From Pseudomonadota bacterium (lineage in GTDB: Bacteria; Desulfobacterota; Desulfobulbia; Desulfobulbales; SURF-16), in NCBI GenBank assembly GCA_018897105.1, contig JAHILF010000028.1, positions 1 to 41,944 on the forward strand: DNA of 41,944 nucleotides, in the 5' to 3' direction. Shown here in pieces: positions 1 to 41,944 of this stretch (positions are counted from its first letter, which is position 1; each line of letters starts with the position of its first letter). The position numbers and the translations under genes were made by a program. The notes beneath the pieces were generated by a model. It had not been told where the DNA came from. It was given only the letters and a program-made list of their open reading frames with translations, and did not search any database.

Positions 1-141
1 CCATCGGAGGAGATGGTGAAGACAGTTATCCAGCACGAGTTCTATCATCATTTCCGCAAGTTCAAGCATACCGCGATTTATCGAATAATTCGGGCCAAGC
101 GTCACCCATCCCCGGCGGAGCAACTACGGGAGGCCGCTTGA
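1..141 (+). CDS. C-terminal end of an unrecognised protein (partial)
   Basis: Reading frame 1 is open from the window edge to a TGA at 139-141 and gives 46 residues, rich in His, Arg and Lys, ending EQLREAA. A run of basic and aromatic residues (HEFYHHFRKFKH) precedes an amphipathic stretch. I do not recognise the family, and the start lies outside the window. The gene runs on the plus strand and converges on the kinase operon that ends at 255. The coding reading rests only on an open frame of 46 codons with protein-like composition, so it is tentative. Confidence 0.4.
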   Translation, partial: PSEEMVKTVIQHEFYHHFRKFKHTAIYRIIRAKRHPSPAEQLREAA

Positions 142-223
142 GCCCTACAGAACTTTTGACTCACAAGTCAGTATAGGAAATGCGATTTTGATTGCAAGTC
201 GTAATAAAAACTGCTTACCTCTG

Positions 224-253
224 AAGTCTTGCCATTTGGGGTCGGCAGGACTT
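224..253. other. Hairpin between convergent genes
   Basis: Ten-base arms, AAGTCTTGCC (224-233) and GGCAGGACTT (244-253), are inverted with one mismatch around a 10-base loop. The hairpin lies immediately downstream of the stop codon of the minus-strand hybrid kinase and after the plus-strand partial gene. A short T run follows on the plus strand only, so it may be a weak terminator for the plus-strand gene. The evidence for termination is modest. Confidence 0.35.
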
Positions 254-254
254 T

Positions 255-2663
255 TTAGGAGTTGTTGCCATCTAACACCTTGCGGACAGCCAGGGCCAAA
301 TCTTTTTTCCCAACTGGCTTCATGAGATATTCCTTGATGCCGAGTGCTGCGGCTTTTTCTTTATCGATCCATTCGCTGTAACCGGTGCAGAGGATAATTG
401 GGATATCAGGCCGGATTGCTAGGAGCCTCTGGCTCAGTTCGGCACCGGTCATCGCCGGCATGGTCATATCGGTTATGATCAAGTCGAAATCTCCCGGAGA
501 ACTTTGAAACACCTGCAGCAATTCCTGGCTGTTGGTAAAAGAATATGTCTGATAGCCGAGTATCTTCAACATTTGCTGCTCGATGTTAACAATAGCCTCT
601 TCGTCGTCTACAATCATGATTTTTTCCGTTCCCCGGGGGCACTCTTCTTTCCCAACCGTTATTGCTGGCAAGCCCTCATTAAGGATTTGTGGCAGATACA
701 CGCAAAAAGTCGTTCCCTTCCCTGGTTCGCTGTATACAGAAATATCCCCCTCACAGCTTTTCACAATACCATGGACAATTGACAGTCCGAGCCCGGTCCC
801 TTCTCTGCTTTTTTTGGTTGTGAAGTACGGTTCGAAAATCTTCTCCAATATTTGTTTGTTCATGCCGCAACCGGTGTCACTGACTTCAAGTCTTACATAG
901 GTGCCGGGAACTAAGCTGAAATTCATGATCTTGAGATCATCTTTGCCGAAACGTCTTACATCGAGGCGAACCCCCAGTACCCCGCCGCTTTCCCGCATGG
1001 AATGGTAGGCATTGGTGCAGAGATTCATGACGATTTGGTGTAGCTGAGTGGGATCGATCAGCACCATCCCTGTTTTTGGATCAATATCATCTTTGATTTC
1101 GATAATGGATGGGATGGAGGCGCGCAGCAACTTAATGGCCTCTTTGACAACAAGATGGATCAAGACCGGTATCCGTTCCTGTCTCCTTTGCCGACTGAAG
1201 GTTAATATCTGCCGTACAAGCTCCTTGGCACGTCCCCCTGCCTTGAGGACTTGTTCCTGATTCATCCGAAGCCTGCTTCCTGCAGGCAATTGTTCAAACA
1301 CCAATTCCGCATACCCGAGGATGGCGGTGAGGATATTGTTAAAATCATGGGCAATACCGCCTGCCAGGGTGCCAATGGCCTCCATCGTCTGGGCGTGATG
1401 GAGCTTCTCTTCCAGTTTCTTCTGGTCGGTTACATCCCGTTTAAGGGCGACGTAATTGACAATCTTTCCGGCATCATTCAGCACCGGGGTGATGGATGCC
1501 TCCTCATCGAAAAGAGATCCGTCTTTTTTCTTATTGATAAAGTGCCCCCTCCAAACCTCTCCTCGGGACAGGGTAGACCACATCTGCCGATAGAATTGGG
1601 CATTGTGGCTGCCGCTTTGCAATATCCGCGGATTTTTACCGATGGCCTCTGCGGCTGTGTAGCCGGTAATCTTCTCAAAGCTCGGATTGACATACTGAAT
1701 AATGGCCCTTTTGTCGGTAATAACAATGCTGTCCGCAGCCTGCTCCATGACGGTGGTCAACCGACGCCGTTCTTCCTCTCCCTGCTTGCGATCAGTGATA
1801 TCAACGCAGTATTCGATGATCTGCAGGATTTCGCTTTCTGGCCCAAAAATCGGATAGCCATGCACCTCCACATATCTCTGCTCGCCGTTTTCTCCATAAT
1901 GGATGTGTTCAAGCGAAACAGGGCATTTAGTCTTCTTTATTTCAGCAATGATGCAGGGGTGCTCCTCACCCGAGCAGGCTTCATGTCGATTATGGGTCAA
2001 CTCATAGCATTTTGCTCCTTGCCGGTAATCCTGGAAACAGGATGCCGTGTTGGCCAAGGCGATGGTATAGTCATTGGCGTTGATAACATAAAAAGGATGG
2101 GTCAGTGCGTCGATGGATCTTTGCAGGAATTCCTTCTGTTCTTTCAGTTTTTGCTCTGCCTCCTGGCGCAGGCGAAGGGTCTTTTCGAGTTCCTCAACCT
2201 TTTCTTCCAGCTTTATTGTCACAATCTCACTGTATTTTTCCAGATATTTCAGCTGGTCTGCCTTGACCGGCGTCAACAGTACCGGTTGTTCCTGACGACT
2301 CCGTTCAAGCGTCCGTTCAACTTCGGCCCATAATTCCTTCGGTTCCATCGGTTTGAAGATATAGCCACAGGCACCCAGACTCCTGGCCAGCTCCAAGTCT
2401 CGATCCGCCTGATAGGATGCTGAATAAAAGATAAAGGGAATCGAACGCAGCTCTTTATCCTCTTTAATCCTTTTGAGAAAGAGAAAGCCATCCATCACCG
2501 GCATCAGGGCGTCGGATATGATCAGATCCGGCCGTTGGCGCTCTGCCAGCTCCAGAGCCTCCTTGCCTTGTCTTGCCTCGATGGCCTCATGACCGTTTCT
2601 TTCAACAATGTGGCGCAACAGGGTAAGATCATCTTTGTTATCGTCAACGATCAGGATCTTCAT
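255..2663 (-). CDS. Hybrid histidine kinase: REC-PAS-PAS-HisKA-HATPase-REC
   Basis: This is a soluble 802-residue sensor kinase for a phosphorelay. An N-terminal receiver (about 1-120) has the phosphoacceptor Asp51 in SDALMPVMDG. A coiled coil follows at about 140-175. PAS domain 1 (about 178-290) has a cysteine-rich insert (CYELTH, CSGEEHPC, KCP). PAS domain 2 spans about 298-415. The HisKA box AGGIAHDFNN has the phosphorylated His at residue 439. A HATPase_c domain (GTGLGLSIVHGI) follows, and a second receiver carries ITDMTMP near the C terminus. No membrane segment is visible. The start overlaps the stop of the preceding receiver gene by ATGA, so translation is probably coupled. Possession of receivers at both ends suggests it takes phosphate from the upstream kinase or receiver and passes it on. 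No DNA-binding or c-di-GMP output domain is present. Confidence 0.92.
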   Translation of the reverse strand: MKILIVDDNKDDLTLLRHIVERNGHEAIEARQGKEALELAERQRPDLIISDALMPVMDGFLFLKRIKEDKELRSIPFIFYSASYQADRDLELARSLGACGYIFKPMEPKELWAEVERTLERSRQEQPVLLTPVKADQLKYLEKYSEIVTIKLEEKVEELEKTLRLRQEAEQKLKEQKEFLQRSIDALTHPFYVINANDYTIALANTASCFQDYRQGAKCYELTHNRHEACSGEEHPCIIAEIKKTKCPVSLEHIHYGENGEQRYVEVHGYPIFGPESEILQIIEYCVDITDRKQGEEERRRLTTVMEQAADSIVITDKRAIIQYVNPSFEKITGYTAAEAIGKNPRILQSGSHNAQFYRQMWSTLSRGEVWRGHFINKKKDGSLFDEEASITPVLNDAGKIVNYVALKRDVTDQKKLEEKLHHAQTMEAIGTLAGGIAHDFNNILTAILGYAELVFEQLPAGSRLRMNQEQVLKAGGRAKELVRQILTFSRQRRQERIPVLIHLVVKEAIKLLRASIPSIIEIKDDIDPKTGMVLIDPTQLHQIVMNLCTNAYHSMRESGGVLGVRLDVRRFGKDDLKIMNFSLVPGTYVRLEVSDTGCGMNKQILEKIFEPYFTTKKSREGTGLGLSIVHGIVKSCEGDISVYSEPGKGTTFCVYLPQILNEGLPAITVGKEECPRGTEKIMIVDDEEAIVNIEQQMLKILGYQTYSFTNSQELLQVFQSSPGDFDLIITDMTMPAMTGAELSQRLLAIRPDIPIILCTGYSEWIDKEKAAALGIKEYLMKPVGKKDLALAVRKVLDGNNS

Positions 2664-3034
2664 CTGCGAAGTTCCTCAAGGATTTTGTGGATATCATCCA
2701 CGATTGTCAGGGGATTGATCGGTTTCTCAAAATAGCCGTTGCAGCCGATTGCCATGATTCTATCTCTGTCCCCGCTCATGGCAAATGAAGTCATGGCAAT
2801 AATCGGTATATCGCCGTTGGCTTCCGATGTCCTGATCCTCCGGGTCGCTTCGAAGCCGTCTATGCCTGGCAGGTCTATATCCATAATAACAAAATACGGC
2901 CTTTCCCGAATAACCATTTCAACTCCCATTTCCCCTGTTTCAGCACTTAATACTTTGTAACCGCTTCTCTTGAGGGCGATGGATATCAATTCCAGATTGT
3001 CTTGGTTGTCTTCAACCACCAGGACGGTTTTCAT
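2660..3034 (-). CDS. Single-domain response regulator (CheY/DivK-like)
   Basis: The 124-residue protein is a bare receiver. An acidic pocket (VVEDN, residues 7-10), the phosphoacceptor Asp52 in IMDIDLPGIDG, a conserved Thr/Ser region (IIAMTSFAM) and the KPI lysine near residue 104 are all in place. There is no effector domain, so it must act by protein contact or as a phosphate shuttle. A good ribosome site (AAGGAGGA) precedes the ATG at 3034. The gene overlaps the end of the upstream kinase by 23 bases and the start of the downstream hybrid kinase by 4. This placement between two kinases suggests an intermediate of one relay. Confidence 0.9.
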   Translation of the reverse strand: MKTVLVVEDNQDNLELISIALKRSGYKVLSAETGEMGVEMVIRERPYFVIMDIDLPGIDGFEATRRIRTSEANGDIPIIAMTSFAMSGDRDRIMAIGCNGYFEKPINPLTIVDDIHKILEELRR

Positions 3035-6000
3035 CTTTTCCTCCTTCTCTGTTCGTGGAGAGTGGAATTTTCAGAAAAAAGGAACTTCCTTTACCGTAAA
3101 TGCTTTCCAGGCCTACTTGCCCCTGAAGGATCTCTTCGGTTATCTTTTTGACCAGATAGAGGCCGAGACCGGTCCCTTTGACGCGCTCTTTCAGGGGAGA
3201 GGCAATGCGGGTAAAGGGGGTAAACAGTCGGGGTTGATCTGCCGACGCGATGCCTATGCCGGTGTCGCTGACGGTGATTTGCAGAAGATCCCTGCCGGCA
3301 GGAGCAGCTACCTCGTATAGGATGGTTGTTTTAACGGTAACCAAGCCCTGTTCTGTGAACTTGACGGCATTAGAGAGCAGGTTTACCAGGCACTGAAACA
3401 GCCGGCGCCGGTCGGTATGAAGATTGATCGAGCTGGTCTCCACCACCAGGGAAAGACCTTTATCTTCGATTTCCTTTTTCACCAGCTCAAGGACCTCACC
3501 GACAAGATCCTGAATATCGAACTCTTCGGTTGTGGTTTCCATCTTCCCGGCCTCGATCTTGGAAACATCGATCACATCGTTGATCAGGGTCAGCAGGTGT
3601 TTGCCGGTCCTGAGGACGATGGCCAGTTTTCCCTTTTGCTCTTCATTCAAGGTGCCCAGCCATTCGTCCAGGATGATGCTGGAAAAGCCGATTATGGAGT
3701 TGAGCGGAGTCCGCAGTTCATGGCTCATGGAAGCGATGAACATGGACTTGAGGCGATCCAGTTCCTGCAAGTTGGCGTTGGCCAGCGCCAGTTGGGCTGT
3801 ATTTTCGTTTAAGTCCGCCACCAGATTCATCAAGGCCTGGCGACTGTCGTATAGCTGGAGGCTTTTATTCTCCAGCTCGGAGGTACGTTCATTGACCCGC
3901 GCTTCAAGCTCTTCGTTCAATTGCCTCAAGGCCTCTTCCGCCGACTTCCGCTCCGTGATGTCACGGGCCAAAGCAAGAACCACCTGACGGTCCTCAAGCT
4001 GCAAAAGCCCAAGGCGAACCTCGACCGGAAAAGTTGTTCCGTCTTTTCGTTTATGCCTTCCTTCCACCGTTACCGCTTGTTCTGGTGTCAGCTTGCCCCA
4101 GAAATTCTTCACATGGTCATGAGTAATAAATTCAGCGTCCACTTCAGCCACGCTCATTTCAAGAAGCTCTTCCATGCTATAGCCGAGACTTTCGCATGCC
4201 GTTCGATTGACCTCCAGAATACGCCCTTCCATATCATGCACAAAAAAGGCATCGGCAGCCTGATTGACTAGTGTGCTGAAGCGCCTTTCACTCTCTTGTA
4301 GATCGCGATACATCAGCATGCTCGTCAGACCGTCCGCCAGCCGCCTGCCGATCTCTTTGAGGAGCCTTTCTTCCTCGGGAGTCCATTCACGGGCGAAAGA
4401 GCACTGGTGAATTCCGAATTGCCAGGGCTTGTCGCCCGTGGGATGAATGGCCATGGACATGAAACATTTAAACCCGAAACGTTGCGATACATCCGCAGGC
4501 AGCGCATACGGAGTTCCAGGCCCGAATTTCACCGGCCCGTCAGCGGCCAGCAGGATACGGAGCGTCTCCGCAACATCCGGGTCCATCTGCATCTCAATCC
4601 CCAGCTTCAGGACACCGGGATACTCCGGCTTGTTTCGCTCCATGAGTACCTGCCATGTCTCCGCCTCGGGATCACAGGGATACATCAGAAAGGCGCGGTC
4701 GCAATCCAAGACTGCAAGCATCACGTCAAGCACGTCACTCATCATCTGTTCGAAATGGTCCGTCCCCTGGATGGCCCGGTTGACCTGGTCCAGGCTCTCG
4801 AGTAATTTGAGATTCGCCTGGCGTTCCTGCTCCGCCAGATTGCGCTCGGTGATGTCTCTGGCAACCATCAAGCACTTATCATCAGACATTGGAGAAATAG
4901 TTGCATTAAACCAGATTTCATTATTTTCTATAGATAAACTGTATTCAAAATTGACCGACTCTTGCGTGTTAAGAGCTTGCCTAATATAGTTGAGAAAAAA
5001 GTCAGCCTGGTCTTTAGGAAAAATATCGTGGAGTGTCTTTCCCAAAAATTCCTTTGGCGATTTGTAAGAGAGAGATGAACTCGTATCAATGATTTTCAGG
5101 TATCGTCCTTCTGAGTTGCACACGAATATGACATCAGTCATGGCATTAATCAAAGCGCGCAGTTCCGCTTCGGATGTGCTTAACGCTTCTTCTATCCGTT
5201 TACGCTCGGTGATATCCATACCGAAAGAGATGGTGGAGATCGGCTGACCAGGCGCGGTGATGGAGCTGTTCTGCCAGGAAATGATCCGCTCCTCTCCGGA
5301 TTTGGTCAGAATCGAATTTTCAAAAGTCGGCGGTATGGTGCCGCTCTTTTCCCGGTAGTTGCGGAAGGTCTCCCACACCTGGGCATAGCGGTCCTTGGGG
5401 ACGATCTTTTCAAACCAGTCGATTCCCGCCAGTTCTTCCATGGTGTAGCCGGTGATTTTTTCCGCAAAAGTATTGAACATGCATATATCGCCCGAGGCAT
5501 CAAGCCCAATAATCATCACGTTTGCCGAGGAGATGAGATTTTGCGTGTATTCATAAGTGTTGCGCAGCGCCTCCTCGGTCTGCTTGCGCTCGGCCAGTTC
5601 CCGCTGCAGTTGCGCAGTACGTTGTTTGACGGTCCGCCGGAGGGTGCGACTCCAAACAATGGCGCCAATGATCGTTAGTACGACCACACCCAGTCCGGCG
5701 AGCAGCGAAATCAGAAACTCCCTGCTGGCAATGAAGCTCTTGTCGCCGACGACGATCCAGCGCCGGTTGATCTCCCGCCGTTCCCCGGCCGTGAAAGCGG
5801 CAAGCCCTTTGTCCAGAATCCCCCGGAGTTCCGGCCAGTCGTTGCGGACCGCAAACCGCAAACGATACAGGAGCCCCGCGTCGCCGGCAACGCGCAGGTT
5901 AAGAATGCCCGCCTTTTCGATGTGGTAGGAGGCACGCGAAATCTCGACCACCATGGCGTCCACCTCTCCCAACGACACCTTTCTGAGGCCGCTCAATTCG

Positions 6001-6617
6001 TCGGCAACGGGGCGCAGATCGAGGTCGGGAAATTCCCGACGCAGGTACTCATGCACCGCACTGCCTTCCGAGGCGGCGACGTTCCAGCCCTGCATCTCCT
6101 TGAGATCGGCGCCGCCTTTTTTGTCCTTGCGCACCATGATTATGTTGGGCAGCTCAATGTACGGCTCGGTGAACAGGAGATAATGGAGGCGCTCCGGGGT
6201 CTCCTGGGCCGCGAAAATCATGTCGATCCGCCGCTCCCTGGCCGCCTGGATGACCTCGTTCCAGGTCGGATAGGGGGCCAGCTCGAAACGGCAGCCGAGC
6301 TTGCGTTCCAAGAGGCGGATATAGTCGATGGACAACCCTTTATAACCATCATCGCCAAGCAGTATCTGCGGCGGGATCACCGTGATGCCGATGCGGATCT
6401 GTCCGTCATGGCGGTCGAGCCATTGTCGCTCGTGCGGGGAGAGAGAGACTGTGCCGCCGGACGGATCCTCTTGCCGGGCGAAGGAGGAGAGAGCGACACC
6501 GAAAACCAACACCAACGCCGACAGAGTCAAGACAAGGAATGGGGCAGCGCTCCTGCCCTTGCCGACTGGCGCACGGGCAATTTCATGCTTCCTGATTATT
6601 TCCTTTAAGTCAATCAT
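3012..6617 (-). CDS. Membrane histidine kinase with periplasmic SBP_bac_3 sensor, PAS and GAF domains
   Basis: I start it at the ATG at 6617, which has GGAG six bases upstream. An in-frame TTG at 6677 has no such site. The N terminus has a signal/anchor segment (FLVLTLSALVLVFG), then an extracytoplasmic solute-binding domain of the SBP_bac_3 type (IRIGITVIPPQILLGDDGYKG... LLERKLG) to about residue 280. A transmembrane helix (LLAGLGVVVLTIIGAIVW) follows, then three PAS domains, a GAF domain between PAS 2 and PAS 3, a long coiled coil, HisKA (SMSHELRTPLNS, phosphorylated His at residue 966) and HATPase_c (DTGIGI, GTGLGLYLVKK). It has no receiver, so phosphate must go to a separate protein. The receiver gene that overlaps its 3' end is the obvious partner. 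The ligand is unknown; the family often binds amino acids or small organic acids. Confidence 0.9.
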   Translation of the reverse strand: MIDLKEIIRKHEIARAPVGKGRSAAPFLVLTLSALVLVFGVALSSFARQEDPSGGTVSLSPHERQWLDRHDGQIRIGITVIPPQILLGDDGYKGLSIDYIRLLERKLGCRFELAPYPTWNEVIQAARERRIDMIFAAQETPERLHYLLFTEPYIELPNIIMVRKDKKGGADLKEMQGWNVAASEGSAVHEYLRREFPDLDLRPVADELSGLRKVSLGEVDAMVVEISRASYHIEKAGILNLRVAGDAGLLYRLRFAVRNDWPELRGILDKGLAAFTAGERREINRRWIVVGDKSFIASREFLISLLAGLGVVVLTIIGAIVWSRTLRRTVKQRTAQLQRELAERKQTEEALRNTYEYTQNLISSANVMIIGLDASGDICMFNTFAEKITGYTMEELAGIDWFEKIVPKDRYAQVWETFRNYREKSGTIPPTFENSILTKSGEERIISWQNSSITAPGQPISTISFGMDITERKRIEEALSTSEAELRALINAMTDVIFVCNSEGRYLKIIDTSSSLSYKSPKEFLGKTLHDIFPKDQADFFLNYIRQALNTQESVNFEYSLSIENNEIWFNATISPMSDDKCLMVARDITERNLAEQERQANLKLLESLDQVNRAIQGTDHFEQMMSDVLDVMLAVLDCDRAFLMYPCDPEAETWQVLMERNKPEYPGVLKLGIEMQMDPDVAETLRILLAADGPVKFGPGTPYALPADVSQRFGFKCFMSMAIHPTGDKPWQFGIHQCSFAREWTPEEERLLKEIGRRLADGLTSMLMYRDLQESERRFSTLVNQAADAFFVHDMEGRILEVNRTACESLGYSMEELLEMSVAEVDAEFITHDHVKNFWGKLTPEQAVTVEGRHKRKDGTTFPVEVRLGLLQLEDRQVVLALARDITERKSAEEALRQLNEELEARVNERTSELENKSLQLYDSRQALMNLVADLNENTAQLALANANLQELDRLKSMFIASMSHELRTPLNSIIGFSSIILDEWLGTLNEEQKGKLAIVLRTGKHLLTLINDVIDVSKIEAGKMETTTEEFDIQDLVGEVLELVKKEIEDKGLSLVVETSSINLHTDRRRLFQCLVNLLSNAVKFTEQGLVTVKTTILYEVAAPAGRDLLQITVSDTGIGIASADQPRLFTPFTRIASPLKERVKGTGLGLYLVKKITEEILQGQVGLESIYGKGSSFFLKIPLSTNREGGKDENRPGG

Positions 6618-6750
6618 CTTGAACTCCAGGCCGCAGACCATTGACCGCCTCTCGGCTACTTTAACCTTAAAAATCAAACTTGAGGTTCTCGATTTTCAAG
6701 GTTAATAGTCGCGCTGGTCCTTTAAATATCGTTCTCCTGCCGCGGATCGT

Positions 6751-9480
6751 CTATGTATCATTATCCCCTTCCAGTTCCCGGATGCGTTGCTTCAACTCCA
6801 CCATCCGGAGTTCCCGGCCCACAAAGAGCTGGTTCATCCGTTCCAGTTCCACGTTCTTGACTTCCAGTTCGGCGGTACGTTCCTTCACCCGTTCTTCAAG
6901 CTCTTCATTGAGCTGTTTGAGTTTCTCTTCAGCCTGTTTTCGTTCCAGGCGAGTGTGCAGCACGTTGATGCCAAAGGCAAGGTCGCCGGCGAGTTCTTCC
7001 AGGAGCTTTAACTCCTCGTCGGTGACGGCGTATGTCTCGGCGGAGTAGATGAGGAGTACACCGAAGACGGTGGCTTTTTCATCCTTAAGCGGCAGGGCGA
7101 TGCCGGAACGGTAACCGTGGGCCAGGAAAATCTCCCGCCAGGGGACAATGCGCGGGTCAGTGGCGTAATCCTGGACATGGACCGGTTCCCCGCTGCGGAT
7201 GGCCATCCCTGCTGGTCCCCGACCCCATTCCGTCTCTTCAGACCATGAAAGCTTAGCCGACGCCACATGGCTACTGTCAAAACCGGCCCAGGCAACGGGG
7301 CGAATGGTTTTCTCCCGGTCGTCTTCGGCATAACCTACCCAGGCTAGGCGGTAACCGGCCTCGTCACAGATGATGTTGCAGATATCGTTCAGCAGGGTCT
7401 CTTCGTCCTCGGCCTTCATCAGGGCCTGGTTGCAGTTGCTGATGGCTCGGAGCTCACGGTTCAAGCGGCGCATCTCCTCCTCGGCCCGCCGGCGTTCGGA
7501 GAGGTCACGGCCGATGGCAAGCGCGCCGCAAATAGCGCCGTTCCGGTCATGCTCCGGCACGATGACAAATTCCAGGTACAGCTCGGTGCCGATGGCGTTC
7601 TTCCAGAAGAACCCGCAGGTCTCGGTGGTGCCGCGTTGGAGCACGTGTCGGAGCTTCTGTTCGTATTCTGCCGCCACGGGTTGGGGAACTCGAGGAAGAG
7701 CGGAGGCCGGCACATTGACGACCTCATCCCGGGAAAGTCCGCTGACCTTTTCCCAGGTGGGGTTCACGTACTTTCGCCTGAGTTCCGTATCGTAGCGGAC
7801 GATCAGATCAGGGATGTTGTCCAGGAGGGTATGATATTCCCCTTCCCGCAGGGAGAGCGCCTGTTCCGCCAGTTTCCGCGCAGTAATGTCCTGAACCGTT
7901 CCTATTGAGCGGACAGGCTTGTCATTTTCATAGAAGGTTTCACATTGTTCATGGACATATTTGATTCGGCCATCCGCAAAAAGAAGACGGTGGTCGATGG
8001 CATAGGCGGTTCGGGTTTCGAGAGAGTTGGTATAGGCAAAATGAACCGCATCACGGTCCTCAGGATGAATTGCATGCAGAAAAGCTTCATACGTAGCGCC
8101 GAATCGCTGAGGATCGATTTCAAACATCCGATAGATTTCATCGGACCAGGTAAGCATATTGGTGGTAAGATCCAGCTCCCAACTGCCGATCTGGGCGAGA
8201 CGCTGGGCTTCCTGAAGATTCCTCGCTGCCTTTTCTAATGTCGCCGTGCGTTCCGCAACCCGCTGTTCCAGGACTTCGTTGGCCTGGCGGAGCTCCTGTT
8301 CCAGACACCGGAAGGCGGTGATGTCGCGCATGATCACTACGGCGCCGAGTTTCTGCCCGTCCGCGTCCCTGATCACGCTGCCGTTGGCAAGGATAGAACG
8401 GGGGGCCTGGCCCTTTGCCACGATGGCCATACCGACGTCCCTGACCTCCTCGCCCTTGAAAGCCATGGCCAGAGGGATCTCTTCGGTGGGCAGGGGAGTG
8501 ACCCCATCGGCCCGGAAGAGGTCGTAATACCCTGCCCACTCCTTCTGGTGCAGCCTCATCGGATCCAGGCCATGCCACTGTCTGGCCGTGCGGTTGAACA
8601 GGGCAAGAATACCGTCCGTATCGCAGGCGACTACGCCGTCCGCCATGCTTTCCAGCAGACAGCGGCTGAATTCGCGTTCCCGGATCAAGACGTTCTCCGT
8701 TTGCTTCAGGTCCCGAAAGATCAATTCAAACGGCTCCTTGAAACCGGTCACCACGACAGCGCGGTAGATGAGGTAAAAGGCGGCGAGCTTTGCGAAATGC
8801 CCCACCATATTGGAGGGACCATAGACGCTCAAATAGGAGGTAAAGGCCAGTTCCGAGCCGATGGTGCAGAGAATGCTGACGGCGATGAGGGAGAAAACTC
8901 TTGTGCTGAAGGCTGTCCTCGTGTTGAAAAAGAGCAGAAGGGCCACACCGAGGATGGCACAGATGACGTATTCGCTGACGATCTTGAACCGGGTCAACCC
9001 CTTGCCTTCGATGAAGCAGTCCGGAAAAATTCCCGCGTAGACCAGGGACGTGGCGACCGCAACTGCGGCAAGACAGATTACGAAGATGATCTTTTCGTCG
9101 GCGTTGCGCCTGGCAAAAAGGGGGGCCACGCACAGCAAGACCGCTTGCAGGGAGCGGGCCGTTATCCAGAGTTGGGTGGGAAGGTTGGCGTCAAATCCTG
9201 GGAAAACGCCCATCCCCTTATAGGCCATGGCATGCAGGAGATCGACCGCGGCGATGAGGCCATAACCGATGCCGAGAATCTTCAGACAACCGCTGGTCAG
9301 AAACCGCCGCGTGTTCCAGGTGAGAATGAAGAGTGAGAAGGCCATGGCGATGGTCATGACCTCGACTAATCCGTGAAACAGGAGATAGCTGTGGAGACTG
9401 CTGGCGTAGAGCCCCACAACGAAAGTCGCAGCCACGCCGGTATGCAGGAGGATTCCGGATTGCTTCCTGAGATACAACAT
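6751..9480 (-). CDS. MASE3 membrane sensor with PAS and GAF domains, no output domain
   Basis: This is a 909-residue protein whose first ~250 residues hold seven or eight hydrophobic helices of the MASE3 type (SLHSYLLFHGLVEVMTIAMAFSLF... MAYKGMGVFPGF). Three PAS domains separated by coiled coils follow, then a GAF domain, and it ends in a heptad-like coiled coil (KQLNEELEERVKERTAELE...). There is no HisKA, HATPase, GGDEF or EAL sequence. It may therefore signal by pairing its terminal coiled coil with that of the downstream kinase, which has a similar EELEARVNERTSELE segment. The ATG at 9480 has a GGAGAG site. It is the first gene of the minus-strand operon, about 130 bases before the next gene. 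A truncated kinase is an alternative reading, but the frame ends cleanly at the coiled coil. Confidence 0.85.
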   Translation of the reverse strand: MLYLRKQSGILLHTGVAATFVVGLYASSLHSYLLFHGLVEVMTIAMAFSLFILTWNTRRFLTSGCLKILGIGYGLIAAVDLLHAMAYKGMGVFPGFDANLPTQLWITARSLQAVLLCVAPLFARRNADEKIIFVICLAAVAVATSLVYAGIFPDCFIEGKGLTRFKIVSEYVICAILGVALLLFFNTRTAFSTRVFSLIAVSILCTIGSELAFTSYLSVYGPSNMVGHFAKLAAFYLIYRAVVVTGFKEPFELIFRDLKQTENVLIREREFSRCLLESMADGVVACDTDGILALFNRTARQWHGLDPMRLHQKEWAGYYDLFRADGVTPLPTEEIPLAMAFKGEEVRDVGMAIVAKGQAPRSILANGSVIRDADGQKLGAVVIMRDITAFRCLEQELRQANEVLEQRVAERTATLEKAARNLQEAQRLAQIGSWELDLTTNMLTWSDEIYRMFEIDPQRFGATYEAFLHAIHPEDRDAVHFAYTNSLETRTAYAIDHRLLFADGRIKYVHEQCETFYENDKPVRSIGTVQDITARKLAEQALSLREGEYHTLLDNIPDLIVRYDTELRRKYVNPTWEKVSGLSRDEVVNVPASALPRVPQPVAAEYEQKLRHVLQRGTTETCGFFWKNAIGTELYLEFVIVPEHDRNGAICGALAIGRDLSERRRAEEEMRRLNRELRAISNCNQALMKAEDEETLLNDICNIICDEAGYRLAWVGYAEDDREKTIRPVAWAGFDSSHVASAKLSWSEETEWGRGPAGMAIRSGEPVHVQDYATDPRIVPWREIFLAHGYRSGIALPLKDEKATVFGVLLIYSAETYAVTDEELKLLEELAGDLAFGINVLHTRLERKQAEEKLKQLNEELEERVKERTAELEVKNVELERMNQLFVGRELRMVELKQRIRELEGDNDT

Positions 9481-10058
9481 GATTGCTCTCCAGAGCTTTG
9501 AGATTACAATCTGCCTCTGTTTTGACCGTTCTCGGTGTTGTGCCTTTCACCCTCTTTCGGAAAAATTCTTTTCTTCAACTTCACCATCTGCGGTTTCCGA
9601 CTCGAGAGGAGCTAACTCATGCACTCCTGCTCCTCGTTGATAACCACCATTATACGTAAAAAGTATAAAACCCATTTCCTTATCAAGCTCACAAGCTAGT
9701 TCCAAAAATGATATCACAAAGTATTATGAGTTTGAAATTATAATTCAGGCAGGTGATCAGGGGCAAGAGGCCGGTCAACAGATATATATCCACTGGCGTT
9801 CTCAAGCCAGAAAAAACAGAAGGAAACTTGAGATGTTTCCTGAACATCGCTGGAGACGGTAAGATTCGTTGAATAGGGGGGGCAGCAGCCAGCTGAGTCC
9901 TCAAATTTCCTGGCTCGTTGCTTCTTAGGTACCGGCAGAAGGTTCTCTTACTGACATTAAACCGTATACGGGAGACTGTTTCATGCTTTCGACTTCATGA
10001 GCCGGTTTGGAGAATTTTGACAGTTCAATAAGTGAAAAAGTCGTTCCAATCTGTAATG
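9481..10058. other. Intergenic region upstream of the sensor operon
   Basis: About 580 bases carry no supportable gene. The region must hold the promoter of the minus-strand sensor operon, but I cannot pick a convincing -35/-10 pair. The few short open frames have no ribosome site and no recognisable protein. Confidence 0.4.
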
Positions 10059-10378
10059 TTACATAGAAAGGAGCGATATATGGCAAAATAGGAGGCAATG
10101 GTATCCACCCGATATCCATTCACCATGCTTCTTGGATAAAGTCTTATCCGTCAAGTACAGGATCGCCTTACTTCTCAGCCATTGACTTGTTCTTATCCGG
10201 CCCAGGGTCATTATTTCTGTCAATCCAGCCTTGAAGTAATTTCCTGATCTGACCATGTGCCTCTTTGCTTCCTGGGAGAGTATCAAGTTTGAGCGCGAGT
10301 AGTTCGGATAAGATTACTATCCAGGCTCACGGTTGTTTGTGATTTGTCGGGGAGAGTGATGTGGTAGCGTCGTTCCAT
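10059..10378 (-). pseudogene. Frameshifted small conserved protein of unknown function
   Basis: Three reading frames on the minus strand join into one protein-like product. Frame one starts at the ATG at 10378 with MERRYHITLPDK, then SQTTVSLD. A second frame continues with ILSELLALKLDTLPGSKEA and a Trp-containing QGWIDRNNDPG. A third frame finishes with RIRTSQWLRSKAILYLTDK and KKHGEW. As far as I recall, the pieces match in order a small (~95 residue) protein of unknown function from proteobacterial islands (beta-strand start, ELLALKLG-like helix, SQWL...A...L..KKL end). Two single-base shifts break it. The match is by memory of the pattern, not by a search. It lies just outside the tRNA fragments and was probably delivered by an earlier insertion. 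Confidence 0.5.
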
Positions 10379-10430
10379 GACCGTCTCCCGTTAAGTATTT
10401 GCGGAATTACCAGAAGACTCCTGGTGTTAC

Positions 10431-10479
10431 TGGCGCGCCCGGCAGGATTCTAACCTGCGACCTACGGCTTAGAAGGCCC
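10431..10479 (-). other. 3' half of tRNA-Arg(TCT), probable attachment-site scar
   Basis: On the minus strand this reads from the anticodon arm (loop CTTCTAA, anticodon TCT) through a T arm with GGTTAGAATCC to an acceptor strand ending GCGCCA. The 5' half (acceptor, D arm) is missing: the sequence beyond 10479 does not continue the tRNA. A 3' tRNA half of ~49 bases ending in CCA is what a tyrosine-integrase element leaves at its distal end after inserting into a tRNA gene. A decayed tRNA is the alternative. Confidence 0.7.
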
Positions 10480-10520
10480 TTACAGTAGAAAAGTGGGGAC
10501 AGAGTGGGGACAAAAAAGAA

Positions 10521-10557
10521 GAAAAAAAGCCTTTAGCTTTGATGAGTGCTAAAGGCT
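10521..10557 (-). terminator. Rho-independent terminator behind the tRNA-Lys fragment
   Basis: On the minus strand a perfect 10-bp stem, AGCCTTTAGC and GCTAAAGGCT (10548-10557 and 10528-10537), with a 10-base loop, is followed by a T run (10521-10528). It sits 10 bases after the CCA of the tRNA-Lys 3' fragment, as an original tRNA terminator would, so the duplicated attachment segment may have brought the terminator along. Confidence 0.8.
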
Positions 10558-10566
10558 TGATATTTA

Positions 10567-10614
10567 TGGTGGGCCGTCCCGGGATCGAACCGGGGACCTG
10601 CTGATTAAGAGTCA
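10567..10614 (-). other. 3' half of tRNA-Lys(CTT), probable attachment-site scar
   Basis: The minus strand reads TGACTCTTAATCAGCAGG, then the T arm CCCGG-TTCGATC-CCGGG and the acceptor strand ACGGCCC with A and CCA. The anticodon loop CTCTTAA gives CTT (Lys). Upstream of the anticodon stem the sequence no longer pairs, so acceptor 5' strand and D arm are absent. It is a second 3' tRNA half only 88 bases from the tRNA-Arg half and in the same orientation, which points to at least two separate integration events or to a shared hot spot. Confidence 0.75.
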
Positions 10615-11289
10615 TTTACTTCTGAGCTTCACAAACCTCATCAGTTGTGTAACCCATTGAAATTATATATGATAAATTTTCCACATTTTAGCAAATATTT
10701 TATGCTTTAGCAGCTTTTGGATTATTTTTCTCACACAGATTCTCACACGGAAATCTGATATTGATATACTTGATGAGTGTGTTTAACCCTACAACGATAT
10801 TTACACGGCATTGGTTGTTGCCATTCTTTTTGTCCGGTGTGATAAATAAGCGCGATGGAGAAATTACAAGCTCCCCCTTAAACTTTGTGGGAATAGCGGC
10901 CAATCACTCAACATACAATGCTTTTGGTCACGACCCCAATGTAAACATCCTGATAGAGTATCGAATCGATAAAGCAATTTATCCTGAAGGCGACAAAGCA
11001 AATCCACCGTGTCCTCGCGGGATGAGTGAGCGACGGAGCAGTGTTTAGGCTCGAATCGAGCTCTACGCTTACAAATAATGAGATAATTAATTTTGACCGG
11101 GATTTGGTGGGAATGCTTGGGAATAAAAGGGAAAGAGAAAATTAAACCGATTATTTTTTAAAGTAAGAATATTAAAAACTTAGGAAATTAATTTTCACAT
11201 AAACTGAGATTTTTATGCGGTAAAGGAATTTATTACCACAGAGCAGAATAACAAAATTCTGCTCTGTGGAATCGGTTTGAAAAGATAAA
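10615..11289. other. AT-rich stretch without an assignable gene
   Basis: Open frames exist on both strands (plus 10761-11048, minus 10700-10903) but neither has a good ribosome site or a product I can place. The plus frame contains a protein-like piece (GIAANHSTYNAFGHD). Given its position beside the tRNA-Lys half, the stretch may be decayed integrase or cargo DNA. From 11049 to 11289 it is strongly AT-rich and I see nothing in it. Confidence 0.35.
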
Positions 11290-11406
11290 TTATTTTTTCT
11301 TAATTTTTTCTTTTACAGTGGTTGCGGGTCGTCGTTTTTCGGTGCCTTTAGGAACAAATCTTCCGTCTTTTGCATCACGTACTCTATATGGTTGTGCTTT
11401 TTTCAT
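11290..11406 (-). CDS. Tiny conserved protein (38 aa), basic
   Basis: The protein begins MKKAQPYRVRDAKDGRFVPK, goes on GTEKRRPATTVKE and ends in a Lys-rich KIKKK. An AAGGA ribosome site lies 8 bases before this ATG at 11406; an in-frame ATG at 11415 has none. The pattern 'YRVRDAKDGRFVPKGTE.RRP.TTV' is one I recall from very short proteins in proteobacterial islands that are often misnamed as transporters; with 38 mostly polar residues it cannot be one. It follows the XRE/ImmA genes and the 45-residue gene on the same strand, so it probably belongs to that transcript. The function is unknown. Confidence 0.6.
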   Translation of the reverse strand: MKKAQPYRVRDAKDGRFVPKGTEKRRPATTVKEKIKKK

Positions 11407-11481
11407 AGTATTCATCCTTGTTAAGAGGTTAAATTTGAAGTGGAGACAGGCTAAACCTGCCCCCACTCGTTTTATCCAGTT

Positions 11482-11619
11482 TTACACGAAGAAGACAAAT
11501 GCAGTTTTGCCATAATCTTCGGCTCGGATAATTTTCCCGCTTCGCCAATGGCGAAAACTCTTAACAAACCGAATACCTTTACCAGTGGTCTGCTTTGGGA
11601 TACGTTTTTTTTGCGTCAA
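11482..11619 (-). CDS. Tiny basic protein (45 aa) with TTG start
   Basis: The start is set by a very strong ribosome site, AAGGAGGTGA, five bases before the TTG at 11619. The frame extends further upstream without a comparable site. The product contains GIRFVKSFRHWRSGKIIRAE followed by DYGKTAFVFFV and has no membrane segment. I do not know a function. It lies about 140 bases after the ImmA-like gene and before the 38-residue gene, all on the minus strand. The strength of the ribosome site with a rare start codon and the protein-like, biased composition argue that it is real. Confidence 0.6.
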   Translation of the reverse strand: MTQKKRIPKQTTGKGIRFVKSFRHWRSGKIIRAEDYGKTAFVFFV

Positions 11620-11755
11620 AAAAATCACCTCCTTATGGAAGACCTCTCTTGACAAGCAGACCAAACACAGCTAATTTGAATATTGGGTACACAAATTATT
11701 TGTGTTTGGCTTTTTTGCCAAGGGCTGCCGATCTTCCGTGGATTAGGCAGCCTTA

Positions 11756-12340
11756 TTATTTTAGTGCGCCCATTCGTGCTTTCACAAATGCTGGGTTCAC
11801 GTTAAAAATATCCGCAATATCGTATTCGTCACATCCTTCCCCTATCAGTTTCAAAATTCTTTCTTTGGGCATCAAAAGAGCTCCTGCATATTTCCACGCT
11901 TGCCATTCTGGATCAAGGTATGGCTTAATCTTTCTTCTATCAACTCTGTATAACTCAGTACCGAAGGTTGAAGAAAAAGATTTAAAAGAACTTAGGGCTG
12001 GTAAATGATAAAGGCAATGCGATACTTCGTGAGCAACAGTTGCTCTAAACCTTCTTATTGATACTGTGTCAGTAGCATCAGCCAATTCTTTATGTACAAA
12101 ACTTACTTTTTCTTTAGCATCAGTAAATCCCATGACATTTGTCCCAAGGTGACTTAAGTCGATATATCCTGTTTTTAGGCCAGGTATTATATCCGGCAAA
12201 TCTATCTCAAAGATTGTTTCTATATCTATTTCCGAATTGTCCCTAAAAGCTGCCGGTTGTAATTTCAACAGGAGGAAATGTATGTCTAATTCGATTTGCG
12301 CCTTGCTCTTTGGCTTTACAAGTGGCACCTTATTTGTCAT
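11756..12340 (-). CDS. ImmA/IrrE-family metallopeptidase
   Basis: From the ATG at 12340 (preceded by GGGAGG) the protein has 194 residues. It carries the zinc-binding motif HEVSH at residues 104-108 in ATVAHEVSHCLYHL, the signature of ImmA/IrrE peptidases, which cleave or inactivate partner XRE repressors. Downstream, YLDPEWQAWKYAGALLMPKE is the usual family helix that supplies the third zinc ligand region, and the C terminus (DIADIFNVNPAFVKARM) is a small HTH-like end, also typical. The gene overlaps the upstream XRE gene by 11 bases. The pair is probably a stress- or mobility-responsive switch of the integrated element, or a toxin-antitoxin-like unit. Confidence 0.85.
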   Translation of the reverse strand: MTNKVPLVKPKSKAQIELDIHFLLLKLQPAAFRDNSEIDIETIFEIDLPDIIPGLKTGYIDLSHLGTNVMGFTDAKEKVSFVHKELADATDTVSIRRFRATVAHEVSHCLYHLPALSSFKSFSSTFGTELYRVDRRKIKPYLDPEWQAWKYAGALLMPKERILKLIGEGCDEYDIADIFNVNPAFVKARMGALK

Positions 12341-12722
12341 GGTCAATATTAACCTCCCATTCAACAATGGTTTTTTTGAGTTTCTCACGTAATTCTTGCA
12401 GCTTGTCTTCAGGATGGTTTTCTGTTGCTCGATACAGGCTATAAGCCAAATCGTTATTTTCTCCGAAGATTGATGTTATAAACCCTGTAGCCTTTCCTAC
12501 CGCCCTGTCTGCAGTGGCTGCATTAATCAACTTATCAAGAGCAATATTCAAAACTAACGATAAATTCTCAATGGTTGTTTTGTCTTTTGGTGGTTGTTTT
12601 ATCCCGTTTTCAATTTCAGAAAGATAGCTCGGTGACACCCCAACTAGCTGACCGAGCTTTCGAAGAGTTATCCTCTTCGCCCTCCGCCCATCATTAATCA
12701 GCTTCCCGAACCGCGAATCCAT
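12330..12722 (-). CDS. XRE-family transcriptional regulator
   Basis: The 130-residue protein has a Cro/C1-type HTH at about residues 8-65 (LRKLGQLVGVSPSYLSEIEN, then KQPP). A helical tail follows (ELREKLKKTIVEW). A strong AAGGAGGGAG ribosome site precedes the ATG at 12722. The ImmA-like peptidase gene overlaps its end, so the regulator is probably the substrate of that peptidase and the repressor of its own promoter. Confidence 0.87.
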   Translation of the reverse strand: MDSRFGKLINDGRRAKRITLRKLGQLVGVSPSYLSEIENGIKQPPKDKTTIENLSLVLNIALDKLINAATADRAVGKATGFITSIFGENNDLAYSLYRATENHPEDKLQELREKLKKTIVEWEVNIDHDK

Positions 12723-12742
12723 TTGCTCCCTCCTTGATATTT

Positions 12743-12770
12743 ATTTTATGTAAAATCACATTATTCACAA
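12743..12770 (-). promoter_or_regulatory. Candidate promoter of the XRE/ImmA operon
   Basis: On the minus strand TTGTGA (12765-12770) and TAAAAT (12743-12748) are 16 bases apart and about 20 bases before the ATG at 12722. The -10 box matches five of six consensus bases. The region is AT-rich, so a chance match is possible. Confidence 0.45.
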
Positions 12771-12866
12771 AATACTGAGAACACTATAATGGTGTTTAGG
12801 CCTTATGTCAAATGGTTTGTTCTCTTTTTTTGCGAACAAGTTTATGTAAAAAAAACCGTCTAAAGA

Positions 12867-13324
12867 AAAATTGACAATGTTTACTGCGCCTGGCGAATTA
12901 TCAATGTTAATTGATACTGGAGTTCCTCTTTCTGTAAAGAAATTAACAGCGGCGGAAATGAATTTGTGAGATTTCTGATAAAGTTGCCACATATTGTACC
13001 ATTTCAGGAAGATATGGCGAAATAGTAGCTGCAGCTGGTCCAATGGACCCTATCATATCGACTATAGTGCTAACTTCAAGAGAACCAGTTCTTGCACTTT
13101 GAAGTTTATATTGATGGTGGAATTGTTATTTTTGTTTGGGGTGCGAAATGTTTAGTGGCACGAGCGCATCAAATCGCCCAATTAGTGATAGTGGGCAGCT
13201 TATCGGGATAATGCACAAATTCAAGGGCAAGAATATGTTTGTGGCAACCAAAATCAACGAAATTCTGCAACTTGTCGCGCGAAAGATGCCAGACGAAATC
13301 CGCCAGCTCATTGAAACCTAACGA
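12867..13324 (+). pseudogene. Degenerate coding region, family unknown
   Basis: Protein-like text on the plus strand is spread over several frames. It begins MFTAPGELSMLIDTGVPLSV, goes on TYCTISGRYGEIVAAAGPMD, then FEVYIDGGIVIFVWGAKCLV, and ends in a clean frame with KINEILQLVARKMPDEIRQL. Three or more frame changes would be needed to join them, and no single start with a ribosome site governs the whole. The last 61-residue frame (13136-13321) could be a separate small gene. I read the stretch as a decayed gene of the mobile element, with low certainty. Confidence 0.3.
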
Positions 13325-13548
13325 GGAAAATGCACTCAGCCGGCAAAAAAACCCGCTCCTTTGTCGCGCTTCATTTTGCCGCCAGTGATTTGCATCGTTC
13401 TACCCCTAAGATTGCCAATCCGAACATCTAAAATAGTCAAACTGCCCTCTGGTTAGTCTTACTACTGTTGCTATTACGTAGGGGATTTGCAGTGGAAACC
13501 GAATATCCGAATTGTTTCAGGTGATATTATGGCTAATTTTTCCCCGAA

Positions 13549-14153
13549 ATGTCCCTTTTTGATGAAAAGGGCAAGCGGCTTAATCTTACCGACACGGAGC
13601 GCAAGCTTTTCCTCGATGCCTCCAAAGTCGAGACCAGAGAGAATCGGGTTTTCTGCTCTGTCCTTCATTACACCGGCTGTCGGCTTTCTGAAGCTCTGGA
13701 GCTTACCCCGCGGCAAATCTCCATGCAAGAGCAGGCGATCATTATCAGGACCCTCAAAAAAAGAAAACGCGATAAACAGGGGCGGGAGAAAAAGCCCCAA
13801 TTCCGCTCTGTTCCCGTGCCTTCCAACGTGGGTGATTTTTTTTGATTTAGTGTTTGATCTTCGGCGCCGGCAGCAAAGGAATAATGCTCAGCCCTTTTGG
13901 AAAATGAGCAGGACATCCGCCTGGAGAATGATAAAAAAGGTTATGGATCGTGCCGGGATCAGCGGCCTCCAAGCCACACCTAAAGGCCTCCGACATGGCT
14001 TTCGGAATTGCAATGGTCACAAGCGAAAATCCTTTGCCCCTCCATATTCTGGCCGATCTCATGGGCCATTCTTCAACCGCCACAACGGAAATTTATACGC
14101 GGGTCCTTGCCGGCGAAAAGCAAAAAATGGTTTTGCAAGCCTGGAAAGGATAA
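13549..14153 (+). pseudogene. Tyrosine recombinase/integrase broken by two single-base frameshifts
   Basis: The short integrase starts MSLFDEKGKRLNLT and has the first catalytic Arg in HYTGCRLSEALEL. The frame breaks in a T8 run near 13836-13843, continues in a second frame (FDLVFDLRRRQQ...) to the KGLRHGF box, then breaks again by one base near 14002 and ends in a third frame with LADLMGHSSTATTEIYTRVL, which holds the His and the Tyr nucleophile. All catalytic boxes are therefore present but split over three frames. Without correction no functional enzyme is made. A sequencing error in the T run could explain one break but not both. The enzyme probably once moved the element whose scars lie at the tRNA halves. 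Confidence 0.85.
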
Positions 14154-14204
14154 AAATGGTATATTTAATATTGCATTAAAATGCAAAAGGCATATACATA
14201 TAGT

Positions 14205-14468
14205 ATGGAATTTAGATTTGACGAAAAAAAGAGTGAGTCCAATAAGCTAAAGCACGGGATAAATTTTTATGAGGTTCAAACCCTGTGGGATGATTTGGAC
14301 TTGCTGGAAATCCCGGCTAAAACAGTTGAGGATGAAAGCCGTTGTCTGGTAATTGGGAAAATCGGCAACAAACACTGGTCGGCTATTATTACTTACCGGG
14401 ATGATACTATAAGAATTATTTCTGCCAGGCGTTCCAGGGAAAAGGAGGTTCAATACTATGAAAGCTAA
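14205..14468 (+). CDS. brnT: BrnT-family toxin (DUF497)
   Basis: The 87-residue product begins MEFRFDEKKSESNKLKHGIN, the standard opening of BrnT RNase toxins (F.WDE.K...N..KHG), and ends with the family's RIISARRSREKEVQYYE core. I use the ATG at 14205 because it fits the family length; an in-frame ATG at 14181 would add eight residues, and neither has a clear ribosome site. BrnT is a RelE-fold ribonuclease that BrnA neutralises. The gene lies 51 bases after the broken integrase and its end overlaps brnA by 11 bases. Confidence 0.88.
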   Translation: MEFRFDEKKSESNKLKHGINFYEVQTLWDDLDLLEIPAKTVEDESRCLVIGKIGNKHWSAIITYRDDTIRIISARRSREKEVQYYES

Positions 14469-14682
14469 AGAATTTGACAAAAAATTTGAAGCCGGCGAGG
14501 ACATGACGGATGATCTTGACTTTTCACAAGCCCGACGGGTCAATCAAGAGCCTAAAAGAGTCAATATAGACTTCCCGGCCTGGGTAGTAGAAAGGCTCGA
14601 CAAACAATCCAAAAGACTTGGAATAACAAGGCAGGCCCTTGTTAAAGTTTGGATTGCGGAGAAGCTTAAAGAGGCTGTTTGA
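14458..14682 (+). CDS. brnA: BrnA-family antitoxin (ribbon-helix-helix)
   Basis: The 74-residue protein ends with a CopG/Arc-type ribbon-helix-helix: the strand RVNIDFPAWVVERLDKQS and the helices RLGITRQALVKVWIAEKL. The N terminus (MKAKEFDKKFEAGEDMTDDL) is typical of BrnA, which binds the toxin and represses the shared promoter. AGGAGG lies eight bases before the ATG. With brnT it forms a complete type II toxin-antitoxin pair next to the integrase remnant, where it may have stabilised the element. Confidence 0.88.
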   Translation: MKAKEFDKKFEAGEDMTDDLDFSQARRVNQEPKRVNIDFPAWVVERLDKQSKRLGITRQALVKVWIAEKLKEAV

Positions 14683-14800
14683 CTCCAAAACATGATTAAG
14701 GGAGACGCCCCCTTGTCTGGGGACAACTTTGTTTATTGTAATTTTACAACGGACAAAAAGAGTATGACCGCTTAACTTCACTTCAGTACAAGGAATTGCA

Positions 14801-14896
14801 GTGGTAAAATACAAACCTTATTCCTATACCCAAGGTCAAGCTCATCCCTGTGATGTTTTCCAAACAGATCCTACCCCTGTATCTATAAACTTATGA
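14801..14896 (+). pseudogene. N-terminal remnant of an IS transposase
   Basis: A GTG-started frame of 31 codons begins VVKYKPYSYTQGQ, which resembles the N-terminal signature of IS1182-like transposases (KYKPYSY.QG). The similarity stops after about 13 residues and the frame ends by TGA at 14896, eight bases before the first BREX-region gene. It marks an old insertion at the left border of the defence operon. The match is short, so chance cannot be excluded. Confidence 0.4.
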
Positions 14897-14903
14897 AACG
14901 CTG

Positions 14904-17900
14904 ATGAGCAGCGAAGAAACAAAGAATCTTATTGGCCATTACATCGACAACTGCGATGGCACGGTTACAGATACACGCACCGGCCTGATGTGGATGCGTT
15001 GCGTTATGGGCCAGATTTGGGATGGGAAAAGCTGCCACGGAGAGGCCAGAAACTTCACTTGGGATGGCGCAAATAAACTCCGCCATAACTCTACCTTTGC
15101 TGGGTGTGATGACTGGCGGCTGCCAGATATTGATGAACTGAAGACGCTTATTGATAGGAGCCAAGACAATCAAGCAATTGACAATAGAGCATTTCCAAAT
15201 ACTCCTCGATCACTTTGTTGGTCTTCGTCGCCGTATTCCTTCGATTCCAACTACGCGTGGGTCGTCAACTGCTACAGCGGCAATGTTTACAATGTCAGCC
15301 GGAACGACTACAACTCCGTCCGTCTTGTGCGGTATGGCCAGGGGGTAAAATCTATGGGCGAAGTAACTCTTCAGCCCTTGCCAGCCAAAGTACTTCCATG
15401 GTTTAAAATGCCATGTGATCAGGCATTGGTTTTAGAAATAGAAAAAAGCAGCCCAGAAATTAACACGAATAAAGCCTTTGATGAAATTATGGCGTTCCCA
15501 GCAATACAGCAACTAATTCCGATTGCCATAGAATCAGGGCAACCAATCACATCTTTTTGTAATGATCATTACAAAGAATTATGTTTTTCCTACAATGAAT
15601 TATTTCAAATCTTGAATTTTCTCATTGAATGTTGCCAAATTGATTACAGTTCCGGGATTCTTTCTCAAGTTTTGAAGCTGCATAAAGACCAAGATATTTG
15701 GCGAAAACGGCCACAAATGGATCGGATGTTAGAAAAAATAAGACATATTGTCTTGACATCTTCCTCGCGAAAAAAAAACCAGCCCCTAAATCAAAGCAGC
15801 TCTTCGCTCCATACATCTCTGGATCCTTCCCCAGAAAATGAATCTTGCCTCTTCGATCCACTATCTGTCGATGCGTTGCCAACTGACGACCCGTCGTATA
15901 ATAGTATGCCTCTTGTCTCTTACGATGAATCTGCACCAGGATCATGGACCGATCTTATTGGTAGTTCATCATTATCAGTTCGCGCCACCAATGTCTTACT
16001 GAATAATTGTGCATCCCTTGAGGACTTGCTCTCTTTGGATCACACGGCACTATTAAATTTTAAAAACTGTGGGAAACATACAGTTACGGAGATAATCGAA
16101 TTTCAAAACAAAATGCGGGCAGGAGGATTTCCTCCTGCCCTACCTCTTCGACCACTGGCTCCCCCTGTGGCTGATATTTTAAAGCTTCCGCCCTCCGAAG
16201 AATCCCTGCGGCTATTGCCAATATTTAGCTCAAAGCTACTTGACTGTATATCCGTAAACGAGTTGCATGAAGGATTTCAAGTAGAAATGCGATTAGCTGA
16301 CATCGTTCTATCTGTTAGAGCAGCCTCGGTACTTCATCGTCTTGGATATAAAACAATTGGTGAAATAATGTTTATTCCAGGGGCAACTCTCCTCAAAGAA
16401 AAAAACTTTGGCCGAAAATGTTTCAACGAAATCCAAGATGTCATAAAGAAAATTGTTATTCAAGGGAATAACCAGTCGGGGAGTCTTGCGGATAAGCTTG
16501 ATTTTTCAAGCTATGCAGCTATGGTAGAAAGCTTTACTCACCATTGTCTACAAAAGAAAAGTCAGGAACTTGTGAGCAAGAGGCTGTGTTTTCAAACAGA
16601 AAAAATACCAACCCTTGAGCAGTTAGGTGAACAACTTGCCATCACCAGGGAAAGAGCTCGGCAAATTTTAAAAAAGGGGTATGCAACTCTAAAAATTAAA
16701 ACTAATATAGATTTGTTAAAAGGGTTTAGGGAAAGTATTGACACTGTTGTGACAATCGGCGGCGGCATCATCACCCTCGGAGGGTTGTCCACTGCTCTGC
16801 AAGAAAAATATGGCTGGCTCTCCCCCCCCAACCCTCCAGCACTTGGACAATTGCTCTCACTTTTGAAGCCGAACCAATTGTTTGCAGGTGCTGAGGATTT
16901 AGTAATGGTCGAGTGCGAGTGTCTCACATGCGAAAAACCATTCGAAAAATTATTATCCTTGGATTTTGAAGAACATGAATCATTCCATATTCGAGTTGCT
17001 TCAAGCAATCTCGCCAAACATTGCCAGGAGAATTGTGTTGTCAAGCCAGTACAAACTTTCCATCAGGCCTATATTGAAAGGTTGATTAGACGCACGAATG
17101 GCAAGTACGTAATTCATAATGATCTGATTATGCCAAGAGACACATGGCTGCCTCGCTATGGTGTCAAGTTGGAAGACATCATTATTCATGTGCTTGAACG
17201 AAATGGCAAGCCCATGCATTTCAGTGAAATTACGCCAATCATTCAAAAAGAAAACATAACGCATTCGGATATTTCAGACCATAACGTTCACGCGGCGTTA
17301 ATGCGCTTTGATACAGTAGAAATAACAAACAGGGGGACCTATGGACTAAAATCTTGGGGAATGGGTGGGTATCGATCAGTTTCCACTGCCATCGAAGAAC
17401 TTCTTGATGCGAGTGACCGCCCGTTGCGAAGAGCAGAGATCAATCAACAGCTTGGCCTTGAATTCTCAGAATTTAACATTTCGGCGTCTCTCGGCACGGC
17501 AACTCGATTTGTTAGTGTCGGAGAAGGATTTTATGATCGCCCGGAGAGGTGGCGTCAACGCACCTACCAGAGTTTGATTGAGCAACTTCCGAAGCCCTTG
17601 GCCGAATTTGCTCGCTACCTTGTCGGCAACAATAACTACTCATACAAATTTGTCTTAGCCCTCGTATTTGTCCGGGGAATGGATGAAAATGGCTCATTTT
17701 ATCTGCCGACACTCAAAGAAAGATTTTTCAGTTTTTACCTGAGCAGAAAAAAAAGGGGGCTTATTGTCGAAATAGATTCCTCCATCATCAGCCGGATTGG
17801 TGAAATAGAGGATAGTGTGATCAAAAATACTGCTGCCGATAAGCCAATGACTAGCTTTTTAAGCTCTCCTTTTTTTGTACAAAATGGCTCTGCAATTTTT

Positions 17901-18128
17901 CTTCAAGGCGATCTGGTTTCTTTGTTGTCAGACCTTTCTATCCGGAATTTATTTATTGTCATTATGTTGAAAAAAATTGATGATTATTTCGCCGAACTTA
18001 CCCCTGCCGTATTTCATGGGGTAATCACTGGTAAGACCGAACCAGTTTTTGTTTCTGGTGATGATGACAATACCGCATCGTCTTCCATTACCATCAAAAA
18101 GAAAGACAGGGGTAAGATCCGGCTATGA
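14904..18128 (+). CDS. BREX-linked multidomain protein: DUF1566/C-type-lectin-like domain fused to alpha-CTD, sigma-4 and HARE-HTH-like modules
   Basis: The protein has 1074 residues. Residues ~10-150 are a DUF1566 (Lcl_C, formylglycine/C-type-lectin-like) domain: TDTRTGLMWMRC, WDGANKL, DDWRLPDIDELKTL, CWSSSPY, YAWVVN, SVRLVRYGQ. Residues ~346-405 (LSVRATNVLLNN... LLSLDHTALLNFKNCGK) and ~461-520 (LSVRAASVLHRLG... NFGRKCFNEI) are helix-hairpin-helix modules like the RNA polymerase alpha C-terminal domain. Residues ~555-600 (LEQLGEQLAITRERARQILK) match sigma-70 region 4. Residues ~750-820 (LEDIIIHVLERNGKPMHFSE... GTYGLKSWG) look like HARE-HTH, followed by another winged-helix-like segment. The stop overlaps the BrxP start by ATGA, so it is coupled to the BREX genes. 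I infer a DNA- or RNA-polymerase-binding regulator or sensor of the system, with the lectin domain as ligand-binding part. No signal peptide is present, so it acts in the cytoplasm. The start has only a weak ribosome site. Confidence 0.75.
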   Translation: MSSEETKNLIGHYIDNCDGTVTDTRTGLMWMRCVMGQIWDGKSCHGEARNFTWDGANKLRHNSTFAGCDDWRLPDIDELKTLIDRSQDNQAIDNRAFPNTPRSLCWSSSPYSFDSNYAWVVNCYSGNVYNVSRNDYNSVRLVRYGQGVKSMGEVTLQPLPAKVLPWFKMPCDQALVLEIEKSSPEINTNKAFDEIMAFPAIQQLIPIAIESGQPITSFCNDHYKELCFSYNELFQILNFLIECCQIDYSSGILSQVLKLHKDQDIWRKRPQMDRMLEKIRHIVLTSSSRKKNQPLNQSSSSLHTSLDPSPENESCLFDPLSVDALPTDDPSYNSMPLVSYDESAPGSWTDLIGSSSLSVRATNVLLNNCASLEDLLSLDHTALLNFKNCGKHTVTEIIEFQNKMRAGGFPPALPLRPLAPPVADILKLPPSEESLRLLPIFSSKLLDCISVNELHEGFQVEMRLADIVLSVRAASVLHRLGYKTIGEIMFIPGATLLKEKNFGRKCFNEIQDVIKKIVIQGNNQSGSLADKLDFSSYAAMVESFTHHCLQKKSQELVSKRLCFQTEKIPTLEQLGEQLAITRERARQILKKGYATLKIKTNIDLLKGFRESIDTVVTIGGGIITLGGLSTALQEKYGWLSPPNPPALGQLLSLLKPNQLFAGAEDLVMVECECLTCEKPFEKLLSLDFEEHESFHIRVASSNLAKHCQENCVVKPVQTFHQAYIERLIRRTNGKYVIHNDLIMPRDTWLPRYGVKLEDIIIHVLERNGKPMHFSEITPIIQKENITHSDISDHNVHAALMRFDTVEITNRGTYGLKSWGMGGYRSVSTAIEELLDASDRPLRRAEINQQLGLEFSEFNISASLGTATRFVSVGEGFYDRPERWRQRTYQSLIEQLPKPLAEFARYLVGNNNYSYKFVLALVFVRGMDENGSFYLPTLKERFFSFYLSRKKRGLIVEIDSSIISRIGEIEDSVIKNTAADKPMTSFLSSPFFVQNGSAIFLQGDLVSLLSDLSIRNLFIVIMLKKIDDYFAELTPAVFHGVITGKTEPVFVSGDDDNTASSSITIKKKDRGKIRL
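15240..15317 (+). other. DGR variable-region-like codon stretch in the lectin domain
   Basis: This covers residues 113-138 of the lead protein. Apart from GCG, TGG and CGG, the 23 codons here all end in C or T, 19 of them in C, and read as AAC, TAC, TCC, TTC, GTC, TGC, AGC, GAC or GGC. That is the pattern produced when AAC codons of a template repeat are mutagenised at adenines by a diversity-generating retroelement. The flanking SSPY, YAWVV and VRLVR segments are those seen in DUF1566 targets of such elements. No template repeat and no reverse transcriptase lie in this window. Confidence 0.5.
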
Positions 18129-19714
18129 GTGCATCCGATCATTCTAGGGCCTTTTGGTGCGACTCCTGCCATGTTCCACTACTGGGGAAGCTCTGCCACG
18201 CCTGCGGATCGGTTGGCCGGGATCTTTCGACGGCGGCTCTTGTGCCGGTCTTCCGTCCGGAAATCAACTATCTGAAGAAGCGAGTCACCCCTGAATTACA
18301 CAGTTTTTTACATGAGCTTGAGACCTGGGTAACACCGGTGAATTATACATACTATGGAAATGGGGCTACGCTGTTTCGCTTATCTGCCACAACCGCAGAT
18401 GTTAAATCTTGCCCTGCGCCGAAAGGATCTCCCTCTCATCGTCCTCGGGATCAAACATTTGCCGTATTTCAAAAAGCGAATAGGGCCTATGTGGAACAAA
18501 TGCAGTATGAGGCCGAGCATTTTATCCGCGAAACTGTCCGGGTACACAATGGGCGACCCGTTCTGGTTTCCTTTTCCGGGGGGAAAGATTCAACAGTGGC
18601 TTCGCATTTGGTGATGAATGCCTTAGGCCGGAGTGATGTTTTGCATGTTTTTGCCGATACCACTATCGAATTTCCAGACACTTATCAGTATCTCCAGGAA
18701 TTCCAGCAGGAACACCCGTTGACCCCATTCATCATAAGTCGATCACAGCTCGATTTTTTTCAGACAGCTGAATCCATTGGACCTCCAAGCCGCATCCTGC
18801 GCTGGTGCTGCTCAACCCATAAGACCAACCCTTTGGCAAAAATTATTAACAGCCTGAGCCCTGACCAAGGGGTGCTTACCTTTGATGGAGTGCGAAAATC
18901 TGAGTCGGTTCGCCGGTCTAAATATCAAAGAATTACCAATAAACATAAAGTTGCAAATGAAATTCTGGCAAGCCCTATAATTGAATGGTCTGATTTAGCC
19001 GTTTGGATATACCTATTATTTCATGGTTTAAATTTCAACAAAGCTTACACTAAAGGATTCCGGCGGGTTGGATGCCTTTACTGCCCGTTTAATAGCGATT
19101 GGTCTTATAAAATGACTCAATACCGTTATCCCCGGCAATACCAACGCTGGCAAACTTTCTTGTTGGAACAAGGGGAACGGATGGGACATCCAAATCCTGA
19201 AAATTTCGCTGCCAATGGTTGGAGGTGCAGAGCGGGAGGGCGTGGTCTCGATCATTACAAAGCTTCCATTGAGTCCGCCCCCTGTTTGTTATCTGATACA
19301 GCTATTTCGTATCAGGTGCTAAGTGGAGATCCCCGGAAAGTCGGGCACTTTTTCCGTCCATTAGGACCACAGACGCAGATCAGGAGCAACGACCATTCAG
19401 AGACATTTCTCATTCATGACCATCGGACAAATGAAATGCTAGCAAGTGTGGAAGTTGGGTTCGAAGATAGAGCCATTCGCATTAATTATCTACTTGAAAA
19501 AGGAAAACGAATTTTTCAACAGCGGGTTGAAAAACAACTTAGGAAATTACAATCATGTATCCAGTGCGGGGCATGTAGCGCTAAGTGTCAATTGAAAGCA
19601 ATCACTGTCATGAATGAAGATTTTTCTATAGATGCAAACAAGTGTGTGAGCTGTTTAGATTGCGTTAGGCATAGGTGTCCAGCGGTTGAGTCACTAATGA
19701 AGAAAGGAAAGTAA
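18125..19714 (+). CDS. brxP: BrxP: PAPS-reductase-like protein with Zn ribbon and Fe-S cluster
   Basis: The 529-residue protein has three parts. Residues 11-27 are a zinc ribbon (CDSCHVPLLGKLCHACG). Residues ~145-380 are a PP-loop ATP pyrophosphatase domain of the PAPS reductase/DndC family, with SFSGGKDST at about 148-156, the adenylate site region ADTTIEFPDT, and a Cys cluster (RWCCSTHK; VGCLYCPFN). Residues ~475-520 are ferredoxin-like (CIQCGACSAKCQ... CVSCLDCVRHRCP), enough for 4Fe-4S clusters. PAPS-reductase-like proteins are the hallmark of type 4 BREX, where they are called BrxP; relatives (DndC) help put sulfur into DNA. Dnd partners are absent here. Direct sulfur chemistry on DNA or nucleotides is an inference. 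The gene is coupled to the upstream gene by a 4-base overlap. Confidence 0.82.
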   Translation: MSASDHSRAFWCDSCHVPLLGKLCHACGSVGRDLSTAALVPVFRPEINYLKKRVTPELHSFLHELETWVTPVNYTYYGNGATLFRLSATTADVKSCPAPKGSPSHRPRDQTFAVFQKANRAYVEQMQYEAEHFIRETVRVHNGRPVLVSFSGGKDSTVASHLVMNALGRSDVLHVFADTTIEFPDTYQYLQEFQQEHPLTPFIISRSQLDFFQTAESIGPPSRILRWCCSTHKTNPLAKIINSLSPDQGVLTFDGVRKSESVRRSKYQRITNKHKVANEILASPIIEWSDLAVWIYLLFHGLNFNKAYTKGFRRVGCLYCPFNSDWSYKMTQYRYPRQYQRWQTFLLEQGERMGHPNPENFAANGWRCRAGGRGLDHYKASIESAPCLLSDTAISYQVLSGDPRKVGHFFRPLGPQTQIRSNDHSETFLIHDHRTNEMLASVEVGFEDRAIRINYLLEKGKRIFQQRVEKQLRKLQSCIQCGACSAKCQLKAITVMNEDFSIDANKCVSCLDCVRHRCPAVESLMKKGK

Positions 19715-19720
19715 CGTCGC

Positions 19721-20632
19721 ATGGCTAAATTTGAATTCGGTTTCGAGGAAGCATGGCTTCGCCTGATCATCAAAAAAATTCCCAATCACCCTAATCTGTT
19801 CTTGCCAAGCGCCGTGGAACAGGCCCAAACAATCCTGCGGGTGGGAAAATTGAAAGTTGGCGCAGCAAGGGCCTGGGCTGAAGCGGCTGGGGTTATAATT
19901 AAGAAAAAAAAACAATTTATTTTAACCCCGTTAGGTAATCTCATCAAGCACCACGACCCGGACATGGATGATGACGGCATCTGGTGGGCTCTGCACTATA
20001 ATCTTGCGCGCCAAAATAGTCCTGCCTGGTTTTATGCCTTTTACTGCAATGAATTTACAAGTGATATTTTTGATCGGGGCATGCTGGAGAAGGAGTTACG
20101 GGCCTGGTGGGATCGAGGCCACGAAAAGCCCATGACTGACAGCATTTTTGATAAACTCGTATTCTCGCCCTTGAAACAGGCCTTTGACGGCACGCGCCTT
20201 GGTAACGAATTCGGATTTTTCGCCCTTCAAGAAGGCAGCCGCTTTTGCCGGCAGGCACCTGGCCACCGATTACCCCCTGCGGCCATTGTAGCCTATGGTT
20301 TGCTGGATTGGGCAAGGCAACAGCAAAGACAATCCGTGCATCTTGAAAAACTTCTGGGAGCTTGGGGTATCGGCAGGATTTTTAGGCTTGATCGGACATC
20401 TCTTGATGAAATTCTTATCCAAATTGGAGACAAGTACAACAAGCAAGTGGGGTGGGTCAGCCATACTGCCGGACTCAATTCGGTTTCCATCATGGATTTG
20501 CCTCCCTTAACACTAATAAGCGCTCACTATTATGAACTTGATGGTGAATCTCCCTCCAGTGCGCTGGAGAAGGGTAAAGCTGAGGTCCTTGAGCTTGGAA
20601 AAATGCAGGCTGATTTACCGCTGTTTTCATAG
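19721..20632 (+). CDS. DUF4007-family protein
   Basis: The 303-residue protein carries the DUF4007 pattern: an opening FEFGFEEAWLRLIIKKI, LRVGKLKVGAARAWAEAAG, LTPLGNLIKHHDPDMDDDG followed by IWWALHYNLARQNSPAWFYA. This family commonly sits next to PAPS-reductase/DndC-like genes in defence loci, as here (six bases after brxP). The N-terminal half looks like a winged helix, so it may bind DNA. Its biochemical role is unknown. It has no enzymatic motif that I can see. The start ATG at 19721 follows GAAAGGAAAG closely. Confidence 0.78.
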   Translation: MAKFEFGFEEAWLRLIIKKIPNHPNLFLPSAVEQAQTILRVGKLKVGAARAWAEAAGVIIKKKKQFILTPLGNLIKHHDPDMDDDGIWWALHYNLARQNSPAWFYAFYCNEFTSDIFDRGMLEKELRAWWDRGHEKPMTDSIFDKLVFSPLKQAFDGTRLGNEFGFFALQEGSRFCRQAPGHRLPPAAIVAYGLLDWARQQQRQSVHLEKLLGAWGIGRIFRLDRTSLDEILIQIGDKYNKQVGWVSHTAGLNSVSIMDLPPLTLISAHYYELDGESPSSALEKGKAEVLELGKMQADLPLFS

Positions 20633-20643
20633 GAAAGAATACA

Positions 20644-21072
20644 ATGCAACTACGCAACCTTTTTATAGAGAAATGGCATCGATGCAAAGATCACCGCTAT
20701 CCGGTCATGCTTATCATCCCTTCTCTCCCTGGCCTTTTCCCTGATACATTAATTGAAGACTTTGCAGGTCTTGTGGAAGGAAAATCGATTGATTTTGCAG
20801 CTCGGTATCAAGGAGTGTTAGAAACATTTTTGACTTGGGGCGGAGTCCAGGTGGAACTTCGTAGTTTATCTCTTTTAACACCAATAGTTGTCTCTAATCT
20901 TGAACCATTTTACAGTAAGTGGCCCCCTGCTGAAAGGTTAGATTTTCTACGTTATATATTACGAACAGAATCGGCGAATGGGATTGTAATCATCTTATAC
21001 TGTCAAGAAAATTTGGCCGAAATCAGATCAATCGACGAAAACAGCCGGGGCACTATCTGGGCACCTGCATAA
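20644..21072 (+). CDS. Small BREX-operon protein of unknown function
   Basis: The 142-residue protein starts MQLRNLFIEKWHRCKDHRYP and ends IDENSRGTIWAPA. The hydrophobic pattern (VMLIIPSLPG; GIVIILYCQ) suggests an alpha/beta fold, but there is no Walker A motif, so it is not the P-loop protein BrxF. It lies 11 bases after the DUF4007 gene and 16 bases before brxC, clearly in the same operon. Many BREX systems have a small gene just before brxC, and this position suggests an accessory of that ATPase. No further function can be given. Confidence 0.7.
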   Translation: MQLRNLFIEKWHRCKDHRYPVMLIIPSLPGLFPDTLIEDFAGLVEGKSIDFAARYQGVLETFLTWGGVQVELRSLSLLTPIVVSNLEPFYSKWPPAERLDFLRYILRTESANGIVIILYCQENLAEIRSIDENSRGTIWAPA

Positions 21073-21088
21073 ATTAGGGACTGTTATA

Positions 21089-24000
21089 ATGATACGAAAC
21101 CTTACTGAATTCATCAAGATTTCGCCTGGGTTCAAGGCGGCAGTCAATCTTCGGAACGACCGTGACAACCTGGGTAAGGTTGCAGGTTATATTCCTACAG
21201 AGGTCGCACGTGAAATTATACTTGATTTTGCAAAAAAACTTCATCCGACAACTCCGGATTCACGGTCTAGAATTGTTATGGGGACATATGGCACAGGTAA
21301 AAGCCATTTAGCCTTAGTTCTGCTTAATTTCTTCATGCGGCCCGCGGCAACTCAAGAGTTGCAATTGGTCATGGAAAAACTGGACCCGGACACCAGAGCA
21401 GTTTTGAAGCAATACCGCCAAGAAGTACCTGCCCCATATCTCATTGTCAGTCTTTATGGCAACGAAGGCAATATAGCAGATAGTCTTATGATGGGTTTAC
21501 GTCGCGCCTTGACGGCTGGAAATCTTGATTCATTATTGCCACCAACTGCTTTTGACGCGGCAATCAAACGCATTGATGATTTGGAAGAAAACTATAAAGA
21601 CAGCTTTGTCATCCTTAAACAAAAAGTCGAAGAGCGGGGGCATACCGTTGGAGAGCTAAAAACTCGTCTTGCAGAATATCAGAAGAAGTTTTTCGATCTG
21701 TTTCGTGAAATTTATCCTTCAGCCACCAGCGGGGCGCAATTCGACTTTCTAACCATGCTTGACCCTGTCAGTTTGTATGAAAGCATCGTCAAGGAACTCA
21801 GAGATCGTCACGGTTACAGCGGGATAGCAGTTTTTTGGGACGAGTTTGGCAATAAAATGGAGGAAGTTGTCAAGGACCCCACCGGAAAAGAAGGCCTTGA
21901 TCTTCAAGCTTTTGCCGAGTCGTGCAATGCCAGTGCGATGAATCAGATTCATCTTTATCTATTCTGTCATCGTTCGTTAAAGGAATATCACGACATTTCC
22001 AGAATCGCTTTGGCTTCCAGTCATCAGAAACTGGAGGAAGATTTGAGAAAAATTGAGGGCCGCTTTAAGCAATATATTTTAAAAAGTACAGATATTGAAA
22101 CCTTCCAGCTGATCGATGGAGTTATCATTGCTGATGAACAATCACCAGGCTGGGCAGACTTGATCACAACGTTTGGGCACTATCTTGACAGCCTTGTACA
22201 AGAAACCGCAAGATTGAACTACTTCGTTGGCTTTACTCGAGAGGAGTTAAAATCAACGGTTGTTCATGGTACTTACCCCCTACACCCAATGGCAGTTTAC
22301 AGCCTGCCCGCCATCTCCGAGAAAGTTGCACAAAATAACCGGACCCTCTTTACCTGTCTGTGCGAGGATGAACCAGGAAGTTTCAAACGTTTTTTGGATA
22401 AAGCCTCTTTGGACTTGACAACCACCTGTCCGCCGATGTTTACCGTCGACCAACTGTGGGAGTATTTCGCTCATGACATCCGGCAACAAGAGCGTACTGC
22501 TTCCATCTTTAGGGATTTTGAACATCTAAAAACCCGTCTGAAAATCAATGACGAAATAGGCCTGCGTATCTTAAAGACAGTCTCGGTGTTCCGAGTCACT
22601 ACCCCTACCCGATTTAAGGCTACAGAAGATATTCTTATTTATTCATTGAATATCTCACACGAACAACGTGATTTTTTCCGAGCAGAGCTGGCTAGACTTT
22701 CAGATCTTCAAAGTGAGAACCATATTCTGATGCGGTTGCAATCGGACGGCTCATATCGGCCAGCCGTCAATGGGGCAACAATACCTATCCTTGATAAAAT
22801 AAGAAAACTAATTGAAGAAACTCCGGAAAAACTTGGTCAAAAATCCACGCCATACTTGAAGTCTCTTTGGGTAAACTTGCCGGGCACTGAACCACGCGAA
22901 GCCACTGATTATGGAGATGAATTTGGCGTCTCCCGGAGCCTTATTGTTGAGCCGGTCAGCATGTACCAACTACGAGAATCGCTTGACAATCTTACTAAAA
23001 ATATTGGCAAAGAGAGGCATGATGATGGCATTATCTTGGCTGTATTATGTGAGAGTTCAAGCGAAATTGAAGAGGCAAAAACAATTGCCAGAACAACATT
23101 GGCGGACAAACAATATCAGCAAATAGTACTCGCCATCCCAAAAGAGCCATTGCAACTTACACGCTTATTGTTGGAGCACCAAGCACTCACATACCTAAAG
23201 AAGAATGAAGCTAGTCTTTATGGTGAAGGAGGAGAATTGTATGAAGAATGGCGCATATGGTCAGATGACAAACATGCCCAGCTTTTACAATTAATCAGCG
23301 AGCTTCTCACGCCTGAAAAACAGAACCTGGATTACTTTTGGCAAGGAAAATTTTGCAATATACAACATAACAGAGAATTGAAGAAATTGGCCACTGTCGT
23401 CATGAGAGAGGTCTTCCCATATTGCCCTCAGATTGGAGATCCAAAGCTGGCGCAAGATGATTTTGCCGGCAACTGGGGGTATAGGAATAACTGTCGAGAC
23501 GTCGTGTTGAAGCTCACAGCTAACAACGCTGCTGAGACTTTGTGGAAAGAAACAGCCGCTGCGCCTCAACATGTCATTAATTTGCTTCTAAAGACCAACG
23601 GCATCCTACGCAAGAATCAGACCGGGGATATCGAGATCAGCCAACCTGACGAAAATACACATTTGGGTGCCAACAAGGTCTGGTTTGTTATCTCTGATTT
23701 CCTAAAAAATGCCCGGCAGCGGCCCGTGGAAATGAAAAACCTTGTTACTCGATTACGCCGTCCGCCGTATGGTCTTAAATGTCGCGTTATGCCAATTTTT
23801 TTTGCTACTGCCGCTCATCATGAATTGGCCATGGGCAATATTTCCTTTGAGTTCCAAAGGACACCAAAACAAGTGGAGAAGATTACAACCATCGAGAGCG
23901 ATACCCTGGAAAAGGTCTTTACTGCCCCTGAAAGGTATAAATTGGCCTATGTTGATGTCAGCTCGAACCAGATTGCTGTAATAGCCGGGTTGGCCAAAGT

Positions 24001-24892
24001 TTATAATGTGACCTTGTTGCCAGCAGATCCTGCACTTGAACGGGTAAAAAAAGTTGGCATGGCTCTTGGCGCCTGGTGGCGCGCCCAACCTAAACATGCT
24101 CAGATTACATCCTTTGTTTCAGACGAAGCTGATGTGATTCGGGATTACATTTTTAAACCGCTTGCCGAGTTGGAGCCAGACACAGAACAAATACTATTGA
24201 AAGATACTTTTGAACATGTCTTCGATGCTGAGAAAAAGGTGAAGCAAGCGGACGTTGAAAAGTTAATAGATGGAATAAAGACAGAGTTTGAGGGATTGTT
24301 AGTTAAACTGCAAAAACGAATTTTGGATGAATGCCATATGGTATTTGAAGATCAGAATCAAGAAAATAGCACTCTTTCCCTTCATAAATGGTTTCTGAAC
24401 CTTCCAGATGAAAAAAAGAACTTTGTCCATCATGGGGATCCTGGAGTGTTAGCCAATTTCTGCAGAGAGAATCCTCTAATCGATGCAAATACTCCTGTAA
24501 AGTTGGATGAAAACCCCCTCTTAAAGTTGGCGGAAAAATTGACTGGCTTACAAATACCCTCTTGGTTCGATGATATGATCATTAAATTCAATGCCAAGCT
24601 GGGCGCAGCGAAAGAGTATATCGAAACCTTTGTTCCATCTTTCCCTGTTCCAAGTCCGACTGATCCACCACCGGATATCAGGCCAAATCAAGTCTGCGTC
24701 ACTCACAGCATCAAGGGGGAGAACAAAAGACGTATTATAGAGGTATTGGAGGAGTTAAGCCCCAACGGCCAAGCATTGGAAAATATGCTTAACACGACTG
24801 TTGATCAGATAGGGAGAAGTCTGGATGAGAAGGAAAAAACGGTAATTCTGTATCGCTTTCTGCGGAAACATTTTTTTAGTACGGTTTCCTGA
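21089..24892 (+). CDS. brxC: BrxC/PglY-family ATPase
   Basis: The 1267-residue protein begins MIRNLTEFIKISPGFKAAVN and has a Walker A motif GTYGTGKSHLAL at about residues 65-76. The AAA-type nucleotide-binding region extends to about residue 300, with a FWDEFGNKMEE segment near 245 that fits Walker B. A very long helical remainder follows. Length, N-terminal P-loop and position directly before pglZ identify the BrxC/PglY family, the large ATPase present in all BREX types, thought to drive assembly with PglZ. Its TGA overlaps the pglZ start as TGATG, so the two are made in coupled amounts. Confidence 0.88.
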   Translation: MIRNLTEFIKISPGFKAAVNLRNDRDNLGKVAGYIPTEVAREIILDFAKKLHPTTPDSRSRIVMGTYGTGKSHLALVLLNFFMRPAATQELQLVMEKLDPDTRAVLKQYRQEVPAPYLIVSLYGNEGNIADSLMMGLRRALTAGNLDSLLPPTAFDAAIKRIDDLEENYKDSFVILKQKVEERGHTVGELKTRLAEYQKKFFDLFREIYPSATSGAQFDFLTMLDPVSLYESIVKELRDRHGYSGIAVFWDEFGNKMEEVVKDPTGKEGLDLQAFAESCNASAMNQIHLYLFCHRSLKEYHDISRIALASSHQKLEEDLRKIEGRFKQYILKSTDIETFQLIDGVIIADEQSPGWADLITTFGHYLDSLVQETARLNYFVGFTREELKSTVVHGTYPLHPMAVYSLPAISEKVAQNNRTLFTCLCEDEPGSFKRFLDKASLDLTTTCPPMFTVDQLWEYFAHDIRQQERTASIFRDFEHLKTRLKINDEIGLRILKTVSVFRVTTPTRFKATEDILIYSLNISHEQRDFFRAELARLSDLQSENHILMRLQSDGSYRPAVNGATIPILDKIRKLIEETPEKLGQKSTPYLKSLWVNLPGTEPREATDYGDEFGVSRSLIVEPVSMYQLRESLDNLTKNIGKERHDDGIILAVLCESSSEIEEAKTIARTTLADKQYQQIVLAIPKEPLQLTRLLLEHQALTYLKKNEASLYGEGGELYEEWRIWSDDKHAQLLQLISELLTPEKQNLDYFWQGKFCNIQHNRELKKLATVVMREVFPYCPQIGDPKLAQDDFAGNWGYRNNCRDVVLKLTANNAAETLWKETAAAPQHVINLLLKTNGILRKNQTGDIEISQPDENTHLGANKVWFVISDFLKNARQRPVEMKNLVTRLRRPPYGLKCRVMPIFFATAAHHELAMGNISFEFQRTPKQVEKITTIESDTLEKVFTAPERYKLAYVDVSSNQIAVIAGLAKVYNVTLLPADPALERVKKVGMALGAWWRAQPKHAQITSFVSDEADVIRDYIFKPLAELEPDTEQILLKDTFEHVFDAEKKVKQADVEKLIDGIKTEFEGLLVKLQKRILDECHMVFEDQNQENSTLSLHKWFLNLPDEKKNFVHHGDPGVLANFCRENPLIDANTPVKLDENPLLKLAEKLTGLQIPSWFDDMIIKFNAKLGAAKEYIETFVPSFPVPSPTDPPPDIRPNQVCVTHSIKGENKRRIIEVLEELSPNGQALENMLNTTVDQIGRSLDEKEKTVILYRFLRKHFFSTVS

Positions 24893-27222
24893 TGACAACA
24901 ATTATTTACGATCAATTTGGCCTTCACCCGACTTGTGAAGCTGATTTTATCGTTGAGGAGGATATTCATTACGAGGAGGCCCTTAACCGACTTAAGACTT
25001 CCAAAAAAGAAACACCAACAAATATCGTAGTGAGAAATCCAGCTCTTTTCCATTGGTTTGATGCTCCGGCCAAGCAATTTGGGTGTCAGATTATCAAATT
25101 TGATCCTATCGCAGAATTGAGTAAGCTTTTTAATTACACCACGATAGCCGCCCCTCTTATTCGACATCCTGAATGGATCATCGAGCTTGGATTGTTGGAT
25201 AAGGCCACTCCCGAGGAAATTATTCCCAACGAGCATATGTCTGTATGGCTCAAACGAATATTGCTCGGGTCGGTCTGGAAATCTAATGAACTACTAGACG
25301 ATGGCGACATGGCTGAACTGTTTAATTGGCTTGTAACGCATGACGAACAGTGTTTGCATCCTTTGGCCCGGACGCTTCTTTTCGACCAGATTCAACTTTG
25401 GGGCAAGCGCCATCCAGAAAAGGCTGATCTATTTCGTTGGCTTGGCCATGCTCCGTTCCTAAGGGCAAAATTTGTTATATGGGAACAAGCTGTTCATCAA
25501 TACCCACCAAACCGAATTGCCGAATGGTTCCAGCATGACGATATTTGGTACACTCTCAATTTATTGCCGGGGCGAAAGAAGTGTATTCCCACAATGAATT
25601 TACATGTCAAGCTACCGGAAGGGGTTGCTGTTTTTATACGAACATTCCTTGAAGAAGAATGGAAACGATCCCCGCAAGACGCACTATCAGTCATGACCGG
25701 ACGACTTGATGCCGAAAGGGGATTTCTATTACAAAAACTCCAATCCTATCTTCACCAAGGGATCGCGCTTGAACAAGACGTTTCTGAAAAAATAGCTCAA
25801 TTCCACGAGTTCAATGAAGCCGTCACCCTGGCTCGCCAACTCGTCCCCTTCCAAAATCCTTCCTTTGTCCCTGATACTGCCCCTGTTGAGATAATCCAAG
25901 AGTGGATGAGGGATGAATACCTCCCTTTTTATCGTTCCTGTGCTTTACTCAATAAATTGGAGTTGACCGGCCCCTATGTGGAGAAATTTGAGCACTGGAT
26001 GAAAAAAAATTATCCGGGTTTGTTAATCAATGGGACCGGAATGGCATACCCACAAATTTATCAGTTGAAATCGAGATTAGCTGATGGACCTGTTTTGCTA
26101 TATGTGTTTGACGGGTTGGATTACCTGAATGCCCAAGACGAATTTTTGCCCGCCCTGGAACTTTCCGGCGCCTACCCGGAAGCTGATGTCATTCCATATC
26201 TGACTTTTCTTCCGACTGAAACTTTTATTGCAAAGCCGACCCTTGTCTGTGGCTTGATGAATTCACAAATTCTGCCGGAACGTCCCGACGCTTTATTTTA
26301 TCGTAAATTATTACAAGATTCACTTGGCCTTGCTGAAAACGAAATACGTTCGGCAACCGATAAGGATGCCACACTTGACGAGTTAGTGCAGGAACAAGCG
26401 AAAGCCTATCTCTTTTTAGATAATCAACTTGATCGGGAATATTTGCATAGTGGTCTTAGTCCCTATGTGCGAGGGAAAAAATATTCCATACACCTTAAAA
26501 AACAGGCTGGGGCTATTGTGGAAGCAGTTAAATTTATCAAGGAGCGGTACAACACAAACTTACTGGTCGCGGTATGCAGTGACCATGGTTACACTGAGCT
26601 TCCGCAGAGTGTAACGATATTCAGTATTCCATCCACTACTAAAAGAATGAAAACTCGAAGCATGTTTTCTTCCGATATTACCCCGACTGCTGATAAAACC
26701 CACGGGAACGATATCTGGTGGTTAAAAGCTGGACTGTTTGGGCTGAACGAAGAAATGGCGATACCTGCCGGATATGGATGCTTTGGAAAACGCCCCAAGG
26801 GGGCGTCTCATGGCGGGTGTACGCCGCAGGAAGTTGCAGTACCTTGGTTTTCTTTGACCTTCCAGAAGCCTGAGCCTACTCAGGCCCCGATTATAACCAT
26901 TGAGGGGGAGATCTTCCGCAAGCGGAGGGAGAACCAGTTAATGGTGACGATATCGAACCTGAATAGCTATCCGATATCAATCGTCGAGGTTTCAATAGAT
27001 GGTCTCGGAATTATAACAACTTTTCCTGTGCGAATAGCACAGAAACAGATAGGCAGGATCAACGCCTCTTTCAATGCCGCGACAGTAAATGAAACCATGC
27101 TTGAATTTAAAGGGTTTTGCACTTTTACCCATCGCCAGGGAAAAGAAAAAGTAAAAGTATTGTCAAAGGTTGAAACTAAAGGCGCGATGGTCAATGAGTT
27201 TGACGATGAATTTGAGGTCTGA
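24892..27222 (+). CDS. pglZ: PglZ-family protein (alkaline phosphatase superfamily)
   Basis: The 776-residue protein has the PglZ core in its second half: LLYVFDGLDYLN with the metal-binding Asp near residue 404, a threonine-containing LTFLPTET segment, VCSDHGYTELP near 561 and SHGGCTPQEVAVPWFSL near 640. These match the metal sites of the alkaline phosphatase fold. PglZ is the defining BREX component and is needed for defence and for self-marking in the types studied. A C-terminal beta domain (from about 680) follows the core. It is coupled to brxC upstream and is followed after one base by brxL. Confidence 0.9.
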   Translation: MTTIIYDQFGLHPTCEADFIVEEDIHYEEALNRLKTSKKETPTNIVVRNPALFHWFDAPAKQFGCQIIKFDPIAELSKLFNYTTIAAPLIRHPEWIIELGLLDKATPEEIIPNEHMSVWLKRILLGSVWKSNELLDDGDMAELFNWLVTHDEQCLHPLARTLLFDQIQLWGKRHPEKADLFRWLGHAPFLRAKFVIWEQAVHQYPPNRIAEWFQHDDIWYTLNLLPGRKKCIPTMNLHVKLPEGVAVFIRTFLEEEWKRSPQDALSVMTGRLDAERGFLLQKLQSYLHQGIALEQDVSEKIAQFHEFNEAVTLARQLVPFQNPSFVPDTAPVEIIQEWMRDEYLPFYRSCALLNKLELTGPYVEKFEHWMKKNYPGLLINGTGMAYPQIYQLKSRLADGPVLLYVFDGLDYLNAQDEFLPALELSGAYPEADVIPYLTFLPTETFIAKPTLVCGLMNSQILPERPDALFYRKLLQDSLGLAENEIRSATDKDATLDELVQEQAKAYLFLDNQLDREYLHSGLSPYVRGKKYSIHLKKQAGAIVEAVKFIKERYNTNLLVAVCSDHGYTELPQSVTIFSIPSTTKRMKTRSMFSSDITPTADKTHGNDIWWLKAGLFGLNEEMAIPAGYGCFGKRPKGASHGGCTPQEVAVPWFSLTFQKPEPTQAPIITIEGEIFRKRRENQLMVTISNLNSYPISIVEVSIDGLGIITTFPVRIAQKQIGRINASFNAATVNETMLEFKGFCTFTHRQGKEKVKVLSKVETKGAMVNEFDDEFEV

Positions 27223-27223
27223 A

Positions 27224-28636
27224 ATGAATAAAAAAAATTTAGACTCAAAAATCGAAAATTGTTTTCCAGATGTTTGTGTGCACAAAGGTATTGCGGCAAG
27301 TGTTGGCCTTTCTGGACGTGTGATTCCCGCTTTTGTATTTGATTGGCTTGTTAGCCGTTACCGCGACAGTAGTGGTGGTGTTGATGGTGAAGGCGTCAGA
27401 AATTTTATTGCCCGTTATCTTCCGGACAAGAAACAGAAAGAATCATTGATGTACGAACTGACCACAGGGAATCAATTAAAGATACTAGATGCCTATAGTG
27501 TAAAAGTGCACCCTACCAAAGGTGACCTACAGCTTCGAATCCCTTCTCTCGATATTACCGGTCGGGTACTGGAGACAATTGTGGAGGAAAATTCCCTTTT
27601 GTTGTTCGGTAATGTTTGGGGAAGCGGAACTCTTAAATGGCTTCCCCAAAAAGGCAAGGATGATCGCTTTGAAGTGGTAATGACAGCATTTAAACCAATG
27701 CAAGCGGCGAGCATTGACCTAAATTATTTCCTTAACCAACGACAGCAATTTTCTTCTACCGAATGGCTCGAACTGCTTACTAGGTGCATGGGGTATGACG
27801 AAGATAAGTATTCAGTAAAACAAAAAATGCTTTTGTTGACCAGGCTGATTCCCCTAGTCGAACCACGTGTCAACACCATTGAACTTGCACCTAAAGGAAC
27901 AGGAAAGTCATATATTTTCAGTCAATTATCCCGTCATGCATGGTTGATAAGCGGCGGAGTTGTAACCCGCGCCCAGTTGTTCTATGACATGACTCGGCAC
28001 CAAACCGGAATTATTTCTCGTTATGATGCTATTGTTTTAGATGAAATACAGACCATAAAGTTAAAGGACGAAGACGAAATTGTTGGCGCTCTCAAGGGAT
28101 ATCTTGAGTCGGGAGAATTCCGGGTGATGGGTTTTCACGGTTCTTCGGATGCCGGATTTGTCCTCCTTGGAAATATTCCTATTGAAGATGGTCAGCCGAG
28201 AGATACAAATTATTTTCAAGAATTACCCGGTTGGCTCAATGGACAAGGAGCAACAGCCTTGCTTGACCGATTCCATGGACTGGTTCAGGGATGGGAGTTA
28301 CCGAGGATTGAATCCTCATCACTTTGCCAATGTTTTGCACTTCGGGCCGACTATTTTGGCGAAGTGTTATATGCCTTGCGAAGCTGTCAAGAACACATGG
28401 CATTTGTCAAAGACCATACTGATTCAACCGGGGATTTGCGTGATACTCGTGCGGTACAGCGGCTGGCGTGTGGGTTTCTGAAATTGCTTTTCCCGGATAT
28501 CAAGACCGTTTGTCTGCATGAATTTAATGAATTTTGTTTACAGCCAGCAATTAAACTGCGTTCAAACATCCGTCGTCAGATGTCGATAATGGACTCCGAG
28601 TTTTCGCCCAATATTGCTGAAATAAAGCTTCGCTGA
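27224..28636 (+). CDS. brxL: Short BrxL-like AAA+ ATPase lacking a Lon protease domain
   Basis: I start at the ATG at 27224, one base after the pglZ stop, giving 470 residues; the longer open frame reaches back into pglZ. The protein has the BrxL N-terminal part (KGIAASVGLSGRVIPAFVFD, SRYRD, VRNFIARYLPDKKQKE), a Walker A motif (LAPKGTGKSY, about residue 223) and Walker B (AIVLDEIQT, about 268), with LLGNIPIEDG as sensor region. Type 1 BrxL proteins have about 680 residues and end in a Lon-like protease domain; this one stops at about 470 with no Lon Ser/Lys region. BrxL is a DNA-binding, ring-forming effector in BREX. It closes the operon. Confidence 0.82.
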   Translation: MNKKNLDSKIENCFPDVCVHKGIAASVGLSGRVIPAFVFDWLVSRYRDSSGGVDGEGVRNFIARYLPDKKQKESLMYELTTGNQLKILDAYSVKVHPTKGDLQLRIPSLDITGRVLETIVEENSLLLFGNVWGSGTLKWLPQKGKDDRFEVVMTAFKPMQAASIDLNYFLNQRQQFSSTEWLELLTRCMGYDEDKYSVKQKMLLLTRLIPLVEPRVNTIELAPKGTGKSYIFSQLSRHAWLISGGVVTRAQLFYDMTRHQTGIISRYDAIVLDEIQTIKLKDEDEIVGALKGYLESGEFRVMGFHGSSDAGFVLLGNIPIEDGQPRDTNYFQELPGWLNGQGATALLDRFHGLVQGWELPRIESSSLCQCFALRADYFGEVLYALRSCQEHMAFVKDHTDSTGDLRDTRAVQRLACGFLKLLFPDIKTVCLHEFNEFCLQPAIKLRSNIRRQMSIMDSEFSPNIAEIKLR

Positions 28637-28703
28637 TTTTGTATTTAGTCCTTGATGTTCGAAAAGCTTATGTTGGCCTAATGACCGGGTAGCTGTAAAT
28701 TTT

Positions 28704-28860
28704 GGCCAAATTGAAACAGAATACGGGACTCCAAAAAAGAAAATGCAATCCCCGCCCTGGGGAGCTGGCCGCCGGTCTGGCCGGCGCTGCCCTCGGTGCC
28801 GGGGAATCTGATTGCAGAATTATCAGGTCCGGAGCAGCCAGGGCGATCAAAATGCAATCA
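28704..28860 (+). repeat. Dispersed ~158-bp repeat, copy 1 (52-bp core in orientation A)
   Basis: From GGCCAAATTGAAACAG to TGCAATCA this copy matches the segment 36553-36710 closely over its first ~105 bases, with scattered substitutions. The last 52 bases (28809-28860), bounded by TGATTGCA and TGCAATCA, match the other copy only after reverse complementation. The repeat lies 67 bases after the brxL stop. A short open frame on the minus strand in each copy (ending HFLFWSPVFCF...) gives similar peptides because the DNA is repeated, not because it is a gene. Confidence 0.88.
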
Positions 28861-29120
28861 AAAACGATTGCCGGCAACCTGGTTGGTTGGTGATTGCATG
28901 AAAATTCATATCTCACCCTCTCAAGAAGGTTAACTTGCTGTATTCTTACCGATCACGACCCTTGCCAGAACAAATCTCAATTAAAGAGGGCCTAAAAACC
29001 ATTTTTCGAGAGCAAAAAAGCTAGATAAAAACAGCCTGGGTGATATTATCTGTTTAAATCGCTGGATATAATTTTTTAGACTCCATAATGGCGCAAAATT
29101 ATACGTATTTTAGGCTGTCT
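28861..29120. other. Intergenic region before the cassette array
   Basis: About 260 AT-rich bases follow the repeat. There is no supportable gene. The promoter for the downstream nuclease gene may lie here, but no clear pair of boxes stands out. TTCGGCA at 29121-29127 may be the left edge of the first gene cassette, since it is nearly complementary to the TGTCGAA near 29997. Confidence 0.35.
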
Positions 29121-29133
29121 TTCGGCAAGAAGA

Positions 29134-29991
29134 ATGAGTAACCTTACAAACATCGAAAAGCAGAAACTCGAACGCGAATTGGATATGAGTGGAGGCTATG
29201 TGCTTCGCTTTTCAAATCGCACGTTTGAGGAGTTCTTTCGAGAGATAGTAGGCGTTGAGATCTATGACTCGCGCTTTGACTTGGGTTCAGGCTCCAAGGC
29301 AAACCGTATGCGTGCGTTCTGGCGGATTGCTACGGATGAACAACTTCGGCTGCTTCTCAATGGGCTTCTTGAGGGATGGGACGTTTACTCGGGCGAACCG
29401 ATCCCTCAGTCTGCGCGTACATTGCTGGACCGCATACTCAAAAGCCTTGGAGCGGGAAGCATTTCTGATGTCAAGCAAGGGAGTGAGCCTACCAACCTCA
29501 GTGACGGTGCTTCAAAGAAGCTCATCTCCCGGTTGATTCAGGTAACGTCCTTGCCCCCTCAAAAACGGGGGTATGAATTCGAAGCCTTTCTCAAAAAATT
29601 GTTCGACGCCTATGGCCTCGCTGCCCGGGCTTCCTTCCGCCTCTCGGGAGAACAGATAGATGGAAGTTTCGTGATGCACACTGAGACCTATCTGCTCGAA
29701 GCTAAATGGCAGAACGCTCAAACAGGCGTGGGAGATTTGCACACATTTGAAGGGAAGCTGGGCCAGAAGGCTTCTTGGACACGAGGTCTATTCGTCAGCA
29801 ATTCTGGATTCTCTTCTGACGGCCTGCAAGCGTTCGGAAGGGGGAAGCGCCTCATATGCATGGATGGCTACGATCTGTCCGAAATGCTGAGAATGAAGCT
29901 CTCGTTTGTCGATGTGATGGATGCGAAGATAAGGAGAGCAGCAGAAACGGGATGCCCGTTTGTGCCTGTGCGAGATCTCTTCATCGGGTGA
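29134..29991 (+). CDS. Mrr-like PD-(D/E)XK restriction endonuclease-type protein
   Basis: The 285-residue protein has two parts. The N-terminal ~110 residues contain [20 protein letters not shown], a module I associate with bacterial defence proteins (AbiJ-type N-terminal domains), whose exact name I cannot confirm. The C-terminal half is a nuclease fold: an early acidic helix ([19 protein letters not shown]), the catalytic Asp in SGEQIDGSF near 176, and the E-x-K motif in YLLEAKW at 189-191. These are the active-site elements of Mrr-like restriction enzymes. No methyltransferase is next to it, so it may cut modified DNA or act in abortive infection. It is the first gene of the cassette array and its stop lies 6 bases before the attC-like site. 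Confidence 0.72.
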
Positions 29992-29996
29992 AACCA

Positions 29997-30063
29997 TGTC
30001 GAACAAATCAGGATACTGGGGGCGCTTCGCTGCGCGCTGCGCCCCAGATCGAGGCGTTAGGCC
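29997..30063 (+). other. attC-like site 1 (integron cassette junction)
   Basis: A core-like TGTCGAAC (29997-30004) and GTTAGGCC (30056-30063) enclose an imperfect stem, CTGGGGGCGC and GCGCCCCAG, with a short variable loop. Size (67 bases), the ending GGCGTTAGGCC and the position six bases after a stop codon are typical of integron attC sites. The first core is degenerate relative to the consensus. Confidence 0.7.
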
Positions 30064-30072
30064 GAAATAGAT

Positions 30073-30915
30073 ATGAAGCATCGTGCGATAAAAGATTTAA
30101 GCCAAGTTAGGCAAGAGAATCTAGTCTCCGAGATATCTACTGGCTTGAGCAAGGTATACGAGAATAGTCTTGAACTATGGACGTCGGCACGGAGTCTATT
30201 CGAATCAAAAAATTATAGGGGCTATCGAGTATTAGAAGCATTTGCTCGTGAGGAAGCTGCAAAATACCTAATTCTTCTAGATGCGTTAAGGTGCCCACTT
30301 TCATTATTTGCAAGTCAGCTACAGAAATTTAATGAGCATTTGGCTAAAGGTATCTATTCAAAAACTTGTGACTGGAGGCCTGATAGTTATAGATGTCTTA
30401 GAGAGTACGTAGATTCAGAACTTGACCAATTCTACTTGGATGGTCCAAACGGAATAGAATGGATCTTTCGAAATGATATCATTTCATCTAGAGAAGAATG
30501 TATCTATGTAGATTATGTCGCATATGATAGCGATAACCATGAATGGATTACACCAAGGGCAAAAGATAGGTACAGTGATCTATTTCCTCACCTTGTGGTC
30601 CCTGGCGTGATTCGTGTTATCCAAGCATTGCGCTCTACGGGTATAGAAAAAGCTGAGGCTCTTAAGATATACGCGGAATATTGGAGAAATTTCTCCTTTG
30701 ATGATTCAACCCATCATCATGAATTTAGACAGGCATTCATAGAGTTCATAAAGCTTCTTGATAACGCTGGTCTTCTTGAAAATGTGCAAGAGAAAGAAAT
30801 TTCTATTCTTCTTGAGCAGTACCCATATCCGCTGTATCGAGAAGCTATGAAAGAGAATAAGGTATCTACAGAATCCTTAAAGGAAAGGCAGGAAAACTGG
30901 TCGCCTGAATGGTAG
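30073..30915 (+). CDS. AbiV-like abortive-infection protein
   Basis: The 280-residue, mostly helical protein has near its N terminus KVYENSLELWTSARSLFESK, followed by NYRGYRVLEAFAREEAAKYL. This is the AbiV pattern (helix with alternating N/L, then a helix with ...A..A.EE.AK), HEPN-like in style. AbiV proteins block phage growth by stopping translation in lactococci. The second half (FDDSTHHHEFRQAFIEFIKL) is not recognised. The gene fills one cassette between attC-like sites 1 and 2, has no clear ribosome site (usual in cassettes) and is visibly AT-richer than the next cassette. Membership in the family is by pattern only. Confidence 0.55.
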   Translation: MKHRAIKDLSQVRQENLVSEISTGLSKVYENSLELWTSARSLFESKNYRGYRVLEAFAREEAAKYLILLDALRCPLSLFASQLQKFNEHLAKGIYSKTCDWRPDSYRCLREYVDSELDQFYLDGPNGIEWIFRNDIISSREECIYVDYVAYDSDNHEWITPRAKDRYSDLFPHLVVPGVIRVIQALRSTGIEKAEALKIYAEYWRNFSFDDSTHHHEFRQAFIEFIKLLDNAGLLENVQEKEISILLEQYPYPLYREAMKENKVSTESLKERQENWSPEW

Positions 30916-30918
30916 GTT

Positions 30919-30939
30919 GGCCTAGCGCGGCGTTAGCTC
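30919..30939 (+). other. attC-like site 2, truncated
   Basis: GGCCTAGC (30919-30926) is complementary, with one mismatch, to the GTTAGGCC that opens this cassette, as expected for the two cores of one cassette. Six bases on, GTTAGCTC (30932-30939) opens the next cassette. The stem that normally separates the cores is missing, so this junction is a deletion product and probably no longer recombines. Confidence 0.6.
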
Positions 30940-31008
30940 GACGGCATGGCGGGTAGGTTCCATGTATTGGTATCGATATGAGCAGGAACGAGTAGATGGA
31001 GATAACAA

Positions 31009-32862
31009 ATGCATAGCTTCCTCTCGAAACTGTTCGGAAAGGCAAAGGTGACAGCGCCCCAGGAATCCGTGGGACTAGAGATCCTCGCCCCCGATTCGAA
31101 GAGAACATCCGGCAGGCGGGAGCCACCGACCGAGCTCGACTGGTCGCAGGCCGAGTACATCCCTCTGCCACCGTCCCCGCCGACTTGGGAGGTTGACGGG
31201 CGCGACGAGTTCCACCGCGAGTATAACGACCCGGTAATTGGCCCGGTGATTCAGGCCGGATTCAAGAACCAACACACCAAGGTCATAAAATTAGCCTTTG
31301 GCCTTTCCCCAGAGCAGCGGCAGGGACGAGCCGGAGCGGTCATCGCCAAGGCATTCACTAAGCTCATTATCCAGCGGATGAAGTCTGGGCAGATAGCGGC
31401 GGCGGCGAAGCAATGCGTCGATATGTTCGAGATGGTACCCGGGCATGTCCAGGACGTCGATCATCGGCGCTTCAACCGAATCCTTGCCCAGATGGACAAG
31501 GAGGGGAAGAAGCACGACTACACCCCCGTCGATGCTGCCAGCCCGTCGTCACTGCCGCTATTCACGGCGTCGGATGATGCCCCTTGGACTCTCGCTGGCG
31601 AGCGAAAGCTGCTGGGCGATGAGCGGCCCGAACCCGCCTTTGACATCGCCGCCATCGATGTGGCGGGCACCTGGCTACTCGACCGGTCCGGTTCCAGCAT
31701 GGGACGTCCGGAGGTGAAGAGCGTGCTTCGCCGAATCGACCGGTGTGGTCTCCTCGTCGGCGAGAAAGCTCTGCGCCATGACGCCTATCGCACGGGGGCC
31801 CCCGCCGCAGGCTCCAGCATCGCGATCATGGACTCCAACGGGGTTCTCCACATCTACGACGCAGGGCTGAACGTCGTTGCCGAGACCGATCTTCGCGAGG
31901 ACCTTCGCGTCGTTGACCACTTCCGGACCATCGACACGAACTACTGGGGGGAGTTCAAGTCCCAGGTGCGAGCCGTAGATATTGCTCCCGAGGGGGACCA
32001 GTACCTCTTCACGCTCGCCGACGAGGTATGGTGCTGCAAAACCTCTGGCCGCGCGGTGTGGGGCGTCGTGATGCCCCTTAAAGAAGGTTGGAAGCGTGTC
32101 GTAGGCCGCAGCGAGCGCTTCGGAGCTGGTCAAGAGGTTGAGGAGGCGCTTCGGCTTTTCGGTCTGTCCCTACCCGTCAACCCCGCAGACATTAAGCGGA
32201 AGTACCGTGCATTGGCGTTCGCCCACCACCCCGACCGTAACGCCGGCGATGCATCCGCTGCCGAGAAGATGAAGGCTCTGAACAAAGCGTTCGAGGTTCT
32301 GACCGGTGTCGATCCGAACACGCTCGGGTTCGAGGAGTCCGATGTCACGTATTTTGCCCGGACGGCTCCCGACCACGTCATTGAGGCGGGGGGCTTCCGG
32401 CTGGAGATCACGCTAACCGTGGGGACTCCTCAAGATTGGGTCTACGCGGCCAGCTTTGCTGCCGCTAACCGTGGGGCCTACCTGGCAACCTACTCCGGGA
32501 AGGTCATTCTAGTCTCACGGGAGGGGCGGCCTGTGGTGGTGTACGATATTGGGACATGCCCGAGTGAGATCGTCGACGTCGGTCGGTACACGTACTTCCT
32601 CACGCCCACACGACTCTACGTCGTCGAAGACAAGGTGAAACTCGCTGCCTTCCTTGACGTCTTCCAGCAGGGCCGGCTGCTCGTCTCTCAGACAGGGTTT
32701 GGTTTGCTCACGAACAAGCGACTCCAGTGGTTCACGGAGGCCGGTGTGAAGGTCGGTGAGCTAACGTCGAGGGACCCGATCCGGGCGATTCACGTAGCCG
32801 ATGGCGGTGCAGTCGTGCAGACTCGACAGCATCGAGTTGAAGTGCAGGGGCTCGCGATGTGA
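31009..32862 (+). CDS. J-domain protein with flanking beta-propeller-like repeats
   Basis: The 617-residue protein carries a J domain at about 380-435: EALRLFGLSLPVNPADIKRK, then the HPD motif in FAHHPDRNAGD near residue 406, and KALNKAFEVLTG. J domains recruit Hsp70 (DnaK). On both sides lie short beta-strand repeats with a WD/propeller look (SIAIMDSNGVLHIYDAGLNV; GAYLATYSGKVILVSREGRP; TYFLTPTRLYVVEDKVKL), as if the J domain were inserted into a propeller. The first ~150 residues are unassigned. The gene is visibly GC-richer than its neighbours and fills the third cassette. GGAGAT precedes the ATG at 31009. A role in defence is only an inference from context. Confidence 0.7.
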   Translation: MHSFLSKLFGKAKVTAPQESVGLEILAPDSKRTSGRREPPTELDWSQAEYIPLPPSPPTWEVDGRDEFHREYNDPVIGPVIQAGFKNQHTKVIKLAFGLSPEQRQGRAGAVIAKAFTKLIIQRMKSGQIAAAAKQCVDMFEMVPGHVQDVDHRRFNRILAQMDKEGKKHDYTPVDAASPSSLPLFTASDDAPWTLAGERKLLGDERPEPAFDIAAIDVAGTWLLDRSGSSMGRPEVKSVLRRIDRCGLLVGEKALRHDAYRTGAPAAGSSIAIMDSNGVLHIYDAGLNVVAETDLREDLRVVDHFRTIDTNYWGEFKSQVRAVDIAPEGDQYLFTLADEVWCCKTSGRAVWGVVMPLKEGWKRVVGRSERFGAGQEVEEALRLFGLSLPVNPADIKRKYRALAFAHHPDRNAGDASAAEKMKALNKAFEVLTGVDPNTLGFEESDVTYFARTAPDHVIEAGGFRLEITLTVGTPQDWVYAASFAAANRGAYLATYSGKVILVSREGRPVVVYDIGTCPSEIVDVGRYTYFLTPTRLYVVEDKVKLAAFLDVFQQGRLLVSQTGFGLLTNKRLQWFTEAGVKVGELTSRDPIRAIHVADGGAVVQTRQHRVEVQGLAM

Positions 32863-32894
32863 AGCGTCATCAGAACAAAGGTGGAGTGAAGAGT

Positions 32895-32956
32895 GAGCTA
32901 ACTACAGCATTCAGCGGAAGGCGCTATGCGCCGCCGTTGATGCTGAGCGTTCGGGC
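32895..32956 (+). other. attC-like site 3
   Basis: GAGCTAAC (32895-32902) is exactly complementary to the GTTAGCTC that opens this cassette. GTTCGGGC (32949-32956) is the second core. Between them CAGCATTCAGCGG pairs with CCGTTGATGCTG, with one unpaired extra T in the first arm, around a GCGC-TAT-GCGC tip. Matching outer cores, a bulged base and a ~60-base length are the marks of a functional attC site. This is the best of the three. Confidence 0.8.
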
Positions 32957-32959
32957 GGA

Positions 32960-33088
32960 AGCCATGATGAACTCGACAGGTCATTTGGCTTGTCCACAGT
33001 GCCGACCCTTGTCAATGGAGTGGATTGCCCGGCGTATGAAAGAATACTCGAAATGAAACTAGGTAACGTATCCTCAGGCGTCAGATAG
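32960..33088 (+). pseudogene. C-terminal fragment of a lost gene
   Basis: A frame without a suitable start reads SHDELDRSFGLSTVPTLVNG, goes on VDCPAYERILEMKLG and ends NVSSGVR with TAG at 33086-33088. The stop overlaps the GTG start of the SIR2-like fragment (TAGTG), which is how genes of one operon meet. I read it as the 3' end of a gene that was cut at the cassette junction at 32949. The family is not recognised. Confidence 0.4.
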
Positions 33089-33357
33089 TGAAAACAACAT
33101 CTCAGAGTTGGCCTATAGAAGTCCTCCATGTCATCAGTGAAGTCAGTAGATTAATCTCTTCTGGACAAATAATAGTATTCTGCGGTGCAGGTATTTCATG
33201 CAACTCGGGTCTGCCTATGGTGAACCAGTTTCTTCCCTATGTGCTCTTGGGGCTCTGTGCTCCCAAGGATGGGGTAACCCCAACATTCGTACAAAAGACG
33301 GGATTCGCAATAAGAACAACGAGCAAACTGGTAGTGCATATCACAGATAGCAAATAG
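33088..33357 (+). pseudogene. Truncated SIR2-like gene
   Basis: The GTG-started frame gives 89 residues. Residues ~20-45 contain the NAD-binding opening of SIR2 proteins, IVFCGAGISCNSGLP. After QFLPYVL the family resemblance is lost, and the product ends at about a third of the smallest SIR2 domain. The NAD-hydrolysis His and the rest of the Rossmann fold are absent, so it cannot work. SIR2 proteins are NAD-depleting effectors in several phage-defence systems. It sits 16 bases before the TrlF-type gene, probably its former partner. Confidence 0.65.
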
Positions 33358-33373
33358 ATATAACGGGGAAAGA

Positions 33374-36362
33374 ATGATAAATCGTGGTTCGCAATGGGAA
33401 CGCTGGGAGCCTCATATTCATGCGCCAGGCACGGTTCTGAACAATCAGTTCGGTGAAACCAACGCATGGGAGACATACCTCACGGCGCTTGAGGGACTTT
33501 CGCCAAAAAATCAGGGCGATTGGGGTCACGGACTACTACGTCACTGAAACATACGAAGAGTTATTGAGGCATAAATCAGCGGGCAGATTGCCTGATGTCG
33601 AGTTAATATTCCCGAATGTTGAACTCCGGTTGGATGTTGCCGCGAAGTCCGGTTTCGTAAATGTCCATCTCCTTGTTAGCCCAGAGGACTCGGAGCACCT
33701 GATCCAACTTCGCAGAATTCTCACACGGCTCCAATTTCAGGCTTATGGCGATCGCTACGATTGCACCCGAGATGACCTCATCGCGCTTGGAAAACACGCA
33801 GATCTGAACATCACCGATGACCGCGCTGCCCTTCAGCACGGAGCAACGCAATTCAAGGTAAATTTTGACCAGCTACGCCGAGTCTTCAGCGAAAGCGACT
33901 GGGCTAAGAAAAACATTCTCATAGCTGTTGCCGGCGGGGCAGGCGATGGAACGTCGGGTGTGCGTCAAGCGGCGGAGACAACCTTGCGCCAAGAAATCGA
34001 GAGATTTGCGCACATCATCTTCTCCAGTAGCCCGGCTCAGCGCGAATTCTGGCTTGGGCAGCGAAATGTCACCATTGACGTGCTGCGCGACAGATACAAC
34101 GGCTGCAAGCCTTGCCTTCATGGCAGCGATTCACACGACCAAAAGACCGTAGGTCAGCCAGTTGATGATCGGTTCTCGTGGATCAAGGGCGGCTTAGAAT
34201 TTGACGCTTTACGTCAAGCCTGTATTTACCCTGAAGGACGTGCGTATGTTGGATCAGAACCTCCCCGCTCCGCGATGCCATCTCAGGTTATTTCGCACGT
34301 CTCGATAGCCAATGCGAATTGGGCACAAACTCCTGAAATACCAATCAATCCAGGTTTAGTCGCCATAATTGGTGCGCGCGGTTCGGGCAAAACCGCTCTC
34401 GCGGACATGATCGCCGCCGGATGCGACGCAATTTCACCATTGGCATGGAGTGCAAACGAACATAGTAGTCCATCCTTCCTAGTTCGTGCGCGTGAGCTTG
34501 TTGCGGATGCCGAAGTCACCCTAACTTGGGGGGGAGGTGGTGAGACAAAGCGGTTGCTCGATGGCAGGGATGCCGGCGGTCATCTTTCGTTTCCCCGTGC
34601 CCGGTATTTGTCCCAACAGTTTGTAGAAGAGCTTTGCTCGTCGAGCGGTGTGTCCGACGGACTTATTGAAGAGATCGAGAGGGTAATACTAGAAGCGCAT
34701 CCACTCGACGATCGTGAAGGCGCCTTTGATTTCTCCGAATTTCGCGAGAACAAAACCAGCCGATTCCAGCAAGCGCGCGTCCGAGAGGCAGGCGCGATAT
34801 CTGACCTTTCGGATCGCATAGCGACCGAGCTTGAAAAGGAGAGTCTAGTTGCCACGCTCACCAGCCAGGTCACTCAAAAGAAGACGCTAATTCAGAACTA
34901 CAACAAGGACCTTGCCAAACTCGTTGTTAAGGGTACCGAAGGGCAGATTAAAAGGCATGCCGAGCTTAGCGAAGCCGCCCAGGCGCTCAGGAGCAAGATC
35001 CAGGCATTTACCAATCAACGCAGTACTTTCATTGCAATGCAGGATGAAGTGGCCAGCACCCGTTCCACAAAAGCCCCTGAACTTCTTCGTCAAGCGCGGG
35101 AACGTCACAGCCATAGCGGGCTTAACGATAAACAATGGGACGAGTTTCTCCTGATCTACAAGGGGAGTGTTGACAGCAGCCTCATTGGCTATGTGGCATG
35201 GGCTGATAAGAATATTGCAGGCCTTACTGGCCAGCCAGTACAGCTTAACGACCCGAACACACCGCTTAACACACCGCTTATTGCCGATGGCGTTGACCTC
35301 GGAACGCTGAATCTATCAACAATCATCGCAGAGATGACGAGGCTGGAGACCTTGGTCAGTGCTGATAAGGTGATTCGAGGCCAGTATGCCGCATTGACCA
35401 ATCGCATTGGCATAGAGAGAGCGACACTAAAGGCACTGGAAGCCAAGCTCATCGATGCACAAGGGGCTGCCGCACGCAGGAAAGATTTGCAGGCGGAGCG
35501 AGACAGTGCGTACAGGCGCACGTTTGAAGCAATTATCAGCGAGCAGCATGCACTCGCTGAACTCTACGCCCCTTTAATGGCCCGACTCGCAGCATCCGCC
35601 GGAACACTGCGCAAGCTCGGCTTTTCCGTCCGACGGACCGCTGATTTCCAACAGTGGGGAACTTTCGCAGAGGAGAACCTTCTTGATCGCCGGAAGACCG
35701 GCCCCTTTAATGGCCGTGGGTCTTTAATTGCTCTCGCCCAAAAGATGCTAAAGCCAGCATGGGAGAATGGTAGTGCCGAGGACATTCAAGCGGCGATGAC
35801 GGGATTCATTTCAACCTACCTAAAAGACCTTCTGGCGCATGCGCCCTACGCTCCAACTCAGCAAGCTGAGTTCAGGTCCTGGTCGAAACAGTTTGCGCAT
35901 TGGCTCTTCGGAACCGATCACATCTCGGTTCGATACGAGATCGTCTATGACGGCATTAACATCCAAAAGTTATCACCAGGCACGAGGGGTATTGTCCTAT
36001 TACTGCTTTATCTCGCACTGGATGATTCCGATGATCGCCCTCTTATCATCGACCAGCCAGAAGAAAACCTGGACCCAAAGTCGGTTTTCGAAGAGCTTGT
36101 GTCACTTTTCATCTCAGCGAAAACAAAGCGACAAGTCATCATGGTCACTCATAACGCCAACTTAGTAATCAACACTGATGCGGACCAGATCATCGTTGCC
36201 GAGGCTGGACCGCATCACACGGGAGGACTTCCATCAATCACATACAATGCGGGAGGCCTGGAAAATGCCGCCATTCGAAAAGCAGTTTGCGACATTCTTG
36301 AAGGGGGCGAAGCAGCGTTCCGCGAGCGAGCAAGGCGTCTTCGTGTTCGTTTGGAACGTTAG
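33374..36362 (+). pseudogene. trlF: TrlF-type PHP/AAA ATPase, frameshifted near the start
   Basis: The true start is the ATG at 33374, with a GGGGAAAG site: MINRGSQWERWEPHIHAPGT, a PHP-type HIH opening. After 44 codons, in an A6 run (33505-33510), the frame must jump by +1 to continue KIRAIGVTDYYVTETYEEL and the long open frame to 36362. Next come Walker A (IIGARGSGKTALAD, near 34372), a long coiled coil (about 34740-35500) and an SMC/ABC-like end: LSPGTRGIVLLLLYLAL, LIIDQPEENLDPKSV, IMVTHNANL. This is the order of TrlF-type ATPases, ABC-like proteins found in defence islands. One A too many makes the protein untranslatable as one chain unless slippage at A6 restores it. A sequencing error is possible. 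The downstream frame alone (start 33453) would lack the PHP opening. Confidence 0.75.
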
Positions 36363-36552
36363 TTAATAGTACGTTTTAGTGATTGTGCTGATCAGTTCCG
36401 GCACAGAGGGGACGACCTGCAATATTCACATTTAATAAGCGCATAAACGCCGACACATTTTTGTTTACGCTGCGGTTACGCGTAGTGTTGAGATTGCCAA
36501 TCTAACATCTGACGAAATCAAACAATCTACCGGTTAACCTTCCTACTATTCA

Positions 36553-36710
36553 GGCCAAATTTGAAACAGAATACGGGACTCCAAAAAAGAAAATGCAATC
36601 TCTGCCCTGGGGAGTTGGCCGCCGATCTGACCGGTGCCGCCCTCGACGCCGGGGAATCTGATTGCATTTTGATCGCTGCAGCTGCTCCGGACAAAGCGAT
36701 TCTGCAATCA
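36553..36710 (+). repeat. Dispersed ~158-bp repeat, copy 2 (52-bp core in orientation B)
   Basis: This copy is directly repeated with 28704-28860 over its first ~105 bases. Its terminal 52 bases (36659-36710) have the same TGATTGCA/TGCAATCA ends but the inside is reversed: TGATTGCATTTTGATCGC and GCTGCTCCGGAC here appear on the opposite strand of copy 1. About 42 of 52 bases agree in the inverted alignment. Copies 1 and 2 bracket the nuclease/AbiV/J-protein cassettes and the SIR2/TrlF remnant. Confidence 0.88.
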
Positions 36711-36751
36711 GAATCACCGGCCCTCAATATTGCCTCCCCTGGTTTTGCATG

Positions 36752-36816
36752 CTCTCCACCCTCACCGCCCCCCAACTCCTCCCTTTGGGGCCCGGGGCGG
36801 GAGGGTGGAGGTAGAG
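36752..36816. other. GC-rich hairpin
   Basis: CTCCACCCTC followed by CGCCCC on the left and GGGGCG followed by GAGGGTGGAG on the right form an imperfect stem of about 16 bp around a C/G-rich loop. No T run follows on either strand, so it is not an ordinary terminator. It lies between repeat copy 2 and the KfrA region, in a stretch (36711-37010) with no supportable gene. Confidence 0.45.
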
Positions 36817-37011
36817 GGAAGTTAAGCGCACAAGCGCGAAGCCCCCAGGAAAGGGTCGCACCGTCGACGGTTGGTGCCCCAGGGGGACGACAAACACCCC
36901 GCAAACAAGCGTTGATGCTGCTGCAGGGAATATTGGAAAAGTAGAATTGACCTACCACGGGGGCCAATTAAAATCATACTTTTTAAGCGAACTATGTATT
37001 AAAGTATTGCC

Positions 37012-37069
37012 CCTTTATGATCTGATACTGTATCATATCAACATACGATACAATATCAGATCATAAAGG
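37012..37069 (+). promoter_or_regulatory. Long palindromic operator in front of the kfrA-like gene
   Basis: Two 23-base arms, 37012-37034 and 37047-37069, are inverted with a single mismatch around a 12-base centre; each arm contains TTATGATCTGATA. TTGCCC (just upstream) and TATCAT inside the palindrome, 18 bases apart, could be the -35 and -10 boxes, so a protein bound here would block transcription. The right arm ends 11 bases before the ATG at 37081, and GGGAGGAGA lies between. KfrA proteins bind palindromes at their own promoters, which fits autorepression. Confidence 0.8.
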
Positions 37070-37080
37070 GAGGAGAAAGC

Positions 37081-37902
37081 ATGCAACAGGTCGCAACTTA
37101 CGAAACGGTTGTGAGGGCTTGCGAAAGCCTGAAAAGCGAAGGCCAGAAAGTTACGGGAAGAGCGGTGCTGGCGATTACAGGCGGCAGCCTGGGAACTGTT
37201 TTGGGTCACATCAAAGAGTGGCGGCAAAACGCTGCCCAGACTCCGGCGAATTTACCTTCAGAAATTCCTGTAGAGTTACAAGCCGCTATACTCCGCGCTT
37301 TAGGGTTCGCACAAGACGAAGCGGCGGCGAAGCTGAACGAGGCAATTGAACAGGCCAGCGCCAGGGAGTCTGAGGCTCTGGATGGGTTGAATCTGGCCGA
37401 AAGCCGAATTGACGCGCTGACCACTGAGTTAACAGAGGTGCGGAGCCAGACAGACAAAGACAGGCAGGAATTTGAAAAAGTCCAGGCAGTACTCACAGAG
37501 AAAATTGATTCCCTGACCAAACGAACTCAGGATCTCGAGATTGAGCGTAAACAGCTGATCGAGACCGCCGAAGCTTCCCGCACTGAAACAGCCAAGGCCC
37601 TGCTCCAGATAGATCGTGCCGATCAAGCCTCCTCGAAAGCTGAAGCGAGAGTTCAGGAATTAGAATCGGAATTGAAACGAATTCTGCATGAAAAAATTGT
37701 AGCTGAAAAAGCGCAAGCCGTTGCCGAGCAACGAAGCACCGATCAGGCCGAAACACTAGAGGAAATCCGTAGGACCCTGGCGGAGCTAAAAACCGATAGC
37801 AAGAGTGCCATTGCAGAGCAGAAACAGGAGATTCTGGATCTTAAAACCGAAAAAGCAGCGTTAGAAAAACAGATCGCTGGATTACACGCAAAGAAAGCCT
37901 AA
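37081..37902 (+). CDS. kfrA: KfrA-like DNA-binding protein with long coiled coil
   Basis: The 273-residue protein has a KfrA-type N-terminal DNA-binding domain (about residues 5-110: VVRACESLKSEGQKVTGRAV, GGSLGTVLGHIKEW) followed by an almost uninterrupted alanine/glutamate-rich coiled coil to the end (about 105-270). KfrA is an autorepressor of broad-host-range plasmids and related integrative elements; its coiled coil forms filaments linked to partition. GGGAGGAG precedes the ATG. The palindromic operator upstream supports self-repression. The gene suggests that this part of the island came from a plasmid or ICE. Confidence 0.82.
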   Translation: MQQVATYETVVRACESLKSEGQKVTGRAVLAITGGSLGTVLGHIKEWRQNAAQTPANLPSEIPVELQAAILRALGFAQDEAAAKLNEAIEQASARESEALDGLNLAESRIDALTTELTEVRSQTDKDRQEFEKVQAVLTEKIDSLTKRTQDLEIERKQLIETAEASRTETAKALLQIDRADQASSKAEARVQELESELKRILHEKIVAEKAQAVAEQRSTDQAETLEEIRRTLAELKTDSKSAIAEQKQEILDLKTEKAALEKQIAGLHAKKA

Positions 37903-37988
37903 CTTTATCAAGCCGGGCCTCACTCAATACACATTTTCAGATCGCCGCCGCTGATAGAGATACAAATTGGTGCACCTAGATGCGAACC

Positions 37989-38026
37989 GGGGGGCTGAAA
38001 AGCTTGCTCAGGAAGCCCCCTTTTCA
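37989..38026 (+). terminator. Rho-independent terminator after the kfrA-like gene
   Basis: GGGGGGCT and AGCCCCC pair around an internal AAGCTTGCTCAGG loop and are followed by TTTTCAGTTT. It lies about 90 bases after the stop codon of the kfrA-like gene, in the right orientation. It should end that transcript. Confidence 0.8.
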
Positions 38027-38120
38027 GTTTATAACTCGTTGGCGATGGTTTGCAGCATAGCGGAAAACGACGGAAACGAGATGAGCAAAGAGCGTGACGG
38101 CGGATTAAAAATTGTACCAT

Positions 38121-38390
38121 TCAAATCCCCGGCAATGATGCCTTCACCACCGGCAGTTGATCCCACCTGGTTGTGTACGCCCGGGAAAGGTGATCCCGCC
38201 TGAAGGTCCAGGACTTTTTAAAACCTGAAACAGCATAGCGCACCGTGTTTGCTCCCCACTTCCGGTTGATGCGGTCCAGGGCGTTCATCAGATCCTTGTC
38301 GCTTCTTATCGGGTCAAAGAGACTACGCTGCCGGCATGACGCGGGCATGATCTCCGCCAGCATGACCCCGGCCTTCTGAAAGTTGTCACC
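38121..38390 (-). pseudogene. umuC: umuC 3' fragment (DNA polymerase V subunit, C terminus)
   Basis: On the minus strand about 90 residues match the end of UmuC: DNFQKAGVMLAEIMP, QRSLFDPIRSDKDLMNALDR, INRKWGANTVRYAVSG, then a tail with SRAYTTRWDQLPVVKA. That is the UmuC C-terminal region, outside the polymerase active site. The similarity ends abruptly near 38390, where the nested palindromic element begins. The catalytic part of the gene is not on the other side of that element, so this is a leftover, not a simple interruption. Confidence 0.85.
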
Positions 38391-38401
38391 GCCGGTGCAA
38401 A

Positions 38402-38620
38402 GTGAACCCACCCACCACCGGAAAATGGACCCACCCAGCCGATTTTTTTTTGAGTTGCCCGTGGCAACATTTTTTCTTTCAAAAACCCTCAAGCCTTGTG
38501 TGAAGGGCTTTTGAAAGAAAAAATGTTTTATTACCTGGGGACATTTTGCACCTTTTTTCACCTGTGAGGGGTGGGTCCACAAAAATCGGCTGGGTGGGTC
38601 CATTTTAAACCGGTAGTGAC
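38402..38620. mobile_element. Nested palindromic element (MITE-like)
   Basis: The outer arms at 38422-38447 and 38581-38606 are a perfect 26-bp inverted repeat with the core GGACCCACCCAGCCGAT. Inside, 38466-38492 and 38501-38527 form a second, nearly perfect inverted repeat containing TTTTTTCTTTCAAAA. A further GTGGACCCACCC-like motif occurs beside each outer arm, and ACCACCGG/CCGGTAGTG extend the palindrome. The element codes for nothing. It looks like the joined ends of an insertion sequence or a miniature non-autonomous transposon, and it sits at the break point of umuC. Confidence 0.65.
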
Positions 38621-38786
38621 ACTCTTCCATTATCTCTTTTCGCTGATATTACTCTTAAAAAAACCTTCTCAATTCCTCCCAATTTTTTTTTACAACAACT
38701 CTTCATCACTTTCGTCAGTTACTTGGGTATTTTTTTGTATATTTTTATTATGAGAAGTTGTTGATAATAACCCTACAGTGACCAAT

Positions 38787-39425
38787 CTAAGCAACGGCCG
38801 ATTGGTCTCTTTTTTCTGGCAGAGAGGCCCCGAGAGAAAGCAGCATTTGCTCCATTCTTTCCATGCGCTCACTCATCTCTTTCATTTCCTGTCGTACTGA
38901 ATCCATTTCTTCCTCCTTTATCACTGCATCATGAAATGCTCTAACGCTTGAAACCAGAGCTGCCCTAAAAACTGTTTTAGACTCCAGCACCTCAATGGTC
39001 ATGTTCACCATTTCCTTGATGCTAATGACTTCATAGTCGTCGTCAAATTTATGTTTTTTTTCTTTTGTGTTATTTTCTGGAAACTGATCAACCTGCTGCG
39101 TCATACGTGCCTGAACATATGGAATGCATGAAGCAGTACTGGTAGAGACTTGTCCTTTTTGCGTTGGCTCTTTTTCTTGCAGAATATTATCTCCAGGTGT
39201 TTCACCCTCCAGGCAACTCACAAAAGAGCTAATAGACATTTCCCCAAGACTTGCAATTTTCTTGAGAATTTTGATCTTTGGCTCCCTATCTCCAGTCTCA
39301 TACCCAGAGATTGTACTGGCGGCAAGCCCACCCAACAATTCACCAAACTCAGTTTGGTTTAGGCCAAGACTGTCCCTAATTCGTTTAATCCTCTTACCCA
39401 TTTCTATATTGTTAAATTTCTCCAT
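38787..39425 (-). CDS. XRE-family regulator with C-terminal coiled coil
   Basis: The 212-residue protein has a Cro/C1 HTH at about residues 8-65 (IKRIRDSLGLNQTEFGELLG, STISGYETGDREPK). A linker and an acidic helical tail follow, ending in a coiled coil (DSVRQEMKEMSERMERMEQM) that would allow oligomerisation. It is transcribed away from a second XRE gene at 39615, with operator-like repeats between them, an arrangement like phage or ICE repressor pairs. The first ATG (39425) has no clear ribosome site; the ATG eight codons on (MGKRIKRIRD) is an alternative start. Confidence 0.82.
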   Translation of the reverse strand: MEKFNNIEMGKRIKRIRDSLGLNQTEFGELLGGLAASTISGYETGDREPKIKILKKIASLGEMSISSFVSCLEGETPGDNILQEKEPTQKGQVSTSTASCIPYVQARMTQQVDQFPENNTKEKKHKFDDDYEVISIKEMVNMTIEVLESKTVFRAALVSSVRAFHDAVIKEEEMDSVRQEMKEMSERMERMEQMLLSLGASLPEKRDQSAVA

Positions 39426-39447
39426 GCCGCAATCTTATACATTTTTT

Positions 39448-39477
39448 CGTATTTTGCAAATAATTTCGCAAAATACG
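39448..39477. promoter_or_regulatory. Operator-like inverted repeat between divergent regulators
   Basis: CGTATTTTGC and GCAAAATACG are perfect 10-base inverted arms with a 10-base spacer. The half-site TTTCGCAAAATA recurs with one extra A at 39585-39597, close to the ribosome site of the plus-strand gene. Two related sites facing the two starts fit a lysis/lysogeny-style switch controlled by one or both XRE proteins. Confidence 0.7.
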
Positions 39478-39614
39478 TAAATACCTGTTTTACATACTAT
39501 GAACTTCCCGAAGAATGAAAATATATTTATATTTGTCAGTTTTATTAAAATAAACATTGCATAATGTGAATAAATAATAAATAGTTTCGCAAAAATAGAA
39601 ATACAGGAGGGGGC

Positions 39615-40178
39615 ATGGGATTAGGTGAAAAAATAAAGTCTACCAGGAAGAATCAAGGGCTAACCCTTGGCAATCTGAGCTCAGCTATAGGGGTGGGTAC
39701 CAGCACATTGTCAAAATACGAGAACCGTCGTGCTAATAAAGATATCCCTTACCTGAATGATATGTGCAAAATTGCCGTGCACTTAAATGACATCACTCTT
39801 CTTACCGATCTTTGTTCTTCCTGCCCTGTCAGAAAAAATATCATTTCTCAGCAATACCCTGACCTGAAAAATTCCCATCACGATTTAGCCGTTTTTGCAT
39901 CGCGCATTTGCGAGGAGATGGTCGAAGCCATTAGGAACATTAGCCACCTTTCTGAACATTTTCCCGAAGCAAACCTTGCGGATCTGCTAAATCGCAAGAA
40001 AAAAGTTCTCGCCAACATGGATGAGGTTGTCGAGATCAAACGACGCATAGACCTTCTTGTCTTTAAGTTGATCCTATCAGAAATTTTTACTCCAACAGAC
40101 TTGCAAAAAGAACAACATAACAGGCAGCAAGAAGCATTAGCCGCTAATGCCAACCAGCAACATAGCGACGACAGATGA
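39615..40178 (+). CDS. XRE-family regulator, first gene of a tight operon
   Basis: The 187-residue protein has an N-terminal HTH (LGEKIKSTRKNQGLTLGNLS, GTSTLSKYENRR, residues ~3-60). The rest is helical with no known domain and includes CSSCPVR. AGGAGGGGG precedes the ATG at the usual distance. Its stop overlaps the next start by ATGA. It is the divergent partner of the repressor-like gene at 38787 and probably regulates the genes behind it. Confidence 0.82.
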   Translation: MGLGEKIKSTRKNQGLTLGNLSSAIGVGTSTLSKYENRRANKDIPYLNDMCKIAVHLNDITLLTDLCSSCPVRKNIISQQYPDLKNSHHDLAVFASRICEEMVEAIRNISHLSEHFPEANLADLLNRKKKVLANMDEVVEIKRRIDLLVFKLILSEIFTPTDLQKEQHNRQQEALAANANQQHSDDR

Positions 40179-40420
40179 ATAGCGAGCAAGAGATATTGAT
40201 TCGTTTAGATCGCATTGAGCAAGTCCTGACCAACTTGGCCAAAATGTCACTGCCGGAAGTTAATAACCAAGCCGATCGATTAATCCGGCTGGCTCGCATT
40301 GATCGAAATGCGGCAATAGAATCTGCAAAAACAGCATCACGTCAAGACACCTTGATAAGACAAAAGTTGAAGAAGGAGAAAAAATCTGCAACTATTACAC
40401 CCCCGCAGAGCAAGTCATGA
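40175..40420 (+). CDS. Small helical protein of unknown function
   Basis: The 81-residue protein starts MNSEQEILIRLDRIEQVLTN and is predicted by eye to be mostly amphipathic helix with a basic tail (RQKLKKEKKS). It has no known motif. Four-base overlaps with both neighbouring genes (ATGA at each end) support that it is translated and belongs to the operon. Confidence 0.65.
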   Translation: MNSEQEILIRLDRIEQVLTNLAKMSLPEVNNQADRLIRLARIDRNAAIESAKTASRQDTLIRQKLKKEKKSATITPPQSKS

Positions 40421-40992
40421 AAATCACGCCCCCCCAGAGACACATATCTGTAAACCAAGATAGACAAATCATCTGGCCACTCGCTCAATCCTGGGTGCAC
40501 TCCCACAGGGTGTTGATATGGTGCATAGCCGCGCCCTATTATCGGTATATGTCATGCGATACAAGTGACTTGGCCGGAGAGGCCAAGCTTGCTGTGTATC
40601 AGGTAATCTCGGTCTTAATCGATCAAAACAAGGATTTGACCTTAACGAGCAAGTATTTCCGTATAGTCTTTCGCACCAGATGTATCCAGATGGCCGCTGG
40701 TGTTGCCTTAGCTAACGAACAAGAGGCAGCCATGGCAATCCAAAAAGAACAATCCCCAGACCTGAATGGATCTTCTGATCCGGATGACTCTGTCATTGCC
40801 GAGGCATTGTCTGCACTAACTGATCGACAAAGGCTCGTTTCCCGGTGGATTCTTTCACAGCCAAAACCCGTCAGCTTTTACACGATTGCCAATCATTTTG
40901 GGATTCATATCCAATCGGTCAGAAGGATTTTATCAAATGCTATCAGGAGAATAGAGGGATATGGAAATCAAAGAATATGCGAAGACCTCTAA
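40417..40992 (+). CDS. Sigma-70-like protein (region 2/4 pattern)
   Basis: The 191-residue protein has the size of an ECF sigma factor. Its C terminus holds a region-4-like HTH: ALSALTDRQRLVSRWILSQP, then SFYTIANHFGIHIQSVRRIL, then NAIRRIE. The N-terminal half (LAQSWVHSHRVLIWCIAAPYY... LTLTSKYFRIVFRTRCIQMA) is in the place of region 2 but lacks a clear core-binding motif. It may be a diverged sigma factor that directs expression of element genes, or simply a DNA-binding protein with a sigma-type HTH. It overlaps the gene before it by 4 bases and the next by 32. Confidence 0.6.
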   Translation: MKITPPQRHISVNQDRQIIWPLAQSWVHSHRVLIWCIAAPYYRYMSCDTSDLAGEAKLAVYQVISVLIDQNKDLTLTSKYFRIVFRTRCIQMAAGVALANEQEAAMAIQKEQSPDLNGSSDPDDSVIAEALSALTDRQRLVSRWILSQPKPVSFYTIANHFGIHIQSVRRILSNAIRRIEGYGNQRICEDL

Positions 40993-41395
40993 AATTCCGC
41001 TGAAAACACTACGCTGGATGGAAAGGATAAACACAACAAGCAACCCGCTCACGGATAACGATTTAATCGGCTTGAAATTGCTGGAAAAACTTTGGGGGAT
41101 GCACGATTTTTTACGTCCGCAAATTACAAAAAAAGGCAAGAAAGACAAAGAGGCACTCTTTGACACTTGTGATCTGGAAACAAAATGGGAACGCTATGCG
41201 TATTCCAGATTCATGAACATGGAACCAGGCAAACGGCTTTCCATGAAAGTTCTGCTAACAGAGATTGAATTAACCTATCGGTTTAAGCTGTCAGATTTTG
41301 ATATTAGAAAACTTTATCGGGTACGAAAGAGAGCCCATAGAGCCAAAGAAAGACAAGTGAAAACAGAGCAAAAGGAAGAACAAAAAAGGGCATAG
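40961..41395 (+). CDS. Basic protein of unknown function (144 aa)
   Basis: The protein begins MEIKEYAKTSKIPLKTLRWM, which looks like the first helix-turn-helix of a MerR- or excisionase-type winged helix, and ends in a strongly charged tail (HRAKERQVKTEQKEEQKRA). The middle part, with KLSDFDIRKLYRVRKRA, is not recognised. It starts inside the previous gene. A DNA-binding role is an inference from the first 20 residues and the basic charge. Confidence 0.6.
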   Translation: MEIKEYAKTSKIPLKTLRWMERINTTSNPLTDNDLIGLKLLEKLWGMHDFLRPQITKKGKKDKEALFDTCDLETKWERYAYSRFMNMEPGKRLSMKVLLTEIELTYRFKLSDFDIRKLYRVRKRAHRAKERQVKTEQKEEQKRA

Positions 41396-41407
41396 CAATG
41401 CCAAATA

Positions 41408-41944
41408 ATGACCTCGAAAAAAGTGAACAAGAAATTGCAAAATGACCACGAAAAGATGCGACAATCGCTCAAACGAATAAAAAGAAACGGTAGTTTCTTT
41501 AATGCGACAGAAATGATGACTCAAGCCAAAAAACAAATTCAAAAAATCATCCTGATTGGCGGAACATGTTTTATGCTCACCAGCCCTGCTTTTGGGCTTG
41601 AAATCCGTCAGGATTTTTACAACTATCCGCTTGTCCTAAACACACCTGTAGAAATTCCAATCCATCAAACTTTCATCATTGCCAGGCAACCATCTTTTTA
41701 CGCCAGACCAGAAAGCCGTAGACCAGAACGCCGTTCGTTCTCTGTGGTTTTTTTTGACCTGGGCAGCGCATGGTTATCCCCGGAAGCCAGCAAGAAGCTC
41801 CTGATGGAGTTGCGAGAGTGTTGTGTCGCCTGTCCTCTGTATATCACCGGCTACACCTGTTCGATTGGAATCGAAAGCCAAAACCTGGAACTTTCCAGGT
41901 CCCGAGCCGAGGTTGTTGCCACAATGCTTCGGAGAAATGGTTAC
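41408..41944 (+). CDS. OmpA-family protein, 5' part (runs off the window)
   Basis: The frame is open to the window end. A hydrophobic segment (IILIGGTCFMLTSPAFG) at about residues 45-61 fits a signal peptide if translation starts at one of the ATGs at 41513 or 41516; from the ATG at 41408 it would be an internal anchor. The part near the edge, LYITGYTCSIGIESQNLELS followed by RSRAEVVATML, is the start of an OmpA-like peptidoglycan-binding domain (usual form: I.GYT...G....N..LS..RA..V...L). Such proteins are often part of conjugation or envelope functions on ICEs. The true start is uncertain because no candidate has a good ribosome site. Confidence 0.7.
   Translation, partial: MTSKKVNKKLQNDHEKMRQSLKRIKRNGSFFNATEMMTQAKKQIQKIILIGGTCFMLTSPAFGLEIRQDFYNYPLVLNTPVEIPIHQTFIIARQPSFYARPESRRPERRSFSVVFFDLGSAWLSPEASKKLLMELRECCVACPLYITGYTCSIGIESQNLELSRSRAEVVATMLRRNGY

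What the first reader, a model, noticed from the sequence alone, without database searches (positions are those of the whole stretch)
14904..18128. Lectin-like sensor domain fused to a transcription-machinery-like regulator at the head of a type 4 BREX operon
One open frame joins a DUF1566/C-type-lectin-like domain (residues ~10-150) to two alpha-CTD-like HhH modules, a sigma region-4-like HTH and HARE-HTH-like winged helices, and its stop overlaps the BrxP start by ATGA. Known: DUF1566/Lcl_C folds bind ligands and are targets of diversity-generating retroelements; HARE-HTH and alpha-CTD-like modules bind DNA or chromatin-type targets. Inference: the protein senses a phage or host ligand through the lectin fold and sets BREX expression or targeting. 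I know of no described BREX with this fusion.
Basis: partly seen in the sequence, partly recalled or inferred. Interest (0 to 1): 0.85.

Follow-up and report, generated by a model that had tools for sequence, protein, structure and literature searches.

The report
Lectin-capped, polymerase-like head protein of BREX
The first gene of a sulfur-type (type 4) BREX anti-phage operon encodes one long protein in which a lectin-like binding fold is joined to pieces resembling the promoter-reading parts of bacterial RNA polymerase; relatives of the polymerase-like part sit at this spot in other bacteria, but the lectin cap was seen here only.

Summary
ORF 14904-18128 (+) is one uninterrupted 1074-codon frame overlapping brxP by ATGA. 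It carries Lcl_C/DUF1566 (19-143), two RpoA-CTD-like modules, a sigma region 4 and a HARE-HTH just under its cut-off. Residues 10-146 model as a C-type-lectin-like domain; the best PDB match is the Legionella Lcl C-terminal domain. The operon is a type 4 (phosphorothioate) BREX with split BrxP/DUF4007.

The aCTD-sigma4 core has six close relatives (39-52% identity): brxP follows in three, is absent in one, unreadable in two. Looser relatives head two Firmicutes type 4 BREX operons and three Dnd/Pbe-like operons. Of 27 type 4 BREX loci sampled through BrxP, five have an RpoA-CTD and/or sigma-70 protein at the head. None of 26 other head-position proteins scanned has Lcl_C, the same-genus relative included. 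Codons 1-150 differ in GC3, so the lectin looks like a lineage-specific addition; misassembly is not excluded. No retroelement template was found.

Best reading: a promoter-type DNA-binding operon-head regulator that gained an intracellular ligand-binding cap. Regulation (rather than DNA scanning) and the ligand are inference.

The parts
14904..18128 (+). operon-head protein, 1074 aa, P0001
14958..15332 (+). Lcl_C / DUF1566 C-type-lectin-like domain (residues 19-143), no hydrophobic leader
   Evidence: Pfam E 5e-32; model and PDB match 8q4e; hydropathy
15354..15893 (+). middle region (residues 151-330); blastp match to L270 starts at residue 181; begins at Met151 with AGGGGG upstream, a possible second start
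15921..16133 (+). first RpoA-CTD-like HhH module (about residues 340-410)
   Evidence: second Pfam stretch of RNA_pol_A_CTD (place not printed); NF003516 at 356-402; invariant R360, N363, G390, E396 in 7 homologues
16284..16448 (+). second RpoA-CTD-like module (residues 461-515)
   Evidence: Pfam E 2e-19; PDB RpoA chains; invariant R472, G503, E509
16524..16727 (+). sigma-70 domain 4-like HTH (residues 541-608)
   Evidence: TIGR02393 541-608 E 4e-6; Pfam 569-597; profile against SigA/RpoD E 5e-11
16920..17036 (+). cysteine cluster C673, C676, C707, C711, possibly a zinc site
   Evidence: invariant in 7 of 7 homologues; zinc is inference
17175..17306 (+). HARE-HTH (residues 758-801)
   Evidence: Pfam E 2e-5, just under cut-off; over cut-off in L274
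18125..19714 (+). BrxP PAPS-reductase part with 4Fe-4S region, 529 aa, ATGA overlap with the head gene
19721..20632 (+). DUF4007 / SspB-like protein, fused to BrxP in many other type 4 BREX loci
20644..21072 (+). 142-aa protein without family hit, also present in L073
21089..24892 (+). SspC/BrxC ATPase
24892..27222 (+). PglZ, divergent
27170..28636 (+). BrxL

Best explanation
The gene is the head gene of a phosphorothioate-type (type 4) BREX operon. Its core (residues about 340-890: two RpoA-CTD-like modules, a sigma-domain-4-like HTH, a cysteine cluster and a HARE-HTH) is a promoter-type DNA-binding unit that recurs at this position; in this lineage an Lcl_C lectin-fold domain has been added at the N-terminus. 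Most likely mechanism: the core binds UP- and -35-like DNA (alone or with RNA polymerase) at the operon promoter and sets BREX expression, and the Lcl_C cap, which lacks a secretion signal and so is probably cytosolic, binds a protein or glycan ligand that changes this activity. Shown here: anatomy, conservation of the core, position before brxP, and that no other scanned head has the lectin. Inferred: DNA specificity, regulation, ligand.
For: Seven homologues align over 340-890 with RpoA-type and sigma-type residues kept: R360, R472, E583, R584, R586, Q587 invariant; their profile finds RpoA CTD and SigA/RpoD domain 4 among solved structures. Head gene directly before brxP in window, L073, L270 and L272. 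aCTD+sigma4 heads before brxP also in Sporomusa (L123) and Pseudoruminococcus (L139); a profile built without them still finds them (E 8e-15 and 4e-8). Similar positions hold sigma4 proteins in L208 (one gene away) and L209, and in L212 a sigma-70 protein with regions 1 to 4, whose genome has another RpoD over the family cut-off elsewhere. Lcl_C joined to an intracellular-type domain has a precedent: L179 is TIR_2 + Lcl_C. 28 of 35 frames with an Lcl_C motif from cellular genomes have a hydrophobic N-terminal segment, P0001 has none.
Against: No promoter or binding site was tested. The core is larger than most transcription regulators and is translationally coupled to brxP, which suits a complex subunit as well. 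PglW, a BREX type 2 component, carries a related module. hhalign of the C-terminal parts of window/L073 and the Firmicutes heads was not significant (probability 8%; only two rows on one side, so little power). 22 of 27 type 4 BREX loci sampled lack RpoA-CTD/sigma modules at the head and 14 of 27 lack every module tested. One close relative, L271, has no brxP in the 1 kb that follows it. No other head has the lectin. L179 as predicted by the script has a borderline hydrophobic start (1.64), which a later Met would remove.
Confidence: 0.45

Rival explanations
1. The head protein is a structural, DNA-scanning subunit of the BREX complex, the counterpart of the C-terminal half of PglW in type 2 BREX. 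aCTD, sigma4 and wHTH modules anchor the complex on DNA; the lectin fold adds a contact to an invader protein or a partner. It does not act on transcription.
For: P0001 457-637 matches PglW 800-989 (PDLC02512 E 1e-10) and 457-639 matches NF033442 (E 1.6e-9), beyond the aCTD alone. ATGA coupling to brxP suggests fixed stoichiometry. Rakesh and Krishnan (PMC12839542, sections 23 and 38 read) describe the aCTD-like and triple-wHTH part of PglW and sigma-HTH-like modules as DNA-binding or DNA-anchoring parts.
Against: The PglW-like proteins found in this phylum (L220-L224) show no match to the head profiles, but the loci cut the three long ones short by 130-190 residues and none reaches the PglW cut-off. 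A sigma-70 stands in the same slot in L212. 14 of 27 type 4 BREX loci have no such head, so it is not an obligatory subunit.
Confidence: 0.35
2. The lectin part is a neutral or recent accretion, or an assembly chimera, without a role in BREX; translation may also start at Met151 and leave it out.
For: Lcl_C in 1 of 7 close relatives, and absent from the same-genus homologue L272. GC3 of codons 1-150 is 83 of 150 against 357 of 924 for the rest (Fisher p 1.6e-4); none of 341 overlapping 150-codon windows of the operon genes reaches 83, though the highest is 82. Met151 has AGGGGG 8 nt upstream whereas ATG1 has no such motif. The genome is in 177 contigs.
Against: The frame is open through the junction and the lectin domain is complete. 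Standalone Lcl_C frames such as L155 and L156 end with the same GQ that stands five codons before Met151 here, as expected for a fusion of two genes. The own genome holds no other copy of this lectin DNA at E 1e-5. The AGGGGG falls on codons of the GQG end of the lectin and may be chance.
Confidence: 0.17

Closest known systems
Type 4 (phosphorothioate) BREX, brxP-brxC-pglZ-brxL
   Same: BrxP PAPS reductase, DUF4007, SspC/BrxC ATPase, PglZ and BrxL in this order
   Different: BrxP and DUF4007 are separate genes; a 142-aa gene is added; an aCTD-sigma4 head protein precedes brxP, which the component list in PMC12839542 section 34 does not name; its supplements were not seen
PglW of type 2 BREX (NF033442)
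   Same: RpoA-CTD-like module followed by HTH modules, matched over about 180 residues
   Different: no NERD nuclease or kinase hit here; N-terminus is Lcl_C; far below the family cut-off (36 against 990 bits)
MzaA of the MZA system (NF041931)
   Same: sigma-70 region-4-like segment in a defence operon protein; called a sigma factor in a passage of PMC9523054
   Different: match limited to about 65 residues, 30 against 800 bits; the operon genes match BREX families instead
Lcl C-terminal domain / DUF1566 (PF07603)
   Same: sequence E 5e-32 and fold, 8q4e
   Different: no hydrophobic leader; fused to DNA-binding modules
BrxR, the WYL regulator of type 1 BREX (title and abstract start of PMC9122589 seen; the rest recalled)
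   Same: regulator linked to a BREX operon
   Different: no WYL hit in P0001; different modules

Membership tests
Type 4 BREX | BrxP PAPS reductase with 4Fe-4S region | tested here: met
   PDLC02510 E 3.5e-82, PF01507 E 5e-34, weak Fer4 hits below cut-off
Type 4 BREX | DUF4007 | tested here: met
   PF13182 E 1e-23, separate gene
Type 4 BREX | BrxC/SspC ATPase | tested here: met
   SspC E 1.6e-84, BrxC E 5e-19
Type 4 BREX | PglZ | tested here: met
   weak: NF033445 E 3.7e-7, below cut-off; PDLC02549 E 7e-7
Type 4 BREX | BrxL | tested here: met
   PF13337 E 1e-99, PDLC02505 E 1.5e-139
Type 4 BREX | phosphorothioate in DNA and phage restriction | not testable with these tools
   needs mass spectrometry and phage assays
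Lcl_C / DUF1566 domain | profile match over cut-off and C-type-lectin-like fold | tested here: met
Lcl_C / DUF1566 domain | ligand binding | not testable with these tools
   glycan or protein binding assay needed
DGR variable protein | template repeat and reverse transcriptase linked to the gene | tested here: not met
   best other blastn hit to 15180-15350 in own genome is 16 bases, E 0.7; three RVT_1 hits, all on contigs without Lcl_C hits
PglW | NERD nuclease and kinase domains | tested here: not met
   no such Pfam hit in P0001
Sigma factor (sigma-70) | region 2 for core binding and -10 melting | tested here: not met
   only region 4 found
HARE-HTH | Pfam cut-off | tested here: inconclusive
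   25.3 of 25.9 bits here; over cut-off in L274

The most novel reading that the evidence does not exclude
Some DNA-modification defence operons (type 4 BREX, Dnd/Pbe-like CxC-ABC operons, and through the shared module PglW and MZA) carry a promoter-mimicking protein that joins the UP-element reader (aCTD) and the -35 reader (sigma4) in one chain without core polymerase, so that the defence is placed on, or switched by, promoters, including those of the invader; the N-terminus is an exchangeable sensor slot which in this lineage holds a lectin fold that recognises a phage or host macromolecule inside the cell.
Probability: 0.2. Interest if true: 0.85.

Novelty: new variant of a known kind. Interest (0 to 1): 0.58.

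Why it matters
How type 4 BREX is controlled, and how it notices invaders, is to my knowledge open. A head protein built from the two promoter-reading modules of RNA polymerase gives a concrete, testable candidate, and its recurrence before brxP in distant bacteria, with an extra RpoD-like sigma factor in the same slot once, suggests that parts of the transcription machinery are a theme of these operons. The lectin cap would be a BREX component with a ligand-binding fold of the class that diversity-generating retroelements use elsewhere (papers of that kind seen as a listing), although no retroelement was found here.

Tried and rejected
DGR target: rejected for this genome. Relatives on plasmids or viral contigs: no plasmid match to residues 151-1074 at E 1e-5; none in IMG/VR by the A3 profile or by P0001, and none by the lectin alone. 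The only viral hits were to the lectin through a four-row alignment, 15 loci; 15 of their 16 frames with the motif lack a hydrophobic N-terminus. Raw counts with the regulator mislead: 305 of 395 and 251 of 257 genomes 'match', nearly all short hits that I take for housekeeping RpoA or sigma factors; I followed only matches far above that level (2; 7 besides the window, one of them already known). Both lists were cut by the tool, best first. Residues 1-332 in 297 phylum genomes gave Lcl_C matches only among the rows shown (89 genomes), nothing covering the middle region. Common ancestry of the C-terminal parts of window/L073 and the Firmicutes heads: not supported. PglW-like proteins of this phylum: no match to the head profiles (loci truncated). 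Full-length structure: uninformative. Of the 80 loci, 64 gave no PglZ or BrxL hit with my profiles and were not among the three cut-short loci that I treat as BREX (L073, L126, L152); by gene content and title they look like SSP systems or archaeal PAPS reductases, and I did not count them as BREX. My head profile was trained on L123, L139 and L150, so its hits to them prove nothing; the leave-out profile d4 found L123 (8e-15) and L139 (4e-8, its single domains weak) but not L150. Literature: searches showed no paper holding DUF1566 among the rows listed (15 each of 1,779 and 413); the HARE-HTH paper PMC3272235 is not held.
Full report
What is there. The frame at 14904-18128 is real: 1074 codons, ATG start, no stop inside, with an ATGA overlap to brxP. 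Pfam finds Lcl_C at 19-143 (E 5e-32), two RpoA-CTD stretches (best 461-515, E 2e-19), sigma region 4 (569-597, E 5e-5) and HARE-HTH (758-801, E 2e-5), the last two a little under their cut-offs. NCBIfam agrees: RpoA models at 459-520 and 356-402, RpoD C-terminal model at 541-608. A profile of seven homologues hits RpoA CTD chains (best E 2e-10) and sigma-A/RpoD domain 4 (best E 5e-11) in the PDB. So the polymerase-like modules are not chance.

The lectin part. A model of residues 1-339 made with 14 viral-contig Lcl_C rows has residues about 10-146 at high confidence apart from one loop; the rest is poor. Foldseek's best match, and the only one under E 0.001, is the Legionella Lcl C-terminal domain, followed by C-type-lectin-like folds. 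The protein has no hydrophobic N-terminus (0.39 on the scale). In that of 51 frames with the motif had one: 28 of 35 from cellular genomes (three of the 35 are one frame seen from three loci, and a few lack it only because the script chose an early start) and 1 of 16 from viral contigs. A fusion with an intracellular-type domain exists in this phylum: L179, TIR_2 plus Lcl_C; its script-chosen start scored just over my hydrophobicity line (1.64).

The operon. BrxP, DUF4007/SspB-like, a 142-aa protein, SspC/BrxC, divergent PglZ and BrxL follow. This fits type 4 BREX, in which the methyltransferase is replaced by phosphorothioate machinery (PMC12839542 section 34, read; PMC11931770, passage). BrxP and DUF4007 are separate genes here; the 779-position BrxP model spans both with one stop between. 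BrxP-model matches at E 1e-30 occurred in 7 of 395 phylum genomes, this one included.

Relatives of the core. In 257 genomes of the class, besides the window and G357 (already known as L071), six genomes stood out with E below 1e-90. Five are window-type heads (L270-L274); the sixth, L275, belongs with L070 and L071. With L073 from the named collection there are seven window-type heads including the window; identity to P0001 is 39-52%, and blastp gives 39-47% for L270-L274. All seven have Pfam RNA_pol_A_CTD, Sigma70_r4 and (some weakly) HARE-HTH hits. brxP follows directly in four (window, L073, L270, L272); in L271 about 1 kb downstream shows no BrxP; L273 and L274 run off their contigs. Only the window has Lcl_C. 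L270 instead has another HhH-like segment at its N-terminus and shares part of the middle region with the window (blastp match starts at residue 181). L272 is from the same genus and has neither. L070, L071 and L275 head operons with an HKD/SF2 helicase (TIGR04095 below cut-off on L071), a DndD-like ATPase, a small protein and a radical-SAM protein (families scanned for L071 only; L070 and L275 by gene order and similar protein starts).

How general. BrxP-based sampling gave 27 distinct loci with BrxP plus PglZ or BrxL by my profiles and readable upstream DNA (I dropped L119 as a copy of L065, L067 for lack of upstream DNA, and loci without a PglZ or BrxL hit, mostly cut short: L068, L069, L073, L126, L152, L207, L218, L219). 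The window and L272 are left out of the 27, L272 because it was found through the head. Of the 27, five have an RpoA-CTD and/or sigma-70-domain protein at the head: L123, L139 (both modules), L208, L209 (sigma4; in L208 one gene away) and L212 (sigma-70 with regions 1 to 4). Seven more have proteins that match the C-terminal part of my head profile without these modules: L066, L149, L150, L210, L211, L214, L217 (L150 was in the training set; L066 was not scanned with Pfam). L216 has a HARE-HTH protein. Fourteen have none of these (13 of the 14 also scanned with Pfam; L213 not); one of them, L206, has a 120-aa sigma4_2/LuxR-type protein 291 bp upstream. Of the dropped loci, L218 has a sigma region 1.1 fragment. 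In L212 the genome holds another RpoD over the cut-off (414 bits) while the BREX-linked one scores 248, under it. Pfam scans of 26 other head-position proteins (2, 7, 9, 8) found no Lcl_C. tblastn of residues 1-160 found nothing in loci L064-L152 at E 0.01. Lcl_C occurs somewhere in three of seven genomes of these loci.

Origin of the lectin. Codons 1-150 have GC3 55% against 39% for codons 151-1074 (Fisher p 1.6e-4); none of 341 overlapping 150-codon windows of the operon genes reaches it, but the highest comes within one codon (82 against 83), and three of the four accessory genes after brxL that I measured are about as rich or richer (54-74%, the fourth 34%). Standalone Lcl_C frames such as L155 and L156 end in the GQ that here stands five codons before Met151. 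This suits fusion of two neighbouring genes. Met151 has an AGGGGG eight bases upstream, ATG1 has no such motif, so a short form is possible. Among 22 genomes of the family no second one has the joint; the only other match is an 88-base stretch (74%) in an Lcl_C gene of G301. A chimera cannot be excluded without reads.

How it may work. The residues that I recall as DNA contacts of E. coli aCTD (R265) and sigma4.2 (R584, E585, R588, Q589) correspond to R472 (and R360) and to R582, E583, R586, Q587; R360, R472, E583, R586 and Q587 are invariant in seven of seven and R582 in six (the E. coli numbers are from memory). This favours binding of promoter-like DNA. Whether the outcome is regulation of the operon or placing of the BREX complex is open; I lean to regulation because of sigma4-bearing proteins and one sigma-70 in the same slot, with the PglW resemblance and translational coupling as the main counter-arguments.

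Known or new. PglW is described with an RpoA-CTD-like domain followed by three wHTH (PMC12839542 section 23), BrxL with a sigma-HTH (passage), a DndH variant with a sigma-related HTH (passage of PMC10853773) and MzaA as a sigma factor (passage of PMC9523054). The word lectin was not found in the main text of the first two papers, and section 34 of PMC12839542 names no such head protein; its supplements were not read. Searches showed no paper with DUF1566 among the rows listed. The head class is therefore a variant assembled from known modules; the lectin fusion is, as far as seen, new but found once.

Noticed in passing
window 28708-28816 and 36558-36666: 109-nt direct repeat, 91% identical, flanking the accessory genes after brxL (Mrr_cat, AbiV-type HEPN, DnaJ-domain protein, AAA/SMC-type ATPase), with 63-nt inverted arms at 28798 and 36659; looks like the edges of an exchangeable cassette.
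   Followed up: no
window 20644-21072: 142-aa gene between DUF4007 and BrxC, no family hit, also in L073; by eye it resembles a small inactive STAND/BrxF-like protein.
   Followed up: no
window 13487-14682: by eye, recombinase-like remnants and a BrnT/BrnA-like pair (14181-14468, 14458-14682) just upstream of the head gene; HTH and ImmA-like genes at 11756-12722 on the minus strand.
   Followed up: no
L212 11127-12608 (-): RpoD-like sigma factor 29 bp upstream of brxP in a type 4 BREX locus of G613; the genome has another RpoD over the family cut-off.
   Followed up: partly
L179 922-1908 (+): TIR_2 domain fused to Lcl_C, 328 aa: a candidate lectin-sensing TIR protein.
   Followed up: partly
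L225 256-819 (+) and L226-L239: viral contigs carry small Lcl_C proteins, all but one of 16 frames without a hydrophobic N-terminus, in several contigs beside radical-SAM-like genes by eye.
   Followed up: no
L275 3287-12311, L071 3538-13117, L070: aCTD-type heads before HKD/SF2 helicase, DndD-like ATPase, small protein and radical-SAM/B12-type protein: a Dnd/Pbe-like operon with an unusual radical-SAM gene.
   Followed up: partly
L273 1-1993 (-): head protein with three RpoA-CTD stretches.
   Followed up: no
window 38121-38630 and 38422-38606: DUF4113 fragment on the minus strand overlapping perfect 26-nt inverted repeats.
   Followed up: no
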